Shown here: positions 1 to 64,000 of the stretch, one piece after another
How positions within the stretch are numbered: the stretch's first letter is position 1
How the letters are laid out: every line of letters begins with the position of its first letter
Source: Coniochaeta sp. PMI_546
Taxonomy: Eukaryota > Ascomycota > Sordariomycetes > Coniochaetales > Coniochaetaceae
DNA length: 64,000 nt
Reading direction: 5' to 3'
Assembly: GCA_021432605.1 (NCBI GenBank)
Contig: MU271149.1
Location: 1,798,001 to 1,862,000, forward strand
Translations under genes and position numbers: made by a program
Notes under the pieces: generated by a model
The model's database searches: none
The model's input: only the letters and a program-made list of their open reading frames with translations
Told to the model about the DNA's origin: nothing

Positions 1-1688
1 ATTGGTGCTTTGAGTCTTTTGTGACAAAACTTTGCAGTCCCTGGATGTACCTTGATTATCATAGAGCTTAGAGCTGGCAATGAGACGGACACCCCGAAAT
101 CTGTTGTGACACGAATAGTGCTAGTCACGCTCATCTCCAACCCATGATGCAGAATTGTCGCACTGCGTCATGATGGTACCTGTACATACTGAGGGAGAGT
201 GGTAAGGATTAGACGCCTAGAATCTGACAAGCCAGTAGTTGCTACAGCGAGTGTGACGTCCTCAGTATCCAGACATATGAAGCGCATGTTACCAATCGAG
301 ACTATCGTGATCTCCCGTCGTTGTCCAGTCAGCCGGGACCACCTCATTCGTGGTAAAATGACGTTCTGTCGATAAGGTAGGTATGACAAAACAAGCGAGT
401 TATGCACCATAACTGTACATATTGTTGACACAATGATCGTGTAGAGTTACCTCTCAAAAATGCAAGCACCCGAATTGTGTAACACGTCCAAGGCAGCTTG
501 CGAGATGTTAGGACAGAATATCCAGTCTCCAGTTGAGATCCCCCAACGCATCTTCTATGCACGGAATCGGTCCTCCAATCAGTCAGTTGGAATGGTGGCT
601 CCCAAGACAGCTTGAAACCAGACACGCGTGTAGAAACAAGCGCTGCCGGGACGTGCCGGCTTGGTTTTGCCTTGGCGCAGATCTGTCAGAGCTCGAAATG
701 TGTACTTGATTTTTGGAGTTCGCGTTCGAGAAGCCTGCTGCAAATGGTTCAATACTTTCCAGCCGTGTCTTGGACTCGGGCAGGACTCGAGATTCGGTGG
801 CGAAGCGATGAAGCACGAAGCATTATTCGATTTGGACCACGGTTCCGACACCGTGATACTGGGAATCGGAGTCCTCTGGCAACAGTCATACAATACATAG
901 TACACAGGTGTTTTATTCGATTGAGGCATGCACCACTAGTCACGGTGCTCTTCGCAATTTCCACACCCTTCCGAAAGGCAAGCGGACAACTGCAGGTACT
1001 TGTATCTAGCAAGGTACGTCTCGTCTCGCCGGGGCGATCATATCCCGGAGAATGTAAGGGTGGAGCATTCAGAAACAGGGCTCACTAATGCTCAGGGCGA
1101 TGGCGTCCTGGTGGCGCCGTGGAATGTCCCTGAGTGACTCGAGGTCTCATGTCGGAGTGCCGACGTGGATGGGATGCGACACTCGTACTTGGTCGGTATA
1201 TGTACGATCCGTTCTGCTTCCCAATGTCGAGCACTGTTCCATCCTTCTTTTCTCTCCTTTCGCTCCCCTGCATACACGTTGTTCGTCCAAGGTCAAATAG
1301 CGGCTCAATTGCCAAGTGTTTGCAAGCGTGGGATCTTGCAGATCTGCCAAGAACAGGTGCCGGAGCTACGCTCAATCGACAAGGGGGGCCCCACGCTAGC
1401 GTGTCGCGGTAAGTCGAGCTTTCCTCAGCGGCTCCAGTTTAACTTGCCGCTCAAAGTTTCAAACTCCCCTGATCATTCCTCCCCGTCGATATGGAAATAA
1501 CTTCCAACAGCACCCACACACTGCAATATCCCTTGATTGCACAAATTCAATGCTGGCTGCCGCTCACTTCCAAATGATAGACGCTCGGATACGATCGCTT
1601 CTCGGTGGTTAAAGGGGGGTGGTTAACTTTCGCTTCAAGACGCGAGGCGCTCAACAATCTGTCCCTTGCGATTCATGGCGCTCCACTG
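1..1688. other. Non-coding or unrecognised left flank
   Basis: Only overlapping short open frames on both strands are present here, and none shows a motif I recognise. One frame on the plus strand (612-1088) is 158 codons long but overlaps equally long frames on both strands, so I do not call it. The last several hundred bases are presumably the promoter and leader of the acyltransferase gene that follows. A CGG-N4-CCG pair lies at 1153-1162. Confidence 0.5.
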
Positions 1689-3134
1689 ATGGAGAGCAAC
1701 ATGTTACGCTCCTTAGTCCCGAGCTTCGTCGCCGATGCCGTGTGGCCGGAGCATAGGCAGAGCTGGAAACTGCATCCGACATCTTACCTTGATGGATTGC
1801 GCGGCATCGCCTCTGTCGTCGTCTTCATCTGCCATTACACAGAGGAGAATCACCCTTCGCTCATTCCCTCGTACGGGCTCAACCCGGACCATTCACCATC
1901 ATCATGGATTCAATTGCCGTTCGTTCGCATCATATTCTCCGGCCGGCCTATGGTACACATCTTCTTCGTCATTTCCGGTTTCGTGCTCTCCTACAAACCA
2001 GTCAAGTCGATCCACTCCCGCAATCTGGATAGATGCTTCTGCATCCTCTCGTCGTCTGCATTCCGGAGACCGATCCGGCTTTTTGGGCCATGCATCGTGT
2101 CAACCTTCCTCATCATGCTAATGATCCAGGGCGGCTGGCTAAGCACACCGCTGCCGACTCTGACGGAGCAATTCTGGGCGTGGAAGAACGCCGTCTTCCA
2201 TAGCATCACCTGGCCGTGGGCTTGGGACTACGATCTTAGACCGGGATACGACGTGCATCTATGGACCATTCCAATCGAGTTTGCGCACTCGATGCTGCTG
2301 TTCATGGTCATTCTTGTGCTATCCCGCGTCCGCCAGCTGGTCCGACAGTCAGCCGTGCTGTGTCTGATGGTGTACTTCCTATGCTGCGGCAAATGGGCCG
2401 CCTTCGAGTTTATCGCCGGTCTGTTTCTGGCAGAATGTCATCTCCTACAGGTGACTCAGTCTAAGGTATGGGAATCCTCCGAAACGATGTCTTCTTATGC
2501 GCCGCCCAGGCCGCTGCTGAGGTCTATTGCCTGGACGGCACTTCATCTGGGTGTCATTGCGACAGCGATTTTCGTCGGCGGCTGGCCCAACTTCGGCGCA
2601 GAAGAAACATACGGCATCCGCTACTTCCACGAAATGACGCCTGAGCCGTTCGCGACAATGGACCCTGTGGCCCCACAGAAATTCTGGTTCGCAATAGCAG
2701 CCGCATTCACAGTATGGTCCTGTGGCGAGCTCCGCTTCGTCCGCCGATTCCTGGAGGGGTCGCTCGCGCAGTACTGCGGGCGCGTGAGCTACGCACTGTA
2801 TATCGTCCACGGCCCCGTGCTGGAGATTTTCCAGGGGTTCGTGGTCGGTCACCCTTTCCTCCCGTCGCAAGGCGAGCCGGGTGGCATGGACTTCTTGCCT
2901 GCGAGGCCTGTCTCGGGTATCAAGGCTCTTGTGGGAGGCGAGAGTCCGATGCAGAGGACTGTTGCCTGGTTTATGGGACTGTTCATACTGGCGCCGATGG
3001 TTATTTGGGTCGCGGATGTGTTCTGGAGAGCTGTGGACAACCCAGTCGTTGCGCTGGGGAGGAAGCTTGAGACGCTGTGCTTGGATGATGTTGATGAGTA
3101 TCGGCCCCGGCAGGGGTTTGCGCTTGCTGGCTAG
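1689..3134 (+). CDS. Acyltransferase 3 family membrane protein
   Basis: Single-exon gene for a predicted 481-residue multi-pass membrane acyltransferase of the acyltransferase 3 (OafA/YrhL-like) family, which moves acyl groups onto sugars, lipids or secondary metabolites. The family hallmark LDGLRGIASVVVFICHY lies near the N-terminus, followed by the fungal block GRPMVHIFFVISGFVLSY and by WTIPIEFAHSMLLF. About nine hydrophobic segments follow one another. The frame is open from 1605, but the first true ATG is at 1689, with another at 1701. It sits in tandem with a Zn2Cys6 regulator, so a role in a small metabolic module is possible. The substrate cannot be read from sequence. The family assignment is firm, the exact start less so. 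Confidence 0.9.
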   Translation: MESNMLRSLVPSFVADAVWPEHRQSWKLHPTSYLDGLRGIASVVVFICHYTEENHPSLIPSYGLNPDHSPSSWIQLPFVRIIFSGRPMVHIFFVISGFVLSYKPVKSIHSRNLDRCFCILSSSAFRRPIRLFGPCIVSTFLIMLMIQGGWLSTPLPTLTEQFWAWKNAVFHSITWPWAWDYDLRPGYDVHLWTIPIEFAHSMLLFMVILVLSRVRQLVRQSAVLCLMVYFLCCGKWAAFEFIAGLFLAECHLLQVTQSKVWESSETMSSYAPPRPLLRSIAWTALHLGVIATAIFVGGWPNFGAEETYGIRYFHEMTPEPFATMDPVAPQKFWFAIAAAFTVWSCGELRFVRRFLEGSLAQYCGRVSYALYIVHGPVLEIFQGFVVGHPFLPSQGEPGGMDFLPARPVSGIKALVGGESPMQRTVAWFMGLFILAPMVIWVADVFWRAVDNPVVALGRKLETLCLDDVDEYRPRQGFALAG

Positions 3135-3874
3135 GCGCAGTCTGACGATATGGCTTTGGATAGCGCACATTTTGGGATGATGGACAGTCAGATTGTGTCT
3201 TACGGACACGGCCTTTGGATTCGTGCAGTGGTATGCATTTGGGACTGAATTGGGTATACACGGCATAGAAGATCATGGAGTACGCCTTTCCTGCATCATG
3301 TTATTCGACTCGGCAAGACTTCTGTATCGCTACATCCGGTCAGATTGGACACTTTTGATACGTCTACCGCGTTATTTGATGGCATTTCGAGGCCAATGCA
3401 CCGTTCTCCCGTCGTGAGTTCACTTCCATCTCCGTTACGATATAGGGATAAAAATGTCAATGAGATAAGATCTAGGACGACTGAGCCTTTGACATGGATA
3501 GGAAACCGCATACGTTGCCAAGCCAAATATAGACCTGAAGGGGTTCAAATTAAACCAAGAGGTCTTTGGAATGGTGTAGCTGTAGACCAAGCTAGGCATT
3601 TAGCAAGCCTCGGCGCCTCCTGCGTGGCTCTAGGCTAGAAGTCAACCGAAGCCTATTCACCCTTTTGAGTTGGCAGCAGGGGTCTAAACTATCGGTTGGT
3701 TGAGCATGCCATGCCATGCCACACTAGTCCTTATTCCAAGAGGTGCCGCGCCGATGCCCGAACGGACTCCGTTGCACGACCGGACTCCGATGCCCGACGG
3801 ACCCCATTCCACCGCTGCTCTACTATTTACATCCTTTCGCCAAGAATGTTTGTGTGCCTTACAAGATTGGGGTC
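3135..3874 (+). other. Spacer upstream of the Zn2Cys6 regulator
   Basis: No gene is recognised. The segment holds the 3' end of the acyltransferase transcript and the promoter or leader of the regulator. Near 3751-3805 a block containing GATGCCCGA and CGGAC(T/C)CC is repeated. An upstream ATG around 3706 opens an out-of-frame reading frame that overlaps the regulator start. Confidence 0.5.
3763..3789. promoter_or_regulatory. Twin CGGACTCCG palindromes (putative Zn2Cys6 binding sites)
   Basis: Two exact copies of CGGACTCCG (CGG-N3-CCG, an inverted CGG pair) lie at 3763-3771 and 3781-3789, 86-112 bases before the regulator start codon. Zn2Cys6 dimers typically bind paired CGG triplets. A third copy lies upstream of the dehydrogenase gene (7729-7737). 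Binding and autoregulation are inferred. Confidence 0.45.
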
Positions 3875-5722
3875 ATGCATCGACGAGGACCCAGTCATTT
3901 GGGCCCGTACGGCCGGGCGTGCACCAGCTGCTTTAAAGCCAAGTGCAAATGCGTCGCTCGTCCCGATGGCCCTGGCTGTCAACGATGCCACAGTCTGAAC
4001 AAATCCTGTCAACCATCAGACTCGGTACGTCGTCGCACCATACTCAAGAAGCAGGACGCCGATGCCCGGATAGCTCAGCTCGAGAGAAAGCTCAACGGGC
4101 TTATTGAACGACTAGAGACGAGTACAGCTCTCGACAGTGACTCCCATCACGTACACCAAGCAGGACGACCGGGACGGGCACTCAACTCCGGAAATGTAGG
4201 TCTGTCCTCGGATGCCTTCACCGCTGGAAATGAGCCACAAGACCGTCAAGACGTGGAAGCGGCCGCGGACACGGACACGGATGGAGACGAAGGCGAACGA
4301 ACCATTCTGTGGAGTCCCGGTCTTGGTACGCCCCTAAGAGTGGCATCGACGGAATGGGAGACCGCACCGCCTGACCCCGAAGCCCAGACGCTCCTCGCCA
4401 CATTCCGGTCGCGCATGCTGCAGCATTTCCCCTTCGTGCACCTTCCACCCGGTCTGACGGCCGAGGAGCTCCGGCGTGAACGGCCGTTCGTGTTTCGTGC
4501 TATTGTATGCGTAGCTTCACCAGGGGAGAAGGCCGCACAGAGTAGAGAGCTCAAGCGCGCCATGAGCGAGGCACTGCTCTCTGAAGAGGCAGACAGGATG
4601 GACCTGCTACTCGGTCTTTTGACATACCTGTCTTGGGGGTGGGATCATTCAAAGATTATGTCTCGACTCATGATGCAGGCCGTGTCGCTGGCCTGCGAGG
4701 TTTCCGCTCCGAACTCTCAAAACATGGACGTGGCGATGAGGGGAATTTTCATGGTGGATGTCGACACGGAGGTACCCCCACGTAGAAGCCACTTCCTAGA
4801 GCGACAACGGGCTGTCCTCGGGTGTTTTGTGCTCAGCTCGGCCATTTCGTCCTACTGCGGCCATGTCGACGCACTACGCTGGACTCCGCAGATGGACGAG
4901 GGCCTCGCCGCCCTAAGCGCAAACCGCGAATGTCCGACCGACGCTGCTTTTGCAGTGCAGGTCCGTCTGCAGCTCTTTGAGCAGAAAGCTGTGCACATCC
5001 GCCAGCAGCAACAGATGGAACAGGGATACATGCAGGCTCCAGCGGGAACGCCATTTATGGCCGCCCTCGTGTCCCTAATGATGCTACAGGGAGAGCTGCA
5101 GGGGCTCAAGGGGTCACTCTCGGCTTCTGAGACGTCCCGTCATCTTGCGCACATGTCAGCGATCGAGCTCGTCATCAACGAGACGAGACACGCCGTCAAT
5201 GCCATGGAGCCGGTCATCATGAGCCACTTCTCCGCCATGACAGCGAGCAGCACCGCCGGCAGGAGCCCAGCTAAGGTGACTGAGCGGTCATGGTGCCTCT
5301 GGCAATGCGTCAACGCCATCAAGGCCTGCGCTGACGCTCTGCTGGGCCTTCCTTCCTCCGACTTTGCCGGCATTTCCTTCGTGCAATGGGCCCAGCTCGC
5401 ACACAACGTTGTGGTTCTGAACTATCTCACCACGGATATTGAGGAACCGTCTTGGGACCGCGCCGCTGTGAGTACTGTCATCGGTATGCCTGTGCTTCTC
5501 GACCGTGTGGCCGAGAAGCTGGAGTTGGCGGCTCAAGTGGCCGGGGAGCAGGGGCCCGAAGGAGCCTTCACTGGACGTGCACGTAGGATGCGCAAGTTCT
5601 GCTCGGACTTGAGAAGCGACGTAGCGCGAGAGCAGAGGGCCGGGGAGGACATGAATGCCCGTTCGAGAGTCTATGGCGGGGCTCGCGCCGGCGGCCTGGC
5701 AGACATGCCTGTAAGCAATTAG
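3875..5722 (+). CDS. Zn2Cys6 fungal transcription factor
   Basis: Single-exon gene for a predicted 615-residue nuclear regulator. The first true ATG (3875) places the binuclear zinc cluster at residues 16-45 with spacing C-X2-C-X6-C-X8-C-X2-C-X6-C, the signature of Gal4-type DNA-binding domains. A basic linker and a short coiled-coil-like stretch (IAQLERKLNGLIERLE) follow and should mediate dimerisation. The long remainder resembles the middle-homology/effector part of fungal regulators. Its neighbours are an acyltransferase and a dehydrogenase, and CGGACTCCG palindromes precede this gene and the dehydrogenase gene, so it may regulate itself and them. The regulator class is certain; the targets are inferred. 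Confidence 0.93.
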   Translation: MHRRGPSHLGPYGRACTSCFKAKCKCVARPDGPGCQRCHSLNKSCQPSDSVRRRTILKKQDADARIAQLERKLNGLIERLETSTALDSDSHHVHQAGRPGRALNSGNVGLSSDAFTAGNEPQDRQDVEAAADTDTDGDEGERTILWSPGLGTPLRVASTEWETAPPDPEAQTLLATFRSRMLQHFPFVHLPPGLTAEELRRERPFVFRAIVCVASPGEKAAQSRELKRAMSEALLSEEADRMDLLLGLLTYLSWGWDHSKIMSRLMMQAVSLACEVSAPNSQNMDVAMRGIFMVDVDTEVPPRRSHFLERQRAVLGCFVLSSAISSYCGHVDALRWTPQMDEGLAALSANRECPTDAAFAVQVRLQLFEQKAVHIRQQQQMEQGYMQAPAGTPFMAALVSLMMLQGELQGLKGSLSASETSRHLAHMSAIELVINETRHAVNAMEPVIMSHFSAMTASSTAGRSPAKVTERSWCLWQCVNAIKACADALLGLPSSDFAGISFVQWAQLAHNVVVLNYLTTDIEEPSWDRAAVSTVIGMPVLLDRVAEKLELAAQVAGEQGPEGAFTGRARRMRKFCSDLRSDVAREQRAGEDMNARSRVYGGARAGGLADMPVSN

Positions 5723-6408
5723 AGCCTTCTTCGGATACTATACGTAGGATAAGCACTTCTAAAGTTGGGCTGCCATACGGCTACATAAACAAACTCATTC
5801 TGAAGAATCCGCATAAAGAAAACCTTCCTGGATGATATGTTCTCAAGGCTCATCGTAAAGTCTTGGTTTCGTCCACGGGAATGACCACATATGCTACTTG
5901 CTTCATCAGAGCAATACTATGATCAACTCCAAATGAGTTTTTTGAGTGTAAAGACTGTTGTTTGTACGGCAGGATGTTTCTCCTGTCGACGAGCCGCCTT
6001 TGACCAAGTATGCAGGTTCGGATGGGACGCTAATCAAGAAGCGACTGTACGAACACAGCAAGCATTAGGTAGAGGCGCGAATGAAGACCGCAGTCGTAGA
6101 TTCTTCAACTATGATGCCATTCAACTATTGCTACATTGTCGATCAGGGCTCATCTGAGGCCTTCGCATCTTATTCGAGAGTGCAACTGCAAGCACACCTG
6201 TGACAAAATTCCATCCATCTCATATAAGCTGTGATTAGGATGGAAATTAGTGTAGTCAAGTTATATAGATCACCTACATGCTACAATGTCAGTCAAATTA
6301 AAGACTCTTAGAGTATATCGATGCAGACTATTGCCAGATGTTCTATTGGACGCCCTCTTTCCCTTCTGCGTACACGATACACATCCTCATTACATGGGTG
6401 TCCTTGAA
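5723..6408. other. Convergent spacer
   Basis: This lies between the stop codons of the plus-strand regulator and the minus-strand dehydrogenase. It is moderately AT-rich, as expected for two 3' untranslated regions. An 88-codon frame (5891-6157) has no recognisable content, and I do not call a gene. Confidence 0.5.
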
Positions 6409-7572
6409 CTAAGGCAACGATACAACGATCTTCTTGGCCGACACTCCCTTCTGATTGCGCTCTAAAGCCTCGTTGACCTTATCCAGCCCCCGTCCCACCA
6501 CGAGTGGTGGTGGCGCCGGCACAAACTGCCCGCCAGCCAGCGCCGGCCCCAAGAAGTCCAGGTAGATACGCGACACGCAGCTTCCGGGATCAACCGCCCC
6601 AACAATCATGATGAACTTGACCTCGACACCAGTAAGCATCTTGCTGATAGCATTCTTGCCCATCATGGCCACCATGCCGCTTATCATCCTGTACGGGCCC
6701 AGAAACCCCTTGATCGAGTCCGGGCTCTGCCGCGCACTGCCGGCCAAGGCGACGAATTTCCTCGTCGGCAGCTCGGGCGTCTTGGACAGGCGCTCCTTCA
6801 TGACGGCTGCGCAGACCTGGTCCGCGTTGGCGCCGACCGTGAAGGCGCCGGCCAGCTCGCGGCCCTCGAGAGCTCGCACGAGGTCCGCCACCAGCGTCGA
6901 GCTGTCGTAGTCGAAGACGTGGGAGGCGCCGAGACCCTTGACGTAGGCAAAATTCTTGGGAGAAGACGTTGACAGGACCTCGTAGCCGGCCGAGGTGGCG
7001 AGCTGGACGGCGCAGCTGCCGACGCTCGAAGCCCCGCCCGTGACGATGATGGCGCGTGGGTATTTCTTTCCCGGTTGCGGGTTGGGAGGTGGCGGCACCT
7101 GCGGCATGTCGAGACCGAGGTAGTCTTCGTGGAAAAGTCCGTAGGCCGCCGTGCCGATGCCGAGCCCGAGCACGGCGGCCTGCTCGGCGGTGACGTGGTC
7201 GGGTATCGGGGCGACCATGTGCTGGCGCATGACGGTGTAGAGCTGGAAGGCACCTTCTGCGGGGTCGTTGGACTCCTTTGCGACGGACACGGCGTTGCCC
7301 GCCACCCTGTCACCGACCTTGAAGCGTGTCACATCAGGGCCGACCTCGACGACGGTGCCGGCCACGTCGACTCCCAGCACCATGGGGTACTTGAGATGGG
7401 AGGCGAGTATGGCACCCTGGTACTCCAGCACCCAGTCAAAGGGATTGATGCCGACTGCGCCGTTCCTTACGACTATCTGGCCGGTTCCGGGAGCTGTGTA
7501 TGGAGCATCGCCGACTTTGAGTGGCACCGCCTTCTTGGCGACAATCCAAGCCGCTTGGTTTTTGGGAGTCAT
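6409..7572 (-). CDS. Medium-chain dehydrogenase / trans-enoyl reductase-like protein
   Basis: Single-exon gene for a predicted 387-residue NAD(P)H-dependent oxidoreductase of the medium-chain (zinc-type alcohol dehydrogenase) superfamily. The true ATG at 7572 gives the start MTPKNQAAWIV. A GroES-like N-terminal domain contains GINPFDWVLEYQG and YPMVLGVDVAGTVVEVGPDV, with no zinc-ligand cysteine pattern. The Rossmann domain shows the glycine motif GGASSVGSCAVQLA near residue 175. This fits fungal CipB-like oxidoreductases and the stand-alone enoyl reductases that partner polyketide synthases, but no synthase lies in the window. A CGGACTCCG palindrome sits 157 bases upstream of the start. Confidence 0.88.
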   Translation of the reverse strand: MTPKNQAAWIVAKKAVPLKVGDAPYTAPGTGQIVVRNGAVGINPFDWVLEYQGAILASHLKYPMVLGVDVAGTVVEVGPDVTRFKVGDRVAGNAVSVAKESNDPAEGAFQLYTVMRQHMVAPIPDHVTAEQAAVLGLGIGTAAYGLFHEDYLGLDMPQVPPPPNPQPGKKYPRAIIVTGGASSVGSCAVQLATSAGYEVLSTSSPKNFAYVKGLGASHVFDYDSSTLVADLVRALEGRELAGAFTVGANADQVCAAVMKERLSKTPELPTRKFVALAGSARQSPDSIKGFLGPYRMISGMVAMMGKNAISKMLTGVEVKFIMIVGAVDPGSCVSRIYLDFLGPALAGGQFVPAPPPLVVGRGLDKVNEALERNQKGVSAKKIVVSLP

Positions 7573-9228
7573 GCTGTGAAATGTTGAGACAAAATGATCG
7601 GAAAAGGAAGATGAATTCTGATCGAACTGCAAGAGCCGCAAAAGGTGCAGAATAAGTCATGAAAAGAGAAAGAACCTGATATACGATGTTAGCACCCAGG
7701 CCGATAAAAGGGGGCGGCTGCCGGACTTCGGACTCCGTCCCGATGAACCTCTTGGTATGGCTCCCAGAGCGGACAGACTCATGCCCGGCACGGCTAGATT
7801 GATGTCGGTGCCTGGTTAGTCCTGGGTAACAAGCCCCGATACACTTCTCTGTTGCCTTCGTATGGCTAAATCATGTTGGTGTTATGGTTCGCCCGTGACG
7901 TACACAGCACTGCTATGCCTTCGTATCGCCCCGACTGAGCTCGAAAGTATTAGCAGCTCATTTACATTGGAGCCAAACACACCCTGGATTCAAGACACTC
8001 CGAGTCACAATATTGTCAATTGAAGTAATTAGAACATTTGCTATCGTCAGTGATTTGGTACCCTACATATTCCTGTGGTTTTGAGTAGCGTGAAAGCCAA
8101 ACGTGCGACCTACCATCAGGCGGAACCCATGCCCAGCGAAAGAGATACCCTGAATAGATCACACTCTACTCTCCTAATTGGAACACGATAAACGTGGTGC
8201 CGCTGCGCGCGCAGAGGGTTCAGCACAGTCTGGTGCAACTCTACGAAGGCCGTCGAGCCGCGCCGTCACTTTTCTCAGCAAACACGAGGGTTCCCGGGAA
8301 GACATCAGTTCGATATCTTACCAACGCAGTCTCACCCAGAAAGTCGGAAGGGCAGAATCAAATAGCCTTACTCTCTCAATACTCAAAGGTCCTGACCATG
8401 CCTAGCTCCATAAGCAAGAAAGAAGACAAGCTGCGTTCCAGCCCTTTCAAATAGCAGTACAACGTCGCATCTTGATTTTCGAAGGGAAAGGGTTAGCGAG
8501 TATCCTCGCTCACTTGCACTTCGAGGAGTTCGTGATCTGCTTGTCGGTCGAGAGTATGAATATGGGGATTGTGGCACGGGATGCATCCTCATCTGACAGC
8601 AGAACAGCAGAAAGCCTTACGCACACTGCATGCAGCCGCGTTGCATACGAAGGCTTGGGCTTGGGGTGTTCCTTTGTCTTGGGCTTGAGAGGGGACGACG
8701 AGATCGACTATTCGTTGTTTTCACGTCGCTTATAGGAGGTAAGCAACGGCATATCTTTGTCTCCTTTTGTCCCCAACCCCCCCGTTCGATGCCGTTGATC
8801 GGAGGCTCACGGCCCCATTACTGGCTCGGATAACCGGTTGACGTTGGATTTGGAAGTGTTCCCGGGTGGGGGGCCGCCCTCTATGGCCCGAAAACAGGTT
8901 CTAGACTCGCTCTATAACAGGACACCAATTCATGTGACTACGTGACGACCCCGCGTCATAGCTCGCTCCCCGCCATATTAGCCTTGTCAGCGCCCGGTCT
9001 GAGTCACGTCTTATGGAAGCGCCGTCGTATCGCCGCCAGTCGTAGATCTGAGGACGGAATATACCCAGAGCAGTCATACATCTTGGAGGGTTTGAGCCTC
9101 GTTGCTCCGTGCCTAGTTATTTGTTTTCTCACAGATCTATCAGGTTACTGTCTGTCCGGCATTAACTCTCGATCGTCACCTGATTCATCACGCCCTAACT
9201 ATACCATACCCTCTGTCATTCTGTCAAA
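7573..9228. other. Divergent intergenic region, no recognised gene
   Basis: This 1.66-kb stretch lies between the starts of the dehydrogenase (minus) and the GFA-domain gene (plus). It should hold both promoters. Short frames at 8178-8735 overlap each other in several phases and carry no recognisable motif. Confidence 0.5.
7729..7737. promoter_or_regulatory. CGGACTCCG palindrome upstream of the dehydrogenase gene
   Basis: Exact third copy of the CGG-N3-CCG palindrome found twice before the Zn2Cys6 gene. It lies 157 bases upstream of the dehydrogenase ATG. It is a putative binding site, inferred only from sequence and position. Confidence 0.45.
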
Positions 9229-9947
9229 ATGGAAGCTAGATGCCAGTGCGGCGCAGTGTCATTCAAGACGCCGCTGGAAGAACCGCTGGCGCTGTACATC
9301 TGCCACTGTCTCGAGTGTCGCCGGCAGACGAGCTCTGCGTTCGGGACATCAGCCATATTCCCTAGGTTCCAGCTACCTGAGACAAAGCTGCTGAGCTGCT
9401 ATACGTAAGTAAGCTCCAGGCATGTCTGGCGTTCTCACGGAGGTTAACCACATCGACTTCCAGTCGGCCGACGGCATCTGGCCATACACTCTATTGGTAA
9501 GTTCGCACGTTCACTAATTACTCTTTCTGTTAGAGAAGCCATACTTGGCCGTGACAGTAAGGACTCCTGGCTGAAAGGGAACTAACCCAGTCCCTTCCTC
9601 ACAGCTATTTCTGCAAACAATGCGGCACCCGCCTCCTGCACACAACACCCGGTAAGAACGTAGTCTCCGTCAAGGGCGGCTGCATCGACGGCCTCGACTG
9701 GGGCAAGGCGATCCACATCTGGACCAAGAGCGCCATGGTGCCCATCCCGGAGGGGTCCGAGTCCTACGAAGAGGAGTCGGACTACACGGATTATGGCGAG
9801 ACGCAGGACCTGCTCGATCAGCCGGTCGACCTCAGGGGTAGCGGCGGGACGACAATCACGGGGTATGCTGCGCGGCCGGATGTTGAGCTGAATGATGTTA
9901 GGGAGGCCAAGATCACGGGGGCTTGTGAGTTGAGTGGGAGTGTGTGA
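9229..9947 (+). CDS. GFA / CENP-V domain zinc-binding protein
   Basis: Predicted 183-residue protein from three exons (9229-9404, 9464-9496, 9605-9947), introns starting GTAAGT and ending CAG. Exon 1 begins MEARCQCGAVSFKTP and contains ICHCLECRRQTSSAFG. Exon 3 supplies YFCKQCGTRLLHTTPGKN and VVSVKGGCIDGLDW. These cysteine pairs (CxCG, CHCxxC, CxxCG) are the zinc ligands of the glutathione-dependent formaldehyde-activating (GFA)/CENP-V fold. Fungal members are often called glutathione-dependent formaldehyde-activating enzymes, but few have a proven activity. The middle exon is only 33 bp. An AATAAA lies at 10095-10100, about 150 bases after the stop. Confidence 0.88.
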
Positions 9948-10157
9948 TATTTCCTGTTAGGACACGCCTGGTATGGAGAGATGGTGTTGAGCTGCTAATA
10001 GGTATGTTTCTGCGTTTGTCCTTGGGTCGGGAGAGAGCGGTCTATGGTCGGGCTTGGGACACCTCCAGACAGTTTGCTTTGGGTTGTTTGGGTTAATAAA
10101 AGTCTCTGATGGAGGCAAATCTAATGTTCAACATATTAAAATGATTGAATTTAATTA

Positions 10158-11267
10158 TCAAGACGCTTGCGCAATCCTCGATGGCGGGCAGGGCGGTATT
10201 TCTCTCATCCACCGCTGGATCCTCGCTCGGTCTGAGTGCTTGTCCGGATCAAATACGTACATCGGGAACTCGAGAAACAGTGTCCTCTTGACCAATGTCG
10301 GCAACCTCGCGTATATCTGCGGCGGGAAGGGGATCAAGACGCTTGTCCGGTCGAGATAGCGGGCATATGCATCCCAGTTGGTGCCGTTCTCATACCTCTT
10401 ATGTGCCCCTGGCCGCTCTGACAGCGGGAGACCAGAGACGAACATGAGCAGGAAGGTAAGGAAGAATGCTCCCAAAATGGTTGCATATAAAGATTTATAC
10501 GCCTGGCCTTGGACACAGCAATCCGCGGCAGCGGAGACTGCAATGGTGTAGATGCCTATTTCTTGTCAGCTTCCTACTCCGTTCATCACCATCGGAGACG
10601 GGTAGCACTTGCCAAACTGCACCAGAATCTCCCCGAAGTAATTCGGATGTCTCGACCAGGCCCACAGGCCGCCATCACACACCTCCCACTTCTCCTTTGC
10701 CTGTCGAAATCGAAACCTCTGCGCATCGGCTACACTCTCCACCACAAGGCCCACGGCGAACATCACCGTGCCAGCTACGTCTCTCCCAATCCCAAAGCTC
10801 CTCTGATCATACACACCCACAGCCGGACTGTTCAGCACCGTGACCGGCAGCGAGCAAGTCCACACCCAGACCATCTGGAAGATCCAGAATCCGAGAAACG
10901 AGAAGAAGTGGTCGCGCTTGTCGTCGAATCGGGTGTCTTTGCCGGTCTTAAGGATGCGGTAGAAAAGGAAGGAGGACAGGCGGAGAGCCCAGACAGAGAT
11001 AAATATTGTGGCGACAAGTTGGCGGGTTGTGGGCGGAGAGGAAGTGGAGGAGAGGGAGAGCGTGAGCACGGCGAGGAGAATGAAGTTTGTCCCGCCTGCG
11101 AGGTCGGTGAGTTTGTCAAATCTGAACGTAAAGGCTATGCTGAAGAAGATGAGCTGGTATGCTATCGTTATGAGGAGAGTTAGGGTGAGGTAGTAGGGGT
11201 CTAGGACGTGTATGTCGTCTGCCATTGCCAGCGATTTCCAGTTTGTAGCAGAGGTGACTGTTTTCAT
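10158..11267 (-). CDS. DUF1295 steroid 5-alpha-reductase-like membrane protein
   Basis: Predicted protein of 350 residues (336 if the second ATG at 11225 is used) from two exons (11267-10613 and 10555-10158). About six or seven hydrophobic segments span it. The motif WSRHPNYFGEIL and the charged stretch RFDDKRDHFF fit the DUF1295 branch of the steroid 5-alpha-reductase / isoprenylcysteine methyltransferase fold, probably in the ER membrane; the substrate is unknown. The 57-bp intron must use a GC donor (G|GCAAGT). The nearest GT donor, two bases further on, shifts exon 2 into a frame that stops after 20 codons, while the GC donor restores QFGIYTIAVSAAAD. A CTGAC branch site lies just before the TAG acceptor. 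Confidence 0.88.
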
Positions 11268-11741
11268 TGAAAGAGCGAAGAAGTCCTTGAGTAAAATCAG
11301 TGGTAAAGTGATTATAGAGTATTATTACTTGTTTATTGGATAATATCTACCATAGTAATCCTGAGACCTCGGTCTTTCCATTTTATTTCTCATGGAGTTT
11401 GGCTGTTGTCATGAGCCGTCATTGCTTTTGAGATCGGCAAAGTGTCGCATCCCAGATAAGCTGAGACTTGATTGGTCAAACCAACCATGCAGCATTTGAC
11501 CGCTAGGTACAACTGAACGCCTATGTGCATCAAAATGCTTGGAGCGACTACGCTAGCAAGCTGTTGCTACCTGGGTCGGTGCTTACAGAGTCTTGTGCGC
11601 TTTTGATGGGACTACTTGCTTCAAACAGTCGATCCCACGCCGCAATAGGTGCAACTGTAGTAAAGGTGTATCGCACCTATATTGCGATGTGCAGTTTATG
11701 AAACTGTTGTCATCAAGGTGTCTGCGGTACAGACAGTCGTG
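11268..11741. other. Spacer upstream of the DUF1295 gene
   Basis: AT-rich stretch holding the DUF1295 promoter and the 3' flank of the mannosidase gene. No gene is recognised; the 63-codon frame at 11593-11784 overlaps the mannosidase last exon on the opposite strand. Confidence 0.5.
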
Positions 11742-13537
<1,796 letters not shown>

Positions 13538-14217
13538 GTCTCGAGTCGTTGACTCGAAGGCGTAGAACAGAGTGGGGAGAAGATCAGTGGTAATCGGCTT
13601 CGTAGCGTGGCTAGTTAAAGGGACGTGCCGACGCGAGTGGCTTGGCGACGGTGAAGATCTCGGCCCCACAACGGGGCAGCAAAATCTCCGAAGACGATCA
13701 ACTGGCAACTCGGCGCTTAACAGGCAGAGTGTCTCCAAGAGGCTGTTTACTATCGCAGCTTCAAAATGCCAGTGATAGCAGAAAGCATGTGGGTGATTAG
13801 GAGCTCTGCCATATCATAGTCCTGCCCATTGTTCGACATCATACATGGGTCGCAAACTCGCAGTTAATTTAAGAATGCGTCTTGCCGCCCTTAAGCGCTG
13901 GCATATCTACCAATTCTCCACTTGCAATTGCTCTCGGAAAGCTGTGATAGGCTATCGGTATGGTGAGTGCTACGGTGCTGTGCCTGGCCTCATGGCTCCA
14001 TGTCTCAAATGTGGATGTTGGTTCTCTGTTGCGACCATGCCGAGACCAGATGTCATAGCGTATGGTTGGTATGTCCCTTGCCTGTCATCTGGCTGTACGA
14101 TAGCGGCCAGAGCAGAACAGCACCTCATAATGGAGGCTAGCCACCCCCGCTGCGGCGACGCTCTTCTTTCCATAGCTTTTACTTAGCTCCTCTGGCTCTC
14201 TCATCGGTGACGGCGCC
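13538..14217. other. Divergent promoter region between mannosidase and A1-like gene
   Basis: Both neighbouring genes start outward from this 680-base segment. Short frames inside it (13845-14186 plus, 13970-14173 minus) overlap on opposite strands and show no family features. Confidence 0.5.
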
Positions 14218-15918
14218 ATGGTCGCCCTGTCCGGTCTAAGCTTTCTGTTCATCTCATCATCTATCGGTGTAGCCTCTGCAGCTTCTTCGTCATGTGGCTC
14301 ACCGCAGGTCTTCTCGTTGCCTCTTCAGGATATCCAGGTTTCACCAGACATCAAGGATTCATACATGAGAGGCATTGCCTTGAAAGCCGGAAACCCGGTG
14401 CAAAATCTTGTTGTACTTCCATGGGCGTAAGCATCTAACTCATCACTGCGATCTCTTGGAAATGACACTAATCGACGAGTCAGCGAGCTTAACAACACTT
14501 GGCTGTACGACTATCAGCCATTTTGTGATTCCTCTATCATCTTCAGCGACACAATCTGCGAAGTTCGCCGCGGCAACTTGTTCTACGAGAATACCTCAAG
14601 CACATTTCACAAGGAAGCGGACATTGCAGCTGCAGGAGGCGCCGGACTGGAGACAAACGTCAGTGGCTCTGAGTTCGGCATTCCGACCTTGATCTCGACC
14701 AGCCTGATAGGTATCGACAGTCTCGCGCTTGGTGATATCAACTTGACCAACTTTCCCGTCGGGATTCCAAGAAAGAATTGGGACCATGGCTACACCATAC
14801 TACATGCCATGGGGATGGGCTCAAACTCAACAGTTCTAAACAGACTAGTCGAGACCGGACAGACAGCTTCTCGTGTCTGGTCTATATTCTGGGGACGTAT
14901 GTGGAACGACAACCCCATCGATGGCTCCCTTGTCCTCGGCGGCTACGACTCAGAAAAGGTCATTGGTCAGAATTACACGCAGCGATTGGACTTTAGCAAC
15001 ACAACCGGTTGTTGGACTGGTATGAAGATTACTATCGCCGGGATCGACCTTGTTGACCGGACGGGCAGCACAACATCTATTCTACCATCTAGCATGACAG
15101 TGGACACGTGTATCGTACCCCAGCGACAGCTACTCTTGGAAGCTCCAGTGGCAATAAGGGATCGCTTCGAGAACGTCACTGGCACGAAAACCGTTGGCCC
15201 GTCGTTTGGACTGCACTGGTCGGCTGCTCTGTACGATGCCAAGACCGCGTTTACAGGAGACATGGTCATCTCCTTTTCCTCGGGTCTGCAGGTGACTGTT
15301 CCAAATGACCAGTTCATGGTGCCATTTGTGACCATTGACCGCAACGGCAGCCGGATATTCAACGAGTCACAGCGCGAGTTTCTTTTCAATCCAGTCTTGG
15401 ACCACGTGCAGCTACCTACCCTCGGTCGGTACTTTCTCACGTCTGCCTATCTGATGGTCGATCATGACGCCCACACGTTCACTCTATGGCAGGCGAATCC
15501 TTCCACTACTAGTCAGCTCGTACCTCTCGCAGGAGAAAAGACAAACGCGGGACCATGCACCAGTACTGCTGGGACATCCCAACCTTCGGCGCCCGACTCG
15601 TCCGGGACACCCGGCTCGACTCAGCCGTCGCCGTCAGGGAGCCTATCTTCCGGCATAGTTGCCGCAATAGCTGTCGTTAGTGTCGTTGCTGTGGGACTTG
15701 TTGCTCTTTGGATGTTCTACGTCTTCCGGGCGCGAAGGAAAAGGAAGCAAGCCCAACTGCGTGAAGCAGCAGTGGCTGCACAAGAGAGTGCTCTGGAGGT
15801 GAACAAGAATGGGCTTCGACAGACAAGGGTGTACGAGATGCATTCGGAGAGTCGACCGCATGAGGTTCATGGAAGTGAGGGCATGGTGTATGAGCTTGAG
15901 GGAAGACTGTTGAAATAG
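14218..15918 (+). CDS. Aspartic-protease-like (A1 fold) single-pass membrane protein, probably inactive
   Basis: Predicted 547-residue protein from two exons (14218-14426, 14484-15918; 57-bp intron GTAAGC...CAG). A signal peptide (about residues 1-21) precedes an ectodomain with pepsin-like landmarks such as WSIFWGRMW...GSLVLGGYDSEKV and many N-X-S/T sites. A Ser/Pro/Thr linker, one membrane helix (about 460-483) and a basic cytosolic tail FRARRKRKQAQ follow. This architecture is common in filamentous ascomycetes. At the positions expected for the two DTG/DSG catalytic loops I see VLPWAELNNTWLYD (65-78) and LPSSMTVDTCIVP (about 270-282), neither with D-T/S-G. I infer a non-catalytic, perhaps binding or sensing, role at the cell surface. 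Confidence 0.85.
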
Positions 15919-17598
15919 GAATGTTCTTCTAAGTAATCACTACCGGTACATGTGTCCCACAGGAAGAAGTTTTTTCCAACATGACCAGGTTACGGCCCAC
16001 CGTCTGATCACGCTCGTCTACGTACATCCTGGTTCAGCTACTGGACCTTCTTACCGAAAGCAGGTAAGTATGAGCCAAAGGTGCAGTATTGTCGTGTTGT
16101 TCAGGAGAAGAGAAAAATAACCCGATCCCCCCCCCCCTGGCTGCCCTTGACTTCCTTCTGTGCGTGCCTTCATCCCTGTCTAAAAGGACTACTCGAATCA
16201 CAGATTGTGCAAGAACACAATTCCCCGAAAACAATGAAGATATAAATAGAGGGAGGGTATTTCCGGCAACCTTGCAAGCTTTAAACCCATCTACCTGGCC
16301 CTGCCTCGCCCTGGCTCTGGCTCTTGCTGTGTAAGTGAACTTGTGGAGACAGACGCCTCAGTCGAGACATCGCGTACCTGACGCTAGTCCAGAACCGCTT
16401 AGCGTCTTTTGCGCTCCAAACCTTAAATGACTCCCCGTCCCGTCGAGTATTGCCGTCTCTGACGGTCATTTCCTGAAAGCAGGCTTTGATGATAACTTCA
16501 TCTGGGCACCGAGAATAAGGTATTCAACGACATGAGCACTCTGTAGTGTGTCTAAAATAACACAATTATATGGACTGTTTTGTGGCTTTTGTTTCTTCTC
16601 TCAACTCTGCTTTGCACCGCGTCTCGTCACTGTCTTAACACGCGCCGTGGCAGGGGCAATTACCTTTGCATGATTCTCCTGAGATTGCCTTGGTTTTGGT
16701 CCAGCTCACCAAGATGCCCATCGTTCGATTTTGACAAAAGCCTGTCTGGAGGCTGTGTCACGATTGTATCTGCTTGGGATCTCGAGCCGAATTGCACGTG
16801 GCTTGCCCTAGTTGTCACTCCGAGCGCGCCAAGGGCCTGCTCTCGCTTAAGCCGACTCTCAAACGTCAAGCGTCAGGGGCCTGTCTCATGCCCCCATATC
16901 TCGTCCCGCTCATTGAGCCTCAATCGCGACTTCGACCTCTGTTCGACTACCGAATCGCGATGGCTTGTGCATCTCGCTGGTACTCAATTGGAGCAAGCGT
17001 ATCACTGATGTGAAGCAGCCAAGGGTTCGGTTTGTCTAACCGCGATTACGTACTCCTTGCGAGGGCAGCACATCGTGATGGGGCCTTGCCAGTCCAGGAG
17101 TCGAAACAGGCGAAACACCATGGGTTCCTCCACTACCGGGTCTAGTAGTCTAGACACATTACGCTGCGACGCTGTGCTGTCTCCATAATGTCTTGACCTC
17201 TTTTCCTTTACTCATTTGTTTGTCGCCTTGGCTTCTCTTCTGTTCCAGTTCGCTCCTATCCGATCTTTTTTGACCTTTCGTTCCTTTCCGTTCTCACGAG
17301 AGCCTCATCTCTTAAACCGGCTTCTCTGTTTCCCTTTCGATGCACGGTCATCTTTAGATCTGTGTCTCATTCATTCATTTCTTGTTCTTGTCGTGCTCCC
17401 TTGGCCATCGTGGTCCGCGGCTCTGCAACAGACGATCAACCTCACTCTTTTAACTACAACTTTACACCACAGTCTCTCAAGGGTTGATCCCAAGGTTCGA
17501 TATTGACTTCCGACGGCTGGACTGTTGCGACTCTATCAAGATACCGCATTATATTAAATAAGCCGAATTGACGGGAGGTGTCCGACGTATCGCACATA
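15919..17598. other. Long spacer and pyrimidine-rich leader
   Basis: 1.68 kb between two plus-strand genes. A C-run lies near 16129-16138 and a TATAAATA at 16241. From about 17190 to 17560 the plus strand is pyrimidine-rich, as in many fungal core promoters and leaders, and probably serves the next gene. Frames at 16580-17013 overlap on both strands; no gene is called. Confidence 0.5.
16241..16248 (+). promoter_or_regulatory. TATAAATA box without an assigned gene
   Basis: A canonical TATAAATA is followed 90 bases later by a strong 5' splice-site sequence (GTGTAAGTGA, GT at 16331). Together they may mark an unannotated transcript or a distal first exon of the secreted-protein gene. Inference only. 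Confidence 0.25.
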
Positions 17599-18949
17599 AT
17601 GAGGGTCCAAGCAAGGTGTATAGGTCTCGTCGTGGCCTACCTGTCTCTTGCGCAGGCTGCTGCCTTTGATCAACACAGAGAAGTTGCGAGGAGGGGTATA
17701 TTCGATGGGCTACTCGACATATTCGGCCAAGGGGAGAAGAGCAACGAGGAGAACCAAAGTCGCAACGGCAATGGCAACGGCAACGACGGAAACGGCAGAG
17801 GCAACGGGAATGGAAATGGGAATGCCGCGGAGACAGTGACGACAACCTTGAGGCAGACCATCACGGTTGGCGCCGATGGGGGTGGACAGTTCAGGAATGC
17901 TAGCACTGCTACGACTACTGTGACGGTGACCGAGCAAGCTGCTGCTGCTTCTGGCGGTGTTGCTGCTGCCAATGGGTAGGAACCATGACCTTCTGCTCCC
18001 CTACGAAACTTTCTAACATCTGATAAAGTGTCCAACTGTCCTTCTTGACGACGACAGTATTCGCAACTGGCGAAGCCCCGACCGTGACCATCACCGCCCT
18101 TGCCTCGACTGTCACCCAGACCGTGCAGGTGACACTGCCATGCCAGGCTCAAGGAGCCGCGCAGGGTACAACGGCGGCGGAAACACTTGCTGCAACAACG
18201 GCGGCTACATCGGCAGGTGTTGCAGCCGGAGCAGCGGCACCATCATCGGCCGGAGCTGCAGGAGCCGCTGAAGCAGCCGGCACGGGACCGAAAGGAGGCG
18301 TGGGACTGACGATCGTGTCTGTGCCACCCGAAGCGCACACCAAGACCAAGGAGTCGCCGACGACTGTCGCCTCGGTGTCCGCTGCCCCGGCCGCAGCTTC
18401 ATCGGTCTCTGCGGCCCCGGCTGTGGTTTCGTCGGCCTCTGTCGCACCAGCTGCGGCCGCATCTAGTACCGTGGTCTCAATCGTGGCTTCATCGATCGCT
18501 GCTCTCCCATCCTCGTCCACGCTGGCGGCTTTGGCACCCTTGTCGTCCGCAGCTGCAGCGCCCGCAGCGGCGGCTCCTTCTCTTGCTCCTCTTCCCGGTG
18601 CGGGAAGCGCTTCCTCGCTGGCTACTCTGCCTTCGGCCACGGGTAAGGCATCTCACCACTACTTCAGTTTGAGTTTACTCACTAACAATTTCCTGCAGTC
18701 GCACCAGCTGTAGCAGCCTCCCCAGCAACAACCGCCCTCGAATCGTCTCTGAACCTCGGAGGCGTCGGCGCACCAACAGCAGCCGCACCCGCCGCTGCTC
18801 CCGAGGTCACCACCGCGCCAGCCGTTGCCAACGCCCCGATCCAGCCGAGCATCAACGTCAGCGGCCTGAGCCTGAGCAGCGTGCTGAACCTGGGCAACCT
18901 CCTGCAACAGACGGCCCAGGTGCAGAAGAGGCAGACGGCGCTGCCTTAA
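17599..18949 (+). CDS. Secreted low-complexity Ala/Ser/Thr-rich protein
   Basis: Predicted 413-residue protein from three exons (17599-17975, 18029-18642, 18699-18949), introns of 53 and 56 bp with CTAAC branch sites. A signal peptide (about residues 1-22, ending SLAQAAA) is followed by a possible Kex2-type site (VARRG), an Asn-Gly repeat, and Thr/Val runs (TTTVTVTEQ, VTITALASTVTQTVQV) like those in fungal cell-wall proteins. The central part is almost pure Ala/Ser/Thr/Pro, so heavy O-mannosylation is likely. The C-terminus carries amphipathic SGLSLSSVLNLGNLLQQ and a second dibasic KRQ. No enzyme domain is seen. I do not recognise a family; a wall-associated or processed secreted protein is the best inference. 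Confidence 0.75.
17764..17826 (+). repeat. Asn-Gly codon repeat
   Basis: Imperfect AAC-GGC/GGN alternation within the first exon of the secreted protein, encoding mainly alternating Asn and Gly with scattered Asp and Arg. It is likely prone to length change between strains. Confidence 0.7.
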
Positions 18950-19258
18950 TGGTGGACTTGAGTGGAGTTTGATAGATATAATACCCGGCCATATACAGAG
19001 GTTTTCCATTTTATTTGCTACATCATCCTGACCGCAGTTGCTTGCACGCGGGGACAGATCTATTCTCTGTACATACATATACGCAAGGTAGCTTTAGGAG
19101 TTGGGAAAAGCCTCAGCAAAAATAAAACTAGGGCCAGTCCCGAGACTGATTTGATTTCTATGCTGTTTCCTGCCATTGAGTCTAATGGGTATCATATTTG
19201 TTAGTTTTCCAGACCAAAGCTGGCTCTCCTGTACTTCTGAAGGAGCTGTAAACACCAG
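18950..19258. other. Convergent spacer
   Basis: Holds the 3' ends of the secreted-protein gene (plus) and the RNase P subunit gene (minus). AAAATAAAA near 19120 could serve as a polyadenylation signal on the plus strand. Nothing else is recognised. Confidence 0.5.
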
Positions 19259-20218
19259 CTATGCCTCAGCTGGCTTCCCCTTCTGCGCAGCTAGCCTCAT
19301 CTTCTTGGCCTGCCTCTTGCTAACAGGCGCATTCGAGTCGGTCTCACCCTCTCCCTCCTCACTCCTCCTCTTCTGCCCCGGCTGCTGACCTCTATCCTTC
19401 CCTTGTCCCTGCTGTCCCTTCTGTTTCTTCTCCTTCTTGCCACCGCCCTCCTCCCCTCCTCTCTCCCTCCCCTCATCTCCTCCCCCAGCACCACCCAGCA
19501 CATCCACCACACCCCTGAACCCCCGTCTCCGAATCCCCTCATTAACAACCACCCCCCTCGGATTCTCCCCAATAGCAGCCTTGCCTCTTTCCGTCCCCAG
19601 CCCCCAAACAGCCAAGAGATTAACCACGTCCGCCGGCGCCCTCAAGCCAAGCACCCCCCCGGCCTCGCTGCTGACCACCAATCCCCTCCCCTTGGTCGCC
19701 CTGACCAGCCCGGCAACGTTGGACAAGAACTGGCTCCTGGCCCGGGCGTCGTCCTTCTTGGCCCCGACGAACTGGCCGTAGCAGATCTCGAAGCGGAGGC
19801 CGCGCGAGACGGCGGCCATGCAGGCGCGCGGGGGGAAGTGGAAGGGGTAGAAGGCCGTCAGGTCGAGGGAGATGAGGGCGAAGGACTCGGAGGACAGGCT
19901 GGTGCAGGCGGCCAGGAAGGCGCGCTCGGTGGTGGGGCGCAGGGCGACGAGGTCGTAGGAGGCGGATACTTGGGGGAGGCGGTGGTTGGTCGAGGGGTCG
20001 GAGATGGGGATTGTGGCTCGGCGGAGGACGGTGGGGTGGTGACCTGGGGAGGGGGGGAGGAGGGGTAGGGGGTTGGGGATGCTGGCTGGTATTGGGGGTG
20101 GGAGGGTGTGGTTTAGAGCGACGACGGTGTAGCCTAGGTGGTGGGCGAAGGAGAGGGTGCGGTCGAGATCCTGCGGGGTGGTGGTCGGGGACCAGGGGAT
20201 GTTGAGGTCGTAGAGCAT
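19259..20218 (-). CDS. RPP1: RNase P / RNase MRP protein subunit p30
   Basis: Single-exon gene for a predicted 319-residue nuclear subunit of RNase P and RNase MRP, which process pre-tRNA 5' ends and pre-rRNA. The ATG at 20218 gives MLYDLNIPWSP; upstream in-frame codons (open to 20386) are low-complexity and probably not translated. The family's TIM-barrel-like pattern is visible: DLDRTLSFAHHLGYTVVALNH, YDLVALRPTTERAFLAAC, ALISLDLTAF..PFHF, GLRFEICYGQF, and RGLVVSSEAGGVLGLRAPADVVNLL. The last 80 or so residues are a basic Lys/Gly/Gln-rich tail, typical of fungal orthologues. It is divergent from the zinc-ribbon gene, sharing a 573-base promoter region. Confidence 0.93.
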   Translation of the reverse strand: MLYDLNIPWSPTTTPQDLDRTLSFAHHLGYTVVALNHTLPPPIPASIPNPLPLLPPSPGHHPTVLRRATIPISDPSTNHRLPQVSASYDLVALRPTTERAFLAACTSLSSESFALISLDLTAFYPFHFPPRACMAAVSRGLRFEICYGQFVGAKKDDARARSQFLSNVAGLVRATKGRGLVVSSEAGGVLGLRAPADVVNLLAVWGLGTERGKAAIGENPRGVVVNEGIRRRGFRGVVDVLGGAGGGDEGRERGGEEGGGKKEKKQKGQQGQGKDRGQQPGQKRRSEEGEGETDSNAPVSKRQAKKMRLAAQKGKPAEA

Positions 20219-20791
20219 TGTGATCTGGAGCGAGAAGCGAGGTGACCGCCCTCTGGTTGTGGTTGTGGTGTTTCTGAGAGTTGTTGTTATGTGGTGATGG
20301 TTGACATTTTTCATGTGGTGGTGATATCGGCCTGTTGGAGTTTTGAGGCTCAAGTGGAAACTTTTGACAATCGCTTCTGTCTGCACTGTGGTACTACACT
20401 AGTGTAGAGCTTCAGCTGAAGTGCTAGAGACGGCTAAAGATTTGCGGTAGGTTTGGGTGTGGGGTACGTACCTGTAGGTACCAATTGGCGCCGGCAGCTG
20501 GGAGCCGAGGCCAATGACACGGCCAAGATGGAGGTGGATATGCCGCGTCAACAGCGGGAGCTTGGCGTGTGGCTGTGGCACTTCTTCAGTGATCGATGAT
20601 CCAGAAAGATGGACCATCTCTGATTTGTCTCATGTCATGTCAGTCAGTCTCTCTCAGTCAGTCCATCTCATGACAACTTCCACTTTTGAGTTCTCACTTT
20701 CAGACAACTAACTCATCTAGACTTGAAAAATTGCACCCAGGTTATCATCAGTACATTCCTCATCACCCCAAAGACTGATATCATCACTACC
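20219..20791. other. Bidirectional promoter region
   Basis: Lies between the divergent RPP1 and zinc-ribbon genes. It contains GTAGGTACC within 20474-20482, one of the AGGTACCT-type motifs scattered through the spacers, and repeated TCAGTC units near 20640-20670. Confidence 0.5.
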
Positions 20792-21241
20792 ATGTGTCTC
20801 GTGTTCACCTGCGGCGAGACCACCTTCCGGCGCGAAGTCGAAGGCTACGAAGGCATTGTCTGCCGCTGCCACAACTGCGGAAACTTCTCTGCCAGGGTCG
20901 TCAAGTCGAAGCCGTGGTTTACCTTTTGCTTTGTCGTATGTTTCTCTCCTCTCCGCAACCTCTTGCCCATGTCATCCGTCTCCTAACGCGAAACGCTCTG
21001 CTAGCCTGTCATTCCACTGTCGATGCACGGCTACGAGGACGTCACATGCACCATCTGCAACTTCGCCCAGCCGCTGGAGCACAGGCAGGACGTGCTGCAG
21101 ATGAGAGGCGGCGGAGGACAGGGCGTGCCACTACAGCCTACCGGGCCGTATCCTCCAGGCCCTCCGCAAGGGCCGCAGGGTTGGGGTGGCTCGCCTGTCA
21201 ATGGGCCGCCGGATCCGAACAAGCCTATGAATTATCGGTAG
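20792..21241 (+). CDS. Small zinc-ribbon protein (zinc-ribbon 15-like)
   Basis: Predicted 126-residue protein from two exons (20792-20935, 21005-21241; 69-bp intron GTATGT...CTAG with a CTAAC branch site). It contains a four-cysteine zinc ribbon built from CRCHNCGNF near residue 22 and CTICNFAQPL after the intron, with the conserved aromatic core KPWFTFCFVPVIPLS between. This matches the fungal zinc-ribbon 15 type of small proteins, whose molecular role is unknown to me. The C-terminal 40 residues are Pro/Gly-rich and probably disordered. The intron is supported because FCFV joins PVIPLS across it. Confidence 0.85.
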
Positions 21242-22015
21242 ACGTGAGGAGGAGGACAATGGAAGCTGCGTTGGCTGAGGGTCAGTTCATCGATGTGATT
21301 TTTGGGGTGTATACCAGGGAAGCTGCCGGCGTTGGAGGTGTTCTTTGTCGCTCGTTCCTGCATGATGGAGAACGGTTGGAAATAACCGTAGTAACTGATA
21401 CCTTTTGCAAGTTGGTGTTTCATGTTGGATGCTGAAGTCTGCCAGCATCTGCGGGTGCTCCATTGCCTCGATATACACGTGTACAGAAAGTCTGTACACA
21501 TACATACAGAAAACGCGTTACCAGCAATAATACTGTGCTATACAAACATGTTGATGAACCAGCAACGAGCAATGATCTTGGAAGGATGTGGAAACTTCCC
21601 ATCAGCCAGCTTCTGTGACGAGACGAACCATGAAAAATGCGGGGAGGCTCTTGCAGCAGACCGTTTTCCCAATGACGTAGCTTAGCAGCACCACCTAGTG
21701 TACTCTACCTGAGGTACCTTATCTTATCCCAAATTGTGGGGAAGTTATTTTTGCGCTAACAGTCGCCGTCTAGATCGTCATTGCACGCCGCAAGCGATAT
21801 GTGCTCAAGCTCAATGGGACCAATCGCCGACAAATCCTCAAGCAAAACCGCCCGGTGCTCACAATCAACTCTACGTGTGCTATACGTAGTATAGCCACTT
21901 TTCATACCTACTCTTCGCTGGATATCAAAGATATCAAAAACACCTCGTCTGGTTGCGAGAAGTTGACCATCGAACACACTCAACCGTCACCTCTGACCAG
22001 AAGAGGACGAGACCA
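21242..22015. other. Spacer with a perfect short hairpin
   Basis: No gene recognised. It holds the 3' region of the zinc-ribbon gene and the promoter of the DUF155 gene. It includes a perfect inverted repeat (21479-21499), an AGGTACCT at 21712-21719 and a direct repeat GATATCAAA at about 21919. Confidence 0.5.
21479..21499 (+). repeat. Perfect 9-bp inverted repeat, 3-nt loop
   Basis: GTGTACAGA, AAG, TCTGTACAC form an exact stem-loop 238 bases beyond the zinc-ribbon stop codon. It could fold in the 3' untranslated region of that transcript or be a dyad binding site. Function unknown. Confidence 0.6.
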
Positions 22016-24051
22016 ATGGCCTCCTCAAGACCATCAACCAGACGAGGGCCGTCTGTCCTAGTAAGCTCTCCATACCTGACCATTTCCTACCCCAACTCTC
22101 CACAGAAGAACAACACGCACTGACATGCTCTACAGGTAACAGACGCCCGCGAACGGCCCCAACCACGCAACCCCGCCCGGCCGGGAACCTCCAACTCCCC
22201 CGGCCGCATGCCCCCCATGCGCTTCGTATCCGTCGATAACGTCCTCCAATACGCATCCGAGATACCCTCCGGCCAGCCGCGCCTCCCGCCCGGCGCCCGC
22301 CCGACCCGGGCCGCCATCCGACGCGGCAGCTTCGGGGCCGGTGGAGGGGGACTGCCGCTCACGGCCTCTGCCAAGACGGGCCAGCAGATTGTCCCGTCGC
22401 GCACCACCAAGGTCAGCGAGAAGTTAGTCCTGCTACCCGAGACGGTGGATGAGGGCGGGGATGACGACGATGCTGCGGGCGTGGTGCTCAGCTCTGCCGC
22501 GGTTGAGGAGGAGGATAGGCCTCTGCGAGACGAGGAGCTGGATGTCCTTCGCAAGAGAGGCGGGGTGAGGGGTAAATCCTACGCCGAGCGGCTGCCCAAG
22601 GTCAAGAGAGGGGACAAGGTGGCCAGGCTGACGGCGTATTGCACTGCGCAGGCCTACAAGCTCAAGGCGACGAGCGAGTTCCTGAAGAAGAAGCATGAGG
22701 CCAAGACGAAGCTGTATGATGACTGTCTGTACACGGTCTACCACCTGCCGCTGCTGCAGGGGATAGACGGGTATAGGCTCAGAAGCAGGCCGATCCTAAA
22801 AACGCCGGGGACGGGCAAGACGGTGTTGGATCTGGAGATCGAGAGGTCTGAGAGGAGGGATGTGCACGAGGGGTACTATGATGAGTTTGCGTATAGTGTG
22901 CGCGGACAGGATCATGAGGCCGAGCATGAGCATGGGGCCAGTCCGAGCGAGCACGACGGAGGGAGGCTGCACCAGACTGGCTCGGGGGACAGGGGGCGAG
23001 AGCTAGAGAGGTATCTCGACGACGACCAGGGCGCCATGGCGAACAACCCCATCAACCCGCTCGTGCCCGACGCCAAGAACTTTGCCGAGATGTTCGTCTT
23101 CAGCTACGGGGTGGTGGTCTTCTGGAACTTCACCGAGCACCAGGAGAAGGACATCCTGGCCGACCTGACATTTGCGGAAAACGAGACGGGCACGTCCCTC
23201 CTGACGCGGCCCCTGGAGCAGAGCGATTTCGAGACGGAGGAGTTCCACTTCGAGTACAGCTCGAATCTCAAGAGGCCCAGGGTGTTCAACGACATGATCA
23301 CCCTCCTGCCGCGCAGCGACCACATGGTCAAGCTGACCATCAGCCACGCCATCGCCCAGAGCACGAAGCTGTGTTTCTTCGAGGAGAGGATGAGCGAGAC
23401 GATGCAGGATGCGCAGCACGTGCCCAAGCGGTTGGCCCTTACCGGCGAGCTGAACATGACGAGGACGGAGATTGTGAAGATTCTTGGGCGGCTGTTCAAG
23501 AGTCGGGTTGATATCAACCTCTGTATGTTTCCCCCTCCCATTTCTCTATTTTCTTCACTAGATTTGGTGGCTAACAGGCGACAGCATCGAACATCCTCGA
23601 CGTACCAAACTTCTTCTGGGACTCGGAGCCGAACCTATCCCCGCTGTACCGGGCCATCAGGGAGTACCTCGAGATCGACCGCCGCACAAAGGTCCTCAAC
23701 GAGCGCTGCCGCGTCTTCCTCGACCTGGCCGAGATCCTCTCCGACAGCGTCGCGGACCTGAAGATGAGCACCATAACCTGGATCATCATCGTCCTCATCG
23801 TCATCAGCATCCTGGTCACCGTCACGGAGGTCGGGCTGCGGTTCGGCATCCTGGCGAAAGAGAAGAACCGTCGAGAGGGCGGCGGCGAGGGTGGTGCGGG
23901 CGTGGGAAGGGTGGAGCTGAGGGGCGTGGATGTCGAGAGGACGAACTACACGCTCGAGGAGCTGAGGTTGTGGGCGAGGGCGCTCGACGAGCGGGAGAAG
24001 GCGGCGGTTTGTGGCTCGCAGTATGTGGGCACGACGTTTGCTGGTGTCTGA
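22016..24051 (+). CDS. Rmd8/Sif-like DUF155 membrane protein
   Basis: Predicted 632-residue protein from three exons (22016-22060, 22136-23522, 23585-24051). The DUF155 (Rmd1/Rmd8 family) domain is clear: NPINPLVPDAKNFAEMFVFS, GVVVFWNFTEHQEKDILADL, FHFEYS...RPRVFNDMITL, KLTISHAIAQSTKLCFFEER, INL joined to SSNILDVPNFFW, and YLEIDRRTKVLNERCRVFLDLAEILSD (shown broken). One membrane helix lies near residues 540-562, before a short tail. The long disordered N-terminus and the position of the helix favour Rmd8 and the fission yeast Sad1-interacting factors over mitochondrial Rmd1. Budding yeast mutants have meiotic nuclear-division defects; the biochemical role is unknown. The 15-codon first exon is inferred from GTAAGC and an in-frame join. 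Confidence 0.88.
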
Positions 24052-24340
24052 GTGTGGCGTGTGTGTTTCTTGGTGTCTCACTTGCTGCATAGCACGGCGT
24101 TGCTGGGTTTGGTTTCCTTTCATATTCTGACATTCGGTTTTATCATACCGTTAGTAGTCTATGCATAGCGATGGCATTATAGTTCAAACACAGGTCGAGA
24201 ATGGAAATACCCTCAATATGCAACACATATTTAGTAATATTTAGTATTGTGATATGAAGAGACTAGGTATCCAGGCGCTATGGAACTCCTTATCCAGACC
24301 CAGACTCCATCCTTATAAACATAGTAAAGAAAGTGAGGGC

Positions 24341-27300
24341 TCATACGACCCCCTCCGGCCCGTCAAGAGTAGCAAGTGGCACATACCCGCCATCCTCCTT
24401 CTTCCTGCGCCCGATTAGACCCTGCACGCTGACCACAGCACGATCCAAGACTCCCCATCCACGTCCACGCCTCCTCACCCCACCAGCCTCCTCCTCGTCC
24501 ATCCACCGCGGCCTATGCCAAAACTTGAGCAGCAAACTGCTGACAACCACGCTGACCGAACTGCAAGCCATCGCCGCACCCGCAGCCATGGGATGCAGGT
24601 GCCACCCAAGCGGCAAGAAGAGACCCATAGCAAACGGCAGTCCAATAACATTATACGCACAAGCCCACGCCAGATTCAATTTGATCCGTCCAAAGATACT
24701 CCTAGCCAGGTGCAGCGCGGCAGGTATGTCCATCAGATCATTCGGCCTCATCAGCACAACATCCGCCGCCTCCATGGCCACGTCCGTGCCGGAGCTCATG
24801 GCGATGCCCACATCTGCCGTGGCGAGCGCGGGGGAGTCGTTGATGCCGTCGCCCACCATGGCGACTACCTCTCGGCCCTCGGACTGCAGCTGGCGGATGA
24901 TGGCTTGCTTCTGGTCGGGCGAGACGCCGGCGTAGACTTCCTCCGGGGCGATGCCGACTGCTCGTGCGACGGCGACGGCTGTGCTGCGCTGGTCGCCCGT
25001 CACCATGGACGTCTTGATGCCCATGCGGTGGAGGACCGCGATGGCGGCCGCGGCGCCTTCTTTGATTGTGTCGGCGAGGCAGAGGTGGCCGGCGTACTTG
25101 CCGTCGATTGCAATGAAGATGTTTGTTGTGCCGGCGGACGAGGAGGATTTCTTGGAGCGGGAGGAGTTGGTCTTGGTGTTAATCTCCTCTGAGGCCGCGA
25201 CGGCTGTGTCGGGCACGTCTACGTTGTTCTCACGGAGGAAGCGGACGTTGCCGATCAGCACGGTGTACCGGATTCGCTCGGCCGATGTGGCGGGCTCAAC
25301 TTGCGCGGAAATGCCCTTGCCCACGTCGGCGGCGAAGTCGCCGACGGTTCCGTCGAGGGTGCCTTCGACTTCAAGGCCAAGCTCGGACTTTGCGGCGCCC
25401 AGGACGGCCTTGCCGACGGGGTGTTCGCTACCCATCTCTGCGAGACCGACGATGGTCCACCACAGACGTCGGCGCCACTCGTTGTCTTGCCAGACGGGGA
25501 CGAGGTTAGCGTTCGCGACACTCATCTTGCCGTAGGTGATGGTGCCCGTCTTGTCGAGTACGACGCGGGTGACCTTGGTAGTAGTCTCCAGTGCTGCACC
25601 GCCTTTGACGAGGATACCATTCTCTGCACCAACACCAGTACCGACCATAACGGCTGTAGGCGTGGCCAGACCAAGGGCGCAGGGGCAGGCGAATACGATA
25701 ACTGAGATGCAGAGTTTGACGCAGACCATGATCTTGCCGCCGCTGGACTCCTCAGTGAAGATCTTCGGTGGGTTCTTGAGGGCGTGGCTGAGAACCATCC
25801 ATATGGTAAAGGTCATGAAACCAAGGAGGAGAATAGCAGGCACGAAGTAGCCGGCGAGCGTGTCAGCTAGTCGTTGAATCGGCGCGCGAGTGGTCTGGGC
25901 ATCCTGTACGAGCTTGACGATTTGGCTGAGCTGCGTGTCACGTCCAGCCCGGGTGACGCGGAAATCCACACGCCCGTGACCGTTGACTGTGCCGCCAATC
26001 ACGGTACTCCCCTTCTTCTTCTGCACCGGCATGGCTTCTCCGGTGACCATGCTCTCATCAACATAGGTCTCACCCATGACCAAAATACCATCCGCAGGGA
26101 TCTTGTCTCCCGGGCGGAGGATGACAATGTCTCCGACCTCGAGCAGCTCAGTAGGGATCACCTTCTCCTCGGCAGCATTGCCCTCACCCTTGGGCTCATC
26201 CGCTTTCTCCTTTGAGTTCCAGCCCTCAGCAGCCTTCTCAGCCGCGATGGGATCGGCGTAGATAGTAGCCATGGACGGTGCAAGAGACATCAGCCGCGAT
26301 AGTGCCCTTGATGTCTGGCCTTTGGCACGATTCTCCAAGAAACGGCCAAGCGTGATGAATGTGATAAGCATAGTGCTGGTGTCGAATATGGTGCCCGGCC
26401 TCGTATGTGGTGGGACGCATAATGAGACCATCATTGCAAAACAACTGAAGAAGAAGGCGCAAGAGGTTCCCAAGACGACGAGAACATCCATTGTAGGTGA
26501 CTTGTGCTTGACGGACTTCCAGGCTGAGACATAGAAGCGCTTGCCAATGCCGAACTGGACAGGTATCGTAAGGACAAGACAGAGCACATCGCCGAGGAAG
26601 ATGCCTGGAAGCAGCTGTATTCTGGTGAAGTTGAGCCACGACGGTAGAACCATAGGGAGGACCATACTGATGAGGAACACGGGAATAGCGAAAGATACCG
26701 AAACCTTGAAAGCCCGGCGCCATTCATTGATTTCTCGCGTTTTCGATAGCGACTCGAGTTGAGCATTATTGTCGTCACTGTCCGCGACAAGCGCATTGTA
26801 ACCCTCCTTTTCGACCGTCTCCACGATGGCTCGCAAGCCGGTAAGGTTAGATTGATGATTGACGGTTAAGCGAGACGTAGCGAGGGACAACTTGGCACTG
26901 GAGACACCTGGTAGTCCCTTCAGTTTCTCTTCCAATGCCGTGGCAGCTGCAGCATCGAGGCTGCCGAACACTTTGAACTGCGCAACCGACGAAGAAACAC
27001 CGGTAGAGGGCTCAAGGTCGAAGGTCGTCGAGAGAACCTTAGCATCGAAGCCCCTGTCCTCGATGATCTCAGCGATCTGATCGGCGGAGAGCTTGGCAGG
27101 GTCGTGCGTTATAACGGCACGCTCTGCTAATAAGCTGATGTTGAACCGTAAGACCCCGTCCAAGTCCTTGAATCCGCCTTCAACTGCCGACGTGCAGGCT
27201 CCGCAAGTCATGCCCTCAATGGCTACAGTCGTGATAGCCACTGATGGCTTGGTGACATCATTGCTTGATGTTCCTTTCGTGTCCGGTGCCACCTCCTTGC

Positions 27301-27934
27301 TCTCGATGATAGTAGCGTCAAACCCGCGGTCGTCTATTATTTCGGCAATCTGTTCGGCACTGAGAAGCGTAGGGTCGTGCTCGATGACTGCCCTTTCCGC
27401 CAGCAGCGATATGCTGAAGTGTTTCACTCCCGCAACATCCTTGAAGCCACCCTCGACCGCCGAGGTGCAAGCGCCGCATGTCATGCCCTCAATTCCGACG
27501 GTTGTGACCATCAAGGGCGACTGCTGGTTGTCGACCTCGTACTCGTCGTAAGGGGCGCGCGAGACTCTCGGAGACGGTAGGTCAGTCGCTAGAACCTCTG
27601 CCTCGAACCCGCGGTCCTCAATTATTTCGGCGATTTGGTCGGACGATATCTTAGTAGGGTCGTGCATGATGACGGCTCGCTCCATTACCAGGCTGACCGA
27701 GACGCTGCCGACACCATCAACGCCCTTGAAGCCTGCTTCAACAGCTGATGTGCATGCACCGCAACTGTGCCAGTCAGTAAAACTACCTTATCCGAACGGA
27801 CCAGTGTATGCCAGGACTCACGTCATGCCTCCCACTCTGAGGGTAGTGGTAGCCATATGGACCGTGGGCGTCTTCAAGGACTGCCCCGATTGCTTCGAGG
27901 CCCTTGCGGGAACCTGGATCTGGGAAGGCGCCAT
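24341..27934 (-). CDS. CCC2: Copper-transporting P1B-type ATPase (Ccc2)
   Basis: Predicted 1178-residue Golgi copper pump that loads secreted multicopper oxidases. Two exons: 27934-27822 and 27764-24341; the 57-bp intron (GTGAGT...CACAG) splits the first metal-binding motif GMT|CGAC. Three heavy-metal domains carry GMTCGAC with cysteines at 39/42, 134/137 and 225/228. A fourth HMA-like domain (FKVFGSLDAAAATALEEKL region) lacks CxxC. The pump core shows SMVTGEAMPV, the copper-site FACPCALGLATPTAVM, the phosphorylation motif DKTGT (Asp about 775), SEHPVGKA, GDGINDSPALATADVGIAM, and C-terminal MACSSVSVVVSSLLLK. Eight membrane helices are expected. It appears intact; length and architecture match fungal Ccc2/CtaA. 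Confidence 0.96.
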
Positions 27935-29432
27935 CGCTGCTCTCGAAATAAAAGAGGTATTCGGGAAGTCACAGCGGAGAGGCCTTGCGCTGTACCCGTC
28001 CCTAGGGGAAGGAAGGTGCCAGTCGGGTTGAACCTGCCTGTTACTGCCGTCGCCGTCGCTATAAGTGGGATATAGACATGTGCAGTGATTTACTCGGATT
28101 GAAACTGATGTACGTCTTGGCGACGAAGTAAAGGACCAAGAAGACCAGCTTCCGGGGCTGACCTCAGCTTATGTACGGTCTGTAAGGTAGTAATATACAC
28201 AGTACACGTAGGAATCGTCGGGGTTCCAAAGGAGTCGCAGCGCGGCGAGACGATCTCACTTTCTGCTCTTTTGTCAGCGTTTCGACGGGATCGACGCTAG
28301 GGCCGCCCTGGTACGTACCGGTCTTGGCTTACCGATTTAGTACCAAGGTGGGTATGTCGCCATCGGCCGCACTGTGACACCGCGCGCTATGGTAGTATAC
28401 ACATACGTGTAGACTTGCGAATTATGAGTGTATGCACAACTAGGAAGGCGTCGATTTACCAGTATTCTCTAAGTGTAGATCATCTTTGGAATATTAGGCG
28501 AGGAATCCTAGGACTTCCTCTCAGTTCGATGGTTAATATCAAGAGGTCTCGTGACCACTGGCAGTACACTCATTGAGAACCTTACCGTATTTGCCGAATT
28601 TACATGCAATATCGGAGACGAGAGGCATCGTCGGGAGTTGGAATACCTGAGTGGGAGCGGCCACCGTGTCCGCACCCATGCCGTGTGCACACCCTCAGTC
28701 AGCCGTCAACCCGCTGCTGTGACAGAGTTTCACGCCTCGGAGGCACAGAAATTCAATAGTTCGTCAGCCGTTCCTGGTTCATTCATCTGCACCCCGTGAA
28801 GGCACATGAAAATATCACCGCTCAAGACTTTCGAATGCTATCCAGTGCGAAGCTGCTTCCCTGGCACTGTATTCTGCTCGAATGAAGTCCGAATGCCCCC
28901 ACAAGTGACAGTCCTTGTTGCAACGAATTCTAGGATTCCTAGCCCCTCGGAGCTCAAACAGACCTGACACAGCGCTTCACTTTTCACAGTTTCTAGCGAC
29001 TCTCGCTAGTGAGACGACGTTCTTGTTTCTGAAACTACAGGCTCAATCAACCATTTGCCGAATATCCGTGACAAGAATCTCCTTCTTGGTCACTTATGTT
29101 TGAAACAAAAATACAGTGTACTCCATCTTGAAAAATCCACAACGCCAAAAGTAGGTACCGTAACCTCCGAACAGCATCGGAGGCGGACTGGGCGGCAAAC
29201 GGGACCCCATCTTGGGCCTCTCCACAAGCTACGTACCTTACTTACCTAAGGTAAGGTACCTTACACTACGACCCTGCTGCCCCACCAAGGCTGCGGTGAC
29301 CTCAGCAAGGCGGAAGCTTGACCAACATCGACCTCAGCTTCGCGTTATTGACATCACAACCTTCACAGCATCACGATATTCAGTCCAGATATCACTCGGG
29401 CTCCGCCGTCTGTCACAACCAGATTGCCCATC
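27935..29432. other. Divergent intergenic region CCC2 / CSN7
   Basis: 1.5 kb with no recognised gene. It contains TTTGGAATATTAGGCGA at 28485-28501 (also found upstream of RPL31) and a dense set of GGTAAGGTACC-type palindromes just upstream of CSN7. Confidence 0.5.
29232..29266. repeat. Cluster of AAGGTACCTT / TTACCTAAGGTAA palindromes
   Basis: Direct and inverted copies of ACCTTAC and GTAAGGT are packed into 35 bases, including the exact palindrome AAGGTACCTT at 29253-29262. It lies about 170-200 bases upstream of the CSN7 start. The same motif family recurs in other spacers of the window. Confidence 0.6.
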
Positions 29433-30433
29433 ATGGAGCAAACAAAGGCTCTGAACGCGCTAGAGGTACGTATTCTTTCCACCGTTCACTTCGTCAGTGT
29501 CATCGCGGAATCATTACCATACTAACTCGTCCTCAGCCGTTTTTAGCTCTCACAAAATCTGCCAGCACCCCTCGACAAGCAGCCGACCTCGTCATAAGAG
29601 CGACCTCGGCTCCAAACACCTACCTCTTCACCGAGCTTCTCCAGTCACCACAGATCCAATCCCTCTCCACCTCTCCCGAGTACAGCCCCCACCTCACCCT
29701 CCTCCAGATCTTCAGCCACGGCACCTACACAACCTACAAATCCACGCCCAACCTCCCCTCTCTCTCACCACAGCAGGACATCAAGCTCCGGCAACTCTCC
29801 CTCCTGACCCTCGCCAAGGACAGGGTCCTCTCATACTCCTCCCTCATCTCCGAGCTCGGCCTAGCTTCGGCACGAGAGCTCGAGGACCTCGTCACGTCCT
29901 CCATCTACGCAAGTCTAATCAACGCCACACTCGACCCGGCTCACGAGACAGTCCACATCCACTCCGTCGCCCCCCTGCGCGACGTATCTCCCACCGCCAT
30001 ACCCGTCCTCCTATCCTCCCTCAGGTCCTGGGCGTCCCGCTGCGAGGCCGCCCTATCCGACCTCAACTCCCGAATCACCACCATCCGAGCCACAGCCAAT
30101 GCCCGGGCCCAGTCTCAGACAGAGTGGGACGCCCGCGTCACCAAGCTGGTCGAAGACGAATCCAAGGCCGGACCGGGAGTCTTTAGCTCGTTCGGGGGCT
30201 CGGAGGCGGGTCAGTACGGACATGCGCATGGTGGGAGCCACGGTCAGGGCTTGCCGGCCAGAGGTCCCGGTGGCGGTAGCCAGCAGAGTCAAGGACGGGG
30301 AACGAGGTATGGGAAGCGGGGGAGCGGACACATGGATGGGGCTGCGGATGAGGTGGATGACGAGGCTATGGATCTGGATGAGGAGGATGATGGGGTCGGG
30401 GAGAAGAAGCGGACGAGCAGGAGGAAGTTATGA
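29433..30433 (+). CDS. CSN7: COP9 signalosome subunit 7
   Basis: Predicted 309-residue subunit of the COP9 signalosome, which removes Nedd8 from cullins. Two exons (29433-29465 and 29537-30433; 71-bp intron GTACGT...CTCAG); the start MEQTKALNALE joins PFLALTKSAS. A PCI domain fills the middle: YLFTELLQSPQIQSL, LLQIFSHGTYTTYK, LRQLSLLTLAKDRVLSYSSL, ELEDLVTSSIYASLINATLD. A helical segment with Arg/Gln follows, then a Gly/Arg-rich tail and an acidic end (DEAMDLDEEDD) closing with basic KKRTSRRKL. Fungal CSN7 proteins usually carry such tails. Family assignment rests on the PCI pattern and the ending; eIF3m is the main alternative and is less likely. Confidence 0.85.
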
Positions 30434-31225
30434 GGTTGAGATCTCCGGAAGCGGACAAGGATTTGGTTGCGAGATCGGACGGAGGAGGGGAGATGAGATG
30501 AGATGGGTGAGCGGATGAGCAAGTGAACGGATGAGCAGTTAAGCGGATGAGTCAATGAGCGGCTGAGTCGATGAATGGATGAGCTGCTGAGCATTGAATC
30601 TTAGGCTTCGAGAGACGAACTCCAGCCGAAAGTCAGAACGAATACATGAGACGGGCAGACGAAAAGGTCACCGTACAATGCTTTTAATTCAGGCGGTCGG
30701 CGCTGCCCAATAGAATATCACATGCCATGAGTTCATGCCCCAAGTCCTTTCGAAAGTGTCACATTTCCGCCAAGCTATCTAAGCCCAACTGAAGATTAGA
30801 ATTACAGTTGGCCTTTCAGAGAAACTGAAATCAAACAGCTCTCAAAGCAAGAAAAGCAATCACCAGCGCCAAATATCGTTACAAGCCTGTTGTCCGAGCA
30901 CGCGATGCATCTTGCAGTAAAACCAGCGAGGGAAATCAAACACGACGCCATTGAAACGATGAGGACCGTTTTGCTCCCCTTCTTGGCTCTGCAGCAGTGG
31001 TATCCTGGACAAGCTTTGTCAACGGGGTTATCCGTTGTCCTTAAAAAAAAAAAGCATCGCAAGCTTCAAAACAATTCCGTAGTCATGACCTTCGTTAAAA
31101 ACCAGATTTTGTATTCTCTCGGTGGTGCCAGATCCTTGTTGGTTGGGATATGTGCCGAAAAGATTAGAGGTACTCTCCTCCTGTGCAGCCCTGACACACC
31201 GTCAGACTAAAGCTGTGAGCTGTAA
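30434..31225. other. Convergent spacer with a minisatellite
   Basis: Lies between the stop codons of CSN7 and RAX1. It holds an imperfect ~16-bp repeat (30510-30595) and an A-tract near 31044-31053. No gene recognised. Confidence 0.5.
30510..30595 (+). repeat. Imperfect ~16-bp minisatellite (GCGGATGAG core)
   Basis: Five to six degenerate copies of a unit containing GCGGATGAG followed by a CAAGTGAA/CAGTTAA-like tail. It lies about 80 bases past the CSN7 stop codon, so probably in its 3' untranslated region. Confidence 0.65.
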
Positions 31226-32405
31226 TCACAGTCTCTTGCCAGGGACGAGAATGAACAGGACGCAGAGGGCGACGTCTACGACAAGAGTGACCGCCAATAC
31301 CATGAGAGCTCTGCGAATCAGGAGTTTCCTGACATAAGGCTCGCGCACGCGAGAGAAGTTGAAGGGTGTGTACTCGCTTAATCCTATCAAGGCGAGTACT
31401 GGGTCGAGAGAGTACTGGTATGATGCCAGCGTATACACTCCGACAGTAAACGGTAGAATGAGCTGTTGGTTGTGGTTAGCATCGTCTCACAAGTGCCAAA
31501 GCTCTGGTTGGAGCAACACTCACCCAAAGCCTCGTAGTCCGCGAAGCGTTCAGGAAGATGAGCACAAACGCCGTCCAGAAAGCCCCAAACATGGCAATCA
31601 AGCCCACGATCAGTCGCATTATGAGTGTCGGTGGTATCAGATTGCCAAGCGCCTTCATGCGCAGGAAGCCGGGGAAGGCGTCGCGCTCCATCGCCTGGAA
31701 GACGTAGTCCTTGGCTACATCAAACACCTCTGGATCGTCGCGACCGAACTCCTCGATTGCAGTGGTGACATCCTGGGTTATGGAGCCCGGGAGGGTGATC
31801 TCTCGCTCGGCGCCGGGAAGAAGGAAGGTGTACAGGATCTTTTCGGCCGACGCGCGGATGTCCTGTCGCGCGACGGTGTGAGCTGGAGAGTTGGAGTCTG
31901 TCGTTAGGTTGCGCGGACTGCCGTTGCTGATATTCGGGCTTGGTCTGGTTGATGGACGCGTTGGCACCGGGTCCTGGCTGCTCTGTGGAGAGTCGTGCAT
32001 GCCCGGTCTGTCCTCGCGGAGGTAGGCCGACATCTGAGCATCCTGGTCGCGTTCCTTCTCGGATGCGTACATGGATGGGCCAGCAGCGGGGTGATTCATA
32101 TCGCCTATCCCTTCGAGCAGGCCGGATGATCGCTTTGAACCGGGTCGGTCGCCTGGCTCGGGTGTGCCGACGAGTACGGAGCGGCGTAGCTCACGCACGT
32201 AGTGCCGGCAGAGGGACATGTGTTGGGCGACATCGAGCCAGAAATCGAGGTAGTCGACTGATCTTTGCTGGTCGCGCATGTAAATGTAGAAGGAGAAGAG
32301 GTCGACGGGTGGGAGGGTCCTTCGGCTCAAGACTTCAAAGAGAGTTGGAAGTCTATTTCGATTCAAGTCCGGTTGGGGAGATGGGGTATTGTGATGGTCC
32401 GCCAT
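31226..32405 (-). CDS. RAX1: Rax1-like RGS-domain membrane protein
   Basis: Predicted 372-residue protein from two exons (32405-31524 and 31462-31226; 61-bp intron GTGAGT...CAACAG). The N-terminal RGS-like domain begins LPTLFEVLSRRTLPPVDLFSFYIYM and YLDFWLDVAQHM. It is interrupted by a disordered Ser/Pro-rich insert (about residues 85-170) and resumes with ASAEKILYTFLLPGAEREI and DVAKDYVFQAMERDAFPGFL. Three membrane segments follow: LIMRLIVGLIAMFGAFWTAF, LILPFTVGVYTLASYQY and MVLAVTLVVDVALCVLFILV. This split RGS plus C-terminal helices is the Rax1 layout; in yeast Rax1 works with Rax2 in bud-site selection, and in filamentous fungi it affects polarity. Intact. Confidence 0.9.
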
Positions 32406-33132
32406 CTTGACGGTCGTTATTTCTTGTTATCAAGTGGTGTTTCCCAGCCTTTCGTCTGCAGCTCGGCCAGTATCGAGAACCAACGGTTTGAAAGGAGATC
32501 GTTGCTGTGGAGAGATAAGGCAAGGTTTGAACAATGGCTGAGCTGGATGACCTAACTCAAACCACCATATCATCCGCGTTGTCCAGGTGGAAATGCTGCA
32601 ATTGAGAGTGGTCGGTATTCGAGATCGGTGGAAACTTGGGTAAAGGAGAGGATGTGCGCTCAGCGCACCAAAGGGTGATTGACAGGAGGTGTCTGAGGGT
32701 TGACGTTGCGCAACAATTCCCGGTTTGCCCATCACCAAATAACAGGCTCGCAACCAAACCCCCTGGCCTGCGTCCCAATTGGCCAGAGCTTTCCCTCGCG
32801 TACTGCGACGTCATGTGATTGCCCCACGAAACTCAAGGTCTTCGGATTTGCTGTTATTCCAGGGGGTGGGGCACATCTCGTGGTAATATTGTTACACCTT
32901 ACCCTTTTTGGAATATTAGGCGAATTTTTGCAGCTCTGCTCGGCCACACTTTCAAAATCGCAAAATCCACCAAATCCTCGACCCAACTTCCGCGCCCGGT
33001 GTGTAGACGACTTTCTTTTCCGTCACAGATATCTCGAGAGATACCCACGTCGCCTAGTACGTCTCAACTCCCTCGCGATTAAACTATTCGCATCCAGTCA
33101 ATGTCACGAGCTTTAAGCTGACCGATACAGAA
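32406..33132. other. Divergent promoter region RAX1 / RPL31
   Basis: Holds both promoters. It contains TTTGGAATATTAGGCGA at 32907-32923, 210 bases before the RPL31 start, also seen at 28485-28501. Overlapping short frames show no recognisable protein. Confidence 0.5.
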
Positions 33133-33631
33133 ATGTCGTCCAAAACACAGAAGCCGGCCGGCAAGCAGGGCCGTTCCGCCATCGCCGACGTGGTCGCCCG
33201 CGAGTACACCATCCACCTCCACAAGCGTCTCCATGGCGTCAGCTTCAAGAAGAGGGCTCCCAAGGCCATCAAGGAGATCAAGGCTTTCGCCTTCCAGTCA
33301 ATGGTAGGTGCCCTCCCTTCATCAAAGCGAGCACAATTTTGTGCGGTCCATTCGACGTTGCAGAGGCAGCGACAGTCAGAGGCTGGCTGATTTCGAGGAC
33401 ATGAACTGACAATTCTGCCACAAACAGGGCACCACCGACGTCCGGATCGACCCCCAGCTGAACAAGAAGGTCTGGGAGCAGGGCATCAAGGGCTGCCCCT
33501 TCAGACTCCGCGTCCGCATCTCGCGGAGACGCAACGACGAGGAGGGCGCCAAGGAGAAGCTGTACAGCTACGTTCAGGCCGTCAACGTCAAGAACCCCAA
33601 GGGTCTCCAGACTGTTGTCGTTGAGGAGTAA
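33133..33631 (+). CDS. RPL31: 60S ribosomal protein L31 (eL31)
   Basis: Predicted 124-residue component of the large ribosomal subunit near the peptide exit tunnel. Two exons (33133-33303 and 33428-33631), with a 124-bp intron, GTAGGT...CAG, placed after FAFQSM. Typical eL31 features are [55 protein letters not shown] and [20 protein letters not shown], ending in VVVEE. The expected eL31 length (about 120 residues) is met. Codons are strongly C/G-ending, as for highly expressed genes. The intron is the longest in any gene here, as is frequent for fungal ribosomal protein genes. Confidence 0.97.
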
Positions 33632-34134
33632 GGGAGCGTGGCAGCGGATGAAAAAAAAAAACGGGAAAATGTTCGAGGGACCTGCGGATCATGATTCAGG
33701 GCGGCATTGGGGCTTTCGGAGTTCTTGTGGCACATTAGCTTCACATTGCGAATAGAGGATATTCGTGCTTCGACACAGAATCGCAATGGGACATGTTTTG
33801 CACTCGAAAGTGTATCCTCGCGAAGAAAGTGATTCAGGGTTCCTGCTAGCAAGCGTTCCAGCCACAACGGCCTGACATGACAGCAAACGAAGCTATTCCC
33901 AGACTCAGCTCCATGCTGAAATAACTATGTGCAGGCCAACTGTATTCTTTCCTAACAAGGCGCTGGGGCGCTGCGGAACACAGACAGCGAGCAGAGAAAG
34001 GATACCAAACTATAAAACCACCCCAGAAATGCAGTGCCGTCCAATTCACCCATGCCGTAACAGGGAGCCCAGGAGTATATTGCATGAAAACGCTCCAATC
34101 CCTAATGCAAGTCTTGATGTCCAGCCACGGTCCC
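33632..34134. other. Convergent spacer RPL31 / UBC11
   Basis: Contains the two 3' untranslated regions, with an A10-11 run near 33651. No gene recognised. Confidence 0.5.
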
Positions 34135-34776
34135 TCAGTCGTCTCCAATATCCTTGTGCCGGTCCATAACCTTGGTCTTGAACAGAGCAGGATCCTTGTC
34201 CCACAGCTCAGCAGCTTCGCCATTCAATGGGGATGCACTACATCTGCGTCAGTGATGATGATCAAGCCCAAGGGTTGAGCAGCTCTTCCACATACTTGTT
34301 TGGCTCTCCAAGAAGAGACTGCAAACTCAGCAGCACACTCTGGATGTTGTAGGCGGGCGTCCACTTGTCCTTGAGAATATCCAAGCAAATCCGTCCCGAG
34401 AAGTCGACATTTGGGTGGTATATGGGCGTCTTGTAGAGCACGGTCGGCGGCGCGTAAGGGTAATTGCTGGGGAACTCGAAGCTGAGCTTGAAGGTCAGGT
34501 CGGCATATGGCGTGTCGGCAGGACCCTCGATCGTGGCGTTCCAGGCGAGGAGGTTGCCGTCGGCAGAGGGGAAGGCGGAGACACCGGGCGCGGGGGAGGT
34601 CATCAGTTGCATGAGTTCTGTTTGTAGCCTGCAGGGAATGTTGGTATACTCTGTGATTGATGAATGCGACAGATTGCTTACCTCTTGGCTGCGTTTTGGC
34701 TTGGGTCGGCTCCCTTGCGAGCACCGAGCTTGCCGGTAGGGACGCTGCCGGGCGCTGAGTTCTGGATATCCTCCAT
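34135..34776 (-). CDS. UBC11: Ubiquitin-conjugating enzyme E2 C (UbcH10/Ubc11 type)
   Basis: Predicted 176-residue E2 from three exons (34776-34682, 34628-34296, 34237-34135; introns 53 and 58 bp). UbcH10/Ubc11 enzymes work with the anaphase-promoting complex to start ubiquitin chains on mitotic cyclins. Exon 1 encodes a disordered N-terminus ending AAKR, joined to LQTELMQLMTSPAPGVSAFP. The UBC fold follows: NATIEGPADTPYADLTFKLS, YPYAPPTV, HPNVDFSGRICLDILKDKW with active-site Cys113, NIQSVLLSLQSLLGEPN, and the last exon ASPLNGEAAELWDKDPALF. The TPYADLTFKLSFEFP run and the N-terminal extension favour the UbcH10 class over Ubc4/5. Intact. Confidence 0.94.
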
Positions 34777-35604
34777 TGTGTGCGTGTGTTTGCTAGAAGA
34801 CGAGACGGAAGCTCAATGACAAAGCCAAGAGAGCAACAAGAAGAAGTGGCAAGCGGATGGTGGTGGTGTTCTAGAAACCTGGAATGACCGGAATGCGGAC
34901 GTTAATAAAGACATTCGATAGTTCCAAAAGCGGCGGGAAGGCGGAAGTGATAAAACTTACAGCGTCCAGCGAGGAAAGCGATTATTAGGGGTCAAAAGAC
35001 AATGACTGAGAGCTCAGCTACGTCTAACAATACGACCGAGAATGTTTTCGTACGGGGATGCCAAATCACAGGTGAAGGGGTTAAGGCAAGAACAAATGGT
35101 ATTGTTTCAATTGTTTACACCACGAGGGCCACAGCGAGCCCCTCCAGCAACCACGATAAGGAGCTGGTGCGAAGCCGCACAGCCAATCGATACGCGTCCC
35201 GGTTTAGGCGTCTCAAACAAAACAGCGGTCTCGACGGGTCGCTCCTTCTGTCTATAAGTCGACTTCAACGCCAGTCAATTGTCAAAAGGTGGACAATACC
35301 GGTAGAGGCACTCACTTGATTCGCGATTGACATTATACACGCGATTGTACTGAAAATAATGGTAGGTTTTCTGTTGATTGGGCCCTGCACACTGCATCAA
35401 ACTCAAGTTGCCTTCAGCAATACCTCGACCTCAGGTACCTTACCAGCCAATAAAGATGACTGTTTCATTCCATATCTAGCATCATGACTTCACAATATCC
35501 CATCTGAGTGACGCCGCCGCCCATTCTTGAATGGGATATTAAATCTCATTCCCGGATCGTCATCATCATCATATACCCAAGACTCAGCTCTCACAAACTG
35601 AACA
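34777..35604. other. Divergent promoter region UBC11 / CHK1
   Basis: No gene recognised. It contains AGGTACCT at 35433-35440, within the sequence CCTCAGGTACCTTACC, about 170 bases upstream of CHK1. A short upstream ORF (ATG at 35484, eight codons including stop) lies in the likely CHK1 leader. Confidence 0.5.
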
Positions 35605-37267
35605 ATGTCACAGTCACAACTAGACCCGCTACCCAGCGACCTCCCCTTCAGGATCATCTCCAAGACTATAGGCCGCGGAGCATATGCCTCGTAAGTGAAG
35701 CTTCCATGATAAACGAACATCTCAACTAACCACAATTCCCAGAATAAAAAAGGCTATACCTCTAGACTCCCAAACGCCAGTCTTCGCTGTCAAGCTCATT
35801 CACAAAGGCTACGCCACCAAACATGGCCGAATCTCCGCCAAGCAGATCGCCATGGAGGTGTCGCTACACTCCCACATCGGCCAGCACCCGAACATAATCG
35901 AGTGGTTCGCTACGGGCGAGGACTCGGTCTGGCGATGGATCGCGATGGAGTTTGCGGACGGCGGCGACCTCTTCGACAAGATAGAGGCCGACGTCGGCGT
36001 GCAGGAAGACATCGCCCACCTGTACTTTGGCCAGCTGATCGGCGGCGTGAGCTTCATGCACTCCAAGGGCGTGGCCCACCGCGATCTCAAGCCGGAGAAC
36101 ATACTCCTGTCTGACACGGGCGACCTGAAGATTGCAGATTTCGGTATGGCTACCATGTTCGAGTACAAGGGCGCCCGAAAGCTTTCCGCAACCATGTGCG
36201 GAAGCCCACCTTATATCGCTCCGGAGGTCCTCTCGTGCGCAAAAAAATCATCCACCGGCGCAAAGAACTCCTATGCCGCAGACCTAGTCGACATCTGGTC
36301 CTGCGGTGTGATCCTCTTCGTCCTACTAGTCGGCAACACGCCCTGGGACGAGCCCACACCTGGCAGCTGGGAGTTCCAGGAGTACATCAAGACCCACGGC
36401 CGGTCGTCCGACCCCCTCTGGGAGCGCGTGCCTTCCACCGCCCTATCCCTCCTGCGCGGGATGATGTCCGTCGACCCCTCGAAGCGCTTCTCCTTCGCCC
36501 AGATCCGCCAGCACCCGTGGTACACGCGCCGCAACCCCCTCCTCACCAAAGACGGCACCATCACAGATCAGATCAATCTAGCAACGCAAATGCTCTCCAA
36601 CCTGCGCATAGACCTGTCCAAGCCAGCACCCGCCTCGCAGCCACAGGCGATGGACATCGATTCCAACGAGTGGTCCTCCAAGCTCCCCCTCACACAGCCC
36701 GAAACACCCATAACCGACGCCCTCTTCGACTGGGAACGTCCCACCACCCGCCCCACGGCCGGCCTATCGTCCACCCAGCCCGTCTCCCGCCCCCACATAT
36801 CCTCCACCCAACCCTTCCGCCGTCCCGCAGCCGACTTCCTCTCCGACGAACCGACCATGTCGCAGTTCTCCTCCACCCCCGGCGTCCCCCTCTCCCTGAC
36901 CCAGCACGCCAGGCGCTTCAGGGACATAGTCCCCTCCTACTCCCTCACCCGGTTCTTCTCCGCCATACCGCCGCAGCTACTGGTGCAGATGCTCGCCGAC
37001 GCCCTCCACGCGCTCAACGTCCCCCTCCCGCCTGTCCACGCGACCGAGGGTGGGGTTCACGTGGCTTGTCTGAAAGTCAGGACGGTGGACGGCAGGCGGC
37101 AGGGGTTGCATGGCGAGATACTGGTGGACAAGATTTACTTGCCGGATGACCAGGAGCTGCTCGAGGTCAGGTTCGTCAAGGTCAAGGGAGATCCGCTCGA
37201 GTGGAGAAGGTTCTTCAAGAAGGTTGCGCTGTTGTGTCGGGATGGGATCTGGAAGGATGGGGAGTAA
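35605..37267 (+). CDS. CHK1: DNA-damage checkpoint kinase Chk1
   Basis: Predicted 536-residue Ser/Thr kinase that halts the cell cycle after DNA damage. Two exons (35605-35690, 35743-37267; 52-bp intron GTAAGT...CCAG with CTAAC). The kinase domain is complete: glycine loop IGRGAYAS, ATP lysine 46 (VFAVKL), HRDLKPEN with catalytic Asp143, DFG at 161-163, and CGSPPYIAPEVL. The linker after the kinase holds six SQ/TQ motifs (e.g. SSTQPVS, MSQFSS), as expected for sites phosphorylated by ATR/ATM-type kinases. The C-terminal KA1-like regulatory region (SYSLTRFFSAIPP, LLEVRFVKVKGDPLEWRRFFKKV) matches fungal Chk1. Intact. Confidence 0.95.
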
Positions 37268-38163
37268 AGGGTGGGAGAGGTGAGAGATGTGGGAGATGGG
37301 GAGACATCAAAGGAAGTTGGGAGGAGTATTGCGCTTGGATCAAAGACATGAGCTTCTTGCTGGTCGATGGACTTGCTGGAGCTGTAAAGGAAACGTCATA
37401 AGGGCCGTGTTGCTATTTGCATAATTACCTGAAGGCTAGCTATGGAAAAATGTTGAATTCATGCCAGTATCGCCATGAGTTTACGTGATGTATGTCCCGA
37501 TGAGTAGCCACTCACACACAAATGCCGACTGAATGTTGTTACCGTGGTACTCAGCCAGAAATTGGCCTTGTGAGACTAATGGCTGTCAAGCCGCATAGTG
37601 TATACACGACACCATGTTTTGGCAAGTCAAGCGAGATTGGACTGTAACAACCGTAGGTTACCGAGGGTCTGGACACGGACATTCCTGGGGGTACAACAGC
37701 TCCTCGTGTCAGGAATGACAGATGTTGCGCGAGGTTAGAGCCGACAGGTATGTCAATGTGCATCGCGTAACATTGGAAAGTGTAACGGAGCAATCACTGA
37801 ATACGAGAAAGTTAACGCTCGTCTCACATAGGAAAGACGACTGCATCGGAATATGTATGCCATTGACAACGCTCGCTAAAAGGAGATAAGTGATGGGACA
37901 AGAGGCTGAAGAACGCCGGTGCTATGCTATAATGGGTGAAGAATGGTGGTACCAGGATATAATGATTGATCAAAATCCGCCTGTATGACATCTATCCTGC
38001 GATTCCTTCGCGAAATGCAAGATTGCGATCCTGCTCTGACGCAGTGCTGGGGTATAGATTTTGAAAGACAAAAGAGACGCATCAGATCACAAGGGATTAC
38101 CGACAAGCAGTCAGTCCCCTCTCAGGTAACATATAGCCGCAGACCTTTCCGGTTGTGGCGCCG
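37268..38163. other. Convergent spacer CHK1 / SprT-like gene
   Basis: 0.9 kb with no recognised gene; only short frames are present. Confidence 0.5.
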
Positions 38164-39426
38164 CTAAACGTATGGTGAGCCGAATTCTTGTGGTTCCTCA
38201 TCGTCGAAGTAGGGAACCTGATAGGGACGATGACGGTGAGGTGCTGGAGGAGCGGCTCGATCATCCGGCCATTGTTGGTCATCGTAGGTGATGTAATCTT
38301 CTTCAAAATATGCCACCCGGTCCGGAGTAGCACGACGCTGCTGGGCATGGTCGATATGCTGGCCGTTGTGGGGATGATGGTCGTGATAGCCAAGATAACT
38401 GTGTTGATGGTCCATGGCCTCGGAGCAGGGATAAACGTTCTCCTTCTGACTATTTCCTGAGGGGCTTCTTCCCCTTGCGACTGGTGTACCACCTCCGTAC
38501 ACATCCAGCCCTTGATTAAGATCTGCATCCGAGCTCTCAGCCCGGAAGCATGATAAATCTGCCTCCATCTTTGTAAGATACAGAAAGCTGTCAGGGCCAG
38601 CCCAGTCATCTACCAGGCCGGCAATTGTGTGAAATCCTGGCGTGTGTCCGCCGCAGTGTCTCGCCCTGAATCCGCAGCAAATGAACAGGTAGCTGTGGAT
38701 GAGCTCGTGAAGAAAGGTGGAGATGAGCAGGCGCCGACTGTATTTTCCGTCCTGAAGTATTGGCGAGGACAGAACGATCAAAGTTTCGAACCCTCGCTTG
38801 CTGGCACGTCGAAGGGCTGTCGTGCCGATGATGCTGCTATCATAGTGTGGGCTGGATGAGTGCGACCAGTCCCAGGTAACTCGCTGGCTCAGCCGTCCGT
38901 GGAAGAAGATCTCATTGGCTGCCAGGAATATGCTCTTCAGTGCCTCGTTGTCTAGTGGGTACGTCGCCGCCGCCGACTTTGGGCTGATGATGTTTCGAAG
39001 TACTCGCTCATGCTTCGAGTCAGGGTTGCGCCGCTTAAAGGTTGCCATGTGCTCCCGTACTCGCTCCGCTGCTGCAGCATCCTCAAGCAGTTCAGTGAGG
39101 GCGGACCGGTGCTCAGTAGGGTCATCCGATATCGACAAGCCTGACGCAGTCCGCTCTATGCCCATGCCGGTGATCGGTTTCGGTTTCAGGCGAGCAGGAA
39201 CAGGCCAGAACTCTGGCAGATTTGCAGGTTCGGGATGCAATGGCACCGCATCTTCGGTGTAGAAGTGAACATCCAGGGTGAAAGACTCCCGTCTTCGTTT
39301 GGTCTGGCGATCTAAAGGGTAGAACTCGTCGTCGGGCGCCTCGCCGACATCTTCCTCGATGTAGATAATCCGCCTCTTCCCCACGGTAGGCCGGTTACCG
39401 ACACCGCCAACCCCCCGGTGCGCCAT
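38164..39426 (-). CDS. SprT-like zinc metalloprotease family protein
   Basis: Single-exon gene for a predicted 420-residue protein. The ATG at 39426 gives MAHRGVGGVGNRP; the frame is open further upstream but with unremarkable sequence. The SprT-like domain (about residues 155-290) carries the HExxH motif HELIH (240-244) in RRLLISTFLHELIHSYL and a third histidine candidate in GGHTPGFHTIA (His266). SprT-domain proteases such as SPRTN cut DNA-protein crosslinks. The N-terminus has a basic KRR patch (KRRIIYIEED). I see no cysteine zinc ribbon after the catalytic domain. The tail instead is disordered, rich in His, Asp, Gln and Tyr. Crosslink repair is inferred from the family only. Confidence 0.86.
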   Translation of the reverse strand: MAHRGVGGVGNRPTVGKRRIIYIEEDVGEAPDDEFYPLDRQTKRRRESFTLDVHFYTEDAVPLHPEPANLPEFWPVPARLKPKPITGMGIERTASGLSISDDPTEHRSALTELLEDAAAAERVREHMATFKRRNPDSKHERVLRNIISPKSAAATYPLDNEALKSIFLAANEIFFHGRLSQRVTWDWSHSSSPHYDSSIIGTTALRRASKRGFETLIVLSSPILQDGKYSRRLLISTFLHELIHSYLFICCGFRARHCGGHTPGFHTIAGLVDDWAGPDSFLYLTKMEADLSCFRAESSDADLNQGLDVYGGGTPVARGRSPSGNSQKENVYPCSEAMDHQHSYLGYHDHHPHNGQHIDHAQQRRATPDRVAYFEEDYITYDDQQWPDDRAAPPAPHRHRPYQVPYFDDEEPQEFGSPYV

Positions 39427-41247
39427 CGAACATGCTCGTAGTCGAAAGAGGTAATGAGTGGCAGATGAGAGACAAGATAGGAAGTTCTGAACGGGAGAAG
39501 ACAGGGGAAGATGCAGCAAATCCTGGGGGTGATGGCTGAGAGACAGGTTTTTAAAGATCACTTGTAACTGATGTACGGTGTGGGGGAGACGGCTAGCAGC
39601 GTGATTCCCAAGTCGACACGCACGGGAATAGCCAGCATTCCGAGCAGAGATTCAGAGATTCAAAGATGCAGAGGAAAGTGCTGACAGAGTAGCACCCACT
39701 GAGGTGATCACGACCAGAGGAAAAAGTTCGCCTCACTTAACCACTTTCTGCATGCCGTCGTTCGACAAGCGGACCGACCTGTCTAAGGTACGTGCGAGAC
39801 CGCAGTTCGCAGGCAAAGGAGATAGAAGGAATAACAAGTGGCGGGTTCTGTCCCACCCGGACATCTGTAACACCCAATTGGAGATGGGGAGCGCTGCAGG
39901 TAGCGATTAGGAGAGATTCCGGATTCCAGGGTCTGAGAGGCGCCAAAGTTGCTGCGAGCTGGAGCCGGCGGCGGTCTGGTGTGTGCTACTGCATGGCTAG
40001 GTGGACACGCTTGTTGAAGCCATTAGCGGTGAGATGTGGTGGACGCGTTCCGGAAAAGGGACGAAGCGCCTGAATGCGATGCGGCTTTCCAGTAGCGCCA
40101 TCACAAAGTATGTGGAAGAGGAAGCTAAAGTAGGGGTCTGATGTTCATATGCGAATCCGATACACATAGAGACTGTAAACGATTGCAGTCTGTCGGCAAG
40201 TAGCAAGGTTTTGCTGTGCTCGTGACAATGACGATACCGTCAAAAGAGGAAATGAACCAGACCATCATGAGCGGAAAGCAGCGGCCAAGATGAGATCGGC
40301 GTTCCTGGGGACTCGGACTCATCGGGAAGCGATACAGCCTCTCAACCCGACCATAGCCTCGAGGAAACAACTCAAACCGATGTTGACGTAACTGAGGCTA
40401 TGGGGATACTATCGACACCACGATAACCGTGTCCAGTTGTTTGAGCAGACAGAGTGGCAGTAGTGGATAAAACATCACTTTGAGAATCGAAGGAGAGAAA
40501 TGTTGTTGATTACAGTTGGGATACGATTGCCCAGTCCATTGGTTCGCTTCCCGAAATGATATTCTGTGATTGGTCGCCCTCTTTTGCAGCACGAACTCCG
40601 CCTGTCCTGCGCTGAACCAATTCTCTGGGCGAGGCGTGCCGTTGCCAAAGCTCCATTCGCACCTTCCAGTCTCCAAGTGGTTCCTGCCACATTTCGCAGT
40701 TGCCTCAGACATCTTGGAGTCGTTAGATTGACCCATATGAATGCTCCTTTCACGCCTCATGGGCCCGATATTGCATGAAAAATGACAACGCACCGAGAAC
40801 AACAAAGACAAAGACACCTCAAAGTGTGGCAGCAAGTCACCAAGTAGCTCCATTGAAACAGCATCATCTATTCTAACACGATAGTCCACAACCTAGTTGG
40901 CCGGCATGATCGTCACATAGCATGTACACATAATACTCTAACCCTCAGACCCGTCATCCTCCCATGTCCGTTTCACCATGTCGAGGCAACCAAAGGGACG
41001 ACTGTCTATATAGACCGCCCGATTGGACAAAAGTCTCCCTGACCTCGCGACTCCACTGATACCAGGGATTCACCAATCGTGAGGTGAGTAATCAGCCCTC
41101 ATAGCACTTTCTGGTAAGAATGCTTCTTGGTCATGGGAGCCTTGATCGTCATCATCAACTCAACAGTCCTCCAGCCCGTGCCCGTGAGGCGTCCTCCAAG
41201 GCGTCCCGAAATCAGCAACATTGCCCTCCGAATCAGCACATCAGTCG
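39427..41247. other. Long spacer upstream of the SprT-like gene
   Basis: 1.8 kb between two minus-strand genes. A 163-codon minus-strand frame (40398-40889) has no recognisable domain and an overlapping competing frame, so it is not called. CTAAGGTAC occurs at 39783-39791. Confidence 0.45.
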
Positions 41248-43556
41248 TTAATCATCTCCCGCCCTCAGCTCCCCAGCCAGCCACCTGGCCTCCTCGGCTT
41301 GATGCGCCAGCGCCGTCCTCAACATCTCAGCATACTGTCTCTCTTGCTCGGCCTTCGCATCAAACGTCTCTTCGTCAAGAAAGTCTTCCGGCGCAGTGCC
41401 CGCCTTGGTCGTAAATCCAATAGACCCCAGCTTATCCCCTGTCCAAAACAACAAGTCATTATCATTCACCCTGCCGCCCCCCTCCACAGAGCCAGTGGGC
41501 AGGATCTTCCTCGCTATGTCGTCCGAGCCCTCCATCCTCGTAAATATGGACGGCAGAACATCGGCCGACGTGTTCCGCAGTCCTTCGCTGTGACCGATGC
41601 GGCACCGGCGAATCTCGGTGAAGCCGTCGCGCTCGAACCACTTGATGTAGCCCTGCGCGTCCGACACCGCAATGGCGGCGCCATGGTTGACCACCGACAA
41701 GAGTTTGGCGCCAGATGCCGTGTACCGGTTCTGATGGCCGGCAATCTCCATCTTGCCTGATAGGTCAGGCGATGGCGATAGGCCGTAGATTTCTAAGGTG
41801 CCCTTAGAGCTATATTCTCCGCAGGCTATGAGGGTGCGGCCACCCGGGAGGGATTTGCAGCTTTCAACTTCGTCTAACGACAACTGGCCCCTGCGTCTGC
41901 GCTCAGAGCACAAGGCTGAGAAGGGGTAAGGCGAAGACGTCATGCTGCAGAGGCTGCCACCCGAGTAGATCGAGTCCTTAATGGAAGGGAAGGTGCGTCT
42001 GTCGTAATGCAGGATGTTTGAGAATCTCCCGGCGACGTAGATATCATCAGACAAGTCCGCCAGAGACCCGGGCTCCTGCAAATGGAGGATGCTGAGCGGC
42101 CCTGGTTGAGCCAGAGGTGCGTATGGTGGTAGTGGCACATCTGTAAACAGGTTTCGGAGACCTTGTTCGTAGAAGTACTGAGCACCTATCGAGCTGAAAC
42201 CGTCCACTCGCTCGTCGTGATCTACCGGACTCGATGGCCTAGACTTATAGTCATGGAGATGTATGCCCAGACTCGTAGCAATAGTGAGTGGTACGGTGGC
42301 GTTCGCTGGAGATAAGGCTGTGATGGACCATGGAAACGACTCGCAACCGACAACTGACATAGTTTGCAGGTCCACATCTATCAGGTCTGGCGACAGTCAG
42401 TGGATGGACTCAGACAACAGGAAGCCGAAGAAACTCACGGCTCTGAACTGCAAAGAATGCCCTATGTCGCTGGTTATCGACACTCACGCATTCAGTAACC
42501 CCAGAGTCAACGCGTTTGGACGCCCGATTGTTGTCCCCCTGTGGACCATCGACAAATAGTAGTCCCGGCTTGCTCTTGGCAAATACTGATCCCTTCTTGC
42601 CCCTTGTCCCGTTGACGTCCCAGATGCAAATCCCTCCGTCATCTAGCGGCGATATCGCAAGCACCGTGTGGGTTCCAGCAGAATTGATCGCTTGATTATC
42701 AGGCCGGTAGATAGCCACTCCCCGGGCATCGACATTAACCCACCTATCATTGGCATCTTTCCTCCGTGCTGGCTCATACCAATTCACCACCGTTGGAGCA
42801 TGACGGTGTATGTATTCGTCATACCAAGAGACCTGCTCCTCCGGGTACGACGGATCCCAGTTCGCCCTGATTCGCACTCTCTCCTGCTTCGGATTCCTCA
42901 CCATGTCGTCATCCTGATTCGAGGTCTCTGACCCGTGCCCGTCCGACTGACTTCCATCGTGGTCCGGTCCCTGAGGTTGAGCTGCTGCGTTGTGAGGGGG
43001 TTGAAAATGGGTATGCAGTTGCTGGACGGCTTGTTGAATGACTCCGTGTGGTATATTTTGTGGTAGATTGCCTTGAGCAGCCATTTGTAAGACCATGTTT
43101 GGCGTGACGTGATTCGGATTAGGTGGACCATGTGGCATATTGCCTTGAGCAATCATGTGTAGAAGCATATTGGGGGTGAGCTGATTCGCATTCAGGGGAG
43201 GCTGATTGGCGACATGTGTAGTCTCCCGAGTGATGGCCCGATCGCTGTTGCGACCATTGTGGTTCTCTTGCAATCGAGGCAGCCAGACGGATTCATACAT
43301 GGAAGATCCTTCGAAGCAATGCTCCAGCCACAGAGTATTGTCGCGACCAATACCAAGGAGAGTTTCGCAGACGAGTTGGAACTGAGTCAATTCTTTGGGT
43401 TCCAAATCTACAGTGGCACGGCAATCGTCAGCACAAGCTCTTCATTGTCTAGAATTCCAGATGAACCAGTCAACATTGCATACACGAAGCTATTTGCAGA
43501 AGGATCTCCGGAGGGAGATTGGCCAGGTTGACGTTGGCCGTGCCGGACTCAGCCAT
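41248..43556 (-). CDS. F-box protein with WD40-like C-terminal region
   Basis: Predicted 726-residue protein from three exons (43556-43484, 43407-42439, 42386-41248; introns 76 and 52 bp). The F-box, which docks to Skp1 in SCF ubiquitin ligases, is split by the first intron: NLPPEILLQIAS joined to YLEPKELTQFQLVCETL and DNTLWLEHCF. A Gln/Asn/Pro-rich region follows with a short internal duplication (residues about 101-146). The second half has beta-propeller-like repeats (ILAISPLDDGGICIWDVNGT-like and LIACGEYSSKGTLEIYGLS), ending in a charged helix AEQERQYAEMLRTALAHQAEE (shown broken by context). Substrate unknown. It probably acts as an SCF substrate receptor; the propeller assignment is weaker than the F-box. 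Confidence 0.83.
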
Positions 43557-46135
43557 GGCGAGTGCGGGGGCAGGTTAAAGATACAAGAAGATATTTTGTT
43601 AAAAATGTCTAAGCGATTGTCTTGAGCTCGTCCTAGGCTTGACAGGTTATCGTGCCCATGCGGCAATATACCAAGATAAAAGTCTGTTGTACATGCGAGA
43701 GGAAATGAGCGAGTACCGTGGACAATCTAGACCACAGTGATGGTGGGGATGGCATGTGTCAAGCCAGACTTCAAGGTGCTTCAGAATAACGGGTAGGACT
43801 GGGACTACCCACCGGGGAGCGACCCCGCGAATCCGCTTTCACTAAAGTCCTACACATGTACAAGGGTTACGATAAGCGATAAGTATCCGAGAGGGCTAGC
43901 GCTGCTATCGGACCCACACTGGGAGCCTCCTCCTGAAACAACTTTGGAGCTTTCTTCAACTCCGGCTCAAGGCTGACTTCACGTCAAATATGCTTTCTGC
44001 CACGACCATCTTGTGATGATTTAGCATTCATTGACTTACTTTCACATCGAGGATGTGAATCATTTGTAATGTGTTTCTTGCTCTATCTCTCGACATGCCA
44101 CTGCTAGTACGAAAGCAGACTGGTCCAATGTCCGCGTGGCCAGTGAACTAAGCTGATGATCTATATTCTCTAGCTGGTGCTATCGACTTGCCAGTCTACA
44201 TGATTCTCTTGTCACTTAACTTGTACTGAAATCTCATCACTCTTTCCTTGAAATGATCTGTCACGCTCAACTATGTCTGTTCGTCCCTTCTTCCACCTCT
44301 TAAGGCTGGAGGGGACCTCGATATACCGGCATCATTTAAGCTGCTCACCTCTTTGAGTCATCATCTGCTGTGCAGCCCCAAGCCATCGCTCTGTATGTGC
44401 AGAGTCTATGTCTATGCTTGACTACCTACCCCGAGTTGTGGCAGGGTAGTAGTGTTTCCCCTTTTGTACTAGCAAGCTGCTCTTGAAAGTTCAAGACTGC
44501 TGTTAAGACGCATGAAATTCAGACGAGCTAGTCTGGCTGGCTTTCTGAGAGTGTGGAATGCACACAGTTATGTCTACTTCGCAAGCTTTTGTGCAAGTCA
44601 CAAGTGTTGCGACTCATGGATTGTCAACACCAAGTGGCCCGTGCGTTGAGGTCTCGAGATGTCAAAGCAGAACTATCGTCCTGAATGTCAACTACCTCAG
44701 GTAGAGGCTCTCCATGTTGATGTCCCCGTATGTGTCTCTCATACCTCTTTCATACTATTGGATCAAGCTACTCTGACTGGGTCTTCTTCCATCTTGTCGC
44801 CGGAAAGGGTCAGAATGGATGATCATTCAAGTATAAGCTCTCGGAGTCTATCGGCTCCTCAAGCAAGGTGGCAACAATTCCCCTTGATGTGGCGGAGCCT
44901 GGAATGTGTATCAATCATCATGTATTCTTATATATATATCCATACTATTTCTTACGTGTGGTCATCAAGTACTGGTGTGCCAGTGCCGTGATGATGTCCC
45001 TGGAACAAATGAGCCAAGCGGGCTTCATCTCCTATCGACTGCAATCACTCATCAAGTCATAAAGTTGCTGATGTACTTGAACTCGATAGTGAAGCCCGCC
45101 ATGGAACGCGGGCCGAAGTTTAAGCGGCCAGCACTCACCCGACCTTGGCGATAAGAAGTGTTGAGCTTTCAGAGAGTGGCCCCTAGGATGGAAGAAGATT
45201 TCCAGCTCACTTCACCGGTATGAGGCGACCATGAACACTGGTACATGTGGGCTCCGCATCGGGCGCGCGGATAGCGAGGTACTATTTTCATCCACTACCC
45301 CTGAGACTGATATCAACCAAAACAACGACTGCAATCAATGTACATGTGGCCGCCTATCACCAACCAAACCTCAGACCAGCACAGAAGCGCGCAACTACGC
45401 ACGGACCCCCTGCATACCTAACTGTCAACTGCTTGTGCCTCTTCCAAGCTGTTGCCCACCTATTTTACCTCTTTCCATCTTCCTCGTACCGAACCTTTCC
45501 TTCTTGCAACTTCACCGCGCTGTCCTTTTATTCCTCCTGATCATCTTCTCGTGAGCACTGCTAAAGGCTGCAAGACTCTTTATCTTCTCAAGTGTTCTTG
45601 CTTGGCACCTTTGCCTCGAAGTGGTGATCTTTTCCTCATTCCCTCATCTGCCTCACGATATCACTTGTGGATATCATACCCAGCTTTCCGGTTGAGTTGA
45701 CGGGACCGACAAGAAAGCAATAACCTCCAGACTTTGCCAGAGATACTCTGAACAACAATTTGAACGCGTCTCTCCTGCGCAACAGTCTCGTCTGTTCCAA
45801 CAGCTAGTCTTCGAAGAACAGCGTTCAAACTGTGAACTGGTCGTTTCAAAGGCTTCTCGCAAGGTACGTTCACCATCATCGCGACACCACCCTACCCCGC
45901 GAAACTTCATCTTCATCCTGTAAGCTTGTCAAAGCGCGACCGTACTCCTCTGTCCTGCTCCTCCTTTGCTTGGACTTGGTATAAGAACAAGGCACTTCAT
46001 CGGTATTTCGCGTCTTACACTGCTTTCCATCATCAGACGCGTTCAACCTCAGTATCGCGTCTTTCTGGCTGCAGAGCATCTTTCCCCGCACTCTCATACT
46101 TTGCTCGTTCTTCTTTCATGCTCCCACACGCGTTT

Positions 46136-46332
46136 TCCTCCAAGGCTTCATCAGCTTGACTCCTCCAAGGCTTCATCAGCTTGACTCCTCCAAGGCTTCA
46201 TCAGCTTGACTCNNNNNNNNNNNNNNNNNNNNTCCTCCAAGGCTTCATCAGCTTGACTCCTCCAAGGCTTCATCAGCTTGACTCCTCCAAGGCTTCATCA
46301 GCTTGACTCGCCCAAGGCCTGCTCAGTCTCAC
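46136..46332 (+). repeat. 25-bp tandem minisatellite interrupted by an assembly gap
   Basis: Exact 25-bp units at 46136-46160, 46161-46185 and 46186-46210, then two bases and 20 Ns, then three more exact units (46233-46257, 46258-46282, 46283-46307) and a diverged seventh (46308-46332). The core is CCAAGGCTTCATCAGCTTG. The true copy number is unknown because the gap sits inside the array. Confidence 0.9.
46213..46232. other. Assembly gap (20 Ns)
   Basis: Unresolved bases inside the 25-bp tandem repeat; probably a collapsed or unspanned repeat of unknown true length. Confidence 0.98.
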
Positions 46333-46633
46333 AGTCGACTAACTCTGAACAGAAGGAACTTGGCTCATCAGTCTCAGCTTTGATTGAGACGCATCCTTCT
46401 CTCTCAAGGTGCTCTTAGTTGTGAGACGAACCACCGACCGACCATTGCTCTCTAGCTCTTCGTCAATTATGGACTGCCGAATAGCTTTAGAGGGCCTCGG
46501 CCTAGGTCCAGTCGTTCTTTTTCAGCAGCGACGAGGCTTCTCCTTGTCGTTACGACTGAAGGTTCATTGGGTTTCAATTTCGTTGAACAAAAGCAGTCAT
46601 CCGCTGCTTTGGTTCATCCATTCCATCCCGCAG

Positions 46634-46846
46634 GTGAGTAGGTCTCGTCTTCCCTCAGGCGTGCCTGATTGACAGCTTCGTGGGCTGTCGAGATTCTCAA
46701 GCCGAGACTAACAAGTGCCGCGCGTGTCTTAGAAAGCCTGTTGAGCTCTATTTGTCTTATTCAATCCTTCTTATCAGGTCAGTAAAGCTTTTGAGCCGAG
46801 TCCATCATGGACATATCTTCAGGGATTCTGGCTGACATTGCCGCAG
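46634..46846 (+). other. Putative 5' leader intron(s) with abutting splice sites
   Basis: CAG|GTGAGT at 46634 is a strong donor. TTATCAG|GTCAGT at 46777/46778 is an acceptor directly abutting a donor. CTGAC then ATTGCCGCAG gives a final acceptor at 46846, seven bases before the protein start. Splicing 46778-46846 or 46634-46846 would remove the upstream ATG at 46807. Confidence 0.5.
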
Positions 46847-46853
46847 AGCAAGA

Positions 46854-49559
46854 ATGTCTAGTCCTCCAGGAGGCGGCGACCAGCAGCCGGGCGGCGGCCC
46901 TGCTTCTAGTGGTAGTCGTTCATTCACTCCGCAGACCACTCGTTACGCCGACTTCCAAGCTGCGCATCGAGCCATCACAGGCCAAGATAGCAGTGAGATT
47001 GCAGAACATGAATTCCTGCCCGATCCGAGTGTCTTTGAGGATGACGGCCTCGGAGACAGCTCATTGGACACGACTGCAGTCCATGAAGGGCAGCTACCAG
47101 ACCCTGAGTGGTTTGATCAGGCCTTCATGGACGACGACGCCGACGACGTGCCTCCATCCGGGGAGGAGATCCCTGTGTCCGCTGGTAAGACCGGTGATGA
47201 TGCACATCCTCCAGCCCAGGATTCTTCGGACGTGCCTCGTGACGACAGCCATGACACCGTTGGTCGCATCTATGAGCAATACGTCCAGCCTGAGACAAAT
47301 GAGACGACCTCATCCAGTGGTTTCAACCCCAATCTTGCAGCAGCAACGACAATCTCCAGCCATCGCTCAGCAAGCATTTACCGCGCGGCCCCGGAGCAGA
47401 CCCGCCGTGAGGGTGCTACTGGCCGTCTTGGCTTCCACGACCAACAAGGCTCTTCTTCTGGCTCCGACACCCTGTATGATGGGTACAGTGTTAAAGAGAT
47501 GGCGGCGCGTGTTCGAGCATTGACCGACAGCAGTGGACCTTCACTTCCTCTCCCAAATGATCCACCTGCGCACCCCGGACATGTTGACAACGTCCCCTTT
47601 GGTGATCCATCTGTGTCATCGGTGACGAACAGTCAGGCTCTGTTGCAAGGAACCTTGTCCTCGCCTCCTGCACGGACTTATCAGCCTGGTCACCGTGCAG
47701 CTCGATCTGACTTTCCCTCAAACCCACCGCCTGTGCCGAGACGCAGCTCTTATCGCAATGCAACAAGCGGCAATGACCGCAATATCGATTCGCGTTTTCC
47801 GACCTTGTTTGAAGAGCCTACTGGAACTCGCCGACCCCTGTTCGAGGACCCTCTGGAGCCAGGAAACACAAGTGCTCTTCCCTCTCATCAAGTTGATGAG
47901 GACGACGACTGGGGTGGCCCAGGCCCTGCCGTTGTGCACGGTGTTGTCGTTCAAGAGCATTCTCCGCTCCGCTTGAACCCTCCCCAACCGGATCCGACTA
48001 TCCCTTCTCAGCAAGTCGCTACAACGACCAGTCACGATGCAAGTGGCGCTCAAGAGTCTTCGGGCTCTTCAGGCAGAGATCCCTTCCACTATGAGAAGTT
48101 GTTTCTTGCCCCAGAGCAAGAGCGCAACAATACCTCGCGCCTCCGAACAATGACTGGGAAATCGACTGTGTTCTCGAAAAGCCCCCTCAACAGTCCAGAA
48201 CGCCCAGATGAATTCACAGATGTCCAACTCGATGATACGAGAGAGGCACAGGCTGGGCCTTCTAGGGCTAGACCACGTGGTGTGTATGAGGGAGACCAGA
48301 GGCAGTTCCTCAGGATGGCGCGCCAAGAAGACCAGTCAATGAATTTGAGGCGCTGTCAATGCCGGTTCCCTGGCTATGAATGTCGGTGGTGTGTGGAGGA
48401 AGACCGCATCGCGGATGAGCGAGCTCGACAGAGAGACAACGGGCCGTACGCAGCATCACCGTCATACCGAATGGATCGTCATGGGATTCAAGTTGCAGAT
48501 GATTATGGCCACCAGTCTGCATTTTACATTGGAGGTTCACCAAGAGGCTATTCTTCCACTGAACGTATCATGGCTCATCCCGCTGAGCACGCCGTGACTA
48601 GCCCGTCCTCACGACCTGCACGAGTCCTGGAGAGAAGCGACTTTCCTACTTTCCAAGCAATTCAGCGCACCCATCGCGTCAATGGGCGAGACGAGACTGC
48701 GCTTCACACCCCGAGTTCTTCTCTGGCTCCCACCCGCCGACCCATTATTCGACCTGATCGCGCGGGGACAAGATTGCTTGGGCTCTCAGGGAGCAACACA
48801 TCTCGCTACGAATTCCGAGATTCACTTCAGGACGCACCCGGCCGACCAGCAGAGGCCACAAATGTCCAGAACGCGCGTCGTAGTGAGAACTGGCGCTCCT
48901 TGACCCATCCACAAGACCTCACCACATCGTCGGTAGTTGCCACAACGGATCAGAGAGCAACAAACGAGGACATACGAGGGCAAGAGACACCATATGTGAT
49001 CGACCCGAACTCGCCGACGCAGTTCCCATTCTCGCTCCTCCCCCTCGACGAAGCTCGCCGGCGTCAGGCTGAAGACCGTGCACGCGGCATAGTCGACCAG
49101 ACCTTCATCACGACGTCTAGCCGACAAGTCTCCCTCGCAACGTCTTCCACCCAAACCGTTGCCGCGGGTGGCTACCTCTCCACCTTTCTCTCCCAGGCGC
49201 GTCTCCCCCGCCTGCCTGGTCGCCGCCGCGCCGTCACCAGAACGACCGGCCAGAACGACTCCTTCTCCTCCGTCATGCGCGCCGCCCTCAACGACGACAT
49301 GGGGCAGGAGCAGGTGCCCCGTGCCTTCCTGCCGGGCAACACCACCACCACCGCCGCCGCCGCCGCCTCCACCTCCACCACCCGCCCCGCCTTCCGCGAC
49401 CCTCCCCCTCGCACCTTCCCCGCCGCCGCCCTCGCCTCCTCCTCCCGCCGCTACGGCAACATCAACGACGACGACATCGAGATGTTGCCCTACGGGGCAG
49501 GCGCCGCCGCCGCCACCACCACCAACGGCAGCGTCCTGGGCCGCCGCTGGTCCTCCTAG
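46854..49559 (+). CDS. Large disordered protein with a possible read-through membrane tail
   Basis: Single open frame of 901 codons; ATG at 46854 in good context. I do not recognise a family. The protein is Ser/Pro/Gly/Asp/Gln-rich and largely disordered. Internal landmarks are a Cys cluster RRCQCRFPGYECRWCVEED (CxCx6CxxC, about residue 502) and a C-terminal part rich in Ala/Thr runs before YGNINDDDIEMLPYG. The frame ends at TAG (49557-49559) but runs on for 80 further codons (49560-49799) with the same codon bias and a hydrophobic helix, so the annotated end may not be the only product. A long, probably spliced leader precedes it. Regulatory or membrane-tethered roles are speculation. Confidence 0.7.
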   Translation: MSSPPGGGDQQPGGGPASSGSRSFTPQTTRYADFQAAHRAITGQDSSEIAEHEFLPDPSVFEDDGLGDSSLDTTAVHEGQLPDPEWFDQAFMDDDADDVPPSGEEIPVSAGKTGDDAHPPAQDSSDVPRDDSHDTVGRIYEQYVQPETNETTSSSGFNPNLAAATTISSHRSASIYRAAPEQTRREGATGRLGFHDQQGSSSGSDTLYDGYSVKEMAARVRALTDSSGPSLPLPNDPPAHPGHVDNVPFGDPSVSSVTNSQALLQGTLSSPPARTYQPGHRAARSDFPSNPPPVPRRSSYRNATSGNDRNIDSRFPTLFEEPTGTRRPLFEDPLEPGNTSALPSHQVDEDDDWGGPGPAVVHGVVVQEHSPLRLNPPQPDPTIPSQQVATTTSHDASGAQESSGSSGRDPFHYEKLFLAPEQERNNTSRLRTMTGKSTVFSKSPLNSPERPDEFTDVQLDDTREAQAGPSRARPRGVYEGDQRQFLRMARQEDQSMNLRRCQCRFPGYECRWCVEEDRIADERARQRDNGPYAASPSYRMDRHGIQVADDYGHQSAFYIGGSPRGYSSTERIMAHPAEHAVTSPSSRPARVLERSDFPTFQAIQRTHRVNGRDETALHTPSSSLAPTRRPIIRPDRAGTRLLGLSGSNTSRYEFRDSLQDAPGRPAEATNVQNARRSENWRSLTHPQDLTTSSVVATTDQRATNEDIRGQETPYVIDPNSPTQFPFSLLPLDEARRRQAEDRARGIVDQTFITTSSRQVSLATSSTQTVAAGGYLSTFLSQARLPRLPGRRRAVTRTTGQNDSFSSVMRAALNDDMGQEQVPRAFLPGNTTTTAAAAASTSTTRPAFRDPPPRTFPAAALASSSRRYGNINDDDIEMLPYGAGAAAATTTNGSVLGRRWSS

Positions 49560-49802
49560 GACGAGGATCAGCGGGCCACGCTGGCCTACCGCGTCATGAT
49601 GGCGCTCTCTCTCATGTGCCCGCCCCTGGCCCTCGTGGTGCGGCTGTCGACCTTCCGCCGCGCCTTCCCGGCGCTCGAGACCTTGCGCCGTCACAAGATC
49701 TACCTGGCGGCCTCCGTGGTCGGTTTCTTTTGGGTGCTGGCCCTCGTCATCTTGGTGGTGGTGGTTGCGGTCCCCGGGCCGCGTGGTGGTGGTGGCGCTT
49801 AG
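49560..49802 (+). other. In-frame 80-codon extension after TAG, with transmembrane segment
   Basis: Continues the 901-codon frame without a shift to the next stop (TAG 49800-49802). None of its 80 codons ends in A, although about 18 As occur in the other two positions. It encodes YRVMMALSLMCPPLALVVRL and a helix IYLAASVVGFFWVLALVILV. Possible explanations are stop-codon read-through, an undetected intron spanning the TAG, or a nonsense change in this strain. Confidence 0.5.
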
Positions 49803-50647
49803 GCGCTCCACGAGGAAGGAGTGGGTTTTTGCGTTGTTTTTTTTTTTTTTTGCTTTTTTTTTTCTTTTTGCTTTTTTTTATTTTGATTTTTCTCCTTTCC
49901 TTTTCTTTCTTTCCTATCCTTTCCTAACTGTCTTGTTCTTCATCTGCCGGAGTTGGGGGGAGGGGGGGAGAGGGGGAGTTTGAAGTTGGAGTTGGAGTTT
50001 AGGGAAGGAACCATCGGCGGCCGGCGTGCCTGCCTCTTGTTTTCGGTGCGTTGTGTTCTTTTGCAATAGAGACCCTGCCTTCATGGCCCTCGGCTTCGGC
50101 CTTGTTTTTTTCGGAAAGGGAGAGAGGGGACGGTGGCGTTGGAGTACTGGCTGGCTGGTTCGTTGAAGTTTTTAAAGAGTCTGACCATCATGCCCTCGCG
50201 GGCGGACGAACGTTGCTTTGCCTTCGGGCTTTTTGCTTGATATCATGACTTGACACTCTCGCTCGTGATATGTGACAGGTTTTCGTTGCGTGAAGAGGTG
50301 ATCGTGAATGATGGAAGCTTGACTTATGATGTGACGAGGTTGGTATGATGGCATCTCTCATTGATATCGCCCCAAGGATATGTGTAGAAGCATGAGGAGG
50401 CATTATCGCAAATCAGTGCAGAACGTAGACTTTCGTGATGATGTAAAACCACAAGTATTACTTTTATATCACGAAACTCCTCAAGAAGATATCTATAACT
50501 GACTGACATGTCGCTACTCCAGCAGTTCAACTGTTTGAGCCTTGGAACCTGAATACCAACTTCATCTCCCTCGCAACTCCTTGGTGAGAATGGAGTGAGA
50601 GTGCCATTCCGAGATCCCTTGAATATCCTTCACCGTACTTTCACCAC
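49803..50647. other. Convergent spacer with a long T-rich tract
   Basis: A T-rich tract with runs of 9-15 Ts (about 49838-49890) lies just past the extension, followed by pyrimidine- then G-rich sequence near 49950-49975. No gene recognised. Confidence 0.5.
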
Positions 50648-53600
50648 CTACTTACTGCTCCCAGTCCCAAAGACAATTCCCCTCAACTTATCCCGCTCGC
50701 CACTCTCCTCACACATGCCCCGAAACACACCGTCCTTCTCCCACAACTCTTTCGGAGTCCCATACTCAGCCACCATGCCGTCACTCAACACCAATATCCT
50801 GTCGAAATCCGCAATAGTGCTCAACCGATGCGCGATCACCAGCAGCGTACTATCCGTGAATTCCTCCCTAATGCTCCGCTGTATCAGCGCGTCGGTGTGC
50901 ATGTCCACCGCCGAGGTAGCCTCGTCTAGCACCATCACCTTCGGCCGGGAAACGATCGCGCGGGCGAGGCAGAGGAGTTGCCGCTGCCCTTGCGAGAGGT
51001 TCAGACCGCCTTCGCTGATCGGGGAGGAGAGGTTCTGGAAGACGTTTGCGTTTTGGGCGTGTTCCGGAGGCGTTTGCACGCCAACAGGGGTGGCGGTGCC
51101 GGAAGTTGCCGCGGTCGAGGAGGATATGAGGTGCACCCTCTCCAAACAGTCGCGCAGAGCGGCGTCAGTGTGGTTGTCGAAAGGGTCAAGGTTGGAGCGG
51201 ATTGTGCCCGAAAAGAGGACGGGGTCCTGGAAGGGTCAGTGTTTGGAGCTGGGAGGAAGGGGAGCAAATAGGAGCAAAAGGGAGCAAATACCTGGGGAAT
51301 GATGGCTAGACGGGACCGGAGATCGTGTAGCTTAATCTTAGAAATGTCTAGCCCGTCGATGTGGATTGTGCCGGAGCGTGCCTCAAGGAAGCGGAAGAGA
51401 GCCAAAGTCAGCGATGATTTGCCGGCTCCGGTGCGGCCTACTACGCCTACGCGCTCGTTGCTGTTGACGGTGAACGACAAGCCTTTGAGCACAGGCGGGA
51501 GATCGGGGGCGTAGCCGACGACAAGGTCTTCGACCTCGATAATGCCACGTGTCGGCCAAGCGGCGGGGGGATCAATGCCTTCCAGCGACTCTGTCGGCAG
51601 TTCTGTGTACTCGATGATGCGCTCGGCAGCGTTCATGTTGAGCTCGACGTTGGCATACAAGCGGATGGTCCACATGACGCAGCTGGAGAACTCGAGGGCG
51701 AAGGCAAGAGCGAAGCCCGCCAGTGCTGAGTCAATGCCGGGTGTCATGAGGATGAAGATCGACACGAAGGAAGCGAAGAACGAGCCGACGAGGGACATCC
51801 GCCAGCCCATCCAGCGGTTGAAGAGCCAGAGATGCCAGGTCGCAGTAGAGTAGTCGTCGATCTTCTTGTACATGCGTTCCAGGTAGACCTGGGCCTTGTC
51901 AAATCCACGGATGGTGGAGACACCGGTCAGGGCGGATCCGAACTGCTCGAAGACGGGAGACTTTGTCGTGCTCTCCAACCTCTTGACGGGTCTGGCGCCG
52001 TTCAGGTAGACGATGGCGTAGTAGAGACAGATGATGAGGAGTATTCCGGCCAGAAAGACGATCCATGGCGAAACGAAAAGGCCCGCGACGATGACACCTA
52101 TCAAGCCCAGGAACGAGCCCGCACCAAAACTGATGGAGTTAGCAAGTTGCGAGTCGATGATGTGGAAATCCGCTGTGAAGCGGTTCAGAATGCGACCGAC
52201 GGGCACAGTGTCCAGCCAGCGGAGAGGTGCTCGCAGGATGACAAAATTCAGCTTCTCGAAGAGCCTGCGACTGGCTTTGATCGAACCGAGATAGACGTAG
52301 AAGAACCTGAAAGTTCCGACCAACGACGACATGACGGCCAGTAGGACGTAGATGCTGAGGTAGAAGTTCAAACTATGCTGACCGTGCGCCACAGGAGCGG
52401 CTAATGTGTGGATAGATGTCTGTTCGACACTGACTGCCCAAGAGAATCCGTGCTCCCTGCTGTGATTGAAGATGTGCATATCGTGACTCTGCTCCGCAAC
52501 TTCGTTGCCGGTCCAGATCTTGAGCCACCACGATCGTCCAACGGTGAAGACTTGTACTATCACGAAGACGAAAAAAGCGGTGATCCAGTAGCCCCAGCCG
52601 CCGCTGTCCTTGAGATATGTGTAGTAGACGTGCTTTCGAACCGAGCCTTGCTCCCGCGTCTCTTCTTCGACAAACTTTCGAGCAGTTGTCTTGGAGGTCA
52701 CCTTCTTCAGAGTATCGCCTTCCACGTTCTCCTGTTCTCCGTCAGTGGAATCGTCAGAGTTGACGGCAGTTGGTGCTTCATCGGCCTCGATATCCTGTTG
52801 TGACTCGACCTGACTCTTGATCTGCTCGAGTGTACCGTCCTCCTCCAACTCAGATAGCAACCCTGAGTGTAGGACACCGCCTTCGCCAAGCTCAACGAGA
52901 TATTTCGTCTTTGGCTGACACAAAGCAACGTGGTGAGTGACGAGGATCCTGGTTCGTCCTTGAGCCAGCTCGCCGTTGAGACACTTCTCGAAAATATGGC
53001 GACCGACGTGGGCATCGACAGCACTGAAGATGTCGTCGAGGACCAGGATCCCTGCTCGGGAATACACAGCTCTAGCCAGAGTGACACGCCATTTCTGTCC
53101 ACCACTCAAGTTGATACCGTTTGCACCGATCTCAGTGTCTTCTCCGTCGCTCAGCATCTCCAGATCTTTCTTCAACGCGCACACTTCGACGGTTTTGTTG
53201 TACCGTTCTTCGTCATACGGGAGCCCAAAGAGAATGTTGTCCTTGATGCTAGCATTCTCAATCCAAGGGATCTGGGCGACGTAGGCGATGGCACCTGTGA
53301 TGATCCAGTTCGACTTATTCGCCTTGCTGTCATGACGTTCTTCGAGCGACGGTACTCTCGGAACATAGAGGTTACCACCTAGGACATCGACCTCACCTAA
53401 AATCGCTGCCAGCATCAGACTCTTGCCTGTTCCCGTCTTTCCAGAGATGACAGAAAGTTCTCCCTGAGGAAACTTCACATTGATATTCCGAAGCACGAAT
53501 CTTTCGCTGTCGTCGATCTCGTCATCGGCCGGCCATGCGATCGTCGCATTGTCAAAGGTTACCTCGGGTGCGTGTTTGGTGACCGCTGCGATTTCCGGAG

Positions 53601-55470
53601 AGTTGAGGTACTGCTCGATACGCTTGATAGACACCCATGCGTCGAGCAAATCGGTCGTAAGCTCCGGTACCACAGATAGTGTCATCTCGAGGGCCTTAAA
53701 GATGCCCAGACTGACAAAGGCAACCGAAGGTGTAAGGGTCCCGTTGACAGCAGCGTAGACAGCGAGCGAGATAGCCGACAGAAGAATAGGGCTGGTGACC
53801 CAGCAGGCGATGAGCAATGTGTCACTCATGAACACATCCCAAACACACGTCAGTTCCCTTTCTCTCACCCCGCCAATTTTCTGCTCCCATTCCGGCTCTA
53901 GAGCGGAAAACTTGATCTGCCGCATACCCTGCAACGCCTCGGTGACCACCTCGAGCTTCTCGTCTCTGACCTTCATCAGGCGGTCCTGGGCGGCGGCGTA
54001 TTTCTTAGAGAAGTAGACGTTGACTGGCATGATGGCCAGCATGGCAGAGAAACCTGCCAGTAAGGGCAGCCATCCGAGCAGACTGACCAGGAAAACAAGA
54101 GATACAATCAGCTTGAACAGACTACCGGGGAACATGTTCTGGTAGGCGCAGAAGTCCGAGACACGCTTGCCATCCACACCGATGAGATTGACTGTGCCTT
54201 GCTTGCTCTTCTTGATCTCCTCTGATGCATCCGTCTCTTCCTCAACAGCCGGGGCCTCGGGTGCTGTGGATCCGGTCGAGGGTCCGGCCACATTGGGCTC
54301 TGCCGACTCTTGGACCGTTGCTTTGTTCGACGATTTTCCTGTTCCCTTGACGTCCTTCTTCCTCATTGCCTTTTCGAAGATGAGTGCAGATAGTTGGGCG
54401 CGGACCGGGATGGTGAGTTGGGCCCAGGAGAGCCAGAAGACGTAGCACTCGAACCATGACTGAGCGATAATGACAACACCGAGCCAAACAGCCCAGATCC
54501 AAACTTCTGGACCAATCCTGTCTCCGGCGTGTCTGGACTCTAAGATTCTCAGAAGCTGCAAGATCACCCATTGGGGTGCGAAGTTCAGAAACGATGTGAC
54601 CAGTGTCAGGATCCACTGTATAGCAAACGCTTTCTTATGAGCAAGTAATAGAGATATCCACAGTTTGTACTGGTAGTTCTTCCGCTTCCAATCATTGGAG
54701 ACAGCAACGGCGCGAGTCTCGTGGTCGGGCCGAGTCAGGTCGACCATGTCAAGATTCTTCTTCTTCTTGGCGAGGCTGAGAATGTCGTGCGGCCAGCTCC
54801 ATGTGAAGCGACTGAAGGCCGAGACAGTGTACATCCTGTCGACCAGCTCGCCATTGACGTAGACATCCGGTCTGCGGGGGATCGATAGACTGGATACGGC
54901 GAGGAGAATGGCTGTTGCAAGCTCAACTGCCCGCAGAGCAAAAAAGAGTTTGCTATCGTGCAGCAGCTTCTCGGCCAGCTTGATGTCCTGAGCTAACAGG
55001 ATGCAAGAGAGGGATATGGCTGAGAAGAACGTATAAATGCCGAGGTCGTAAGCTTGCACTGATTTTCTGCTCGAGACAATGGCAATCGTCTGAAACAGAA
55101 CAACAATCTGTGTGATATTGTTAGGCTGTCTTGCTCAGTTGATAAATGGTGGAAGACATACCCAAGCTGCCATACTCATCCAATCCTCGATGACCAGACC
55201 CTGGCCCCTGACAGAGCAGACGGGGAAGACGATTGACAGAGCAGTTCCAACCACAGCGAAGAGCAGAGCCAATGCCTTGGCCGGTGTGGCCGAGAAGGCC
55301 TTCTCGGATTCAGGGGTAGCTGTACCGTCGGCATCTTCGTAGATACGGTCGTCACGCTTCTCCTTCGTCGTCAATTGCAGTACCAAACTGGCTGCAGCCG
55401 GTACAGAGCAGAGTCCAATGACTGCGACTCCTGTCCCGACGACCAGTAGTATGGAGTCATTCTGCGTCAT
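50648..55470 (-). CDS. ABCC-type (MRP) multidrug ABC transporter
   Basis: Predicted 1567-residue full ABC transporter from three exons (55470-55162, 55107-51292, 51226-50648; introns 54 and 65 bp). An N-terminal membrane domain (TMD0-like) precedes two TMD-NBD halves. NBD1 has Walker A GKTGTGKS (about 657), signature [14 protein letters not shown] (about 769) and Walker B ILVLDD (about 787), with Asp where the catalytic Glu would be. NBD2 has GRTGAGKSS (about 1327), [15 protein letters not shown] (about 1450) and [12 protein letters not shown] (about 1472). The last intron splits NBD2 after IIPQ, rejoined to [16 protein letters not shown]. One degenerate and one canonical site is the ABCC norm. 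Likely exports organic anions, conjugates or metabolites from plasma or vacuolar membrane. Confidence 0.95.
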
Positions 55471-58400
55471 GGTCAAATGCAATTGCAAGGCGACGAATGC
55501 CGCTGCGTTGATCCGTAGGATGCCTGAACTGGTGAGTCCAGGGCTCCGGGGTGCCGCTTAAATGTTGGATAGAACGGGCGACGTCAGATCTATATTCTAA
55601 ACGGATTTGTCACGAAGCGTGGGTCTTGGGCGAAGGACCTTTTGGCGTGGCGAAAGGTCCGAAGACTAATGGCTGTATTTGAATCTCAATGATGACGGCC
55701 AAAATGGTGCATATCGTTTGCATGTCAAGTAGATATCACCGGAGAAGAATGCGAATCCACACTTGGCACCCCTGTGATCGGGCTTGACAGTGGCGGGAGA
55801 GCAAAAAGGAAGAAAATAGGATTGAGAGCTTTTGGACGCAAGGTTGGCAAGAGCGGTCGATATAGTTTCGTATCTAAGCAGCCAAAGAACGGCCGTCTAT
55901 GACGGCGGCAATCGGGGCTGTAAACGACGGAGCTAAGTCCCGGCAAGATATGCAGCGGCGCAGCTAACATCTAGTTTGGTAACACTGCTTACCCAGATTA
56001 TCACGGTGAGGACGCATAGAGGATAGTATCACGGCCGCCGACTGCCATTGACTCATGCGGTGAAGGCGTGCCGGTAGGGTGTCATGATAATAGAGGGTTA
56101 AATCGCCAGCCTCCGATTTGTCAGAGCTCATGTGGACCACGGAGCCGGGGGTGCCTTCATGTTGTTGCATTAGGCAGAGTTAAGAAGGTGCAGACGCAGT
56201 GCTAGTATTCACCATTGCCCTAGACGGCATTTGCCCAGCCACCGACCTGGACTGCTGACATTTCGGCTCCTACGCCGCAGAGCAGCGTCTTCTGTCACGG
56301 TCCGGGTACGTCGACCGCCATTTCCTGGCGGTGGAATCGCGCATATGCCGCTAAACGCCCCCTGCGGAGCGTACCCGGACGCGGTGTGACTAGGATGCAA
56401 TAACCATCCCACGCTGCGACCATGAAGACTTGGCATGAACCCTGCGGGGCACTGAGGTTGAACTTGAAGGCATTGACATTTATGCCACCATGGAGTATCT
56501 TGACTAGGCAGAGCCGAAACCAGTGTTGTGTCGTGGAATCGGTGCCTTGCACGGCCATCGCATGCTTTCAATTGAGTAGGTGGTATCCGGTATGATGAGT
56601 AGGCGAAGAAGGGTTCTCTTCGAAAAGTTATTCTGGTCCTGATATATTCCATCTGGGGGTTCCCCCAAGGACTCGGAGATGGGCCATGGAAATTCACACC
56701 TCCTTCCTGTCCTGGCCTCAGCCAACTGGTCGCTGATGGGCATGCGCTTGTAATGGTGTACCCGCACTCTTCGCGAGCCGAATTGAAGGCAGACATCAAC
56801 ACAGGGAAGATCGGTTATTGAATCTCGGACTTAGAGATGACCGGAAACGTGCTACATGGTCGGAAACATTGAGGGCCAGCAGAGGTGGCTATCCTTCCTG
56901 TAGGCACCAAGATTCACATCGCGCTTAAACCGTCTGTCGCTGCCTCTGTCGAGCAGGGTTGACACAAGACTGGGCGTCCTTCCGTCTGCAAGTCATTCGG
57001 CTCAGGACGGGCCGCAAGATATCTACCATAGTAGACTTGCCCACCATATCTGATAATCAAAACTAGCAGCCTAAGAGCAAAGCTTGTGGTGGCCTGTCGA
57101 ACCGTAAGCACGGTTCATCTTTATGCGGGTTACGAAAGAGGAACAGATCCTACGACGCTGTGACAGGCCAGACCATACGAGTCCTTGTGCCGCGAACATC
57201 TTCAATAAACGGCACATGACTGCGGGAAGATGAGTCAACGGGAAACGCACAACATAACGTGTTGCCTGCAGCAGTTGATACATACAGAAGATGCAGAATG
57301 CAACCTTCACGACGTACAGAGGTGGTGTGGTGGTGGGGCGGCATTGACCTATGAGTTCAGTTACGGTACAGCACGTCCTGACCTCTTGGAGCCCGTCGAT
57401 ACGGAAGACACTCGTGAGAAGAAAGGAAGCAGAACAGGACAGATGCCTAAGGTACGCCATGTCTAAGGTACTTATCTGTATTCCGAACTTTACAACTCTT
57501 GCGTCGAGGGATGGAGCGCATGAACAAGGACGAGGATGCCGATGTGCTTCATACATAGGGCCGGGCCATGTCATTGCTGCAAGGGTGAGCGCTACTAGAT
57601 CACGAAACAACCAGAAACAGCGCCGAAGATCAGCTATTGACTGGAACTGAATGACTAAGAAGAGAGAGAGAAAGAAGGAGAAAAGGAGACTCCATGACGA
57701 AGCGTGGAAGCTCGGACAATGATGAAGCCATGCGATGCTGCAGTGGAAGGATGCGCTACCTTGTGTACATGTAGCAGGAAAATGTTGTACTGTAGAGTTG
57801 TTGACTCAGATAACCGGAATACAACGGTGAGCAAGCAAGTTCCAGTGTCGAAAGAATCACGATGGAATGTCCGAAATATGCTCTGCAATTCTGACTCGAT
57901 CAACATGAAAGACACATGGATATGGACGAGAAAGCGAGTATCACAGGGCAGAGAGCGAAGATGCCATGGCCCCCGATTGACAAGGCGGATCATCCCATTG
58001 GCTGTTTGGGGCATGTGCGGCGCCAGCACGCGACTTCCGCTTCACGATCCGTCTGGGTGGAGACGGCAAGAGCTTCCCGCTCGTCTCTCTGTCTCTCAAA
58101 GAATACATCATTGAGAATAACTAATACCGACAAAGGCGCTACTAATTTGATCGTAATCTTTTAATCGAAGACGAATTATATGCCGCTGATCCTTTAGACA
58201 CGGCATCAAACACTTTAGCAATCTTTCCTCTCGTTAGTGACTTGGTAGAACAGAGCAGAACGTTGGTGTTTCGAGTCCTGATTGTTAGCAAAGTTACGTC
58301 GCTTGATTGACAGTGTGCACAAGCTCCTAGACACAGCTCCTCCGCACCACTTCCAAGTTGAATCCCGACCACAACGACCATCCTATACATTACTGTCGAA

Positions 58401-58608
58401 GCACCCCCCAGCCAAACATTCCCCATCGACGTAGCAACTTGACATAGAATCTTGGCTACACATCCTCCACAACCTACCAAACGATTGTTCGATCCGTCAG
58501 GTGTTTGAAGCCGCCCAGCCGTTCAATTGTCACGTCAACTCGTCAGCCAGTCGCCGTCTGACAGCAACTCCTTGATGATAACCACCGTAGCTCCGACCTG
58601 ATGCCACC
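55471..58608. other. 3.1-kb divergent spacer
   Basis: Lies between the starts of the ABC transporter (minus) and CAC2 (plus). The largest frames (56209-56802 and 57071-57610, minus strand) lack family motifs and overlap competing frames, so no gene is called. A purine-rich tract lies at 57657-57690 and two CTAAGGTAC motifs lie at 57447-57471. Confidence 0.45.
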
Positions 58609-58612
58609 ATGA
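58575..58612 (+). promoter_or_regulatory. Two chained mini upstream ORFs before CAC2
   Basis: uORF1 (58575-58601, 8 codons plus TGA) overlaps the ATG of uORF2 as TGATG. uORF2 (58601-58612, ATG CCA CCA TGA) overlaps the CAC2 start as ATGA. If the transcript starts upstream, ribosomes meet two stop-start junctions before the main frame. Confidence 0.6.
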
Positions 58613-61054
58613 AAAGCACTCCCTTGATCATCAATTGGCATGACCAGAATGCCCCGATCTACTCTGCCCACTTCGAACCCTCGGGCAAAGGCCGCTTGGC
58701 AACAGCGGCTGGAGACAACAATGTTCGAGTATGTCTTGAATGGAGCTCCATCGGCGCCGCAACCTCAAGGACGAGCCCTGCTAATGATCAAGTTAGCTCT
58801 GGAAGATAGAGGGTGAGGGCGAAGACAGGAGGGTAGAATACCTGTCGACGCTCTCCAAGCACACGCAGGCGGTTAATGTTGTCCGCTGGGCGCCCAAAGG
58901 TATGTCTACAACCACACCATGTGCACTCGTCTGACTTGAATCTACCGGTGCTGACATATATTGCTTGTTTTCAGGCGAGCTCCTGGCTTCGGCCGGTGAC
59001 GACGGCAATGTCATCCTTTGGGTGCCCGCGGAGAACCACCTCCACGCCTCCGCTTTCGGCTCGGACGGCTTGGAAGACAAGGAAACGTGGCGGACAAAGC
59101 ACATGTGCCGGTCCAGCGGCGCCGAGATTTACGACCTCGCGTGGTCTCCCGACGGGGCATATTTTATCATAGGCAGCATGGACAACATTGCCCGCATCTA
59201 CAATACAGGAACTGGTATGGAACGATATCGCTGAGGTTGACGGCACGGAGCTGACAGATGAGCGCAGGATCCCTGGTCCGGCAGATTGCTGAACACAGCC
59301 ACTATGTGCAAGGTGTTGCATGGGACCCCTTGAACGAGTATATCGCAACTCAGTCATCAGATCGATCAGTCCATGTGTACTCTCTCAAGACGAAGGAAGG
59401 CCAGTATACCTTGGCCAGCCATGAGGACAAGGTGTCGAAAGTCGCCAGCCACATGAAGTCAGATCTTCCACCGCGTCGGATATCCTCTCACAGCCCAGCG
59501 CCACCTGACATGGGCTATCGATCAGTACTCGGGGCCATCGATGCCTCAAGTATGGCCGTCGGCTCTCCGGTCCCCTCAGCTCCTGGCACGCCAACCTCAA
59601 TGGCTCTCCCAATGAACCCGCCCAGTGTGATCAGTCATTCACGAAGGTCCTCATTCTCCTCCAGACGCTCAGTCTCTCCAGCACCTTCCATGCCACTTCC
59701 TGCCGTGATGCCCATGGAGGCATCCCCGAAACCTCACCATGCCAGCAATAGCCTCGGTTTTAAGAACGCCAGTCTCTATGCAAATGAGACACTTACCTCT
59801 TTCTTCCGAAGGCTGACGTTCACTCCTGATGGGAGTCTGTTGCTCACCCCGGCCGGCCAGTACCAGACCCAACACCATAACGAAGGCGGCAAGCCTACTT
59901 ACGAGGTGATCAACACCGTCTACATCTACACCCGAGGAGGCATTAACAAGGCCCCTATCGCGCATTTGCCCGGTCATAAAAAGCCTTCCGTAGCGGTGAG
60001 ATGCTCGCCAGTGTTTTACACGCTGAGGCAATCGCCACCTACCACAAAACACATCACCATCGACACATCATCGGCAGAGGAGCCAATTCCCGCCCTACCA
60101 GAACCATTGTCCAAACCCTCACCTGCTCCCTCGATCATGGAGCCTCCCCCACCTCCGGCCACGAGTGATGCCGCCGCCGCACCCAAAAGCCTTAGTCTAG
60201 AGACTCCAGCCGCAGGCTCCGGTGGTGCGGGTCCAAAACCAGCATTCGCTCTACCCTATCGGATGGTCTATGCAGTTGCAACTCAGGATTCGGTTTTGTT
60301 GTACGATACCCAACAACAAACGCCGATTTGCATCGTGAGCAATCTGCATTGTGCCACTTTCACTGACTTGACGTGGTAAGACATCCTCAGCAATCTTTTT
60401 TTTGGGAATGAGCCGCTGACAGAGATTATTAGGTCGAGTGATGGTCTCACGCTGCTCATTTCTTCGTCAGATGGATTCTGTTCCACACTGTCCTTTGCTC
60501 CGGGCGAGCTTGGAGAGGCATACACAGGCGAAGTTGGACCAAAGAAGAACAGCGTCATGTCGGGGACCGCCGTCTCCTCAAATCAGAATACGCCGGTACC
60601 CACGCCCACATCAGTGTTTGCGCCCCCTTCACCATTCCCTAACGGATCTCATCACCGACACCGAGACTCGGGCAGTTCTTTGACTGCTCCATCGCCACCG
60701 CCCGCCTCGTTAGCCTCTTTTGTCAATCAACGACCATCTTCTCCTGCGCGCTCGAATTCGACTTCTTCCATTGTCACTCAGCCATCGCAAGCCGGTATCA
60801 TCACCAATCCTTCGCTGATCGTCGGTCAAGTGCCCGGGTTGACCGCGACGAATTCGGGCAAAGTCACGGGTGTACCTATGACGACGCCGCCCGAGACGCC
60901 TCACCACACGGCTTCGGCCGCCTCGGGCGTCAAGCGAGATACAAGCGAGGGCGAGCTTGAAGATGGAAGCCAACCAAAGAGGAGGAGAATCGCTCCAACT
61001 CTTGTCGGTGGCAGTTCCACTGGTCCTACCGACGGCAGCGAAGCGAAACAATAA
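58609..61054 (+). CDS. CAC2: Chromatin assembly factor 1 subunit B (Cac2/p60)
   Basis: Predicted 730-residue WD40 protein from five exons (58609-58728, 58797-58899, 58975-59214, 59268-60375, 60433-61054). CAF-1 deposits histone H3-H4 on newly made DNA. The start MKSTPLIINWHDQNAPIYSAH and GRLATAAGDNNVR joined to LWKIEGEGED are diagnostic of this family. WD repeats continue with LSKHTQAVNVVRWAPKGELLA, GDDGNVILW, IYDLAWSPDGAYFIIGSMDN and HYVQGVAWDPLNEYIATQSSDRSVHVY (shown as read across exon joins). A Ser/Pro-rich insert lies between the propeller blades in exon 4. The C-terminus is disordered with a nuclear-localisation-like KRRR. Four introns make this the most split gene here. Intact. Confidence 0.94.
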
Positions 61055-61668
61055 CCTTGTTTGACGCTTCTAGCCGTGCTTTAATCGATGTGTTTATTAT
61101 GTGGGAGACCGCTGTACTGGGACTAAGGGTTGTAAAAGCAAGGATTTTCATCGAATTCCGATGTCATCTGAGGGAAGACATCTCGCCTCATTCACTTTTT
61201 GTGGGATTATTAGGATTGGCTGGATGCATTCAGTGGTGTTTTGCGATATTTGATGTTATTGATCCGACCTTGTTGGTCAGTTGTGGAACTAGTGTTGCCT
61301 CCTCAAGGGTGTGTCTGCACAGCTTGACACATGGCTTCGGTGTTTTGGGCTTTGCTTATTCTGTTCTGGCTGGCTGGAATATGTGTCGATTTCCTTTGTC
61401 TGGGATCTGCCAGCTATACACAGTAGGTACCTCTAAGGTAGTCCTAGCAGCCACCAACTGACTGCAAATTAAAACCCTTCAATTAGTCAAAACGCCCGTG
61501 CCAGTGGCATGACAACCTCGGAAAGGAACCTGGAACTTAGAATGCCGTCGTCTAAGTGTATCAAGCATGATCCAGTTAGGTAAGTGTAAGCGGCCAAGTC
61601 CAGTCGTTCAGGTCTCATGAGCTTCCAAGCTCCCCTGCCTTCACCGGCTCCAGCCGGCTTAACGTCAA

Positions 61669-61696
61669 GATAAGGACCTATTCCCTGTCCTGATAG
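61669..61696 (+). promoter_or_regulatory. GATA-type sites upstream of the amidase
   Basis: AGATAAG and TGATAG match the HGATAR core bound by AreA/Nit2 nitrogen regulators in filamentous fungi. They lie 275-300 bases upstream of an amidase gene, whose family is often nitrogen-regulated. Inference from motif and context. Confidence 0.3.
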
Positions 61697-61894
61697 CGCC
61701 CGGACGACCCCCTTTTCTGCGGGGGAGTCCCCAACTGGCAACGATACCGACCCCTCACGGATCTCCACTTCCCCCATGTGCCCCCGAAGACGGACCCGAG
61801 CCGGCGTGCCGTTCGTTATCTCATATAAGTGAATCCGTTCTCTCACTCACCGTCCTGAATCACTCCTTCATACAAGCTCACTCGTGCACCTCAC

Positions 61895-61902
61895 TATAAA
61901 TA
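61895..61902 (+). promoter_or_regulatory. TATA box of the amidase gene
   Basis: TATAAATA lies 69-76 bases upstream of the amidase start codon, a plausible core promoter position for a fungal gene with a short leader. Confidence 0.5.
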
Positions 61903-61970
61903 GCCTTCCTTACGTATCAACTGAGTATATCCTGTACAAACAAGTCTGGTCGTACATAACAAGCCTCATC

Positions 61971-63772
61971 ATGGTCTTCTTTCTGGACTATCTGCAGCAC
62001 CGGCGCGACTGGTAACTGGCCCTCATGTCTCATCCTCTACTCATGTTCCTTTCACCGACACTAACACATCCCAGCACCTACAAACAAACCCAACGCGCCA
62101 ACACCATCGCCTCCCTCCCACCACCCTACCATGCCCCCCTAACCCCCACAGACAAGCAAACCCTCTCCGCACCCATAGACACCCTCGTCCACGCCGTCCA
62201 CTCCGGCACCACAACCCCCCTATCCCTCCTGCACACCTACGGCCGCGTCGCCCTGCGCGCCCACGCAAGGACAAACTGCCTCACCGAGATCCTGCTCCCG
62301 TCGGCCGAGAAGTGGCTGTCGGACGGGTCCATCAACCTCTCCGGCCCACTGGCCGGGATCCCCGTCTCGCTCAAGGACACGGTCGTCGTGGGCGGGTACG
62401 ACGCCACGGTCGGCTACTCGAGCTTCGTCGGCAATGCAACCCCCAAGGACGGCGGGATGGTCAGGCTGCTCAAGGACCTGGGCGCGGTGCCGTACGTCAA
62501 GACTAACCTGCCCATCACCCTGCTCAGCTTCGAGAGCACCAATGACGTGTGGGGGCGGTGCACGAATCCGCATAATAAGGACTACAGCCCCGGCGGGTCG
62601 ACGGGCGGGGAGGCCGCGCTGCTGGCGCTGGGGGGAAGGATTGGGATCGGGAGCGACGTGGCTGGGAGTGTGAGGGCGCCGGCGCACTTTTCCGGGTGCT
62701 ACTCGCTGAGGTGCAGTACGGGCCGCTGGCCCAAGGCGGGGATCTGTACGTCCATGCCTGGGCAGGAGGGGGTGCCGAGCGTTTACTCGCCGATGGCGAG
62801 GACGCTGGATGATTTGACTTACTTTACGAGGGTGGTGCTGGAGGCTGGGGCGTGGAGGTATGATCATACTGTACATCCCATTCCGTGGCGGGGGGAGGTG
62901 GAGAGGGAGGTTGGGGAGAAGAAGGTGCTGAGGGTGGGGGTGTTGAGGACGGATGGGGTTGTTGATCCGTCTCCGGCTTGTGAGCGGGCGCTGGGCATGG
63001 TGGCGGCGGCTCTGAGGGAGAGCGGACACGAGGTTGTTGAGGTTTCGCCGCCGGATATGAGGGAGGCGTTGGAGGTGGCGAGCTTGCTGCTCAATGCTGA
63101 CGGGTGTAAGACGTTTAAGAGATTCTTCAGGTGGGGGGAGTGGAATGATCCGGGGGCGAGGCAGATGGAGTTCTTGATGAAGGTGCCGGGCCCGTTCAGG
63201 TGGCTGTACTATCTCTGGGTGAAGTATGTGAGGAGAGACGAGGTCTGGGCCGGCCTGGTGCGCAACTGGAGGGCGCAATCGGCGGAGGAGAATTGGAGGC
63301 TTGTTGCGAAGAGAGAGGCATACAGGGCCAAGTGGTTTGACTGGTGGAATGAGGCGGAACTCGACGTCTTGATTACGCCGCCGAATGCCACGCCGGCGGT
63401 GCCGCACGATGGGATGAGGGATGCTGTAAGCAGTTGTGGCTATACTTTTCTCTTCAACCTGGTGAGTTATCACGTCTGTCTAAATCACGATTGGAGGCTG
63501 ACATGGTACAGCTCGACTACACGGCCGGTGTCCTCCCTGTCACACACGTCGATAAGGAGTTAGACCGTCTGCCGAAGGACTTCAACATCAAGAAGCTGAA
63601 CGGCGTTGCTCAGGGAGCGTATAAGCTGTATGATGCGGATAAGATGCATGGACTGCCGGTGGGCGTGCAGGTTGTTGGTCGCAGGTTAGAGGAGGAGAAG
63701 GTGCTGTCTGTCATGAAGAGAGTTGAGGACTCGCTGGGCGATGCCAAGTATCAGCTGCTGGAGGTTGACTGA
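61971..63772 (+). CDS. Amidase-signature family hydrolase (FAAH-like)
   Basis: Predicted 562-residue amidase from three exons (61971-62011, 62075-63461, 63512-63772; introns 63 and 50 bp). Amidase-signature enzymes hydrolyse carboxamides to acid and ammonia. The Ser-Ser-Lys triad is present: Lys114 in PVSLKDTVVVGGYD, Ser189 in SPGGSTGGEAALLA and Ser212 in GSDVAGSVRAPAHFSG. The spacing (75 and 23 residues) closely parallels mammalian fatty-acid amide hydrolase. Other landmarks are YVKTNLPITLLSFES and GLPVGVQVVGRRLEEEKVL near the end. The first exon encodes only MVFFLDYLQHRRD before the split codon. A TATA box and GATA motifs upstream suggest nitrogen-responsive expression. Substrate unknown. 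Confidence 0.94.
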
Positions 63773-64000
63773 TATTCTGCCACAGCGTCTCCTGTGTGTT
63801 AGCCAGCGTTGTAGTAGGGGAAGCGGTGAAGCATAGCCGCAAAGGAGGTCAGGGCAGTCGACGACAGTGCTTACCTGGAGCCAATTACCCAACCCTTAAT
63901 GCTTTCACGCCGTCGGGCATGGCTTCCTTCGTTAACACCACTCGCACTGCATCAGTTCAGTTGTTCAGTTGTCTTCCTCGATCTTGCGCTATGGAAGCCA

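Follow-up and report, generated by a model that had tools for sequence, protein, structure and literature searches.

We propose that an in-frame TAG near the end of a protein-coding sequence in the window analysed here (a 64,000-nt stretch of DNA from Coniochaeta sp. PMI_546) is corrected in the mRNA. With good probability, as judged from the DNA sequence, A-to-I editing of this TAG by Tad2-Tad3-Ame1 would turn UAG into UGG (Trp). The TAG-bearing gene is probably a further case of the stop-correcting A-to-I editing already known from fungi. Its features are listed in Table 1.

Table 1 Features of the TAG-bearing gene, with positions counted from the first letter of the window
Feature	Positions	Strand	Remarks
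ORF, 901 codons	46854..49556	+	ATG to codon preceding TAG
First TAG, in frame	49557-49559	+	proposed premature stop; A49558 would be edited, giving UGG (Trp)
80-codon tail	49560..49799	+	hydrophobic at 12-30 and strongly transmembrane-like at about 47-71, with a basic linker between
Second TAG, long-form end	49800-49802	+	closes the 80-codon tail
High third-position G/C block	49257..49799	+	0.75-1.0 per 20-codon piece; spans the TAG, stops at the second stop
5' arm of 12-bp stem	49544..49555	+	CCGCUGGUCCUC
7-base loop CUAGGAC	49556..49562	+	stop's A at loop position 3
3' arm of 12-bp stem	49563..49574	+	GAGGAUCAGCGG

The ORF, which may have additional upstream exons, is rich in Ser, Arg, Pro, Ala, Thr and Asp, and this composition suggests a disordered product. 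A hydrophobic segment is absent from the 901 codons (best 19-residue hydropathy mean 0.68). The Pfam search with the ORF and the tail returned no family at E-values up to 1, and relatives of either were found neither convincingly in the own genome (one chance match, E 0.417) nor in viral_contigs and genome_contigs, which are collections of viral, bacterial and archaeal sequences. Counting the first TAG as one residue, the long form comprises 982 residues.

As claimed in the preliminary description, the frame remains open past the first TAG, for exactly 80 codons, none of which ends in A while 69 end in G or C, with 18 As at the first and second positions. The open frame by itself is unremarkable because 10 of the 66 long ORFs, the TAG-bearing one among them, have at least 80 open codons past their stop. 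Given 18 independent As in the tail, the chance of finding none at third positions is about 0.0007, and the contrast in G/C between the three codon positions (58, 38 and 69 of 80) was matched in none of 20,000 base shuffles. The third-position G/C bias sets in ahead of the TAG (the final 100 codons of the ORF have 96%, the first 700 have 45–55%), so that a single block of high third-position G/C spans the stop; 3' of the second TAG the sequence is T-rich and the codon periodicity of the tail is absent. A codon model trained on the long ORFs of this genome, with the TAG-bearing ORF left out, scored the tail at +0.105 in frame, at −0.22 and −0.15 in the other forward frames and at +0.04, +0.08 and −0.23 on the reverse strand, but within the ORF proper the model is a poor judge of frame, with in-frame scores around zero or negative in several windows of 80 codons. 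Over the tail's final quarter, the in-frame score is +0.006 and that of the reverse strand +0.18; this weakness of the model counts against the editing proposal.

The two hydrophobic stretches described earlier were recovered by hydropathy analysis, with a top 19-residue mean of 3.24 (residues 53–71) and a second of 1.79 (residues 12–30); the two other forward frames of the tail peak at 0.16 and 0.20. AlphaFold2, run on the single sequence of the last 161 residues, placed helices at 73–76, 83–116 and 124–151, the TAG being residue 81, in a model of low confidence (mean pLDDT 56.6, pTM 0.30) that is not a proof. Composition and hydropathy support the view that the tail is protein-coding, and two alternative products, with and without a membrane segment, are likewise supported. 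The long form would presumably reside in a membrane. The coding tail and the choice between a membrane and a soluble product thus stand as first described, whereas the explanations offered for them, among which A-to-I mRNA editing does not figure, are not the best ones.

In the mRNA, the stop is predicted to lie in a hairpin loop in which A49558, at position 3, takes the place that A34 has in the tRNA anticodon loop (tRNA numbering). The minimum-energy fold of ±30 nt forms 11 of the 12 stem pairs, and A49558 sits in the seven-base loop whether 61, 101 or 141 nt are folded, at energies of −34.9, −46.0 and −68.5 kcal/mol (z −2.75, −2.12 and −1.67), with 3, 8 and 12 of 200 shuffles folding equally well. 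Of the 20,892 UA sites that 264 kb contain on their two strands, A49558 alone occupies position 3 of a seven-base loop whose stem reaches 10 bp; its stem has 12 bp and the next three have 9 bp. The stop was also ranked among the 671 TAGs of the 264 kb that follow 60 or more open codons. It has the lowest fold energy of this set and is the only one with a loop stem longer than 8 bp. Three of the 671, including the TAG at 49557-49559, have their A at position 3 of a seven-base loop, and 210 have it in any loop, none at a similarly low energy.

The shape of the hairpin does not require selection on the RNA. When the amino acids were fixed and synonymous variants were drawn with local codon usage, stems reached 12 bp or more in 2,981 of 20,000 variants and 9 bp or more in 14,082. 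The hairpin thus arises mostly as a side effect of the encoded protein, and this counts against the editing case; being largely set by the amino acids, it therefore marks an editable place and not selection on silent sites. Published neighbour preferences (U at −1, C/U at −2, A/G at +1, G at +2, A/G at +3, A/G at +4; PMC9600606) agree with A49558 at five of six positions: C at −2, U at −1, G at +1, G at +2 and A at +3 are preferred, and C at +4 is depleted (PMC9600606). This match is weak alone because any TAG dictates the U before its A and the G after it, and because 115 of the 671 TAGs agree at five positions and 21 at all six. About 62% of the editing sites in F. graminearum have the target A in a hairpin loop (PMC9600606), and an A placed as in an anticodon loop is the favoured type of substrate in fungal A-to-I mRNA editing by Tad2-Tad3-Ame1.

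We propose the following mechanism. The folded mRNA, with the stop's A as third base of a seven-base loop on a 12-bp stem, would mimic an anticodon arm and thereby resemble the normal A34 substrate of the tRNA deaminase Tad2-Tad3. In sexual tissue, Tad2-Tad3 with its cofactor Ame1 would deaminate A49558 to inosine, UIG would be decoded as UGG (Trp) and 80 more codons would be translated. Unedited mRNA would give the soluble, disordered protein of 901 residues, and edited mRNA the protein of 982 residues with a C-terminal two-helix membrane anchor. Both the editing at A49558 and its developmental stage are what we infer. That editing acts as a developmental localisation switch between a soluble vegetative and a membrane-tethered sexual form, both functional, with Tad2-Tad3-Ame1 recruited by a nearly perfect mRNA replica of an anticodon arm, is a tentative idea that we consider somewhat less likely than not.

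The genome encodes three DUF726 proteins, one of which has MV where a paralogue has KN (columns set by eye). In this MV-type protein, an Asp follows 58 residues beyond the Ser, comparable to S531 and D589, and MV lies 30 residues ahead of the Ser vs the 31 implied by published numbers. According to an excerpt of PMC11087585, MV is the mark of Ame1 of Sordariomycetes; judged by these residues, the MV-type protein carries the Met-Val pair of an editing-competent Ame1. PF00383 has nine matches in the genome, and Tad2 and Tad3 were not singled out among these nine.

Internal TAGs were present in 12 of 140 kinase matches, seven of which were read, and one (L046) has the form TAG-TGG. In this CBK1-like kinase (C2:1760965), the TAG at L046:683-685, next to TGG, falls into subdomain IX, and no other break interrupts the kinase frame; the alignment with CBK1 ends at residue 345 for the part that precedes the TAG (E 6e-33) and begins at residue 347 for a short part that follows it (E 0.007). 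Residue 346 of CBK1 is presumably Trp. The stop of the N. crassa PUK1 orthologue is given in the UAGUGG form in part of PMC4817773, and the site and form of the kinase TAG, not a tree, suggest a PUK1-type edited stop. The TAGs of the six other kinases read were rejected as edited stops, each taken by eye as an intron end, and the internal TAG of a GH7 match (L027) was read as an intron as well. The hairpin is not well shared by the CBK1-like kinase and L013 sites, which speaks against editing: the kinase A lies in a four-base loop at ±30 nt and outside hairpin loops at ±40 and ±50 nt, and at L013 the stop's A lies in a bulge. Nine in-frame stops in the sample look coding on both sides, and the top three scores belong to TAGs, with 49557-49559 first, in a ranking whose training set contained the TAG-bearing ORF itself. 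No internal stop occurs within the four DNA_methylase matches, among which RID is expected, whereas RID of F. graminearum has one; this, too, weighs against the proposal.

The alternative that survives best, and is still unlikely, is a recent nonsense change or a sequencing error in this strain, by which the tail would formerly have been protein and now be lost or mis-read. The coding-type composition of the tail, in the same compositional block, would fit such a change; the TAG is one transition away from TGG or CAG, and with these amino acids the hairpin would be present with or without a selected stop. The change must, however, have struck by chance the one site whose fold is more stable than those of all other TAGs in the set of 671, in a genome that has an Ame1-type MV protein and an apparent PUK1-type stop.

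An intron that removes the TAG, with the TAG as 3' splice site, is very improbable. The sequence at the TAG (TCCTCCTAG) is acceptor-like, the kinase regions had their in-frame TAG as intron acceptor, by eye, in six of seven cases, and there are in-frame donors at 49314 (246 nt) and, of the GC-AG type, at 49497 (63 nt); the former (GTGCCC) had been placed at 49313, with an intron of 247 nt, in the preliminary description. However, a scan with GT donors and with acceptors at the TAG or up to about 90 nt further on found no GT-AG intron of 45–150 nt that removes the TAG in frame, the nine in-frame introns of up to 400 nt have the poor donors GTCACC, GTCATG or GTGCCC, and none of the 30 candidates listed out of 186 in frame, all with acceptors 49559, 49565 or 49571, has a branch-site match. 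What an intron would excise looks coding (80–100% third-position G/C, positive codon scores), and excerpts of PMC4817773 and PMC11169179 describe small introns invented around edited stops by automated annotation. Within these scans and listed candidates, an ordinary spliceosomal in-frame GT-AG intron with plausible donor and branch site was not found around the TAG.

Programmed ribosomal readthrough of UAG would yield minor amounts of the long form, with termination perhaps slowed by the hairpin, and would fit a coding-type tail beyond a single stop. We hold it for scarcely probable: it does not predict that the A is third in a seven-base loop, UAG-G is to our knowledge not a leaky stop context, which bears against readthrough at UAG-GAC, and known readthrough-stimulating stems lie downstream of the stop and not around it. 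The OTT_1508 deaminase family has five matches in the genome, so that virus-responsive OLD deaminases (OLD-ZAO module) can be considered as editors of A49558 in place of Tad2-Tad3-Ame1. This is most unlikely, because OLD edits mainly its cognate zinc-finger gene, the TAG-bearing gene has no Pfam zinc finger and all five matches lie outside contig C7. Editing by Tad2-Tad3-Ame1 is preferred to readthrough and to a nonsense change because only editing predicts an anticodon-like hairpin. Among the explanations offered earlier, no plausible intron was thus found, and readthrough and a recent nonsense change are possible but not the best.

Premature-stop correction (PSC) by A-to-I editing is known from few ascomycetes, mainly via RNA-seq. 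Here, an editing site would be predictable from DNA alone, and its unusually clear mimic of an anticodon arm would allow a direct test of the substrate rule that Tad2-Tad3-Ame1 follows. The TAG-bearing gene, the PUK1-type kinase and possibly a third gene are easily annotated as truncated or with a false intron. If the proposal is true, a stop that toggles a membrane anchor adds protein location to the reach of fungal editing.

The PSC genes of Fusarium graminearum and Neurospora crassa include PUK1/NCU03242, AMD1, FgRID, FgAMA1, FgBUD14 and CHE1. They have in common with the TAG-bearing gene an in-frame UAG, coding sequence beyond it and a hairpin-loop preference, and their stops mislead gene models, as here. 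Unlike in these genes, editing is predicted here, and it would restore a short membrane segment to a protein without known domain. In Sordaria macrospora, stop-loss editing of white collar 1 adds 131 amino acids at the C-terminus, with peptide evidence, according to an excerpt of PMC6794485. Both cases would share a UAG to UGG change at the end of a long ORF and a C-terminal addition, but WC-1 gains a predicted histone-deacetylase-like stretch and the protein described here would gain a transmembrane hairpin. In fungal peroxisomal enzymes, translational readthrough produces a short and a C-terminally extended protein from one gene; the stop context differs from ours, and a peroxisomal signal is added there, a membrane segment here. 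A further parallel is tRNA A34 editing by Tad2-Tad3 (ADAT2/3), which also acts in a hairpin loop with a U preceding the target A. The geometry of the anticodon loop, seven bases with A at position 3, matches that of the CUAGGAC loop, whereas the stem has 12 bp in this mRNA and 5 bp in the anticodon arm of tRNA.

The ORF that starts at ATG 46854 comprises 901 codons and closes at the TAG at 49557–49559, beyond which the same frame stays open for 80 codons until a second TAG at 49800–49802. An open frame of this length alone is not unusual: at least 80 open codons follow the stop in 10 of 66 long ORFs, the studied one included, in a 264-kb sample made up of the window and 20 stretches of 10 kb of this 33.5-Mb genome (24 contigs). 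The composition of the tail is more telling than its openness. The counts in the preliminary description proved exact on recounting (at the third position, A in 0 and G or C in 69 of the 80 codons; 18 As at the other two positions), and its view of a coding-like tail with a hydrophobic stretch is upheld by this composition, by a codon-position contrast matched by none of 20,000 shuffles and by a hydrophobic segment with a 19-residue mean of 3.24, which has no counterpart in the other two forward frames. The tail scored +0.105 in frame, −0.22 and −0.15 in the other forward frames and +0.08 in one reverse frame with a codon model that is weak for this gene, several in-frame windows of the ORF body scoring about or below zero. 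High third-position G/C extends from the last ~180 codons of the ORF to the second stop. Because it starts upstream of the first TAG and stops at the second, the first TAG lies inside one coding-type block.

Across these ~180 codons, third-position G/C climbs from ~0.5 to 0.95 (window 46854–49799); biased conversion or a fused segment might be the origin of this rise. An antisense open frame of 351 codons overlies the 3′ end of the gene; it probably exists only because third-position As are almost lacking on the forward strand, and is not a gene. A tandem repeat with the 25-nt unit CCTCCAAGGCTTCATCAGCTTGACT contains a run of 20 Ns (46213–46232), which marks either a gap or withheld sequence.

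In a fold spanning ±30 nt around A49558, a span that follows work on Fusarium graminearum (PMC9600606), this A of the stop lies within the 7-base loop CUAGGAC (−34.9 kcal/mol, equalled by 3 of 200 shuffles). Longer folded stretches retained the loop with weaker z-scores (−2.12 and −1.67). The stem CCGCUGGUCCUC/GAGGAUCAGCGG allows 12 pairs, one of them G-U, and has 11 in the minimum-energy fold. A49558 occupies loop position 3, the place of A34 in a 7-base anticodon loop (tRNA numbering). Among 20,892 UA sites on both strands, only A49558 combines this geometry with a stem of at least 10 bp, and the TAG at 49557–49559 ranks first in fold energy out of 671 TAGs that follow 60 open codons, being the only loop site of this set with a stem above 8. 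Random local codons gave stems of at least 12 bp in 0 and of at least 9 bp in 11 of 20,000 cases, whereas a null keeping the amino acids gave 2,981 and 14,082 of 20,000; thus, the residues encoded near the stop, in GC-rich codons, largely account for the hairpin. The hairpin speaks for a stop at an editable place, not for silent-site selection.

The suggestion that an intron removes the TAG fared poorly. No in-frame GT intron of 45–150 nt removing it was found, and none of the 30 listed of 186 in-frame GT/GC-AG candidates had a branch-site match. Up to 400 nt there are nine such in-frame introns (donors GTCACC, GTCATG and GTGCCC), and a GC-AG candidate of 63 nt (49497–49559, donor GCAGGC) is in frame; third-position G/C is 80–100% in the sequence that candidates up to 400 nt would cut out. 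We consider splicing very unlikely.

Genome-wide A-to-I mRNA editing in fungi is reported to accompany sexual reproduction in Sordariomycetes and in one Pezizomycete; its preferred targets lie in hairpin loops and have U at −1, and in F. graminearum the UAG stops of PUK1 and ~70 further genes are corrected by it to UGG (PMC11156358, PMC4817773). Editing requires Ame1, a DUF726 protein in which Lys-Asn at 500–501 is replaced by Met-Val in Sordariomycetes (PMC11087585). DUF726 matches lie at three places in the genome, and a by-eye alignment gives each of them a different residue pair in this column. Ser and Asp are 58 residues apart in the copy with MV, equal to the published S531 and D589, and its MV-to-Ser spacing is 30 versus 31 implied by the numbering of PMC11087585. 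Nup192 of this genome scored far higher against chains presumably from Chaetomium thermophilum (1587 bits at best) than against a single chain presumably from yeast (156 bits). Five matches to OTT_1508-like (OLD type) deaminases were also seen, three of them (C15, C3 and C12) at most ~26 kb from the first base of their contig; editing by an enzyme of this type is a highly improbable source of the correction.

As controls, TAGs were found inside 12 of 140 kinase matches, and seven of these 12 regions were read. In L046, a CBK1-like kinase region, TAG immediately precedes TGG in subdomain IX (YDARCD-TAG-WSIGVILYE). The piece upstream best matches CBK1 (E 6e-33) and its alignment stops at residue 345; the 31-residue piece downstream has weak matches to several kinases, including CBK1 from 347 (E 0.007), so the TAG stands for exactly one residue. 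The edited stops of PUK1 lie in the ninth kinase subdomain, in the form UAGUGG in N. crassa (PMC4817773, 2016), and for this reason L046 is probably the PUK1/stk-21 orthologue with a conserved edited stop, judged by site and form rather than by a tree. The A of this kinase stop is placed in a 4-base loop when ±30 nt are folded, but outside a hairpin loop with ±40 or ±50. None of four DNA methyltransferase matches, where RID was expected, contained an in-frame stop.

The 264 kb hold 370 in-frame stops with 60 open codons on each side (177 TGA, 125 TAG, 68 TAA), nine of which are flanked by coding-scoring sequence both upstream and downstream (4 TGA, 3 TAG, 2 TAA) under a codon model trained with these ORFs included. 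The top three are all TAG, namely the studied gene, L009 and L013, which is expected by chance in ~4% of cases at a TAG share of 34%. L013, the second gene in which a stop may be corrected or lost through editing, has 6 of 6 preferred neighbours, its A in a small bulge and in-frame GT-AG candidates with poor donors. The ORF in L009 may be transposon-like, or a mobile element with a C-to-T mutation.

Features and their coordinates (window, other stretches and contigs of the same genome)
Feature	Location	Strand	Remark
Antisense open frame	window 48822–49877	−	351 codons
Tandem repeat	window ~46138–46311		
TAG in CBK1-like kinase	L046:683–685 (G000:C2:1760964–1760966)		
DUF1765 gene	L013, TAG at + strand 2962–2964	−	1531 open codons, then TAG; 137 coding-like in-frame codons beyond
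Coding-like frame on both sides of TAG	L009, TAG at + strand 6011–6013	−	coiled-coil-like
DUF726 gene	C11:79431–80548		MV in the 500–501-type column
DUF726 gene	C7:1744175		KN in the same column
DUF726 gene, third			LD in that column
OTT_1508-like matches	G000 C15:25749, C8:621937, C5:818128, C3:15298, C12:7407		

We infer that the stop is likely corrected through hairpin-directed editing, all of this beyond the sequence evidence. The gene would be transcribed in sexual tissue, its transcript would form the hairpin around the stop, A49558 would be deaminated by Tad2-Tad3-Ame1 and UIG translated as Trp, so that the long form would gain a C-terminal two-helix anchor. For its last 161 residues, with the TAG at 81, AlphaFold2 run on the single sequence predicted helices at 83–116 and 124–151 with low confidence. 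Three observations speak against editing: the outcome of the amino-acid-keeping null, a C in position +4, and DNA methyltransferase matches free of stops. A recent nonsense change within the coding block is an improbable explanation of the TAG, and readthrough of an unedited stop an even more remote one.

Titles and abstract beginnings of the literature on readthrough, stop-codon editing, PSC, stop-loss/transmembrane and Ame1 yielded no editing-dependent membrane anchor of this kind; an orthologue may stand in supplementary PSC tables. AMD1, an edited MFS gene, also encodes a membrane protein but is a different case. The closest case with protein evidence in these sources is white collar 1 of Sordaria macrospora, with an extension of 131 residues (PMC6794485).
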